Shown here one piece after another: positions 1 through 36,991 of a DNA stretch of 36,991 nucleotides (position 1 is the first letter of the stretch; each line of letters begins with the position of its first letter). The notes below the pieces were generated by a model. It was not told the origin of the DNA. It saw only the letters and a list, made by a program, of their open reading frames with translations, and made no database searches. Location of the stretch: positions 1-36,991 of the forward strand of contig JADZEM010000074.1 in assembly GCA_020850535.1 (NCBI GenBank). Direction: 5' to 3'. The translations under genes were made by a program, and so were the position numbers. The DNA is from Chloroflexota bacterium. GTDB taxonomy: Bacteria; Chloroflexota; UBA6077; JACCZL01.

Positions 1-172
1 TGAAAGCCCCGCCTACGATCCTGCAGTCGCTGCGCGACGCTCCAGTCGCACCAGTGCCTGCCGTTCCCGACGACCGTCGCGCAGCGACTGAATGCGTGTA
101 GGCGGGGGTTTCAACCCCCGACTGCGCGTCTCGTCGCGCTTCGGGAACACCAGCGAACATGCAATCGCCCTG
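1..172. repeat. MITE-like palindromic element, copy 1 (cut by window edge)
   Basis: Intergenic DNA upstream of the permease operon. It aligns to the reverse complement of the copy at 18879-19096: a GGGGCTTGAAAGCCCC-type end palindrome, an internal GTCGCTGCGCGAC / GTCGCGCAGCGAC inverted pair, then GTAGGCGGGGGTTTCAACCC, and a tail ending ACATGCAATCGCCCTG at 157-172. The outer left arm lies before position 1. No transposase is encoded, so it is a non-autonomous or REP-like repeat. Bases 173-288 contain only the upstream region of the first permease gene; a weak TACCCT sequence near 222 could be a -10 box, but I would not rely on it. Confidence 0.75.
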
Positions 173-288
173 CATGCCCTGCTCAGTCGCCTGACGCCCG
201 TGCCAGGTTCGGGGCGCTGTGCTACCCTAAGCGGTCGAAACGATGGTGTGAGCGCTCCACGACTCGCGGCGGACGCACAAGGATCCCG

Positions 289-1245
289 GTGGCAGCAGTT
301 CTCAGCTCAACAGGCGGCAGGGTGGGCGGCACGCTGGCCGTCACCCTGCTTCGGCGGCTCGGACAGGCGGCGGTCGTCCTGTTGCTCGTCAGCATGGTCG
401 CCTTCGCGCTGGTGCTGCTGACCGGCGACCCCGTCGCCATGATGATGCCGATCCACGCCTCCGAGGCTGACCGCCGCGTGCTGGAGCAGCAGCTTGGCCT
501 GGACCGGCCGTACGTCGTCCAGTACGTCGATTTCCTGGTCGGCATCGGGCGGGGCGAGCTGGGATCGTCGATCAAGTTCAACCAGCCGGTCGGCGCGCTG
601 GTGCTCTCGAAGCTGCCCGCGACGCTGCTGCTGGCGTTCACGGCGATGGCACTGGCGGTCGGCGTCGGGCTGCCGCTCGGGATCCTGGCCGGCTCGCGCC
701 CGAACAGCCTCTTCGACGCCGTCGCCACCGGGATCTCGCTGCTGGCGATCTCCCTGCCGACCTTCTGGATCGGGCTGATCCTGATCCTGATCTTCGCGGA
801 CCGGCTGCGGCTGCTGCCGGTCGGCGGGAGCGGCACGGCGGTCCACGTCATCATGCCGGCCCTGGCGCTCTCGGCTCACAGCATGGGCCTGATCACCCGG
901 CTGACCCGCGCCAGCGTCGCCGAGGAGCTGCAGCGGCCGTACGTCATCACGGCGCGCTCGAAGGGCCTCTCCGACCGGCTGATCGGGTATCGGCACGTCC
1001 TCCGCAACGCGATGATCCCGACCGTCACCGTGATCGGGCTGCAGTTCGGGGCGCTGCTCGGCGGCTCGGTGATCGTCGAGGCGGTCTTCTCCTGGCCCGG
1101 CATCGGCTGGCTGCTGATGCAGGGGGTGTACGCCCGCGACGTGCCGCTGGTGCGGGCCCTGGTGCTGCTGATCGGCGCGGGGTTCATCCTCGTCAACCTG
1201 CTGGTCGATCTCTCGTATCGGCTGCTCGATCCACGGATTCGCTGA
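289..1245 (+). CDS. ABC oligopeptide/dipeptide transporter permease, DppB type
   Basis: Inner-membrane permease of a peptide/nickel-class importer, 318 residues, the usual DppB length. It starts at a GTG preceded by AAGGA. An N-terminal transmembrane segment (about residues 20-42, VVLLLVSMVAFALVLLTGD) is followed by the extracytoplasmic loop and further membrane segments. The EAA loop that docks on the ATPase is clear (YVITARSKGLSDRLIGYRHV), and the C-terminal signature VEAVFSWPGIGWLLMQGV is typical of the family. The stop overlaps the next gene's ATG by one base (TGATG), so the two permeases are translationally coupled. The substrate cannot be read from sequence; these systems carry oligopeptides, opines, glutathione or sugars. 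Confidence 0.93.
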   Translation: MAAVLSSTGGRVGGTLAVTLLRRLGQAAVVLLLVSMVAFALVLLTGDPVAMMMPIHASEADRRVLEQQLGLDRPYVVQYVDFLVGIGRGELGSSIKFNQPVGALVLSKLPATLLLAFTAMALAVGVGLPLGILAGSRPNSLFDAVATGISLLAISLPTFWIGLILILIFADRLRLLPVGGSGTAVHVIMPALALSAHSMGLITRLTRASVAEELQRPYVITARSKGLSDRLIGYRHVLRNAMIPTVTVIGLQFGALLGGSVIVEAVFSWPGIGWLLMQGVYARDVPLVRALVLLIGAGFILVNLLVDLSYRLLDPRIR

Positions 1246-2150
1246 TGAGCGCCTCCGAGCAGACGACCAGCCTGACCTCGGCAGCGGCTGTCACGGTTCC
1301 GCCGCCCGCCACGACAGTGGCCGTACGCCGTCGGCGGCGCATCAGCCTGCCGCCCTCGGCGTGGCTCGGGCTGGGCATGACTCTGTTCGTCGTGGTGCTG
1401 GCGATCCTTGCGCCGCTGCTGGCCCCGTATCCGCCGAACGACCAGGAGCTGATGCGCTCACTCGCGCCGCCGTTCTGGCTGGAGGGCGGCTCGTTCGCGA
1501 GCCCGCTCGGGGCGGACTATCAGGGGCGCGATCTGCTCAGTCGGCTGCTGTTTGGCGCGCGGACCTCGCTGCTGGTCGGCGTCTCGGCGGTGCTGATCGC
1601 CGGGCTGATCGGCGCGCCGCTCGGGCTGGTGGCCGGCTACTTCGGCGGCGGCGTGGACGAGGTGCTGATGCGGCTGGCGGACGCTCAGCTTGCGCTGCCG
1701 CCCATCGTGCTGGCTATCGGCATCCTGACGATGACCGGCTCGACCTTACCGACCATCGTCGCGGTGCTCGGGGTGATCGGCTGGGTCCAGTACGCCCGGG
1801 TGGTGCGCGGCCAGACGCTCACGCTCAAGGAGCGCGAGTTCATCCTGGCGGCGCGGGTCTGCGGCGCGACCGACCGGCGGATCATCTTCCGCCACATCTT
1901 TCCGAACACCCTCGGCCCGATGCTGGTGATCGCCACGGTCAACGTCTCGGGCATGATCCTGGCCGAGGCCTCGCTGAGCTTCCTCGGCATCGGCATCCGT
2001 CCTCCCACCGCCGCCTGGGGCACCATGCTCAGCGAGGGCCGCGAGGTCTTCGGGACGGCGTGGTGGAACGCCGTGTTTCCCGGGCTCGCCATCGTCTGGA
2101 CCGTCTTCGGGATCAACCTGCTCGGAGACGCCTGGCAGCAGCGGCGCTGA
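1245..2150 (+). CDS. ABC oligopeptide/dipeptide transporter permease, DppC type
   Basis: Second inner-membrane permease, 301 residues, partner of the preceding gene with which it overlaps by one base. The cytoplasmic N-terminus is rich in Ala/Thr and ends in an Arg cluster (VAVRRRRRISLP) before the first membrane helix at about residues 40-62. The ATPase-contacting EAA loop is seen as REFILAARVCGATDRRIIFR, and the DppC signature ASLSFLGIGIRPPTAAWGTM is intact. No ATP-binding subunits occur in the window, so they are either upstream of position 1 or supplied by another locus. Confidence 0.93.
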   Translation: MSASEQTTSLTSAAAVTVPPPATTVAVRRRRRISLPPSAWLGLGMTLFVVVLAILAPLLAPYPPNDQELMRSLAPPFWLEGGSFASPLGADYQGRDLLSRLLFGARTSLLVGVSAVLIAGLIGAPLGLVAGYFGGGVDEVLMRLADAQLALPPIVLAIGILTMTGSTLPTIVAVLGVIGWVQYARVVRGQTLTLKEREFILAARVCGATDRRIIFRHIFPNTLGPMLVIATVNVSGMILAEASLSFLGIGIRPPTAAWGTMLSEGREVFGTAWWNAVFPGLAIVWTVFGINLLGDAWQQRR

Positions 2151-2165
2151 CGGCGTCGCCCGACA

Positions 2166-2246
2166 TCGCCCCCTCACCGCCAACCGCTGCGCGGCGCACA
2201 TATCGACTGCATCGACATCCCTCTCCCTGTGCGCGGGAGAGGGGGA
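2166..2246. repeat. Dispersed intergenic repeat of about 80 bp (copy A)
   Basis: Lies between the dppC-type gene and the amidohydrolase. It runs from CCCCCTCACC through a core (GCGCGGCGCACATATCGACT at 2189-2208) to TGCGCGGGAGAGGGGGA. The core recurs inverted at 7154-7177, and the flanking C-rich and G-rich ends also match there. The G-rich right end lies close to the start of the next gene and partly merges with its Shine-Dalgarno region. Confidence 0.75.
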
Positions 2247-2266
2247 GCACGAAGGAGATCTTCCCT

Positions 2267-3499
2267 GTGGGCACGCTCTTACGGGACTGCACCCTGATCG
2301 ACTGTACTGGCGCGCCGCCGCTCGCGGACGCGGCCATCCTGGTCGGCGAGGATGGCCGGCTGGCCGATCTCGGGCCGCGCTCCGAGGTCGAGAAGCGGGC
2401 CGGCGCCGGCCACAGCACCGTCTCGCTGGAAGGCGACACGGTCCTGCCGGGCCTCTGGGACGCCCACATGCACCTGGGCGCGGTGGTCCCCCCGCACGAG
2501 CCGCGGTTCCGTGGTGAGGCCGAGTCCCACTACGCCTACCGGGCCGTCCGCAAGGCGACCGACTGCTTGAGGATCGGCATCACCTCGCTGCGGACGATGG
2601 GCGACCGCAACAACGCCGATCTCCAGCTCAAGCGGGCCATCGAGAGCGGCACCCTGGTCGGGCCGCGCCTCTGGGTGGCCGGCGACGTGATGTGGAGCCG
2701 CGAGAACGCCGGCGAGGACGTCTTCCGGGCGAGGGCCCGCGAGCGGCTGCGGCAGGGCGTCGATCACATCAAGCTGTTCGCCACGGGCGGGATCGCCTGG
2801 CCGGCCGAGACGATCACCCACACGATCTGCTCGCCGGCCGAGCTGAAGGCGGCCATCGAAGAGGCCCACCGCTGGAAGAAGCCGGCCACCGTCCACGCCA
2901 TCGGCGATGAGGGCGTGGCGATGGCCGCCGATGCCGGCGCGGACACGGTCGAGCACGGGTTCGTGCTGGGCGACGAGGGCATCGCGGCGATGGTCCGCAA
3001 CAAGACGGTCTTCTCGCCGCAGCTGACGGTGACGAAGGCCTGGAACGAGACGACGATCCGCGAGGCCGGCTGCTTCCCGCAGTGGTTCCTGACGAACGCC
3101 ATCGAGGCCAGCGAGGTTCATCACGCCTACGTCGCCAAGGCCATCGCGGCGGGCCTGGAGATCATCTGCGGCGTGGACAACCTGACCCGCCTGCCGTGGT
3201 CGCCGGGCGTCGAGACGTTCCAGGGTCGCCCGGCGCTGATCGCGGAGATCCAGTTCGCCGCCGACTGTGGCCTGACGCCGCTCCAGGCGATCCAGGCCGC
3301 GACCGTCAACGTGGCGAAGGTCTGCCGTGCTGACCGCGACCTCGGTACACTGGAGCGCGGCAAGCTGGCAGACATCTTCTCGGTGGCCGGCGACCCGCTG
3401 GCCGACCTCAACACGCTCCACAACGTGCGGTTCGTGATGAAGGGCGGCCAGACCGTCCGCGACGACCGCCGGCCGCTGCCGACGACGGTTCCCTGGTAG
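2267..3499 (+). CDS. Amidohydrolase-family metal-dependent hydrolase (imidazolonepropionase/prolidase-like)
   Basis: Probable cytoplasmic hydrolase of cyclic amides or dipeptide-like substrates, 410 residues. The start is the GTG at 2267, preceded by GAAGGAG; the reading frame is open far upstream, but only as a shadow of dppC. Family landmarks appear in order: the metal-binding HxH in GLWDAHMHLG (about residues 61-70), a Lys in DHIKLFATGG that could be the bridging ligand, His residues in TVHAIGDEG and VEHGFV, and a late Asp in GVDNLTR. The C-terminal GTLERGKLADI...DPLADL is the standard return to the beta-sandwich domain. It lies inside a peptide importer operon, so a role on the imported compound is likely. 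The specific substrate is unknown. Confidence 0.88.
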   Translation: MGTLLRDCTLIDCTGAPPLADAAILVGEDGRLADLGPRSEVEKRAGAGHSTVSLEGDTVLPGLWDAHMHLGAVVPPHEPRFRGEAESHYAYRAVRKATDCLRIGITSLRTMGDRNNADLQLKRAIESGTLVGPRLWVAGDVMWSRENAGEDVFRARARERLRQGVDHIKLFATGGIAWPAETITHTICSPAELKAAIEEAHRWKKPATVHAIGDEGVAMAADAGADTVEHGFVLGDEGIAAMVRNKTVFSPQLTVTKAWNETTIREAGCFPQWFLTNAIEASEVHHAYVAKAIAAGLEIICGVDNLTRLPWSPGVETFQGRPALIAEIQFAADCGLTPLQAIQAATVNVAKVCRADRDLGTLERGKLADIFSVAGDPLADLNTLHNVRFVMKGGQTVRDDRRPLPTTVPW

Positions 3500-3547
3500 G
3501 CTTCTGGTCCCTGTCGTGACCCCTCACCCCAGCTCTGAGGAGGCATC

Positions 3548-5326
3548 ATGTCCCCCGCCCCTGACCAACCGCGGCGCCCGCTCCACGGTCTCCGCCCGAC
3601 CCGCCGCATCTTCCTCCGCCGCGCGGCAGTGATCGGCGCGGGGATGGCGTCCGGCCTGCTCTGGGCCTGCGCGCCGACCGCGCCCGCCACCCCGGCGAAG
3701 CCCGCCGAGCCGGCCAAGCCGGCCGAGGCCACCAAGCCGGCAGCGGCTGCCTCCCCGGCCGCCGCTGCGCCAGCCGCCTCGCCCGCTGCTGGCGCCTCGC
3801 CAGCCGCCGGGGCGTCGCCGGCTGCATCGCCGGCCGCCGGCGCCTCCACGACGGCTCCGGCCGCTGCCGCCGCCAAGCCGGCCGCCGGCCCGGCCCCGAC
3901 TGGCACCCTGACCGTGGTCCAGGGCGCGGACGTCACCAGCCTCGATCCCCAGCAGACCCAGGGCGGCGCGCCGCGCGCGATGATCGCCGCGATGTTCGAC
4001 CAGCTGGTCACCCTCGATCTCAACTACAAGGTCGTGCCGTGGGTGGCGACCTCCTGGAAGACGCTGGACGATCTCACCTGGGAGTTCAAGCTCCGCAACG
4101 ACGTGGTCTTCCACAGCGGCGAGAAGCTGACCGCGGCCTCGGTGAAGTGGTCCATCGAGCGGTTCGTGGCCCCTGAGACCAAGAACATCTACGCCAGCAC
4201 CCTCGCAAACGTCACCAAGATCGAGACGCCGGATGACTACACGGTCAAGCTGACGACGAAGGAGCCGTACCCCGGGCTGATCGACGCGATGGCCGCCTAC
4301 CTCTTCCTCTCGCCGCCCGAGACGATGAAGAAGATGGGCGACGAGTACTTCAAGAAGCCGGTCGGCAGCGGGCCGTACAAGTTCGTGGAGTGGGCGCCCG
4401 GCGACCGGCTGGTGCAGGAGGCCGCCGACCCGCACTTCAGCGGCGATCCGAAGATCAAGCGGGTGGTCTGGCGGACGATCACCGAGGGTGCGCCGCGCCT
4501 GACCGCCCTCCGCACCGGCGAGGCCGACATCATCAATCCGGTCGGTCCGCAGGAAGTGGCGCAGATCAAGCAGAGCGGCCAGGAGGTCTTGCAGGCGAAG
4601 GGGCAGGGGCTGATGTGCCTCGTGCTGAACTGCTCGACGCCGCCACTGGACAACGTCAAGGTCCGCCAGGCCCTCAACTACGCCGTGGACAAGGAAGCGA
4701 TCATCAAGGTGCTGCTGGGCGGCATCGGCGAGCCGATCAGCGGCCCGCTGACCTACGCTCACGAGGGCTTTGACGAGAAGCTGACGCAGCCGTACCCGTA
4801 CAACCCGGACAAAGCGAAGCAGCTGCTGGCCGAGGCCGGCTTCCCGAACGGCTTCGACCTGAAGTTCGACACCCCGAGCGGCCGGTACCTCCAGGACAAG
4901 GAGATCGCGCAGGCCATCGCCGGGCAGTGGCAGAAGATCGGGGTCAATGCCCAGGTCAACCCGATGGAGTGGGGCAACTTCCTGAAGGAGGCGCAGGCCA
5001 AGACCTGGCAGACCTTCCTGATCACCCAGGGGAGCGGCGGCTCGCAGGTGCTGCTCTCGACCTGCTTCAGCTCGAAGGTCAAGGGCATCCCGTGGCTCCA
5101 CTACACCAACCCGAAGGTCGATCAGATGATCGAGGACGCGGGCAAGATGATGGACACGGCGAAGCGGGTCCAGACCTACCGCGACGTGGTCACCACGATC
5201 CGCGACGACGCTCCGTGGGTCTTCCTGCACCAGTTGACGGATATCTACGGCGTCGGCCCGAAGGTCCAGGACTGGAAGCCGGGCGGCGGGATCGTGCTGC
5301 TGCGGGGGACGTCGGTCAAGGGATAG
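3548..5326 (+). CDS. ABC transporter solute-binding lipoprotein, SBP_bac_5 family, Tat-exported
   Basis: Extracytoplasmic substrate receptor for the importer, 592 residues. The N-terminus carries a twin-arginine motif TRRIFLR (residues 18-24), a hydrophobic core and a lipobox LLWAC, which predicts lipidation at Cys41. Residues 43-117 form a low-complexity Pro/Ala/Lys linker (PAKPAEPAKPAEATKPAAAA and onward) that would hold the receptor off the membrane. From about residue 120 the DppA/OppA fold follows, with DVTSLDPQQTQGG, WEFKLRNDVVFHSGE and NVKVRQALNYAVDKEAI. A TGAGGAGGC ribosome site precedes the ATG. The gene closes the operon and is followed by a hairpin-rich repeat region. Ligand type is not predictable. 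Confidence 0.93.
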   Translation: MSPAPDQPRRPLHGLRPTRRIFLRRAAVIGAGMASGLLWACAPTAPATPAKPAEPAKPAEATKPAAAASPAAAAPAASPAAGASPAAGASPAASPAAGASTTAPAAAAAKPAAGPAPTGTLTVVQGADVTSLDPQQTQGGAPRAMIAAMFDQLVTLDLNYKVVPWVATSWKTLDDLTWEFKLRNDVVFHSGEKLTAASVKWSIERFVAPETKNIYASTLANVTKIETPDDYTVKLTTKEPYPGLIDAMAAYLFLSPPETMKKMGDEYFKKPVGSGPYKFVEWAPGDRLVQEAADPHFSGDPKIKRVVWRTITEGAPRLTALRTGEADIINPVGPQEVAQIKQSGQEVLQAKGQGLMCLVLNCSTPPLDNVKVRQALNYAVDKEAIIKVLLGGIGEPISGPLTYAHEGFDEKLTQPYPYNPDKAKQLLAEAGFPNGFDLKFDTPSGRYLQDKEIAQAIAGQWQKIGVNAQVNPMEWGNFLKEAQAKTWQTFLITQGSGGSQVLLSTCFSSKVKGIPWLHYTNPKVDQMIEDAGKMMDTAKRVQTYRDVVTTIRDDAPWVFLHQLTDIYGVGPKVQDWKPGGGIVLLRGTSVKG

Positions 5327-5332
5327 CTTGCG

Positions 5333-5370
5333 GGATCGTGGATCGTGGATCGTGGATCGTGGATCGTGGA
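5333..5370. repeat. Short tandem heptamer array (GGATCGT)
   Basis: Five near-perfect direct copies of GGATCGT directly after the stop of the solute-binding gene. The same heptamer family makes up the much longer array at 8179-8343. Confidence 0.85.
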
Positions 5371-5395
5371 AAGCGTACGCGTTGTCATCGCGGTA

Positions 5396-5613
5396 ACGAG
5401 CGACCTCTCACACCGTCATCGCGGTAAGGAGTGACATTCCACACCGCGGTCATCGCGGTGATGAGCGACCTCTCACGCCGTCATCCCGAGCGAAGTCGAG
5501 GGATCTTCCTCTCGTCCCATATCTGAGGAAGATCCCTCCGCTTCGCTCGTTCCGCGCTGCGTCGGGATGACGGTCAGCGGGTGAGGCCCTTCGCTGCGCT
5601 CAGGGTGACAAGA
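5396..5613. repeat. Repeat cluster with large hairpin between convergent genes (likely bidirectional terminator)
   Basis: Several degenerate copies of a GTCATC-CGG/GAGCGA repeat. The central one forms a long imperfect hairpin: GTCATCCCGAGCGAAGTCGA then GGGATCTTCCTC (about 5480-5512) pairs with GAGGAAGATCCCTC and TCGGGATGAC (5524-5573). A further right-end copy (CCCTTCGCTGCGCTCAGGGT) sits at 5588-5607. It separates the 3' ends of the solute-binding gene (+) and the oxidoreductase gene (-). Termination is inferred from position and structure. Confidence 0.65.
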
Positions 5614-5619
5614 AGACGC

Positions 5620-6618
5620 TTACCGGTCCGCGAACAGCGGCAGCACCTCGTGGCCGAGCGCCCGAATCGCCGCCAGCGGGTCCGGCCCGAGCGGCGGCCC
5701 GAAGCTCAGGTGGCGGACGCCCAGCGCGGCCAGCCCCTCCAGGCGCGGGATCAGGTCGCGGGGCGTACCCGCCACGCCGATCTTCAGCATGGCGGGGGTC
5801 ACCAGCGCCCGCGCGCGGGCTGGATCGCGGTCCCGCTGGAGCGCCTGCTCGATGGGCAAGAACTCCTCGCGGCTGACGCCCAGGCGGTCGTAGATGAGCG
5901 GCCCGAGCGCGTGCCCGTAGTAGGCGATCTTGTCGCGCAGGACGGCCTCGGCGGCCTCGCGGTCGTCGGCAATCGAGCACCAGATGCAGGCGGCAAGGTC
6001 GAGGTCGGCCAGGGTGCGGCCAGCCTTCTCGGCCCCGGATGAGACGTAGCCGGCCACCGTCTCGTAGTGCTCGGGCGGGAAGAGCAGCGGCAGCGCTCCG
6101 TCCGCGATCTCGCCGGTCAGCGTGAGCATCCGCGGCCCCATCGCGCCGACGTAGATCGGGACCGGGCGGCTTGGGAAGCGCAGGTACGCCTCGGAGGTCC
6201 AGCCGCGCAGCGCCTGCCCCTCGAAGGCGACCTGCTCGCCGTTCAGGAGCGCCCGCACCACCTGGATCGTCTCGCGGACGGTGGCAAGGGGGCGTGCCTG
6301 CTCCAGGCCGACCCACTTGAGGAAGTCGTTCGCGCCGGCCGCCAGCCCGAGCAGGAACCGGCCGTTGGACGCCTCGTCGAGGGTCGCGGCGATCATCGCC
6401 ATCTCGGACGGATGCAGCGTGTAGGGGTTGAGGATGCAGGTGCCGAGCTTGATGCGGCTGGTGACGCCGGCGATGGCCGTCAGGATGACCGGCGCGCTAC
6501 GCAGGAAGAGGTCGTCGCTGACCCAGAACTGATCGAAGCCAGCGGCCTCGGCAGCGGCGGCCAGGGTCAGGTACTCGGAGACGGGACGGTCGTTGTTGAA
6601 GCGGACGCTGAACTGCAT
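5620..6618 (-). CDS. Luciferase-like (LLM class) flavin/F420-dependent oxidoreductase
   Basis: Single-domain TIM-barrel oxidoreductase of the bacterial luciferase superfamily, 332 residues. N-terminal features are MQFSVRFNNDRPVSEYLTLA and AEAAGFDQFWVSDDLFLRSA. The segment RIKLGTCILNPYTLHPSEMA followed by ATLDEASNGRFLLGLAAGAN is typical of the methylene-H4MPT reductase/F420-dependent branch, and PIYVGAMGPRMLTLTGEIAD is the conserved mid-barrel strand. The cofactor (F420 or FMN) and substrate are not decidable from sequence. It follows the RidA-like gene by 15 bases on the same strand, so the two are probably cotranscribed. Confidence 0.88.
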   Translation of the reverse strand: MQFSVRFNNDRPVSEYLTLAAAAEAAGFDQFWVSDDLFLRSAPVILTAIAGVTSRIKLGTCILNPYTLHPSEMAMIAATLDEASNGRFLLGLAAGANDFLKWVGLEQARPLATVRETIQVVRALLNGEQVAFEGQALRGWTSEAYLRFPSRPVPIYVGAMGPRMLTLTGEIADGALPLLFPPEHYETVAGYVSSGAEKAGRTLADLDLAACIWCSIADDREAAEAVLRDKIAYYGHALGPLIYDRLGVSREEFLPIEQALQRDRDPARARALVTPAMLKIGVAGTPRDLIPRLEGLAALGVRHLSFGPPLGPDPLAAIRALGHEVLPLFADR

Positions 6619-6633
6619 GGATGCTCGTCTCGC

Positions 6634-7062
6634 TCAGTCGGCCTGGGCGTCGGCGGCACTGTCGGATGCGGATGGTAGGCGGGCGCCGATGATGGCGTCG
6701 GCCTCGATCTCGACCAGCCGCCCGGCCACCAACCGGGCCTCGACCAGCGTGTTGGCCGGGCGTATGGTGCCGAACACCTCGCCGTGCGCCCGGGCGACCG
6801 GCTCCCAGTCGGCGATGGTGCTGACGTAGACGCGGGTGCGGACGACGTCCTCCAGGGATGCGCCGGCCTCAGCGAGTACGGCTCCGATCTTCGCGAGGAT
6901 GGCTTTGGCCTGCTCGTACGGATCGTGGCCACCGAGCAGCGAGCCGTCCGGGGCGCTGGCGGTGGTCCCTGACACGAAGACATGGTCGCCGGTGCGGACG
7001 GCGCGGGAGTAGCCGGCGAGCGCCTCCCAGGGCGTCCCGGAGGAGATGTTCTGACGGGTCAT
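6634..7062 (-). CDS. RidA/YjgF/YER057c/UK114-family protein
   Basis: 142-residue chorismate-mutase-like fold protein of the Rid superfamily, normally a trimer. Recognisable strands are [17 protein letters not shown], the helix [40 protein letters not shown] and the C-terminal [10 protein letters not shown]. The loop that in true RidA imine deaminases carries the catalytic Arg (PARS) reads PANT here (about residues 101-104), so the Arg is replaced by Asn. A canonical enamine/imine deaminase role is therefore doubtful; it fits the non-RidA Rid subfamilies better. The C-terminus has an extra Ser/Ala/Asp-rich tail. It is directly upstream of the luciferase-like oxidoreductase, so both may act on one catabolic intermediate. 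Confidence 0.88.
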
Positions 7063-7114
7063 TCGGCCTACCTCAGTGAAAACGCGCCCCTCACCCCCGC
7101 CTTGCCCCTCACCC

Positions 7115-7196
7115 CCCGCCCCCCCTCCCGCACGCGGGAGATGATGTGGACGAAGTCGATATGTGCGCCGCGCAGCGGGTCGGGGGTGAGGGGCGA
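7115..7196. repeat. Dispersed intergenic repeat of about 80 bp (copy B, inverted)
   Basis: Reverse-complement copy of the repeat at 2166-2246. AGTCGATATGTGCGCCGCGC lies at 7154-7173 and the terminal CCCTCACC-type end at 7187-7196. An extra C-rich stretch (7083-7120) precedes it. It fills the gap between the RidA-like gene and the alpha/beta hydrolase. Confidence 0.75.
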
Positions 7197-7238
7197 ACTC
7201 CGGGGTCAGCGGCGAGCTTTAGGCGAAGGGGCTTCTCG

Positions 7239-8144
7239 CTACCGTTTGACGGCGTCCGTCACCGGCTCGCCGAGCAGGAACTGGCGGATGCAGCGCTCGT
7301 ACGTGGTGGGGTTGTCGGTGCCGATGCCGTGGCCCGCGCCTGGGACCACCACCAGCTGGCAGTTTGGGATCGCTTCGACCATCCGCTCGGCGTGATCCTG
7401 GCGGAGGACCGGACTCTCCGCGCCTCGGATCAGCAGCGTCGGGCAGCGGATCTCCCGCAGGCGCGGCCAGAGATCGAGCGGCGCCCAGTCCTTCGGTGCA
7501 TACAGGTCGTACTTCGGGGTCAGGCGGCCGTCCGGCAACTGTTGAAGTGCCCGCTGTGCCCGCAGCCGGTGGATCTCGACCGGTGGGCGCGGATTCCGCT
7601 TCGCCGCCTCTTCCACGAACTGCTCGTACGAGTCGTAGACGGGCAGCGCGTCAGCGTTCCGCATGTAGTCCATCAGGTGCAACTGGAACAGCGGCTCCAT
7701 ATCCGAGATCACCAGCTTCTCGACGCGGTCTGGATAGTCGATAGCAGCCTGCATGCCGTTGTGGCCGCCCATCGATTGCCCGACAATCGAGAAGCGGTCC
7801 CAGCCGAGGGCACCGGCCATCAGGACGCTGTCGCGGGCCATGACCTCGGTCAGGTAAGTGTGGCGGGGCGGTCGGTCGCTGTCGCCGTGGCCGCGCTGAT
7901 CGACGGCGACCACCTGACACACGTCGTTCCAGGCCAGGGCGTTCTGCTCCCAGGTCCAGGAGTACATCGCCATGCCGTGCAGCAGCAGGAGCGGCGGCTT
8001 GCCTGCCGTGCCCCAGTCGAGCGCCTTGAGGCGCAGTCCATCCACCGTGAGCCAGCGCTCGGCTGGCGTCGTGTCGGCCACGTCCGCTCCCAGGGGCTGA
8101 GCAGGCGAGAGGCATTGCCGCACAGCCCCGAAGTCTGGCGGCAT
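7239..8144 (-). CDS. Alpha/beta hydrolase
   Basis: 301 residues from the ATG at 8144. The frame stays open to 8402, but that upstream part only translates the heptamer array at 8179-8343, so it was not used. Catalytic features: the oxyanion region LLLLHGMAMYSW, the nucleophile elbow VGQSMGGHNG (Ser), a candidate acid in the strand TLLIRGAESPVL, and His in VPGAGHGIGTD. VVAVDQRGHGDSDRPP is the usual post-strand-4 segment. The substrate is unknown; family members include esterases, haloalkane dehalogenases and C-C hydrolases. The gene lies upstream of the RidA/oxidoreductase pair on the same strand, but with a repeat-filled gap of about 180 bases. Confidence 0.88.
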   Translation of the reverse strand: MPPDFGAVRQCLSPAQPLGADVADTTPAERWLTVDGLRLKALDWGTAGKPPLLLLHGMAMYSWTWEQNALAWNDVCQVVAVDQRGHGDSDRPPRHTYLTEVMARDSVLMAGALGWDRFSIVGQSMGGHNGMQAAIDYPDRVEKLVISDMEPLFQLHLMDYMRNADALPVYDSYEQFVEEAAKRNPRPPVEIHRLRAQRALQQLPDGRLTPKYDLYAPKDWAPLDLWPRLREIRCPTLLIRGAESPVLRQDHAERMVEAIPNCQLVVVPGAGHGIGTDNPTTYERCIRQFLLGEPVTDAVKR

Positions 8145-8178
8145 TCTAGACCAGCGCGTCCGTGGGACGTGGGGTGCG

Positions 8179-8343
8179 GGTTCTGGACCGTGGGCCGTGG
8201 ATCGTGGATCGTGGGTCGTGGGTTCTGGGCCGTGGGTCGTGGGTCGTGGATCGTGGGTTCTGGACCGTGGACCGTGGATCGTGGGTTCTGGACCGTGGGT
8301 CGTGGGTTCTGGGCCGTGGATCGTGGATCGTGGGTTCTGGGGG
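8179..8343. repeat. Degenerate heptamer tandem array, about 23 units
   Basis: A continuous in-register run of 7-base units of four main kinds (GTGGATC, GTGGGTC, GTGGGTT, CTGGACC/CTGGGCC), about 165 bases. Because 7 is not a multiple of 3 and no unit makes a stop, several frames are open through it and encode the same heptapeptide-periodic sequence (for example VDRGSWV). These ORFs are artefacts. It occupies much of the 447-base gap between the hydrolase start and the pseudokinase stop; the rest of the gap holds one GTCATCCTGAGCGCAGCGAA repeat at 8373-8392 and nothing else I recognise. Confidence 0.92.
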
Positions 8344-8591
8344 CAGGCCGGTGAAAGTGCGCGACCCCCCATTGTCATCCTGAGCGCAGCGAAGGATCTC
8401 ACCCGCTGACCGTCAGCCTTCGCGTCAGCAGGTGAGGCGATTCACTTCTCTCGCAAAACCTGCCCTGCGCTTGCCGAATCGGCCCGATCTGCTCAGGCTG
8501 GCATCCTCGTGGCTGAGGGTTCTTCGGCGGGAGCCCGATCCGCGGGCCCCCCGCGACGTAACATCCGCCTCGCCCGATCCAACATGCCGAA

Positions 8592-11075
8592 TCAGCGGCT
8601 GCCGTGCATGGTGGACATGGTCGGGTCCGGGCCGTCATCCTGCTCGCGGAGGGCGCGCGCCAGTTGGCCCTGATCCGCACTGAGGCGGGCCAGGGCCAGA
8701 TCGAGCGACGCGCTGCGGAGGGCCAGCAGCGCACCCAGCAAGTGCGCTTCCAGCACGACCGGCGAGCCGGCCGTCCTGGCACGCGAGCGCGCCACGTCCA
8801 GCACCTGCTGCCAGCCGGGACTGGCGGCCCCAGGCGGGCTGCCCGGGCCAGCCGCCGGCAGCGCCGCGATGACCGTCCGGGCCGCTGCGTCCGGCTCGCC
8901 GATGGCCTCCCGCACGACGCGCCGGGCCAGCCCGTCGCCAGCCGTGAGCAGGCCCGCCAGCAGCGCCGCCGTGCACACCTGGCCGCCGACCGCCTCGGCG
9001 TGCTGGCGCGCAGCCGCGATGGCCCGGCTGACGCCAGCGCTCCAGACCGGCTGCCCGGCGAACGGCAGCGGCATGATCTCCTCGGCGCGCGCGGCCGTCA
9101 CGTCCAGCGCGAACAGCAACGGCTGCGCCTCCAGCAGCCGCGCGGCCTCGTCGCGGGCCTCGCGGTACGGCTTGCGGATGTCGCGGTCGCGAGTGGCGCA
9201 GGTCGGATCGAGCCAGAGCGCACGGTCGAGCAGGGCCGGCCGGTCGAAGCGGATCGCCTCGACGCCCGGCTCGGGCGGATCCCAGCAGCCGACCAGCGCA
9301 TGCCACCACTCGCCCAGGTCGAGGACCGCCACCAGCGGCTGCAATCCGAGGTTCTCCAGGCAGGCCGCCGCCAGCAGCGCCAGATCGAGGCAGGTGCCCT
9401 CGCCCATCCGCGCGGCGTCGTCCAGCAGGACGCTGTGCGGCAGCCGGACCTTCTGGCTGTCGGTAGCCCAGTGGGGCGGCTCCAGCCGATAGCTCACCTG
9501 CCAGCGCTCGGACAGGATCTCGAAGAGGGCCGCGAGCAGACTGTCAGCCGGGCCATTCGGATCGGTCAGCGCCGACACCTCGGTGGCCAGAGCCGCCACC
9601 AGCGGATGATTCGGCAGGACGAACGTCGCCAGGGCCGATTGATGCTCCGGCAGCGTGGACCACTCGTTGTGGGGCAGCAGCCAACACTCGACCGGCTCGA
9701 CTGCCTGGTGGTCGCCGTCGACGGCGACGGTCAGCCGCCGCCGCGAGCGCTCGATCTGCCCTTCGAGCACGTCGTAGCGGAGCCCGATTGGTGGGAGCGA
9801 GAGGGGGAGGCTGGCCCCCGGTCGCAGGGCCGGCACGGCCAGCGTGATCGGCCCGAAGCACGGCTCGAGCGCAAGCTGCACGGTGCTGGCCGGCAGCGTC
9901 GTCTGGCCCTGGTTCCGCGCGATCATCCGCCCGACGACCGGCAGGCCAGCGTGCGCCAGCGCCAAGGAGATCGTCCCGGCCAGCTCGATGTCGAGGGTCA
10001 GGCCGTGGGCGCGCAGCCGTCGCCAGCCGGGCGGGGCCAGGAAGAGGGTGGTGTCGCCGCACTGGACTGTCGACCAGGGACGCAGGATGGCCGGCGTACC
10101 CGGCGCGAGCGGCTGACCGTCGACGAGCGTCCCGTACCGGCTGCCAGCGTCCTCGATCCACCAGCGATGGTCCTGGCGCCAGACGCGGGCGTGCTGCCGC
10201 GAGACACGCCGGTCCGCCCGCAGGTCGACGTCTGGCGGCTCGGCGGTGGTCCGCCCGATGGAGGCAGGCTGGGCTGGCGGGAGCGGCCAGCGATCGGCCA
10301 GATGGTCGCCGCGGGCGAGCGCGAGGTGGAAGCCGTCGCCCTGGCGCCGGCCAGCCGTCGGAGCGGCCCGTCGGATGCCGTCAACCATCAGCGAGGCTGA
10401 CGATATTGGCGGCGTGGCAGGTACGGGCGCAGGTGGGCCGGCGGGTACGGGTGCAGATGCGGCGATGGGTGCAGGTGCGGCGGCTGGCGCTGCCGGCCGC
10501 ACGATGGTCGGCGGCTCCAGCATCTCGCCCGTCGCCGGGGCGGCGTCCGGGCGCGCGCGAGCGTCCTGGCGTGCTGCCGCCTGTTGCCAGCCGCCGGTGC
10601 TTCGCAGGGCCGTCCGCATGGCCGCCGCCGACTGGAAACGGCGGGCGGGGTCCAGGTCGAGTGCGTGGTGAATCGCGCGGGCCAGGTCGGGCGGCGTCGG
10701 CGGGCTGAGCGCTGTCAGCGGACGCAGCGGATCACCACCCTCGTGGCGGCCCTGGCGACGACCCTGCTGGCGGCTGGCGGCTGGCGGCGGCGGCTCGCCT
10801 GCCAGCAACTGGTAGAGGGTCTCGCCGACGGCGTACACGTCGTCGAGGACGGACCGCTGCCCTGACGCCGCGCCGAGGTGGGCGAGCACCAGGCGGCCGT
10901 CGTCGCGGACGCGGAGCTGCTCGGGGACGATCTTGCCGTGGGTCAGGGGCGGGGTCTGGCTGTGGAGGTACACGAGCGCGTTGAGGAGGTCATCCGCCCA
11001 GGCCAGCACTTCAGTGGGGGTGGCGCGCCGACCGAGACGCTGCAGGTAGATGGGCAGAGCCTCGCCGGGGTTCAC
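8592..11075 (-). CDS. Multidomain pseudokinase-FHA-transglutaminase-like-ClpN protein
   Basis: 827 residues, GTG start with AGGAGG ten bases upstream. Residues 1-160 match only the C-lobe of a Ser/Thr kinase (AWADDLLNALVYLHS, VYAVGETLYQLLAGEPPPP, LDLDPARRFQSAAAMRTAL); the ATP-binding N-lobe is absent, HRD is HGK (46-48), DFG is replaced by AHLG (65-68) and the activation loop is missing, so it should be catalytically dead. A Pro/Ala linker (165-245) leads to an FHA domain (about 247-348: IGR, SRQHARV, SRYGTLVDG), which would bind phosphothreonine. Residues 355-600 resemble the N-terminal module of DUF4011-type helicases: a beta domain, LLPHNEW, FVLPNHP, then transglutaminase-like Cys562 (GTCLDLALL), His592 (WWHALVG) and DPT (623-625). 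Residues 677-815 look like two Clp-N repeats. Likely a cytosolic signalling scaffold; function unknown. Confidence 0.85.
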   Translation of the reverse strand: MNPGEALPIYLQRLGRRATPTEVLAWADDLLNALVYLHSQTPPLTHGKIVPEQLRVRDDGRLVLAHLGAASGQRSVLDDVYAVGETLYQLLAGEPPPPAASRQQGRRQGRHEGGDPLRPLTALSPPTPPDLARAIHHALDLDPARRFQSAAAMRTALRSTGGWQQAAARQDARARPDAAPATGEMLEPPTIVRPAAPAAAPAPIAASAPVPAGPPAPVPATPPISSASLMVDGIRRAAPTAGRRQGDGFHLALARGDHLADRWPLPPAQPASIGRTTAEPPDVDLRADRRVSRQHARVWRQDHRWWIEDAGSRYGTLVDGQPLAPGTPAILRPWSTVQCGDTTLFLAPPGWRRLRAHGLTLDIELAGTISLALAHAGLPVVGRMIARNQGQTTLPASTVQLALEPCFGPITLAVPALRPGASLPLSLPPIGLRYDVLEGQIERSRRRLTVAVDGDHQAVEPVECWLLPHNEWSTLPEHQSALATFVLPNHPLVAALATEVSALTDPNGPADSLLAALFEILSERWQVSYRLEPPHWATDSQKVRLPHSVLLDDAARMGEGTCLDLALLAAACLENLGLQPLVAVLDLGEWWHALVGCWDPPEPGVEAIRFDRPALLDRALWLDPTCATRDRDIRKPYREARDEAARLLEAQPLLFALDVTAARAEEIMPLPFAGQPVWSAGVSRAIAAARQHAEAVGGQVCTAALLAGLLTAGDGLARRVVREAIGEPDAAARTVIAALPAAGPGSPPGAASPGWQQVLDVARSRARTAGSPVVLEAHLLGALLALRSASLDLALARLSADQGQLARALREQDDGPDPTMSTMHGSR

Positions 11076-11174
11076 CTCGCGACCGCCTCCTGATCCTCAA
11101 CCTTGAGCGCCACGACCGCATGCGCGTCGAGTATAGCGATGGCAGCCCACCTGTCATGCCCTACGGCAGTCGTG

Positions 11175-11202
11175 CCCATCGATCTGCCTTGCAGCCGATG
11201 GG
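11175..11202 (-). terminator. Possible terminator hairpin downstream of the 11209-12444 gene
   Basis: A 7-bp perfect stem CCCATCG / CGATGGG with a 14-base loop lies just past the stop of the minus-strand gene. There is no clear U-tract, so termination is tentative. A short direct repeat (GCCCTACGGCAG) occurs on both sides. Confidence 0.3.
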
Positions 11203-11208
11203 ACGGCC

Positions 11209-12444
11209 CTACGGCAGCGGCACCGCGCCGACCCGGTAGTACGCCGACGCCCGCTCGCGGAAGTAGCCGCCGTCGTCGTCGGCGTTCAGCGACGGCCGCA
11301 CGTTCCCGTCGATCGGCGGCGGCTCGGTGATGCCGTCGCCGCTGGCATCCGAGGCGTCGGTCGCACCGTCGGCGCCGCGTCCGAACAGCAGCCCGATCAC
11401 CCCGGCCTCGGCGTACTGCCGCAGGTGGGCGCCGCCGGGATCGTCCAGCAGCCACTCGACGCGGTTATCCTGGTAGTGGTTCCAGGTGTTGTTGACGGCC
11501 CGCATCTTCGTGTTGCCGTAGGGGATCTGCCAGATCACCACCCGCAGCCTCGTCCGCTCCGCGAAGCCCGACAGGAACCGCGCATGCCGCGCGAAATCGG
11601 CGTCGTTCCACCAGGAGCGACCACGGTCGCGGTAGATCGCCTGCTTGAACGCCGCGTCGCGGTCGCTCGTCTCCGAGAACGCCAGGTCGAAACGGGCGCC
11701 CAGGCCAGCGTAGAACGTTGCCTCGCGCTGGGCCAGCCGGTCCACCGTCCGATCCCAACTGTTCTGGTAGAACGGGTCCGTCCCGCCGCCCCAGGCGCTG
11801 ACGTGGTACGCCAGCAGCACGTTCGGCGCGGCCTGGTCCCGCAGCCGCACGATCGCCTGGGCGAGGCCGCTGGCGTCGTCCGGCAGGTCCGAGATCAGCG
11901 ACAGCCCCGACGAGCCGACGATCACGCGCACGGTGTGGGGATCGTCGTTCTGGGCACGCTGGTGCAGGAATCCCCAAAGGTCCGGCTCGACGTGCAGCAC
12001 CACGGTCTGGTTCGGGAGCGAGCCGGCCCGCAGCAACACCAGCCGGAGATCGTCGAAGTAGGCGCGCATCGTCTCGGGCGTCGTCACGTTCTGGATCACG
12101 GCGTTCGGCTCGTTCGTGCCACTGCCGCGCCCGGGGGCAGACTGAGTGATCTGGTAGTAGGTGAAGACCGGCAGCATCCCCTGGGCCGCCGACTCGCGCA
12201 TGTACGCCGTCACGAACTCGCCGTTCGGCATCCAGTTCGTCCAGCCGGCCCCGGTGTTCACGCCGCCCGCGAGATACTGGTAGCGCAGGCCGAACGGGGC
12301 CGTTGCGCGCATGCTGGCGGCCGTGTTGGTCCCGCCAGACATCCCCAACTGCAAGGTCGAGGGCCAGCCACGCGGCAACGGCGGCATGCTGCCGACGCGG
12401 GCCGGCGTGGCCTGCCCCAGCACGGTGTACGCGCCGAGCGTCAC
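11209..12444 (-). CDS. Unrecognised probably membrane-anchored extracytoplasmic protein
   Basis: 411 residues from the GTG at 12444, but this start cuts a membrane segment in half. In the same frame upstream, after an in-frame TGA, the sequence reads LIARLRRLYRRIRPWLLDAT then LGLLALIVVTLGAYTVLG, a textbook positive-inside N-terminal anchor. The only start available ahead of it is a CTG at 12528 with GGAG seven bases before it; this would give 439 residues. The body is rich in Trp and Tyr with an alternating strand pattern (VVLHVEPDLWGFL, NVLLAYHVSAWGGG, FDLAFSETSD, LRVVIWQIPYGNTK) that suggests a TIM-barrel such as a glycoside hydrolase. I cannot assign a family. It stands alone between the pseudokinase gene and a MITE-like element. 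Confidence 0.7.
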   Translation of the reverse strand: MTLGAYTVLGQATPARVGSMPPLPRGWPSTLQLGMSGGTNTAASMRATAPFGLRYQYLAGGVNTGAGWTNWMPNGEFVTAYMRESAAQGMLPVFTYYQITQSAPGRGSGTNEPNAVIQNVTTPETMRAYFDDLRLVLLRAGSLPNQTVVLHVEPDLWGFLHQRAQNDDPHTVRVIVGSSGLSLISDLPDDASGLAQAIVRLRDQAAPNVLLAYHVSAWGGGTDPFYQNSWDRTVDRLAQREATFYAGLGARFDLAFSETSDRDAAFKQAIYRDRGRSWWNDADFARHARFLSGFAERTRLRVVIWQIPYGNTKMRAVNNTWNHYQDNRVEWLLDDPGGAHLRQYAEAGVIGLLFGRGADGATDASDASGDGITEPPPIDGNVRPSLNADDDGGYFRERASAYYRVGAVPLP

Positions 12445-12607
12445 GACGATCAGCGCCAGCAGGCCGAGCGTGGCGTCCAGCAGCCAGGGGCGAATGCGGC
12501 GATACAGACGACGCAGACGGGCGATCAGGAGCGTGCTCCAAGGGCGGTGTGGTCAGAGAGAGCATACGCTACCACTTCCGCGTGCCCAGGTTGGAGGCCC
12601 TCCGCGG

Positions 12608-12715
12608 CCGGGCGATCGCATGATGGGTGCATCGTGCAGTGTCGTCGGGGGTTGAAGGCCCCGACCGTGCGTTCCGCCACATTCTGGGAACACCGACGAC
12701 CATGCAATCGCCCTG
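12608..12715. repeat. MITE-like palindromic element, short copy
   Basis: Bounded by CCGGGCGATCGCATG (12608-12622) and CATGCAATCGCCCTG (12701-12715), inverted relative to each other. The centre GTCGGGGGTTGAAGGCCCCG corresponds to one end palindrome of the 218-bp copy at 18879, so this version lacks the middle. The remaining 12716-12946 upstream of the sigma-like gene shows nothing I can name; a TACACT near 12856 could be a -10 box, weakly. Confidence 0.75.
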
Positions 12716-12946
12716 GCCGGGGGGTGAGGTTGAGCTTCGGCGCCTGCGAGATTCCTCCCCGCATCCTGCACGGTCTGAGACGCCTCGCGTACTGCGGGGC
12801 GACCCTGTCAGGAGGTCTCCGTGTTCTCCTCGCGTGGCTCCTGCCCTCCGGTTGCTACACTCCGTCCGCTGGTCCATCATCCAGCAGCGGAGCAGCGTTG
12901 CGTGGCAAGCCCTGGCGGCTGGCCCGCTGGAGAGGAGCCGTGGCGC

Positions 12947-13921
12947 ATGGCGAGCGGACCTGAGAGCGGACCCGAGGACCGGCCGCGCGCAGACGCCCTG
13001 CACGACGACCCTGCCACTGTCGCCCAGGCGGTGGCCGGCGATCAACAGGCGTTCGCGCGGCTGCAGGCGGCCTGCGAGCACGTCGTGCGCTGCACGATCC
13101 GCCTCCAGGTCGGCCGGCGCACCGAAGATGGCCGCACGTTTGTGGACCGCGCCCTGGTGGACGATCTCGTTCAGGTGACCTGGGTGCAGGTCTGGCAGAA
13201 GCTGCCGACCTACAAGCCGGAGCTTGCGAGCTTCGCGACGTTTGCTCGGTACTGGGCCAGGATCATGGTCCGCCGCTACCGCGATACCCCCGTCGGCAAG
13301 GGTATCGAGACGCCGATCGGCAGCCTGCTCGACCGCGACGACGCCGACGACGGACCGAACGACGCCTTCGACCGCTTCGGCGCGTCGAGCGCCAGCCAGG
13401 CTCCGGACGACGCCATCGCGGCCGAGGTCTACGACGAACTGTTGCTGGTCACCTTCCAGACGGCCAGCCCGCCCCATCAGTTGATCGTCTTCGGCCTGAC
13501 CAAGGCGACGGACCTCAAGCCGCGCCAGATCGCCGCCGAGTTCTCGCATGAGCCGCTCACAGCCCTGGCCGACCGTCTCGAACGGGCGTACCTCGACCGG
13601 TCCGATCTGCCCGCCTCGCGCATCCGGCCGGCCTTCGAGCCGCTGCGGGATCGTCTGACGCGCCGCTTCGACGAGGTCGTTCGCGACCCGACGACGCTGG
13701 CGACCTACCCCCATGTGCACAGTCGCATCGTTGGCGAGACCACCCTGGCCGAGTACTACACGGCTGAGCCAACCGCGAACCTGACGCAGTGGTGGCACGC
13801 CGTCAAGCGGCGGGTCATCGCCGATCTTCAGCGCCGCGCCGATGGCCCCCTGGCCGAGTTGTTGCGGCAGTCTCAGCGGATGAACGCCAGGCGTGGCGTC
13901 GGCGAGCGCCCCAGCCGCTAG
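12947..13921 (+). CDS. ECF-like RNA polymerase sigma factor with long C-terminal extension
   Basis: 324 residues from the ATG at 12947, which follows AGAGGAG; the frame is open upstream to 12821 but without a better ribosome site. Residues 22-110 look like sigma region 2: VAQAVAGDQQAFARL, then LVDDLVQVTWVQVWQKLPTY and FATFARYWARIMVRRYRD, the -10 recognition helix pattern. Residues about 188-235 (HQLIVFGLTKATDLKPRQIA) could be a diverged region 4. The remaining 90 or so residues (LTRRFDEVV, TTLAEYYTAEP, WWHAVKRRVIADLQRR) are not part of a normal ECF sigma, which is about 180-200 residues. The next gene, 31 bases on, encodes a zinc-finger protein, which supports the sigma/anti-sigma reading. 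Target promoters are unknown. Confidence 0.72.
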   Translation: MASGPESGPEDRPRADALHDDPATVAQAVAGDQQAFARLQAACEHVVRCTIRLQVGRRTEDGRTFVDRALVDDLVQVTWVQVWQKLPTYKPELASFATFARYWARIMVRRYRDTPVGKGIETPIGSLLDRDDADDGPNDAFDRFGASSASQAPDDAIAAEVYDELLLVTFQTASPPHQLIVFGLTKATDLKPRQIAAEFSHEPLTALADRLERAYLDRSDLPASRIRPAFEPLRDRLTRRFDEVVRDPTTLATYPHVHSRIVGETTLAEYYTAEPTANLTQWWHAVKRRVIADLQRRADGPLAELLRQSQRMNARRGVGERPSR

Positions 13922-13952
13922 CCGCCCGACCTGCCGCAACGGAAGGATCACG

Positions 13953-14720
13953 GTGCCGATCATGAACGCCCCCACCGAGCATCTGAGCCCGAGTCCCCAT
14001 CTCAGCCCGCAGACCATCGCCGCCTACGTTGCAGACACCCTGGCGGACGATGCGCTCTCGGATGTGGAGCGGCATGTCGCTCGTTGCGACGACTGTGCGC
14101 TGGCCTCGCAGGAGGCACTCGCGGTGGGCGACATGGTGGACCGGTGGAATGCCCAGACGCACGGCGTGGCGGTGCGCGGCAGCATCATCCTGCAGGCGCT
14201 CTCACTGGCGCGGGTCCGCTCGACGGTCGCGGCCCTCCAGGAGCGCGTGGCCGCCTGGGAGCGTCGCTGGAACGGGCAGGTCGAGGCGGCGCTCCAGGTG
14301 GTCGTGGACGCGCCCGGGCAGGCCGCCCGCGTCCTGACCGAGGGCGTCGAGGGTCTGGCCCGCCCGAGCGCCGCCTGGCGGTTCGCGCCGGCCCCGGCTG
14401 CCATCCCGACGCGTGGCGCGGCCCGGCGAGGCGCGGCCCAGCCGATTGTGGTGACGGCCAGCGGCACAGCCGGCGGACCATCCGCCCGCGTGGCCGTCAG
14501 CGGCGAGCGCGGCGAGGTCGCCGTCCGCATCGACGGCGTGCCGGCCGGGCAGCAGCCGCCGCTGGTGCTGCTCGTGCCCATCGACCGCGGCCCCGCGCCC
14601 GTGAGCGCCGAGCCGCGCCTGGCCCTCCCCGAGCCGGGCGCCGGCAGCGACGCCTGGATCACCCGCTTCGAGGGGCTGGCCGCCGGCGAGTACCTGCTGG
14701 CCTTCGAGCCGCTCGGCTGA
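13953..14720 (+). CDS. Zinc-finger (zf-HC2-like) anti-sigma-type protein, soluble
   Basis: 255 residues. The start chosen is GTG 13953, five bases after GGAAGGA; ATG 13962 is the alternative. Near the N-terminus SPQTIAAYVADTLADDALSD is followed by VERHVARCDDC, the H-x3-C-x2-C core of ZAS-type anti-sigma factors. A coiled-coil-like helix (about 75-125: STVAALQERVAAWERRWNGQ) and an Ala/Pro/Gly-rich beta-type C-terminus (VAVSGERGEVAVRIDG, YLLAFEPLG) complete it. There is no transmembrane segment, unlike most membrane anti-sigma factors, so it would sense something in the cytoplasm or act as a scaffold. It is cotranscribed with the preceding sigma-like gene. Confidence 0.7.
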   Translation: MPIMNAPTEHLSPSPHLSPQTIAAYVADTLADDALSDVERHVARCDDCALASQEALAVGDMVDRWNAQTHGVAVRGSIILQALSLARVRSTVAALQERVAAWERRWNGQVEAALQVVVDAPGQAARVLTEGVEGLARPSAAWRFAPAPAAIPTRGAARRGAAQPIVVTASGTAGGPSARVAVSGERGEVAVRIDGVPAGQQPPLVLLVPIDRGPAPVSAEPRLALPEPGAGSDAWITRFEGLAAGEYLLAFEPLG

Positions 14721-14790
14721 CCCTTTGCTCCGAACCCTGATACATGCTGACGTGCACACGCGCGCAAGAAGAGCGCGCTGCTGTCGCCAC

Positions 14791-14823
14791 GATGTCATGC
14801 TTCGCTGCGCTCAGCATGACATC
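14791..14823. terminator. Bidirectional hairpin between convergent genes
   Basis: Perfect 10-bp inverted repeat GATGTCATGC / GCATGACATC around TTCGCTGCGCTCA. It is a compact member of the GTCATCCTGAGCGCAGCGAA repeat family and lies between the 3' ends of the zinc-finger gene (+) and the MBL-fold gene (-). Confidence 0.65.
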
Positions 14824-14876
14824 TGTTAGATGGCGGCTTGCGCACCAACGAATGCGCTGCCCGTACGTCGTTTGCC

Positions 14877-15728
14877 CTAGCCTGGGCGGACGTCCAGCGT
14901 GTCCCCCTCGCAGGCCACGACGGTTCGCATCCACGGCGCATGCTTCGCGGCCCAGCGCGCCGCGTTCACCCCGACACGGTCCAGCGCGGCGTCGTCGCGG
15001 TCCGGGTCGTGGTGGTAGAGGGCCACGGCGCGCGCCTCGGCCTGCCGCCCCAGCTCCAGCACCTCCTCGACGAGCGAGTGTCCCCACCCGCGCTTCTGCG
15101 GCAGATCCGACGGGAGATACTGGGCGTCGTGGATCAGCAGGCCGGCACCCTGCGCGAACCGGGCCAGCTCGTCCATACTGGTGACGGGCGGCGTCGGCGG
15201 GGCAAGCTCGTTGTCGGTCAGGTAGCAGAGCGATGCGCCGTCCGCGTCGGTGATCCTGAAGCCGTCCGAGCCGCCAGGGTGGTTGAGCTGGATGCGCTGC
15301 ACCCGGGCCGGCCCGATCTCGATCTCGTCCGTCTCGGCCTCCACCGTCGTCAACTGGTAGGGCAGGGCGTCGAAGCGCACCGGGAAGTGCTCGCCGTCGA
15401 ACAGGATCGGGCGGCCGGCGTTGACGACGCGCGTCGAGCCGAAGGCGTACAGCACCAGCTGGGTCTCTGGACGGTAGACCGGCGCGAAGAACGGCAGCCC
15501 GAGGATGTGGTCCCAGTGCGGATGGGTGATCAGGAGGTGGATCGGGGCGCGGTGTCCCTCGCGCAGGAGCCGGTTGCCCAGCTCGCGGATGCCCGTCCCG
15601 GCGTCCAGAATGATAAGCGTGCCGTCTCGCAGGCGGACCTCGGTGCAGGCGCTGTCGCCCCCGTAGCGGACGGTGGAAGGGCCGGGCGTCGGCACGGAGC
15701 CCCGGACACCGTGAAACGTGACCCGCAT
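14877..15728 (-). CDS. MBL-fold metallo-hydrolase
   Basis: 283 residues. The metal-binding motif is HPHWDH at 69-74 (ITHPHWDHILGLPF), with later ligands in LIHDAQYLP (Asp/His) and ALYHHDPDRDD (His); GWGHSLVEEVLE carries a further conserved His. The N-terminus MRVTFHGVRGSVPTPGPSTV with YGGDSACTEVR is characteristic of a subgroup of beta-lactamase-fold phosphodiesterases/hydrolases often linked to signalling proteins. The cytosolic substrate is unknown; a cyclic-nucleotide phosphodiesterase role is possible but not shown. It is divergent from the glycosyltransferase gene at 16010; the 281-base gap between them holds no further gene that I can see. Confidence 0.87.
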   Translation of the reverse strand: MRVTFHGVRGSVPTPGPSTVRYGGDSACTEVRLRDGTLIILDAGTGIRELGNRLLREGHRAPIHLLITHPHWDHILGLPFFAPVYRPETQLVLYAFGSTRVVNAGRPILFDGEHFPVRFDALPYQLTTVEAETDEIEIGPARVQRIQLNHPGGSDGFRITDADGASLCYLTDNELAPPTPPVTSMDELARFAQGAGLLIHDAQYLPSDLPQKRGWGHSLVEEVLELGRQAEARAVALYHHDPDRDDAALDRVGVNAARWAAKHAPWMRTVVACEGDTLDVRPG

Positions 15729-16009
15729 GCGGCTCTATCCTTCTCGCTGGTGGATCTGGCTGGCCAGGGGATCGCCCGGCGCTCCACAGCGAGGGCGGGC
15801 CGCACAGGCGGCGCGCGATCCTGCGTGGTGCAGGGGAGACAGGAGCCCGCCTCCTGTCAGGCACGGCAGCCCGCTCCTTTCCCCGAAGCTGGCTGGCCGG
15901 TGGCTCATTATGACGTGAGATGCAGGATAAGGGAAGCGTCCCGTCCGGTTCCGCCCGGCGACGGAACCGGCGCGGCTGCCGGAACGTCACCACTGCGAGG
16001 TGCGCCACC

Positions 16010-17152
16010 ATGCCACGGATTCTGATTCTGCACGCGGCCGTCGGCACCGGCCACACCACCGCCGCCAACGCCCTGGCCGAGGCGTTTCGGCGCAAGCAGC
16101 AGGGCGATGTCCGAGTCGAGGATGTGCTCGACTACGGCAGCACGCTCTTTCGGAAGGCCCTGGTTCGCTCCTACCTGGAAGTCAGCGGGCGCGCGCCGCT
16201 GCTCTGGAAGATGCTCTACGAGGCCAGCGACACCGACAGCCCGGCCCGGCTGGCCCGGGGCAGCGCGTTCCGGGAGCGGCTGGAGCGCGGGCCGGTCCAC
16301 AAGCTGGAGCGGTTCGTCACCTCGTATCGGCCAGACGCCATCGTCTGCACCCACATGTTTCCGATGGACGTGCTGCGCCGTCTGAAGCGGCGGGGCGAGC
16401 TGCACGCGCCGCTGTACTCGGTCATCACCGACTACATGGTCCACGCGATGTGGATCAGCGACGGCGTGGACGGCTACTTCCTGGCCAGCGATCTGACCCG
16501 CGAGGCGATGGTGGCGCGCGGCGTCCCTGAGAAGATTCTGCACGTCACCGGCATCCCGGTGAAGCTGGAGATCGCCGAGGCGAAGACCGCCGCCGAGGCC
16601 CGGGCGCGGCGCGGCCTGCCGGCGGACGGTCCCATCGTGTCGCTGTTCGGCGGGGGCATCGAGCCGCAGCGGGCGCGGCAGGTGGTCTCGCGGCTGCTGG
16701 CCTCGCCGACGGCGGGCACGCTGGTGACGGTGTCCGGGCGCAGCGAGGGAGTGATGCAGGCGTTGAGCGACCTGGGCGACGGCCCCAACATCCGGCTGGT
16801 GAAGCTGGGACGCATCGACTACGTGGACGATCTGGTTGCGGCCAGCGACCTCGCCATCACCAAGTCTGGCGGGCTGATCGTCAGCGAGATCCTGGCGCGC
16901 GGCACGCCGATGGTCGTGATCGACCCGATCCCCGGCCAGGAGGAGTGGAACGCGGACTTCGTGGCTGCCAGCGGGGCCGGGGTGCAGCTGCGGCAGGTCG
17001 AGTCCGTGCCACCGGTGGTGCTCTCGCTGCTGGAGCAGCCGGCCCGGCTCACGATGATGCGCGAGCTGGCCCAGAAGGTAGGCCGCCCGCGGGCGGCCCT
17101 GAACATCGCGGAGCAGGTGCTCCAGGAGCAGCGCTCAGGCATCTATCGGTAG
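16010..17152 (+). CDS. MurG/MGDG-synthase-like glycosyltransferase (GT28 type)
   Basis: 380 residues from the ATG at 16010, preceded by GCGAGGTG. The N-terminal MPRILILHAAVGTGHTTAAN is the Gly-rich acceptor-side loop of monogalactosyl/processive diacylglycerol glycosyltransferases. It is followed by SYLEVSGRAPLLWKMLYE, YRPDAIVCTHMFPMDVLRRL and VITDYMVHAMWISDGVDGYF, which match the MGDG-synthase N-domain. The C-terminal sugar-nucleotide domain has VSLFGGGIEP, DLVAASDLAITKSGGLIVSE and IPGQEEWNADFV. It probably glycosylates diacylglycerol or another lipid at the inner membrane face. In the same frame directly after its TAG lies a dipeptidase fragment. Confidence 0.88.
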   Translation: MPRILILHAAVGTGHTTAANALAEAFRRKQQGDVRVEDVLDYGSTLFRKALVRSYLEVSGRAPLLWKMLYEASDTDSPARLARGSAFRERLERGPVHKLERFVTSYRPDAIVCTHMFPMDVLRRLKRRGELHAPLYSVITDYMVHAMWISDGVDGYFLASDLTREAMVARGVPEKILHVTGIPVKLEIAEAKTAAEARARRGLPADGPIVSLFGGGIEPQRARQVVSRLLASPTAGTLVTVSGRSEGVMQALSDLGDGPNIRLVKLGRIDYVDDLVAASDLAITKSGGLIVSEILARGTPMVVIDPIPGQEEWNADFVAASGAGVQLRQVESVPPVVLSLLEQPARLTMMRELAQKVGRPRAALNIAEQVLQEQRSGIYR

Positions 17153-17195
17153 TCCTTCGGCACACTGAAACCGACTGCCTCGCCGTCAGGGGCCG

Positions 17196-17389
17196 ACTAC
17201 GCCGAGGCGGTGACGGGCGACACGCGCTCGCCGCGCCGCGCCCTCCGCGACTTCAACTGCTACCCGTGGGTGCTGGACTTCGCGGATCGGCTGCTGGCGC
17301 GCGGCTCCTCGGATGCGGACGTGCAGGCGATCCTGGGCGGGAACTTCCTGCGCGTCTGCCGAGAAACCTGGAAGTGGGCCGGCGCCCGG
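17196..17389 (+). pseudogene. Membrane dipeptidase (peptidase M19) C-terminal remnant
   Basis: Translation of this stretch gives FNCYPWVLDFADRLLARGSS then DADVQAILGGNFLRVCRETW. ILGGNFLRV after a LLARG-x-S-D helix is the conserved C-terminal end of renal/membrane dipeptidases. About 55 residues remain out of a family length near 320-380; the catalytic part is missing, and no start or ribosome site is seen. It is in frame with the preceding glycosyltransferase, separated by that gene's TAG and 15 unrelated codons. The gap to the diguanylate cyclase gene is otherwise empty. Confidence 0.7.
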
Positions 17390-17413
17390 CCGAACGGGCC
17401 TCGACGCCGGCTG

Positions 17414-18619
17414 CTACTCGGCGGCGGGGGCTGCCGGGGCTGGCTGGCTCCAGGCGCCGTCGCCGGGCCGCGCGAACGCCACCTGATCCCGCCCGGCCTG
17501 CTTCGCCTGGTAGAGCGCCTGGTCCGCCCGCTCGATCCACGATTCGAGCGGCTCGTTCCGCTCCAGCTCGGCCACGCCCAGCGAGGTCGTCAGGTCGATG
17601 CGGCGGCCGTCGTGCTCGGCGGAGGCCGACCGCACCATCTGGCGGAAGCGCTCGGCCAGCCGCAGCGCCGACCGGCCCGGCGTATCCGCCAGCAGCACCG
17701 CGAACTCGTCGCCGCCGTAGCGCCCCACGAAGTCGGAGCGGCGCGGGAAGCCCCGTGCAAGGCAGTCTGCGAAGGCCCGCAGCGCGGCATCCCCGCCACG
17801 ATGCCCGAACGTGTCGTTGATGTGCTTCAGGTGGTCGACGTCCACCAGGATCAGGCACGTCGAGCGCTCGAACGCCGTGCCGACGTGGTGCCAACGGCGG
17901 ATCGCGCCGTCGAACGCCGCGCGGTTCGGGATGCGGGTCAGGCCGTCCAGGCGGCTCTCGACCTTGACCTCCTGCAGCTGCTCGGACAGCTCGTTGACGC
18001 GGGTGCCCAGCTCGTCAAGCTGCACCTTGAGCCGCTGCTCGCGGTCGCGGACCGCCCCTGAGAGCACCCGCGCGACGCTGTTCACCTCCTGCTCGATGGT
18101 CGTCAGCGAGCGGCTCATGATCGCCGCGCGCAGCCGCTCGAGCTGCTCGAGTACCTCGCGGTCGCGGTCGCGGGTGTCCGAGACCGTCTTCGCCATCTGC
18201 GCCGTCAGGTCCCAGATCAGCTCATGGGAGTGGGTGACGGCCCTGGCGACCTGTTCGCACTCGTGCTGGCGATGGGCTTGCACGAAGCGCCGCGCGCCGA
18301 CCCAGTCGCGCTCACGCGGGAGGACCGGGCGCACTTCGGCGTCTGGGTCGTCCGGGAGGTGGTCTGGATGGGGGCCGCCGATGGCGAGGTGGGTGGCCCA
18401 GGCCTCGAAGCGCCGGCGAAGGACGTTGAGATCCTCGTCCCCGACGTCCAGCGAGTAGCGCCCGAAGGTGCGGAACACCGAAACGATGGTGTCGATCGCC
18501 GCATCTTCCTGAGCCGTATCGTAGCGGCGGATGGGCGTCGGCCCGCTCGCGCCGGGGGCACGGCTGGACGTCCCAGTCTCGTCAGGGAGGATGTCCATAC
18601 CGGGCTTCTTCCAGATCAT
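17414..18619 (-). CDS. Diguanylate cyclase (GGDEF domain)
   Basis: 401 residues from the ATG at 18619, which has GAGG eight bases upstream; the open frame continues to 18892 but only through a repeat region. Residues 1-140 are an unrecognised cytoplasmic sensor-like region without membrane helices (FRTFGRYSLDVGDEDLNVLR, VQAHRQHECEQVARAVTHSH). Residues about 150-222 form a heptad-rich coiled coil (VRDREQRLKVQLDELGTRVN). The GGDEF domain spans 222-385: the cyclase signature GGDEF is intact at 302-306, with an RxxD inhibitory site (Arg293-Asp296) exactly five residues upstream. It should make c-di-GMP and be product-inhibited. The short Pro/Ala tail has no EAL domain. Confidence 0.92.
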   Translation of the reverse strand: MIWKKPGMDILPDETGTSSRAPGASGPTPIRRYDTAQEDAAIDTIVSVFRTFGRYSLDVGDEDLNVLRRRFEAWATHLAIGGPHPDHLPDDPDAEVRPVLPRERDWVGARRFVQAHRQHECEQVARAVTHSHELIWDLTAQMAKTVSDTRDRDREVLEQLERLRAAIMSRSLTTIEQEVNSVARVLSGAVRDREQRLKVQLDELGTRVNELSEQLQEVKVESRLDGLTRIPNRAAFDGAIRRWHHVGTAFERSTCLILVDVDHLKHINDTFGHRGGDAALRAFADCLARGFPRRSDFVGRYGGDEFAVLLADTPGRSALRLAERFRQMVRSASAEHDGRRIDLTTSLGVAELERNEPLESWIERADQALYQAKQAGRDQVAFARPGDGAWSQPAPAAPAAE

Positions 18620-18687
18620 ACGCACAGCCTCATGGTTGCTATCTCGACCGGGGGGCAGCCGTTGTGGCCGGGGCTGCCTGCGCCTCG

Positions 18688-18710
18688 CTCGTCGCGGCCT
18701 CCGCGACGAT
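18688..18710. repeat. Inverted repeat upstream of the cyclase gene
   Basis: Perfect 9-bp arms TCGTCGCGG / CCGCGACGA with a 3-base loop, preceded by a second imperfect inverted pair GGCAGCC / GGCTGCC (about 18648-18672). It lies in the long 18620-19246 gap, which otherwise contains the MITE-like element at 18879-19096 and no gene. Confidence 0.5.
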
Positions 18711-18878
18711 GCTCGCGTGACGATGGCAGCCCATCCCACTTTTGGAACGGGATTTCGTGCGCCGCCGTGCCCATTTCCAGCCACGGATTTGGCGCAGGCC
18801 GCGGTTGCAAAACGTGGAGAGCCCGCCGCCGGGCGGCCGTCAACCGTTTGCGTGTGCGTGCAGGACACCGTCTGCCGC

Positions 18879-19096
18879 CAGGGCGGTTGCATGTTCGTTG
18901 GTGTCCCCGAAGCATCATGGAACGGGCGGTCGGGGGTTGAAACCCCCGCCTACAGTCACGCCGTCGCTGCGCGACGGACACCGGCCACGGACAGGGACTG
19001 GTGCGACTGGCGCGTCGCGCAGCGACTGCAGGATGGTAGGCGGGGCTTTCAAGCCCCGACGCCGCCGCACGACGACATCGACATGCAATCGCCCTG
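18879..19096. repeat. MITE-like palindromic element, complete copy (218 bp)
   Basis: Terminal inverted repeats CAGGGCGGTTGCATGT (18879-18894) and ACATGCAATCGCCCTG (19081-19096). Inside these are two end palindromes (GTCGGGGGTTGAAACCCCCG left, GGGGCTTTCAAGCCCC right) and an inner inverted pair GTCGCTGCGCGAC / GTCGCGCAGCGAC. The whole element can fold into one long hairpin. It has no coding potential. It defines the family to which 1-172 and 12608-12715 belong. Confidence 0.82.
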
Positions 19097-19246
19097 GGTG
19101 AGTGAGGGGTTTGTGGCGGCTCTCCAGCCCTCAACGGGTACACTACGATCCGTCCTCGCACTGCTTCGGGCAGCCCGAGACGCGTCACGCTTGACGGATG
19201 GGAGGCTCGTCTGAACGCACTTCCGCTCCGTGACAACGGCCTCACA

Positions 19247-20674
19247 TTGCCACGGCCTCTCCGTTCATTCGACTGGAACGTCTGGTCTCGCCGCCTCGAA
19301 TGGCTGCTGGCAGGCGTCGCTGCACTGACGATGCTCGCCGCTGCGCTGACTGGCCACGCCGCAGTAACCATCCCTGCCAGTGTTGGGCTGATGCTTGCCT
19401 GGGTCGTGATCCGGTACTGTTTCTCCGGTGTCGAGCGGCAGGCCATGTCGATGCTGCTGCTGGCCGGTTTTGCGATTCGTGCCGCAGCGGCGCTCGCCCT
19501 CCACCCGTTTCTCATCACCAATCAGCGACGCGGAGATGGCCGCATCGATGTCTATCGGGGGTTCCTCTTCGAGGATGACCGAGCGTTTGATGTCGTCTCC
19601 TGGGCGCTGGCCCGCCTCTGGTCCGGCGAGCTGGCGAACACCGCGAAGTCGCAGGACTACCTGATCAACAACTACACCGTGATGATGGGCTGGGTCTACT
19701 ACCTGTTCGATCACGACGTGGTTGGGCCGAAGCTCCTGAACTGCTTGTTCGGCGCGCTCACGGTCGTGGTCGCCTACGCACTGGCGAAGGAACTGAGCGG
19801 CCCACGGGCCGGCTACTTCGCCGCGGCCCTGGCGCTGGTCTTCCCGTCCACCCTGCTGTGGTCGATCCTGAACCTCAAAGACACGCTCGTGGTTCTTCTG
19901 ATTGGCCTGACGATGCTCGGCGGCCTGAAGTTCTCACGGCGACCGTCAATCATCTGGGCCGTCGTGACCGTCGCGTCATTTGCAGCGCTTGAGAATCTCC
20001 GCCTCTACGTCTTCTTTGCGCTGGGCTGGCTTCTCTGGATCGCATTCTTCGTGATCAACCGGAAGCCCTGGCGCGAGCGCCTCAAGTACGGTGTGCCGTT
20101 CGCGCTGGCGCTGCTGTCGGTGGTGTACATCACCAACGAGACTCAGTCGCTCGGCCTGCGATACCTGAGTGCGAAGCGGCTTGAAGCTCTGGCGAGTAGT
20201 CGCGAGTTCGGCGCCAAGAATGCCGAGACCGGGATTGTTGAGGTCGACGATCTTCCGCGCTCGGCAGCGGACGGCTACACAATCCAGTTGAGGACCGCGC
20301 CGAAGGTGCTGCCGTACGTCCTGTGGGGACCATTCCCCTGGATGGCCCGCTCCGCGCGCGAATTTGCTGTGATCCCCGAGACACTGGTCTGGTACGGGAT
20401 GCAAATTCTGATCGTCGCAGGGCTGATCGGTCGGCGGCGTGACCGCTGGCGAGAGCTGTTCTTGCCACTCGCGTTTTGCGCCGGCTTATCCTGTATCTTC
20501 AGCCTGATTGAAGGGAACGTCGGCACCATCTATCGGCACCGGGCGATGCTGCTGCTGCCGGCTTTTGCGATGGCTGGCCTTGGATTTGACTGGCTGCTCA
20601 CACGGCAATTCCGGCGGGTCGACCGGCAGGTGACGGCGTCCGTCAGTCCAATGCCGGGTGCCAGGGCGGTTTGA
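19247..20674 (+). CDS. Polytopic membrane glycosyltransferase, GT39/ArnT-like
   Basis: 475 residues from a TTG at 19247; an in-frame CTG at 19211, five bases after GGGAGG, would add 12 residues and has the better ribosome site. About 11-12 hydrophobic helices are visible, for example LEWLLAGVAALTMLAAALTG, VVGPKLLNCLFGALTVVVAY and YFAAALALVFPSTLLWSILN. The first large loop includes FLFEDDRAFD with acidic residues, as in lipid-linked-sugar transferases that use an Asp/Glu there, and the KDTLVVLLIGL after the LN turn is typical of GT39-like proteins. It likely moves sugars from a polyprenyl-phosphate donor on the outer membrane face during glycan assembly. It is coupled to the epimerase gene, with one base between them. 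Confidence 0.8.
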   Translation: MPRPLRSFDWNVWSRRLEWLLAGVAALTMLAAALTGHAAVTIPASVGLMLAWVVIRYCFSGVERQAMSMLLLAGFAIRAAAALALHPFLITNQRRGDGRIDVYRGFLFEDDRAFDVVSWALARLWSGELANTAKSQDYLINNYTVMMGWVYYLFDHDVVGPKLLNCLFGALTVVVAYALAKELSGPRAGYFAAALALVFPSTLLWSILNLKDTLVVLLIGLTMLGGLKFSRRPSIIWAVVTVASFAALENLRLYVFFALGWLLWIAFFVINRKPWRERLKYGVPFALALLSVVYITNETQSLGLRYLSAKRLEALASSREFGAKNAETGIVEVDDLPRSAADGYTIQLRTAPKVLPYVLWGPFPWMARSAREFAVIPETLVWYGMQILIVAGLIGRRRDRWRELFLPLAFCAGLSCIFSLIEGNVGTIYRHRAMLLLPAFAMAGLGFDWLLTRQFRRVDRQVTASVSPMPGARAV

Positions 20675-20675
20675 C

Positions 20676-21611
20676 ATGACACGCTTTCTGATCACTGGCG
20701 GGGCCGGCTTCATCGGATCGAGCTTGACGCGCGCCGTCGTCGAGGGTGGCGACGAGGTCCGGGTGCTCGACACGTTCCTGACGGGTCGCGAGGACAACCT
20801 CGCCGACGTGCCCGACGTCGAGATCGTGCGCGGGGACATCCGCGACCTCGACACGCTGCGGGGCGCGATGAAGGGCGTCGAGCGGGTGCTCCACCAGGCT
20901 GCCGTGCCGTCAGTGGCGCGCTCGCTGAAAGACCCGCTCCTGAGCAACGAGGCCAACATCACCGGCACCCTCAACGTGTTGCTCGCGGCCCGCGACGCCG
21001 GTGTGCCACGCGTCGTCTTCGCGTCGTCCTCGTCGGTCTACGGCGACACCCCGACCTTGCCGAAGGTCGAGACGATGACCCCCAGCCCGCTCTCGCCGTA
21101 TGCCGTCACCAAGCTGACCGGCGAGCACTACCTGAAGGTCTTCCATCGGCTGTACGGTCTGGAGACGGTCGCGCTGCGCTACTTCAACGTCTTCGGGCCG
21201 CGCCAGGATCCAACCTCCGACTACGCGGCGGTGATCCCGCTGTTCATCAACAAGATGGCGCGCGGCGAGGTACCGCGCATCCACGGCGATGGCACCCAGT
21301 CGCGTGACTTCACCTACATCGACAACGTCGTGCAGGCGAACCTGCGCGCCGCCGAAGCTCCTGGCGTCGGCGGCGAGGTTTTCAACGTGGCGTGCGGCCA
21401 GCGCTATACGCTCCTCGACCTCGTAGAATCGCTGAACAGGATTCTCGGCACGAACATCACGCCGACGTTCGGCCCGGACCGCCCTGGCGACGTGAAGCAC
21501 TCGCTGGCCGACATCAGCAAGGCGCGCGAGCTGCTCGGCTACGAGCCGGTCCGCACGTTCGAAGAGGGGCTGGAGCGAACGGTCGTCTGGGGTCGCGCCC
21601 AGCTCGCCTGA
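20676..21611 (+). CDS. NAD-dependent sugar epimerase/dehydratase (UDP-glucose 4-epimerase-like SDR)
   Basis: 311 residues from the ATG at 20676, one base after the previous stop. The Rossmann dinucleotide site is GGAGFIG (8-14), with Asp32 positioned to bind the adenosine ribose. The extended-SDR catalytic residues are Ser in FASSSSVYGD (near 118) and Tyr142-x3-Lys146 (SPYAVTKL). The substrate half has LRYFNVFGPRQDP and RDFTYIDNVVQANLRA, as in UDP-Glc/GlcNAc 4-epimerases. It supplies an activated sugar for the surrounding glycosyltransferases. The exact sugar cannot be told. Confidence 0.9.
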   Translation: MTRFLITGGAGFIGSSLTRAVVEGGDEVRVLDTFLTGREDNLADVPDVEIVRGDIRDLDTLRGAMKGVERVLHQAAVPSVARSLKDPLLSNEANITGTLNVLLAARDAGVPRVVFASSSSVYGDTPTLPKVETMTPSPLSPYAVTKLTGEHYLKVFHRLYGLETVALRYFNVFGPRQDPTSDYAAVIPLFINKMARGEVPRIHGDGTQSRDFTYIDNVVQANLRAAEAPGVGGEVFNVACGQRYTLLDLVESLNRILGTNITPTFGPDRPGDVKHSLADISKARELLGYEPVRTFEEGLERTVVWGRAQLA

Positions 21612-21670
21612 TGGCCGAACGTCTTGTCTGAAATGCTGACGCTCACCCATTTGCTCGACAGGAACTGCCC

Positions 21671-22822
21671 GTGAAAGCGCTCTTCATCGTTCCGTATCCG
21701 ACCGAGGCCCCCTCGAACCGTCTGCGAGTCGAGCAGTACTTCCCGTACCTCGACAATCACGGCGTCGAGATCATCCTGCGGCCGTTCATGTCGAGCGACC
21801 TCTACAACATCCGCCACGCGCCGGGCAGCATGATCCGCAAGGTGGCGTCGCTCGGGTTCAGCACCCTGAGCCGCTTCATGGACATCCGCCGGGCCGAGGG
21901 CGCGGACGTGGTGTTCGTGCACCGAGAGTCGTTCCCGGTCGGCGGGCCGTTCATCGAGGAGAAGCTGGCGGCGGCCGGTCCGCCGATGGTCTTCGACTTC
22001 GACGACGCCATCTATCTGCTCAACACCGGGCTGACCAGCCGGACCGTCGGGCTGCTCAAGCGGCCGAGCAAGACGGCGCGGATCATCAACCTCTCGACCA
22101 CCGTGATCGCCGGCAACGAGAATCTGAAGGCGTACGCTTCGGACTACAACCGCAACATCGTGGTGATCCCGACGCCGGTCGATACCGACAGCTTCGTGCC
22201 GCGCAACGGCCCGCGCCCCGGCAGTGACAGGAAGGTGGTCATCGGCTGGCAGGGCAGCAACACGACGGCCCCCTACCTGCGCATGGTGGCCGACGCCCTC
22301 GCCGAGGTCACGCGGCGCTACCCACAGGTCGAGATCCAGGCGATTGGCGGCAGCTACGTGCCGCCGGTCTCGCCGTCGCTGACGGTGCGCCGCTGGAGCC
22401 TGGACCGCGAGCTTGAAGACCTCCACGGCTTCGACATCGGCATCATGCCGATGCCCGACACCGAGTGGACGCGCGGCAAGTGCGGCTTTAAGGCGCTGCT
22501 CTACATGGCCTGCGGGGTGCCGCCCGTCTGCTCGCCAGTCGGCATGACGACCGACATCGTGCAGGACGGTCAGAACGGCCTGCTGGCGTCTACCACTGAG
22601 GAGTGGATCGAGAAGCTCTCGCTGCTGGTGGAGAACCCGACGCTCCGTCGCCAGATGGGCGAGGCCGGCCGCCAGACCGTTGAGGATCGCTACTCGCTGA
22701 CGACGCACGCGCCGCGCTTCCTGGAGACGCTCCAGAAGACGGCCGAGCTTGGGCGCTGGCGGCGGCGCAGCCGGCGGGCCGTGCCGTACGCCGGCTGGAT
22801 CACCGAACCGACGTTTCGGTAA
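21671..22822 (+). CDS. GT4-family glycosyltransferase
   Basis: 383 residues, GTG start preceded by CAGGAA. GT-B fold with the N-domain opening MKALFIVPYPTEAPSNRLRV and VFVHRESFPVGGPFIEEKLA. The FDFDDAIYLLNTGLTSR stretch is typical of a GT4 subgroup that acts on surface polysaccharides. The C-domain has VVIGWQGSNTTAPYL, FDIGIMPMPDTEWTRGKCGF and KALLYMACGVPPVCSPVGMT; the usual E-x7-E is altered, with Lys in the first position (KCGFKALLYMA). It ends the plus-strand part of the glycan locus. Confidence 0.87.
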   Translation: MKALFIVPYPTEAPSNRLRVEQYFPYLDNHGVEIILRPFMSSDLYNIRHAPGSMIRKVASLGFSTLSRFMDIRRAEGADVVFVHRESFPVGGPFIEEKLAAAGPPMVFDFDDAIYLLNTGLTSRTVGLLKRPSKTARIINLSTTVIAGNENLKAYASDYNRNIVVIPTPVDTDSFVPRNGPRPGSDRKVVIGWQGSNTTAPYLRMVADALAEVTRRYPQVEIQAIGGSYVPPVSPSLTVRRWSLDRELEDLHGFDIGIMPMPDTEWTRGKCGFKALLYMACGVPPVCSPVGMTTDIVQDGQNGLLASTTEEWIEKLSLLVENPTLRRQMGEAGRQTVEDRYSLTTHAPRFLETLQKTAELGRWRRRSRRAVPYAGWITEPTFR

Positions 22823-22914
22823 CGTCCGAGTTCCTCACTCTTCGCGGACGGTGAGGGCGACAGCTTCTCAGAAGCGACCGCCCGTCACCACGTGCAAAGC
22901 ATGCAACTTCCCAT

Positions 22915-23077
22915 GTCATCCTGAGCGCAGCGAAGGACCTCACCCGCTGACGCGACCGTTGACGGTCAGCGGGTGGTGCGAATATTGACGGTGTGGGAGG
23001 GGCGCACGATGACGGTCATCCGCTGACGCGAGCGTTGACGGTCAGCGGGTGAGGTCCTTCGCTGCGCTCAGGATGAC
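22915..23077. terminator. Large inverted repeat between convergent glycosyltransferase genes
   Basis: Perfect 37-bp arms at 22915-22951 and 23041-23077, beginning GTCATCCTGAGCGCAGCGAA and ending CTTCGCTGCGCTCAGGATGA plus C. Inside are further copies of GCTGACGCGA-CGTTGACGGTCAGCGG. It occupies the 307-base gap between two convergent genes (ends at 22822 and 23130), so it could stop transcription from both sides. Nothing else is present in the gap. Confidence 0.75.
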
Positions 23078-23129
23078 AGCAGAAGTCGTACGCATTCCTG
23101 CGAATCTGCCATCGGCCACGCCAGTTCTT

Positions 23130-24230
23130 CTACCGCCGGGACAAACGCTCCAGGTAGCGGCAGAAGCGCTCCAGGACGGCGTCCTGTGCGTACCCGGCGG
23201 CGGTCGTCATACCGGCCTGGCGGAGGGCGGCCCGCCGCTCGGGATCGCGGACGAGGGCCAGGATCGCCCGTGCCAGGGCGGCTGGGTCGGCTGGCGGCGT
23301 CATCAGGCAGTTCTCGTCGGGCGCGGCGAACTGGCGCACGCCGCCCGAGTCGGTCGTGATGACCGGGCAGCCGACGGCCATCGCCTCCAGGGCCGGCAGC
23401 CCGAAGCCCTCGCCGCGCGACGAGAAGACGAAGATGTCGCAGGCGGCGTAGAACTCCGACATTTCGCGCTCAGGCTTCGGGTGTGCAACGCTCGACGGAA
23501 AGCGTGTCGGCAGCTCGACCTCGTCTGGCGCGGCGATGCTGAACCGGATCGGGAGGTCGGTCGGCAACTGCTCGACGGCGCGCAGGAAGTCGGGGTAGCC
23601 CTTCGCCTCGCCCAGCCGCCCGATGGTGCCGACCGTCACCGTCTCGCCCGGCTCGCGGGCCGGCCCTGGTTTGAACACGTTCAGGTCGATCCCGTGCCCC
23701 ACGACATATGCTGAGCGGTCACCGGTCTGTTGCCTGAGCCACTCGGTGGTGCAGATCTGCTGCAAGGGCAGTCGGTAGCTGATCCAGGCCAGCAGGGCGC
23801 GCACCAGCCGGCTCGGCAGCGAGGCGTCGGCGTTCAGGCCGTGGCTCAATGGCTCGTAGCCGCGCACGTTGTACGCCAGGATCGTGTGGTCGCCGTGCAG
23901 CCACTTCGAGGTGACGGCTATGTACGCTGTCGTCCAGTAGTTCGCGAGGCAGACGTCGGCGCCAGCCGTCGCATTGAGCGCAAGGCGCGCGAGATGGATC
24001 AGCTTGCGGGCGGGTGCAGGCAGCCTGCGTGGGCCGGCCGTCAGCACTGTGAGCCGCACGCCTGATGCGAGAGGCGCGGGCGGCGTCGCGGCGTAGTCGG
24101 GCGCCAGGATGCGGACGGCGTGGCCGCGCGCGGCCAGGGCATTCGCCACCGCCACCAGCGACTTCACCCCGCCGGAGAGGTTGAACCCGGCCAGCGGGAT
24201 CGAGACGCGGATGCGGCGCGCACCTCCCAC
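23130..24230 (-). CDS. GT4-family glycosyltransferase
   Basis: 366 residues if started at GTG 24230, which follows GGGGGAGGGGG. The alternative GTG 24311 gives 393 residues and a 4-base GTGA overlap with the upstream gene, but the extra N-terminus (LTPQPGQATGPVRGSGGGGQ) is a translated intergenic repeat and unlike any GT. N-domain: VSIPLAGFNLSGGVKSLVAV. C-domain: VGTIGRLGEAKGYPDFLRAV and SSRGEGFGLPALEAMAVGCP, where Glu-x7-Glu (EGFGLPALE) is the sugar-nucleotide-binding motif. Last gene of the minus-strand glycan train. Confidence 0.87.
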   Translation of the reverse strand: MGGARRIRVSIPLAGFNLSGGVKSLVAVANALAARGHAVRILAPDYAATPPAPLASGVRLTVLTAGPRRLPAPARKLIHLARLALNATAGADVCLANYWTTAYIAVTSKWLHGDHTILAYNVRGYEPLSHGLNADASLPSRLVRALLAWISYRLPLQQICTTEWLRQQTGDRSAYVVGHGIDLNVFKPGPAREPGETVTVGTIGRLGEAKGYPDFLRAVEQLPTDLPIRFSIAAPDEVELPTRFPSSVAHPKPEREMSEFYAACDIFVFSSRGEGFGLPALEAMAVGCPVITTDSGGVRQFAAPDENCLMTPPADPAALARAILALVRDPERRAALRQAGMTTAAGYAQDAVLERFCRYLERLSRR

Positions 24231-24305
24231 CCCCTGACCCCCTCCCCCGCTCCCGCGCACAGGCCCGGTGGCCTGACCGGGTTGGGGGGTGAGGGCCTCT
24301 TCCCG
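24231..24305. repeat. C/G-rich intergenic repeat, degenerate copy
   Basis: Reads on the minus strand CCCTCACCCCCCAACCCGGT then GCCTGTGCGCGGGAGCGGGG, sharing its two ends with the repeats at 2166-2246 and 7115-7196 but with a different middle. It sits in the gap (or overlapping N-terminus) between two glycosyltransferase genes. Confidence 0.5.
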
Positions 24306-24307
24306 AC

Positions 24308-25537
24308 TCACGCCTGGACCGACTTCCCGCCGCGCCGCAACTGGATCCCCGCCAGCTTGACCAGCCCCAGCGCGATCTTCCGCGCGTGCGAGTCGGCGGT
24401 GTGCGCGCGCGCCGCCCGATTCCCCGTCGCGATGAGCCGCTTCCGCAGCGCGTGGTCGGCGATGAGCCGCTCCATCGCGTCGGCCAGGGCGGCCGGGTCG
24501 GACGGCGGGACCAGCAGTCCGTTCACCTCGTGTTGGACGAGCGTCGGGACGCCGGCCACGTTCGAGACGACGATGGGCAGGCCCGAGGCCATCGCCTCCA
24601 GGAGCACGCGCGGCACACCCTCGCCGGGCAGGGTCGGCAGCACGAACAGGTCGTGCTGGCGGGCCAGTGCGAGCACCTGGGGCAGCGTCCGCGACCCCAG
24701 AAACTCGATGCGGTCCGCGATGCCGGCCGCGCGCGCGGCGGCCAGCACGCGCTCGCGCTCCTCCTCGCCGAGCGTGCCGACCGTTGGCCCGACGATGGTC
24801 AGGCGCACGTCATGGCCCCGTTCGACCAGCATCGCCAGGGCCGGCGGCAGGAACCGCAGCCCCTTGCGCGGATCGATGCGGCTGACCGTCAGCAGGCGGA
24901 TCGGGGCGTGGCCGGGCGTGCCGAGGCCGGTGTCCTCGCGGCCGATCACGTCGGCGTCGCCGATGGTCGAGGTGGTGGTGAGCAGGACGTCGCGGTTGGG
25001 TCGGTGGTACTTCGCGTAGAGGCCCTGCCCGTTCACGAAGGCCGGCGCCCAGGCCACCATCCGCGCTTGCAGCCACGACTCCAGCCCGAGGTACAGCTTG
25101 TAGGCCAGCCGTTTGAGGCTGTCCACCTTCACGGACTCGGACACGCCGTCCAGGTCGCCCACCACGATGGTGAACAGCGGGCGGCGCAGGAGCTTGCTGA
25201 GCGCGTAGGCGTAGACGCCCAGCGGCGTCGGGATGCGGATGCAGACGAGGTCCGCGCCGGGGAGGGTGCGCCACAACTGTCCCAGCGCAGCGGGAAGGGC
25301 GCGGTAGAACAGCGGCAGGCGGTCGTAGAACGGGAGGGGCCACAGCGTAACGTTCTCCGCGCGCAGCCGGTATGCCTCGCCGGGGAACGGCTGGCGGCGC
25401 TCCGGCACGATCAGGTCGACGTGGTCGACGAACCGCGCCATCGACTCGACGAAGCGGCTGAACGAGCCTTCGGCCTCCCAGAGCCCGCCGTCGGGTGCAC
25501 GGTAGTACGGCCGGTGGTAGACGATAGCGAGCTTCAT
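24308..25537 (-). CDS. GT4-family glycosyltransferase
   Basis: 409 residues from the ATG at 25537 (MKLAIVYHRPYYRAPDGGLW); an upstream in-frame start at 25594 adds 19 residues with no homology-like character. C-domain landmarks are LLTVSRIDPRKGLRFLPPAL, FLGSRTLPQVLALARQHDLF and LPGEGVPRVLLEAMASGLPI with the Glu-x7-Glu motif. The C-terminus is basic (LRRGGKSVQA). It probably adds a sugar to the same surface glycan as its neighbours. Confidence 0.88.
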   Translation of the reverse strand: MKLAIVYHRPYYRAPDGGLWEAEGSFSRFVESMARFVDHVDLIVPERRQPFPGEAYRLRAENVTLWPLPFYDRLPLFYRALPAALGQLWRTLPGADLVCIRIPTPLGVYAYALSKLLRRPLFTIVVGDLDGVSESVKVDSLKRLAYKLYLGLESWLQARMVAWAPAFVNGQGLYAKYHRPNRDVLLTTTSTIGDADVIGREDTGLGTPGHAPIRLLTVSRIDPRKGLRFLPPALAMLVERGHDVRLTIVGPTVGTLGEEERERVLAAARAAGIADRIEFLGSRTLPQVLALARQHDLFVLPTLPGEGVPRVLLEAMASGLPIVVSNVAGVPTLVQHEVNGLLVPPSDPAALADAMERLIADHALRKRLIATGNRAARAHTADSHARKIALGLVKLAGIQLRRGGKSVQA

Positions 25538-25614
25538 GCAGGCAGCCCAGCCGCATGCACTATCGACGTGCTGGCACACTCGGTACCTGCGCATCGCCAG
25601 CGCTGACGACGAAT

Positions 25615-25704
25615 ATTGTCATTCTGAATATTGTCATTCTGAAGATTGTCATCCTGAATACTGTCATCCTGAATATTGTCATCCTGAATACTGTCATCCT
25701 GAGC
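25615..25704. repeat. 15-bp tandem array, six units
   Basis: Six consecutive copies of ATTGTCATCCTGAAT (variants ACTGTC and ATTCTG), the last running into a GTCATCCTGAGCGCAGCGAA repeat at 25694-25713. A right-end-like TTTCGCCGCGCTCACCATGA at about 25753-25772 may pair with it. The array lies between two glycosyltransferase genes on the minus strand, inside the 244-base gap that breaks the operon. Confidence 0.9.
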
Positions 25705-25781
25705 GCAGCGAAGGATCTCACCCGCGCGTGTGCTGATTCGGTATGTGAGATGTTTCGCCGCGCTCACCATGACATGGCTCC

Positions 25782-26963
25782 TCAGGGTCGCCGCTGGAGC
25801 GGCCGGGGGCCGGCCGCCAGCAGCCGCTCGTACAGCCCGATCAGCTTCTCGGCGCTCTTGCGCCAGGAGTGACGCTCCAGCACGCGCTGCCGTCCGTTCA
25901 GGCCCATCGCGCGGGCGCGCCCGGGGTTGCTGAGCAGCGCCAGGATCGCCTGGGCGAAGCCGCTGGCGTCGTTGGAGTCGGCCAGCAGCCCGTTCTCGCC
26001 CTCCGTGACGTAACGCGGCACCCCGCCGACCCGCGTCGCTACCACCGGGCGCTCGCAGGCGTTCGCCTCCAGCACGCAGTTCGGGGAGTTGTCGAAGATC
26101 GACGAGAGCAGGACGACATCGGACGCCGCGTAGAGGGCCGGCAGCCGAAACTGTGGCTGGTGACCCAGGAACGTGACGCCGTCTGACAGCCCCAGGCGCG
26201 CGACCTGTTCGCGGACCTGACCCTCCAGGGCGCCCTCGCCCACCATCACGAGGGCGGCGTCGGGCCGGGCCGTGCGGACCTCGGCAAAGGTGTCGATCAG
26301 CATCGGCAGGTTCTTGAGCGGCACGAACCGCCCGACGTAGAGCAGGATCGGCCGTCCGGCCAGTTGCGAGCGTAGCTCCTCATCTGGCTCGACCGGCCGA
26401 AACAGCTCGGAGTCCACGCCGCCCGTGATCTCGACCAGCTCGCGCCCGAGCGCCTGCTCGAAGTTGAGCGCGTCCCAGCCGTCCCCGATGATCGCGTCGG
26501 CCTTCGGAACGTACGGTCGCAGCCACTTCGCGGGCAGGCCGCCCTGGTTGCGAATGATGACGGGAAGAGGTCGCCGCCGCTTGACCTCGACCACGGGATA
26601 CAGTCCAGCCGCCTGGAGGATGTCGATGGGGTAGGCCGGATCGGCCACAAGGTTGACGACGGCCTTGCTGAACCGCTTGAAATCCTGGTTCAGCAGGAAG
26701 GTTGCCAGCCGTCCGGTCTTCGGCAGCACCATCAACCGGTAGACCAGGTCTCGGAAGTACGGCGCGCGCAGGTATCGTGCTGGGACGCCGGCGATCGGGT
26801 GGCGCACCTTGCCCAGCAGCGGATCGACCGACACCAGCGTCACGTCGCAGCCGAGCGCGTCGAGATGGGTCGCGAACGCCAGGTCGCGGGTCTCGCCGCC
26901 GCCGCGCATCATGCTGAGCGTGTAGTTGACGATGGAGACGCGCAGGCGGCTGGACGCGCTCAT
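25782..26963 (-). CDS. GT4-family glycosyltransferase
   Basis: 393 residues; the ATG at 26963 overlaps the upstream gene's stop by four bases (ATGA). N-domain: VSIVNYTLSMMRGGGETRDL, a Gly-rich loop. C-domain: ILLYVGRFVPLKNLPMLIDT, VTFLGHQPQFRLPALYAASD and FDNSPNCVLEANACERPVVA; the first Glu of the usual motif is replaced by Asn (NSPNCVLE), as in several GT4 branches. PLKN carries the conserved donor-phosphate-binding Lys. Confidence 0.88.
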   Translation of the reverse strand: MSASSRLRVSIVNYTLSMMRGGGETRDLAFATHLDALGCDVTLVSVDPLLGKVRHPIAGVPARYLRAPYFRDLVYRLMVLPKTGRLATFLLNQDFKRFSKAVVNLVADPAYPIDILQAAGLYPVVEVKRRRPLPVIIRNQGGLPAKWLRPYVPKADAIIGDGWDALNFEQALGRELVEITGGVDSELFRPVEPDEELRSQLAGRPILLYVGRFVPLKNLPMLIDTFAEVRTARPDAALVMVGEGALEGQVREQVARLGLSDGVTFLGHQPQFRLPALYAASDVVLLSSIFDNSPNCVLEANACERPVVATRVGGVPRYVTEGENGLLADSNDASGFAQAILALLSNPGRARAMGLNGRQRVLERHSWRKSAEKLIGLYERLLAAGPRPLQRRP

Positions 26964-28102
26964 CCGCGCACTCCCAGGAGGGCCGGCCGCCCGCTTCGCT
27001 CGGCGACGCCTTGCCGGTAGAGGGCGGCCAGCTCGCGGGCGTGCTGCTCGATGGAGAAGCGAGCGCGCGCCTCAGCGGCAGCCGCCGCGCCAAGCGCGAG
27101 CCGCCGATGCTCGCTGGCAGCCAGCCCATCGAGGGCGTCGGCCAGGGCATCGACGCTGGCCGCCGGCACGAGCAGCCCGGTTCGCCCATCGCCGACCACC
27201 TCGGGGTTGCCACCGACGCTCGTCGCCACGACCGCCCGTCCTGTGCCCATCGCTTCGACCAGCGCCAGGGACAGCCCCTCCCACTGGGACGGCAGCACGA
27301 AGATGTCCATGGCGGCGTAGAGGGTGTCGCGGTCGCGGCGCATCCCTAGAAACCGCACCCGCTCTCCGATGCCCAGCCGTTCGGCCTCGGCTTCGAGTTC
27401 GTCGCGGAGCGGCCCGACGCCGGCCAGGAACGCCACCAGCTTCGGGTGACTCGGCGCGAGCCGCGCGACGGCCTGGAGCAGCGTCCGCTGGCCCTTCTGC
27501 TCGGTGAGCCGCCCGAGCGTCCCCAGGACGATGGCGTCCTCGGGCAGGCCGAGGGCGGCCCGGGCCGGCGCTCGATCCGCGACCGTCGGCTGCCGCCCGA
27601 AGCGGACGGCGTTGTAGATGACGGCCATCTTCGCGGCCGGCACGCCGACCTGCCGCTGGTAGAACTGCCCGACCACCGCGCAGCAGGCCACCACACGGTA
27701 GGTCCGCGCCGCCAGCGCCCGCTCAAGCAGGGCGTGGCGCTTCGGCTTGCGCTCGTAGATGTTCTGCTCGGCGGCCAGCACCACCGGCACGCCCGCCATG
27801 ATCGCGGCCAGCCGCCCGTAGATGCTGGCCACGATCAAGAAGGTGTGCACGATCTCTGGCCGCTCGCGTTGGAGCAGCCGCACCAGCCGCAGGAAGGCGG
27901 CCGGGTCGCGCGGGCCGGGCTGTCCGCTGGCAAGCTGAACCGGCACACCGGCGGCTGCGATCTCCTCGGCGATGGGGCCACGCTTCGTGAGCGCCACCAC
28001 GCCGGTCTCGACGCCAACGGATGGCAGCGTGGTGCTGGCCCCCAGGACCAGCTCTTCGGCCCCGCCCACACTGAGATGCTGGCAGAGGAACAGCGCTTTC
28101 AC
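26960..28102 (-). CDS. GT4-family glycosyltransferase
   Basis: 380 residues from the GTG at 28102, which overlaps the upstream stop by four bases (GTGA) and has GGAG upstream. The frame is open much further, but only as a shadow of the upstream gene. N-domain: VKALFLCQHLSVGGAEELVL. C-domain: IVLGTLGRLTEQKGQRTLLQ, VRFLGMRRDRDTLYAAMDIF and PSQWEGLSLALVEAMGTGRA with Glu-x7-Glu. Middle gene of the tightly coupled minus-strand trio. Confidence 0.9.
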   Translation of the reverse strand: MKALFLCQHLSVGGAEELVLGASTTLPSVGVETGVVALTKRGPIAEEIAAAGVPVQLASGQPGPRDPAAFLRLVRLLQRERPEIVHTFLIVASIYGRLAAIMAGVPVVLAAEQNIYERKPKRHALLERALAARTYRVVACCAVVGQFYQRQVGVPAAKMAVIYNAVRFGRQPTVADRAPARAALGLPEDAIVLGTLGRLTEQKGQRTLLQAVARLAPSHPKLVAFLAGVGPLRDELEAEAERLGIGERVRFLGMRRDRDTLYAAMDIFVLPSQWEGLSLALVEAMGTGRAVVATSVGGNPEVVGDGRTGLLVPAASVDALADALDGLAASEHRRLALGAAAAAEARARFSIEQHARELAALYRQGVAERSGRPALLGVRG

Positions 28103-29472
28103 GGGTGTGCTCCGGTCGCCGCCCCGACCGTGTCTCGGAGCGGCAGCCCCAGCGAGCCGGCGATCACCGCGGCGATGCGCGCCGCCGCCTTGCCGTCGAA
28201 GCGGGTGTACCGCTCGACGACCTCTTCGCGCTTGCGGCGCAGGCGGTCGCGGGCGACCGAGTCGGTGAGCAGACTCCAGACGGCGTCGGCGAACGCCCCG
28301 TGCGTCCGGACGTGGACGGTCCCGCCAATCGGCTCGAACTGGTCGAAGTGCGGCACCTCGTCGAAGTTGACCGTCACAATCGGCCGGTCCAGCAGCATCG
28401 CCAACAGGACCGTGGACGAAGACGACGAGATGAACAGGTCGCAGGCGGCGATCAGGTCCGGCATCTCGGCCTGGGTGAGGACCGTCACCGGCGGATCGAG
28501 CGTCTGGCAGAAGGCGTAGTCTTCGGCGTGCTCGCGCGGGTGCAGCTTGAGGACGAGGGTGCAGCCGTCGATGGTCTGAATCGCCTCGGCCATGGCGCGG
28601 ACGTTCGCTTCGAGGGTCTCGTGGGAGATGACCTTGCGCCAGAGGACCGGCTGCGTGGCGTAGAGGGCCACCGTCTCGGTGAGGGGCATGCCGTACTGCT
28701 GGCGAATCGCCAATCGGGCAGCGGCGTCTGCGGTCTGCGCGCGGCGGTAGACGGCATCGTGGGTGGGGTGGCCGGTCACGACGATCTCGCGCTTGCGGAC
28801 GCCCTGCGCCACGAACTGGTCGCGGAATGCGCTGCCCATGACGGCGAACTGCTCGGCCTCGCCACCGCCGTAGCTCTCCACGAGGGTGAACCGCAAACCC
28901 AGTGCGCCCAGAATCGACTGGTAGACCGTACGCGTCAACGGCCCGATCCGCTGCCGGAGCGGGCTGCGCTCGCGTTGCGGGGTGGCCGGGGCGTACTGGA
29001 TCTTCCGCAGGCGGTCGTACATCTCCTGGGGGTAGCTGAAGGCCCACTGCACGACCAGGGTCGGGAGGCCGGCGGCGTTCGCCTCGCGCACCAGGAACCG
29101 TTCGAGGAGCAGGGTGTCCTGAATCACGACGACGGCTGACGGTCCGATCTCGCGGAGCATGCGCTGAGCCAGCGCTCGCGCCCGGCTCAGCCGCGCGATC
29201 TCGTCCACCGTGGCAGCACCCGGCAGCCGCCCAAGGCCCGCCGGCAGGGTCTGGCCCGGGAGCGCGACCTCGTACAGCGGGACGCCGCGCTCGGCGAGGG
29301 CCGCCCGCGCCCAGTCGCCCGGCGCGTGGTGGAAGAGCACCGAGCACGGCGTCTCATAGTCGGCCTGCAGACGGTCGATGACCGGCAGGAACGTCCGTAA
29401 CGTCTCGTCAGGCTCACGGGCCACGAACAGGACCGGCCGCTCAGGCGGGCGAGGTGAGGTCAGGCGTTCCAT
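28099..29472 (-). CDS. Capsule/UDP-GlcNAc 2-epimerase-like GT-B-fold protein
   Basis: 457 residues, first gene of the minus-strand train. The fold markers are PVLFVAREPDETLRTFLPVI at the N-terminus, KREIVVTGHPTHDAVYRRAQ in the middle (compare the VTGNP-type motif of UDP-GlcNAc 2-epimerases), and LVLKLHPREHAEDYAF followed by LIAACDLFISSSSSTVLLAM in the C-domain. LKLHP with a SSSST loop is common to capsule-polysaccharide transferases of the KpsS/CDP-glycerol-transferase type. It could therefore be a glycan transferase rather than an epimerase. No membrane segment is seen. Divergent from comEA; the 149-base gap should contain both promoters. Confidence 0.72.
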   Translation of the reverse strand: MERLTSPRPPERPVLFVAREPDETLRTFLPVIDRLQADYETPCSVLFHHAPGDWARAALAERGVPLYEVALPGQTLPAGLGRLPGAATVDEIARLSRARALAQRMLREIGPSAVVVIQDTLLLERFLVREANAAGLPTLVVQWAFSYPQEMYDRLRKIQYAPATPQRERSPLRQRIGPLTRTVYQSILGALGLRFTLVESYGGGEAEQFAVMGSAFRDQFVAQGVRKREIVVTGHPTHDAVYRRAQTADAAARLAIRQQYGMPLTETVALYATQPVLWRKVISHETLEANVRAMAEAIQTIDGCTLVLKLHPREHAEDYAFCQTLDPPVTVLTQAEMPDLIAACDLFISSSSSTVLLAMLLDRPIVTVNFDEVPHFDQFEPIGGTVHVRTHGAFADAVWSLLTDSVARDRLRRKREEVVERYTRFDGKAAARIAAVIAGSLGLPLRDTVGAATGAHP

Positions 29473-29621
29473 ACGGCGCGGAAGTGTACCACGCGCGTAC
29501 CCCGTCCCTTCGAGAAGCCGGCTCGCGTTGAGCGCTCAGACGCGGTAGAATCGGGCCAACTTCGCGAAGGACGTGCTGGGTTCGTGCCGTGGGTGTGTGT
29601 CTCACGGGCGAGGGGTGAACG

Positions 29622-30227
29622 GTGAGCAGCCGGGCTGCAATCGACTGGGTCGGTCGCTACCGCGCGTGGCTGGCAGCGGCGATGCTCGGCGCGGTCGCCG
29701 TGAGCCTCGGCGTCCTGATTGTGCGGCGTCCGGAGCCCCCGCGAGTGGTCGTCCAGCAGCAGCCGACCGTCAAGCCGGTCGCGGCGGTGTCGCCCCAGAC
29801 GCCGGCGGTGCTGGTGGTCCACATGAGCGGCGAGGTGATCGCCCCTGGCACCTATCGGTTGCCGGTCGGCGCGCGGATCGAGGATGCGCTGAAGGCGGCC
29901 GGCGGACCGAGCGGCGAGGGCGACATCCACCGGATCAATCTGGCCGCCCGGCTCGCGGATGGGCAGCAGATCGTGGTGCCGAAGCGGGTCGACCCGATGC
30001 TGGCCATCGCCGCGCACATCCCCAGTCCGACCCCTGGCCGGCTGAGCATCAACACGGCCTCGGTAGCCGAGCTCGACCGTCTGCCGGGCGTCGGGCCGGT
30101 CACGGCGCAGCGCATCGTGGCCTACCGCGAGCAGAACGGCCCGTTCGAGAGTATTCAGCAACTGCGAACGGCGAATCTCGTGAACGCCACGACGTTCGAG
30201 CGGATCAAGGAGCTGGTCGACCGGTAG
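29622..30227 (+). CDS. comEA: ComEA-type DNA-binding competence protein (SLBB + helix-hairpin-helix)
   Basis: 201 residues, GTG start with GAGGGG ahead. One N-terminal transmembrane anchor (about 17-36, WLAAAMLGAVAVSLGVLIV) is followed by a Pro/Val linker, a SLBB domain at about 62-125 (VVHMSGEVIAPGTYRLPVGA), and two helix-hairpin-helix motifs at 140-200 (SINTASVAELDRLPGVGPVT, FESIQQLRTANLVNATTFER). This is the standard ComEA order. It binds incoming double-stranded DNA outside the membrane and hands it to ComEC, encoded 2.4 kb downstream. Confidence 0.92.
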   Translation: MSSRAAIDWVGRYRAWLAAAMLGAVAVSLGVLIVRRPEPPRVVVQQQPTVKPVAAVSPQTPAVLVVHMSGEVIAPGTYRLPVGARIEDALKAAGGPSGEGDIHRINLAARLADGQQIVVPKRVDPMLAIAAHIPSPTPGRLSINTASVAELDRLPGVGPVTAQRIVAYREQNGPFESIQQLRTANLVNATTFERIKELVDR

Positions 30228-30360
30228 TCTCGGCCGCGGGCTGGTGGCTCGGCAGGCGTGAATCGCAGGGTCGCTCGGTGCCCATCGTCAACCTGACAGC
30301 AGCGAGAAACGACCTCGCGTCCGTCATTCCGACCGCGGCGAGGCACGAGCACACCCTCTC

Positions 30361-30626
30361 GTCATCCCGACCCCATTCGGCACGCTCAGGGCAAGCTACG
30401 CGAGGAACGCCCTCCCCTCCGTCATCCCGACCGCGGCGAGGCACGAGCGGAGTGGAGAGGGATCTTCTCCTTCTGTAGCGTGAGGAAGATCCCTCGACTG
30501 CGTTCGCACGCTCACTCCGCTCGGGATGACGGTGACGGGAGCACCCTCACGTCGCTCGGGATGACGGGGGAAGTGCCGGCAGGCTTGCCCTGAGCGTGCC
30601 GAACGGGTCGCTTCGCTCGGGATGAC
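30361..30626. repeat. Nested hairpin repeat cluster between convergent genes
   Basis: The 448-base gap between comEA (+) and the pentapeptide gene (-) contains nested inverted repeats. Outer arms (30361-30397 and 30582-30626) share GTCATCCCG and TTCGGCACGCTCAGGGCAAG. The inner pair (30421-30464 and 30483-30530) shares GTCATCCCGA, GAGCGGAGTG and AGGGATCTTC. Another partial copy starts at 30324. The likely role is termination for both genes; no gene lies here. Confidence 0.7.
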
Positions 30627-30675
30627 GGGGGAAGCGTCGAGTGACCCGACCCGGTCGTTCACGACTGACAGGCTG

Positions 30676-31983
30676 CTAGGCCGGGCTGGACGATGGGCGC
30701 GGAAAGTCGTCGGGCAGGATCGCGCCGAGCAGCCGCGCCTCCCGCCACGAGCAGCCGCGTGTCGAGGCCCCGATCATCGTCGCCCCGCTCAGCTCAGCCC
30801 GTTCGAGGTCGGCGTTGTCGAGCGTGGCATCCACGAGGTTGACGTGACGCAGGTCCGTGCCGATCAGCGATGCGCCGGTCAGGTTGGCCCGTTCGAGGTT
30901 CGCCCCCTGCATGTTCGCGCCGATCAGGTCAGCGCCATGCAGGCTGACGCTCTGAAGCGTGGCTGACTGGAGGTCGGAGAGGTAGAGGCTGGCCTCGCGA
31001 AGCTGTGCGCCGCGTAGATCTACCCCACGCAGGTTGGTGTGTCCAAGGTCCGCCTCGGAGAGAATGGCCTGCTGCAGACGCGCCGTGGTCAGATCCAGGC
31101 CGCGCAGGAGCGCACCGCGCAGGTTGGCAGCACTGAAGTCGGCGTGGCTGATGTGCGCCTGCTGGAGGTCGGCCCGCGCGAGCGTGGCCGATTTCAGGCT
31201 CGCGCCTTCGAGGGTCACATTGGCGAGGTTGACGGCCGTCAGATCGACGCCGTCGAGCACCGCGTTTCGCAGCGAGCACCCGGTGAGCTGTGCGTCTCGG
31301 AGGTCCGCACCGCGCAGGCGCGCCCGTGAGAGGTCGGCCCCGGTCAGGTCCGCGCCGCGCAGGTTCGCGCCCGAAAGGTCAGCCCCCGTCAGCTTCACGC
31401 CAGCCATCGCTGCCCCCGCGAGGTCCGCGCCGGCGAGGTTGGCGTCAGCAAGGTTCGCGTCGCGGAAGCGGGCGCGCGCCAGGCGCATGCCGGTGAGGCG
31501 CGCCCCACTCAGCCGTGACTCGGAGAAGTCGGCCGCCACCATGCTGGACGATTCCAGGTCGATGCCCCAGAGCGCCGTGCGCCGCAGATCGAGGCCATCC
31601 ACGCCCCCCCGCCCGAGCACCGTCAGCACGGACTGGATCTCCACGTCTGGCTCGATGCCGGTGCTTCCGACGTGCGCGTGCTGGCGAATGTAGGCGGCCA
31701 GGAGCTCCATGGTCGGCGTTCGGTACGAGTGCGCCTCGCGGGCCACCTGTTCGACAGCGTAGATGCCGCCCAGCCGCGACTCGACCGAGGTCTTCTTCGA
31801 ACCGTTGTCTCGCCCGAGCAGGCCGACGGCCGCCGCCCAGCGCTCGGCAATCGAGGTGCCGCGCGCAACGCTCAAGGCTTGCGTCACAACCGCGTGGATC
31901 CGCCAGTTCATCACCAGCATCGCCAGCAGGCCGATGATCAGCACCCCGTCCACGAGGAGCTGGATCTCGACGGGGACACTCAT
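30676..31983 (-). CDS. Membrane-anchored pentapeptide-repeat protein
   Basis: 435 residues. The N-terminus has one transmembrane segment (about 7-25, IQLLVDGVLIIGLLAMLVMN). Residues 35-125 form a helical region (ERWAAAVGLLGRDNGSKKTS, GIYAVEQVAREAHSYRTPTM) that often precedes pentapeptide repeats in similar proteins. From about 128 to 425 runs a near-continuous right-handed beta-helix of A(D/N)LXX repeats (ADLSGANLRGADLTGADLSR), about 55 units. It presumably serves as a cytoplasmic protein-interaction surface; some family members mimic DNA, but nothing here shows that. Situated between comEA and comEC on the opposite strand. Confidence 0.9.
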   Translation of the reverse strand: MSVPVEIQLLVDGVLIIGLLAMLVMNWRIHAVVTQALSVARGTSIAERWAAAVGLLGRDNGSKKTSVESRLGGIYAVEQVAREAHSYRTPTMELLAAYIRQHAHVGSTGIEPDVEIQSVLTVLGRGGVDGLDLRRTALWGIDLESSSMVAADFSESRLSGARLTGMRLARARFRDANLADANLAGADLAGAAMAGVKLTGADLSGANLRGADLTGADLSRARLRGADLRDAQLTGCSLRNAVLDGVDLTAVNLANVTLEGASLKSATLARADLQQAHISHADFSAANLRGALLRGLDLTTARLQQAILSEADLGHTNLRGVDLRGAQLREASLYLSDLQSATLQSVSLHGADLIGANMQGANLERANLTGASLIGTDLRHVNLVDATLDNADLERAELSGATMIGASTRGCSWREARLLGAILPDDFPRPSSSPA

Positions 31984-32285
31984 CGTCGGACCTCGGGCGC
32001 ACCTGGAGTGGGAACGCCACGGCCCCGGGTTCGGCCCGCGCCTGTCCAGCGCCCGGCCGAGCCTGCCACCCCGCCCTGTGGCGCGGCGGCGTACTCAGGG
32101 GTCTTGGCGCAGGATCGCGGGCCGGCCTGAGGCTCTGACGCGAGATTCCGACAATTCACAATGCTGTATCCTACCGCGCCCCGGGGGCGCGTGTGTTCCC
32201 TTCGATGGTTGTGATTCTGTTCCCGAGCGGCAGGGTTTCGCGCGGTGAGCGCCGCCTTGTTGCGGGCACACCTATAGCTGGCTAA

Positions 32286-32357
32286 TGTCGCGACAGCGCG
32301 CCTATTCCTGGATTAGCGTTTTGTCAAGAATTCGTCTTAGGTCACAGTGTCGCGACA
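32286..32357. promoter_or_regulatory. Two identical TGTCGCGACA palindromes (candidate operator pair)
   Basis: Perfect 10-bp palindromes at 32286-32295 and 32348-32357, 62 bases apart, in a stretch distinctly richer in A/T (about 32260-32400) than the rest of the window. It lies in the 654-base divergent gap between the pentapeptide gene and comEC. Between them GTTTTGTCAAGAATTCG offers a TTGTCA -35-like hexamer but no convincing -10. A regulator binding site is inference. Confidence 0.45.
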
Positions 32358-32637
32358 GACGGATGGTAACAGGCTGCATGAATTCTGTACAGCCCTGTGC
32401 GCCCAGCGTCGTCGTCCATGCGACCACCATCCTCACGATTGCTGCGTCGGCGCGCCACCGACGTGTGGCGCGCCGCCTCATCAGGTAACAACGACTGGTG
32501 AGGCCGTTTCGTGCGGATTTGGGGTGGCGGAACCCGACGTTCTCGGCGGTCGGCACTTGACGGTCAGGGTGCTCAGTACTATCCTCGCGCATCACCGGTG
32601 CGCTTGCCGAGCGCACGGCGAGACGCAGGGGGCGTGG

Positions 32638-34911
32638 GTGGGCAGCGCGGGGCTGATCCTGGCAGGCTGCTGGAGTGTTGGCATCGCGGTCAGCGCGCTC
32701 GTGGCGCTGCCCCCGCTCCTGACGGCGCTGTCGGCCGCCGTCTCGCTGTGTGCGGCTGGCCTTACACCATCCGCCAGGATTCGCCTTCTGGCGCTCGGGC
32801 TGTCGGCCGGTCTGCTGGGCGTCGCCTGGGCGTCGTGGTGGGCCGCGGCGCCCTCGGACGACCCGCTCACAGCGTATGCTGGCGCGGTGGTCGTCCGCGC
32901 CCGCCTGCTCGACGCTCCGACGCCGCGTGGCTCTCGGTTCGAGGTCGTGGCGCAGGTCGAGACGATCTCCCGCGCGCCTGAGCCTCGCGAGGCTCGGCAG
33001 CCGGTCAGCGGGCCGGCCCGGGTGCTTCTGCGGGCCTCGACCATTCCGGCGTCGCATGACGATCTGGTCGAGCTGCGCGGCCAGCTCGCTCGACCCCGTT
33101 CGCGGCCGGGCTGGCCGCTGGCCGAGATCCTGGCGCGGCGCGGTATCGGCTGGACCCTCGACGCCGGGATCGTGCGGGTGGTGGAGGAGGGACGGCCGGG
33201 ACTGCGCCGCTGGCTCGGGGAAGCTCGCGCGCTGGCCGAAGGGACGGCCCGCGAGCAGCTTCCCGAGCCGCAGGCTTCGCTCCTGGCCGGCATGGTGTTC
33301 GGGGCGCGGGCCGGCCTGCCGCCGGATCTGCGGGCCGCCATGAGTGCGACCAGCACGTCGCACCTGACCGCCGTGTCCGGCGCCAACGTGGCGATGGTCG
33401 CGGGCGCGCTGCTGGTGCTGGCGCTGACCGTCGTCGGGCGTGCGCCGGCCTGCGGCCTGGCCCTGGTCGGGGTCTGGCTCTACGCGTTGATGGTCGGAGC
33501 GCCGCCATCTGCGCTGCGGGCCGCTGCGATGGCGACCTTCGCGCTCACGGCGCAGGCGCTCGGTCGGCAGCCAGACACCTTCGCCGCGCTGCTGGTGGCA
33601 ACGGCGCTGCTGCTGGGCTGGGATCCCGGGTTGGCGTTCGACCTCGGGTTCCAGTTATCCGTCGCCGCGACGGCCGGACTGATCGTGCTGAGCCCCTCCA
33701 TCCAGCGCAGGCTTGAAGCCGTGCGCGTTCCGTCGCCAGTGTCCGGGTGGATCGCGGTGGCCGTGGCGGCCCAGGTCGCGACCCTGCCGCTGGTGGTGGG
33801 GACCTTTCAGCGAGTCTCCCTGGTCGGACTGCCTGCGAACGTGCTGGCCGCGCCACTGGTCCCGCCGATCATGGTGGTGGGCGCGCTGCTGGCGTTGCTC
33901 GGCGGGCTGCCTGGGGTGGATGTGGCGCTGGGATGGCTCGGCTGGGCGCTGACCAGTCTGCTGCTCGGCCTGATCGTCGGGTTCGCCGGCCTGCCCGGCG
34001 GCACGATTGCCGTTGGGCAAGCGCCGGTCTGGCTGCCCCTGTTCTGGTACGGCGCCCTCGCCGCATGGGCTGCAGGCGGCTCGGCTGACCTGCGGGCGCT
34101 CGGCCTGCGTCCTGCCGTGATGTGGTCCGGGCTGCTCGCAGCCGCCCTGGCGCTGGCCGCCCTCTCGCTCGCCGGCCTCGCTGTGGGCGGTCGTGACGGA
34201 TCGACGGTCGCGGCGATCCTCGACGTGGAGCCGTCAGCCGCCGTCATCCGGGCGCCGGACGGCCGCACGACACTGGTGATGACGGGTCAGTCCGGCCCTG
34301 ACGTCGTGGCCGGTGTCGGCAGCCAGCTCGATCTGTGGGAGCACCGGCTTGACGTGGTGGTCGGGCCGGGCGGTCTGCGCCTGGCCGTCGATCTGTTGAC
34401 TGCCGGCGCTGTGGCGGACGTGTGGCCAGCGGGCGACCGGTGGTCGGCGACGGCGACTCCGCTCGCACCGGGCACGACGGTGGACCTTGCTGACGGCGTC
34501 CGTGTCCTCGTCGTAGACGTGCGGACGGCCGGCGAGCAGCCGGCTCTGGACCTGCTCATTCAGCTTGATGGGCTTGAGCTGGCGTTGCCCGGACCGGGTG
34601 CGCCGTCTGACCGCTGGGCCGGAGCGCTCTCAGGCGCGCCGCTGGCGGCCCGGCTCCCGCGCAGCGGCGCGAGCTGGGCGCGCTCGCTGCCGCCGCAGGC
34701 GTGGCTCCTGCTGATCGGCGATCCTGGCACGGCGCGCGCTCGCGGCGAGGCTGGCGTGCCGCTGCTGCTGGCCCGTGATTTCGGGACCGTCGAACTGACG
34801 ATTCATGACGGTGGCATCGGCGCGCGCACTGAGCGCTGCCCGTCCGGCCAAAGCTGCGACCTCTTGCTGCCACCGCCCCAGTTCGGGCCGCTGTTGCTGT
34901 CCGCCGAGTAG
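32638..34911 (+). CDS. comEC: ComEC/Rec2-type DNA uptake channel
   Basis: 757 residues from the GTG at 32638, which follows AGGGGGC and directly precedes the first membrane helix; the frame is open to 32347, with other weak starts at 32557 and 32569. Order of parts: N-terminal membrane helices and an OB-like domain (about 65-175, AVVVRARLLDAPTPRGSRFE); the Competence domain (about 195-430) with SATSTSHLTAVSGANVAMVA, GAPPSALRAAAMATFALTAQ and DLGFQLSVAATAGL; further helices; and a C-terminal region after 515 in the beta-lactamase-like position that is much degraded (VAAILDVEPSAAVIRAPDGR), without a clear HxHxDH metal site. It would pass single-stranded DNA through the membrane; nuclease activity is unlikely. 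Confidence 0.88.
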   Translation: MGSAGLILAGCWSVGIAVSALVALPPLLTALSAAVSLCAAGLTPSARIRLLALGLSAGLLGVAWASWWAAAPSDDPLTAYAGAVVVRARLLDAPTPRGSRFEVVAQVETISRAPEPREARQPVSGPARVLLRASTIPASHDDLVELRGQLARPRSRPGWPLAEILARRGIGWTLDAGIVRVVEEGRPGLRRWLGEARALAEGTAREQLPEPQASLLAGMVFGARAGLPPDLRAAMSATSTSHLTAVSGANVAMVAGALLVLALTVVGRAPACGLALVGVWLYALMVGAPPSALRAAAMATFALTAQALGRQPDTFAALLVATALLLGWDPGLAFDLGFQLSVAATAGLIVLSPSIQRRLEAVRVPSPVSGWIAVAVAAQVATLPLVVGTFQRVSLVGLPANVLAAPLVPPIMVVGALLALLGGLPGVDVALGWLGWALTSLLLGLIVGFAGLPGGTIAVGQAPVWLPLFWYGALAAWAAGGSADLRALGLRPAVMWSGLLAAALALAALSLAGLAVGGRDGSTVAAILDVEPSAAVIRAPDGRTTLVMTGQSGPDVVAGVGSQLDLWEHRLDVVVGPGGLRLAVDLLTAGAVADVWPAGDRWSATATPLAPGTTVDLADGVRVLVVDVRTAGEQPALDLLIQLDGLELALPGPGAPSDRWAGALSGAPLAARLPRSGASWARSLPPQAWLLLIGDPGTARARGEAGVPLLLARDFGTVELTIHDGGIGARTERCPSGQSCDLLLPPPQFGPLLLSAE

Positions 34912-35162
34912 CCGGCTTTGTGGCGTCACCTGTGGACAAACCTGTCAAGTTCCTGAGGGTGGGTGTATGCCGGAGAGGTCCGCTCCATTGGACTCGTCTG
35001 AGTCCCTCGCTTCTCTGGTAGAGGCTGGCCAGAGGCCCTTTCTGGCCTCAGCACTTCGGCGCAGCAGACGGCGGCGGCAAGCCTCAAAGCCGCGGATCCC
35101 TGGTGGTTTGTGGCCACCTTCGCCCTGCTGCCTCGCTGGGCACAGGTTTGGTGTGTCCAGCG

Positions 35163-35178
35163 ACCGACCCTCGTCGGT
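35163..35178 (+). terminator. Terminator-like hairpin that is the group II intron target
   Basis: Stem ACCGAC / GTCGGT with loop CCTC, followed by TTGAGG and then the intron's GTGCGCC. Bacterial class C group II introns insert just after intrinsic-terminator stems, and this site fits that habit. A second stem GGCCAGA / TCTGGCC lies at about 35026-35048 downstream of comEC; the rest of 34912-35162 shows no gene. Confidence 0.6.
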
Positions 35179-35646
35179 TTGAGGGTGCGCCAAGGGAAGC
35201 CTCATTTATCCAGGAGGTGTGATTCCTTCCCCGCCAAGGCCCAGCCAGCCAGCGGGAATCGAGTCTTGCGCCGCGCGAGGTATCGACCGCGGCGAAGCGT
35301 AGACAGAGCGACCGACAGGCCACAACGCAAGTGAAGCGGATCAGCCCCGTGACCGATGTAGAGCAGATGCCGACCGTGTCCTCAAACGGGAAGGCTCCAG
35401 TGGGCGTGGGCTATGGCGACTGCGCCGGAGAATCTACCGGGGTCGAAGCGCGTGGCACGCCGGGCAACGGATAGGTGGAGGAACTTGGGAAGCCCACGGT
35501 GGTCTCACCCGGTGAGTAGCGCGAGCGAAGGCGTCAGCGACCGCGATGCTGCCGAGGGTGGCAGAGCGGCCCGTAGTACCGAGGAAGCGGGGCAACGCCC
35601 GTGGAGGAAAGGGGCGGCGCAGGACAGCTTGCCCGACGAGAGACAC

Positions 35647-36504
35647 ATGGCGGCACCCGAGGCCGAATCAACCGTGTCCACGAAACTCGCCGGGCTCGTC
35701 GCACGGGCGAAGAAAGAAGACCGACTCACCAACGTCGTCCAGTACGTGGACGAGGAGCTGCTGCGCCTCCTGAACAACTGGCTGAAAGCCGGCGTGGTGG
35801 AGCGTGGGGTGGTCACGCAGGCGAGCGAGGGAGTCCCACAGGGCGGCCCCGTCAGCCCCGTGTTGGCGAACGTCTACCTCCACTACGTGCTTGATCTGCG
35901 GTTCGAGCGGCGCTTCAAGAAGAACTGCCGGAGCGTCGCGGAGCTGACCCGGCGCTTCGCGGACGACTTCATGGCGGTGTTTCGGGACCAGCAAGATGCC
36001 GAGCGCTTTCAGCAGGAGTTGGAGGGGCGGCTGGCGGCTTTCGGGCTGCGGGTCGCGCCGGAAAAGACGGCGAAGCTGCGCTTCGACGGCAGCCTGTTAC
36101 GGGGGCCGGGGCGCCCGGTCGAACGGCCGGCGACCTTCACCTTCCTGGGCTTCACCCACTATCTGACGAAGGCGCGGAGCGGCTGTATCCACCTGGGACG
36201 GAAGCCGAGCGCCAAGGCGCGTGAGCGCTTCTTGTGCACAGCCGCCACGTGGCTGACGGCGAACCAGCACGTTCGGGTCCGGGCCCAGCAAGCCAATGTG
36301 ACACGGATGCTCTGAGGCTACTACCAGTACTTCGGACTGCGCCTCTGTGGACCGGCACTCGACGGTGTACGGTGGCGAGTCCGCAAGCTCTGGTGGGCGA
36401 CACTGCGGCGGCGCAGCCAGAAGGCGGCACGTCACGGTGATTGGGCAAGCTTGAACGCCAAGCCCTGGTTCCACCTCCCGTCACCCCGGATGACGCAGGC
36501 CTGA
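35647..36504 (+). pseudogene. Group II intron reverse transcriptase/maturase, broken
   Basis: From the ATG at 35647: STKLAGLVARAKKEDRLTNV is the typical IEP N-terminus, but after VQYVDEE it jumps to LLRLLNNWLKAGVVERGVVT, skipping about 150 residues with RT blocks 0-3 and the first catalytic Asp. What follows is normal: VPQGGPVSPVLANVYLHYVL (block 4 region), RRFADDFMAVF with FADD in place of YADD, and TFLGFTHY. At 36313 a TGA interrupts the maturase part; reading on in frame gives GYYQYFGLRLCGPALDGVRW then KLWWATLRRRSQKAA, the normal domain X end, up to TGA 36502-36504. A single C-to-T change from CGA would explain the stop. Inactive as RT. Confidence 0.85.
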
Positions 36505-36545
36505 GTCTGATCCTTTGACTGACCGTGCGACCGATCTGTTCTGGG

Positions 36546-36616
36546 GAGCCCGGTGCGGGAAATCTGCACGCCGGGTTCTGACCGGGGGGCGGAAGGGCGA
36601 CCTTCCGTCCCTACCG
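36546..36616 (+). ncRNA. Group II intron domains V and VI
   Basis: Domain V is at 36546-36580: GAGCCCGGTGCGGGAAATCT then GCACGCCGGGTTC, matching the GAGCC-GAAA-GGTTC hairpin that forms the ribozyme active site. Domain VI follows as the stem GGGCGGAAGG / CCTTCCGTCC with a GCGA loop. The fold looks intact even though the protein is broken. Confidence 0.82.
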
Positions 36617-36638
36617 GACCCGAAGCTTCGCTGGTGGG

Positions 36639-36991
36639 TCACTTGGCATGAGCGTCGCCATTGATCGAGTGCGGTAGGTCGGCGATGGATCGGCCGACGA
36701 GCGATGGCGCCGGAGCCGCCGAGGGCGTGGCGGTGGCGCTGAGCGGGGTGTACAGCGGCATGACGCCGTGCGCGACCAGCCACAGGACCAGGCTCGGGGT
36801 CTTGTGGCCGCTCAGATTGTCGAGCACGAGCAGCAAACGGAGGGGGGGCAGGCGGTCGGGCAGCGTGAACCGGACGGTGAGCCCGGCCTGCCAGCGCTGC
36901 CAGGTCGCGCGGCGCTCGGCCTCGGTCTGGGCCGGCGGCTCGGGCAGCGTCGCCAGGATCGCCGTCAGTTCGGCCTCCAGCCAGGGGTGCA
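36639..36991 (-). pseudogene. IS630-type transposase fragment (3'-truncated, runs off the window)
   Basis: Reading inward from the window end: HPWLEAELTAILATLP, WQAGLTVRFTLPDRLPPLRL, then LLVLDNLSGHKTPSLVLWLV and AHGVMPLYTPL. LDN-x-x-x-HK followed by LYTPL is the second-Asp region of IS630/Tc1-type DDE transposases. After LYTPL the expected GSWLN-ES segment with the last Glu is missing; an unrelated Ala/Pro/Ser tail runs to a stop at 36639. It therefore lacks the third catalytic residue. The N-terminal part is outside the window. Only about 20 bases separate it from the intron's 3' end. Confidence 0.75.

What the first reader, a model, noticed from the sequence alone, without database searches (positions are those of the whole stretch)
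8592..11075. Pseudokinase C-lobe + FHA + helicase-type transglutaminase module + Clp-N repeats in one protein
Seen: no kinase N-lobe, HGK for HRD, no DFG, an FHA domain, a Cys562/His592 transglutaminase-like module whose flanking motifs (LLPHNEW, FVLPNHP, GTCLDLALL) resemble the N-terminal part of DUF4011-type helicases, and two C-terminal Clp-N-like segments. Known: FHA domains read phosphothreonine, DUF4011-type helicases occur in defence contexts, and Clp-N domains bind substrates or adaptors. Inference: a phospho-responsive scaffold, perhaps pairing with a separate active kinase, a Clp ATPase or a defence helicase. I know of no described protein with this order.
Basis: partly seen in the sequence, partly recalled or inferred. 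Interest (0 to 1): 0.65.

Follow-up and report, generated by a model that had tools for sequence, protein, structure and literature searches.

The report
FHA–transglutaminase-like–Clp-N protein with dead kinase
A rare soil-bacterial protein joins a broken protein-kinase fragment, a phosphate-reading FHA domain, a probably active transglutaminase-like enzyme otherwise found on anti-phage helicases, and the substrate-binding domain of a Clp unfoldase, which suggests a phosphorylation-guided protein-modifying enzyme that nobody has described.

Summary
The 827-aa ORF (8592-11075, -) is a real gene: AGGAGG ribosome site, a stop 8 codons upstream, even GC3, and a 45%-identical homologue in another MAG of its class. 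The parts are:
- A kinase C-lobe of the Chloroflexota 'YLHSQ-PPVIHRDIKP' type (hhalign 1.5e-25). It lacks the N-lobe, HRD Asp, DFG and the activation segment, so it is dead.
- An FHA domain (7.6e-13).
- A beta-sandwich plus transglutaminase-like module with its Cys562/His592/Asp623 triad. It matches the N-terminus of the 'anti-phage ProA' DUF4011 helicase family (2e-37) and weakly resembles eukaryotic transglutaminases by fold.
- One complete ClpC-type N domain (not two separate repeats) that has lost its phosphoarginine glutamates.

The FHA–TGase–Clp-N core occurs in 2 of about 400 Chloroflexota genomes searched, both in one class. In the homologue the kinase is apparently absent from the chain; a complete Ser/Thr kinase lies two genes downstream instead. 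Kinase–linker–FHA proteins occur elsewhere in the phylum, so the front half is probably an eroded one.

Best reading: a phospho-guided thiol enzyme (peptidase, deamidase or transglutaminase) that uses Clp-N to bind its client. No helicase or defence genes lie nearby, and function is inferred.

The parts
8592..11075 (-). whole gene, 827 aa (GTG start)
   Evidence: homologue L033 45% over residues 251-815
11086..11091 (-). AGGAGG ribosome-binding site, 10 nt before GTG
   Evidence: sequence
11097..11099 (-). in-frame TGA 8 codons upstream, which excludes an upstream N-lobe
   Evidence: sequence
10596..11075 (-). residues 1-160: pseudokinase C-lobe remnant (HRD to HGK, DFG to HLG, activation segment deleted)
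   Evidence: hhalign 99.7%, 1.5e-25 to Chloroflexota kinases; alignment; PknB 2.4e-4; AF2 pLDDT about 67-88 over residues 1-90
10338..10595 (-). residues 161-246: Ala/Pro-rich, disordered linker
   Evidence: AF2 pLDDT mostly below 50
10032..10337 (-). residues 247-348: FHA domain; R275, S292, H295 kept; usual Asn of NGT is Tyr314
   Evidence: Pfam 7.6e-13; Foldseek 1.8e-7 to CT664 and GarA/OdhI; alignments
9651..10022 (-). residues 352-475: beta-sandwich (Ig-like) part of the ProA-N module
   Evidence: NF058533 match 371-685; AF2 strands
9051..9650 (-). residues 476-675: transglutaminase-like core
   Evidence: Foldseek to transglutaminase 1g0d and protein 4.2
9390..9392 (-). Cys562, predicted nucleophile (GTCLDLALL)
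   Evidence: invariant; N-terminus of core helix in AF2
9300..9302 (-). His592, predicted catalytic (WHALVGCW)
   Evidence: invariant; in a strand in AF2
9207..9209 (-). Asp623, predicted third member of triad (LWLDPT; Glu in helicases)
8631..9047 (-). residues 677-815: one ClpC-type N domain (two four-helix halves), no AAA+ domain

Best explanation
A cytosolic, phosphorylation-guided thiol enzyme. The FHA domain docks on a phosphothreonine made by a Ser/Thr kinase. The transglutaminase-like core (Cys562-His592-Asp623) then cleaves, deamidates or cross-links a bound protein. The C-terminal Clp-N domain supplies client binding, as it does in ClpC. The N-terminal kinase remnant is catalytically dead. 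It is either a docking surface or the decaying front of an ancestral kinase-linker-FHA protein whose catalytic role is now filled by a kinase encoded elsewhere. Shown: domain identities, dead kinase, intact triad, absence of AAA+. Inferred: enzyme activity, phosphothreonine binding, client capture, kinase partner.
For: Triad residues are conserved between two 45%-identical homologues, and Cys and His also in the ProA-type helicases. AF2 places Cys at the start of the core helix and His in a strand, with Asp immediately after the last strand of that group, which is the transglutaminase order. Foldseek aligns sandwich plus core to transglutaminase 1g0d. FHA keeps its Arg and Ser. In the homologue the gene starts at an ATGA overlap with an upstream TPR-like frame, has no kinase lobe, and is followed on the same strand by a 267-aa gene and a complete kinase. 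Intact kinase-Pro-rich linker-FHA proteins exist in the phylum, and the window lobe is 38-40% identical to its closest kinases of that phylum.
Against: There are only two sequences, and no activity or partner is known. The FHA Asn that usually contacts the phosphopeptide is Tyr/His. The homologue's contig starts about 125 nt before the inferred ATG, so the missing kinase lobe rests on frame evidence. The window gene has no kinase neighbour. The transglutaminase fold match is modest (Foldseek E 4-6e-3), and some standalone relatives have lost the Cys.
Confidence: 0.4

Rival explanations
1. Non-catalytic adaptor or scaffold: FHA picks up phosphorylated proteins and the Clp-N domain feeds them to, or regulates, the ClpC/ClpP machine. 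The transglutaminase-like fold only binds.
For: The own genome encodes ClpC and other Clp-N proteins; FHA and Clp-N are binding domains; the kinase is dead.
Against: A pure binding module would not need to keep Cys/His/Asp. In ClpC the N domain binds adaptors and clients, so a free Clp-N would compete with ClpC rather than deliver to it. Both phosphoarginine-site glutamates (E32, E106 of ClpC, PMC12583610) are Ala703 and Ala777 here.
Confidence: 0.2
2. Split ProA: the protein supplies in trans, under phospho-control, the transglutaminase module that the genome's own ProA-like DUF4011 helicase lacks, as part of an anti-phage response.
For: The own helicase scores 1221 bits to ProA but starts just before the DUF4011 motif, without the module. 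Both carriers have a DUF4011 helicase against 5 of 27 other class genomes. No class helicase carries the module.
Against: The genes lie on different contigs, no defence genes are near the window gene, co-occurrence is p about 0.05, and other genomes have module-less helicases without this protein. The FHA-type modules form their own clade.
Confidence: 0.12
3. Decoy or sequestering protein like mycobacterial ClpC2, whose free Clp-N binds peptides or ligands and so shields ClpC.
For: Foldseek also lists the ClpC2 C-terminal domain and plant ClpT2; the own genome has a further Clp-N protein without ATPase. The ClpC2 role is from my own knowledge.
Against: It does not explain the conserved triad or the FHA domain.
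Confidence: 0.08
4. The kinase lobe is a meaningless leftover, or an assembly join, in front of an otherwise functional FHA-TGase-Clp-N gene.
For: The homologue appears to lack it; it is below the Pfam cut-off.
Against: Clean ribosome site, single open frame, even GC3, and the same kinase-linker-FHA order in other Chloroflexota.
Confidence: 0.2

Closest known systems
Anti-phage ProA (NCBIfam NF058533), DUF4011/DUF3320 helicases, related to Hhe
   Same: Residues 371-685 match ProA positions 2-327 (2e-37); same beta-sandwich plus GTC/HALVG module
   Different: No helicase, no DUF4011; 128 bits against a cut-off of 1500; Asp instead of Glu as third triad residue; fused to FHA and Clp-N
Chloroflexota kinase-linker-FHA proteins (e.g. 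L099, L100, L014)
   Same: Same order kinase, Pro/Ala-rich linker, FHA
   Different: Those have a complete kinase; here N-lobe, HRD/DFG and activation segment are gone, and TGase plus Clp-N are added
ClpC/ClpB N domain, and ATPase-less Clp-N proteins (mycobacterial ClpC2, plant ClpT2)
   Same: Complete eight-helix Clp-N fold, TM (by target length) about 0.6-0.83
   Different: No AAA+ rings; phosphoarginine glutamates replaced
Mycobacterial FhaA - MviN (Rv3910) pseudokinase pair
   Same: FHA plus pseudokinase signalling; Foldseek lists 3oun, FhaA FHA with the intracellular domain of Rv3910
   Different: There on two proteins; here on one chain, and the lobe is far more reduced
FtsH/vWA ternary conflict systems with ClpN repeats and transglutaminase-like peptidase effectors (PMC7159879, PMC8195603)
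   Same: Draw on the same domain pool (FHA, kinases, TGL peptidases, ClpN)
   Different: No vWA, MoxR, STAND or EAD component detected among the window genes scanned

Membership tests
Hanks-type Ser/Thr kinase (active) | N-lobe with Gly loop and Lys, HRD Asp, DFG Asp, activation segment | tested here: not met
   All absent or changed
Hanks-type kinase fold (homology only) | C-lobe homology | tested here: met
   hhalign 99.7%, 1.5e-25; AF2 helices E and F
FHA domain | Profile match above cut-off, conserved Gly-Arg and Ser..His | tested here: met
   Pfam 49.1 bits against 20.7; residues
FHA domain | Phosphothreonine binding | not testable with these tools
   Asn of NGT is Tyr314; needs a binding assay
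Transglutaminase-like superfamily | Cys-His-Asp/Glu in order on helix and strands | tested here: met
Transglutaminase-like superfamily | Fold similarity to a solved transglutaminase | tested here: inconclusive
   1g0d E 5.6e-3, prob 0.92; 7tvz protein 4.2 E 3.7e-3, prob 0.89
Transglutaminase-like superfamily | Enzymatic activity | not testable with these tools
   needs purified protein
Anti-phage ProA helicase | Full-length score above cut-off, DUF4011 and helicase | tested here: not met
   128 against 1500 bits; only positions 2-327
Hsp100/ClpC unfoldase | Clp-N domain | tested here: met
   Window alone is below Pfam cut-off; homologue above it (2.3e-8); Foldseek; 1e-8 to ClpC
Hsp100/ClpC unfoldase | AAA+ ATPase rings | tested here: not met
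   No such match; the protein ends after Clp-N
ClpC phosphoarginine reader | Glu32 and Glu106 equivalents | tested here: not met
   Ala703 and Ala777 (alignment; roles from PMC12583610)
Known defence system (PADLOC) | Model match outside the generic kinase region | tested here: not met
   Listed best stretches lie in the kinase region and linker (residues 1-203; one weak match reaches 271)

The most novel reading that the evidence does not exclude
A phosphorylation-programmed protein-modifying enzyme: an FHA-directed transglutaminase or peptidase that borrows the Clp client-recognition domain to choose substrates, working either beside or in place of ClpCP, or as the trans-acting effector half of a ProA-type anti-phage helicase.
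Probability: 0.25. Interest if true: 0.72.

Novelty: new variant of a known kind. Interest (0 to 1): 0.5.

Why it matters
It frees the unexplained N-terminal module of DUF4011/ProA anti-phage helicases from the helicase. A short soluble protein with the same triad could be purified and assayed, so the activity of that module, about which the paper library held nothing, becomes directly testable. It also shows Clp-N used as a client-binding part outside AAA+ machines together with an enzyme, and a bacterial FHA coupled to a dead kinase on one chain.

Tried and rejected
Upstream N-lobe or frameshift: rejected (in-frame TGA, 133-bp gap). Defence island around the gene: rejected; neighbours are a luciferase-like oxidoreductase, a RidA-type protein, an alpha/beta hydrolase, and an ECF sigma factor with zinc-finger protein. 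PADLOC kinase matches (PD-T4-6, mad6): generic kinase similarity. Phosphoarginine reading: rejected by loss of both glutamates. Recent copy of a helicase N-terminus: not supported; the FHA-type modules form a separate clade (unrooted, few rows). More homologues: the single genome-contig scan gave only L033, with restrictive patterns; plasmids gave only helicases where annotated; two further Chloroflexota classes gave none with this order. Literature searches for ProA/DUF4011 or for this architecture found no functional paper. The first AF2 alignments placed fragments badly and were trimmed before use.

Full report
The gene. The ORF 8592-11075 (-) encodes 827 aa. An AGGAGG lies 10 nt before the GTG, and an in-frame TGA lies 8 codons upstream. 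The preceding gene ends at 11209, so a kinase N-lobe cannot be encoded upstream. GC by codon position is coding-like across the whole ORF. It lies in a 7.65-Mb genome assembly, contig C74.

Kinase part (1-160). Pfam is weak (0.22). A profile comparison with four kinase regions from three Chloroflexota genomes gives 99.7% and 1.5e-25 over 148 columns, and the closest are 38-40% identical. The chain starts at the hinge/alpha-D region. HRD is HGK, DFG is HLG, and about 30 residues of activation segment are deleted. AF2 models residues 1-92 with the helices E and F and the beta strands of a C-lobe (pLDDT about 67-88 by block), and the rest poorly. Catalysis is excluded. Complete kinase-Pro-rich linker-FHA proteins are found in other Chloroflexota, and similarity to the query runs through kinase, linker and FHA in single ORFs. 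The front half is therefore best read as an eroded member of that type.

FHA (247-348). Pfam 7.6e-13. Foldseek hits CT664, GarA, OdhI and FhaA bound to the Rv3910 intracellular (pseudokinase) domain. Arg275, Ser292 and His295 are kept; the usual Asn is Tyr314.

Transglutaminase-like module (352-675). NCBIfam NF058533 'anti-phage ProA' matches residues 371-685 at 2e-37, its positions 2-327 of 1903; the homologue gives 3.9e-39. N-termini of DUF4011 helicases from three Chloroflexota genomes and one viral contig align through EW, F(V/I)xPN, Q(K/R)(V/I/L)R, GTC.D, LL.AACLE, the catalytic His (HALVG in most rows) and D/E.T. Two of them were scored against ProA and gave 1e-95 and 1e-107. Annotated plasmid relatives are also DUF4011/DUF3320 helicases. 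A profile of the module further finds shorter proteins in 38 other Chloroflexota genomes; those read are mostly about 360-440 aa with an N-terminal membrane segment, and a few have lost the Cys. In a small unrooted tree the FHA-linked modules, the helicase modules and the membrane-type modules separate, the helicase group only weakly. AF2 of residues 345-827 (mean pLDDT 73) gives a beta-sandwich followed by a core with Cys562 at a helix start, His592 in a strand and Asp623 just after the next strand. Foldseek aligns 338-356 columns to protein 4.2 and to red sea bream transglutaminase (E 4-6e-3), so the fold call is likely but not overwhelming.

Clp-N (677-815). The 'two segments' are the two four-helix halves of one N domain. 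Evidence: matches to Chloroflexota ClpC down to 1e-8, Pfam 34.5 bits against a 20.7 cut-off in the homologue, BLAST 1e-4 to the genome's own ClpC, Foldseek ClpC NTD with TM 0.81-0.83. A thin profile comparison was inconclusive (54%). The glutamates of the two phosphoarginine pockets (E32, E106; PMC12583610) are Ala703 and Ala777 (Val and Glu in the homologue).

Distribution and neighbours. All 29 held genomes of the class and about 400 of the phylum were searched. FHA-TGase-Clp-N was found only in the window genome and in Centralia_MAG_593 (L033/L048). There the gene most likely starts at an ATG that overlaps the stop of an upstream TPR-like frame (ATGA), which gives about 592 aa without a kinase lobe. 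It is followed on the same strand by a 267-aa gene of no known family and a 651-aa complete Ser/Thr kinase (Pfam 4.7e-47). That contig ends about 125 nt upstream of the ATG, so the absence of the lobe is inferred from frames. In the window the scanned neighbours are ordinary metabolic and regulatory genes.

Link to ProA-type helicases. The window genome has one DUF4011 helicase (C97, 1885 aa, 1221 bits to ProA). It starts just before the DUF4011 motif, without the transglutaminase module, and follows a complete kinase-WD40-like gene. Both carriers have DUF4011 helicases, against 5 of 27 other class genomes; by my calculation p is about 0.05. This is a lead, not a finding.

Interpretation. Shown: the anatomy, the dead kinase, the intact and conserved triad, the lack of AAA+. 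Inferred: the protein is a phospho-guided thiol enzyme whose FHA targets it and whose Clp-N captures the client. Known building blocks are in an order I found nowhere in the paper library. It is therefore a new variant of known kinds rather than a new class. Its main value is that it isolates the ProA-N module in an assayable protein.

Noticed in passing
L043 2029-4368 and 4573-10230 (G000:C97): The genome's ProA-like DUF4011 helicase lacks the N-terminal transglutaminase module and lies 205 bp downstream of a complete Ser/Thr kinase with a WD40-like C-terminal part.
   Followed up: partly
L044 2250-2975 (-) (G000:C116): Another ATPase-less Clp-N protein: a double Clp_N domain followed by a double zinc ribbon, 241 aa, next to a CinA-like gene.
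   Followed up: no
L053-L077: Membrane-anchored standalone relatives of the ProA-N transglutaminase module in Chloroflexota; L065 and L066 have lost the catalytic Cys and His.
   Followed up: partly
L048 4266-5069 (-): 267-aa protein without any Pfam or NCBIfam match, between the FHA-TGase-Clp-N homologue and the kinase.
   Followed up: no
window 12821-14720 (+): Sigma-70 region 2 protein followed by an overlapping zinc-finger (zf-HC2) anti-sigma-like protein.
   Followed up: no
window 11209-12444 (-): 411-aa protein upstream of the gene with no Pfam match at 0.01.
   Followed up: no
window 35413-36315 (+): Group II intron-like reverse transcriptase fragment (GVPQGGPVSPVLANVYLHYVLD) near the contig end.
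   Followed up: no
window 5581, 8402 and 23049: ORF starts reading 'MR(S/P)FAALR(M/V)T' recur, probably translated copies of an intergenic repeat; the stretch near 8150-8354 is also internally repetitive.
   Followed up: no
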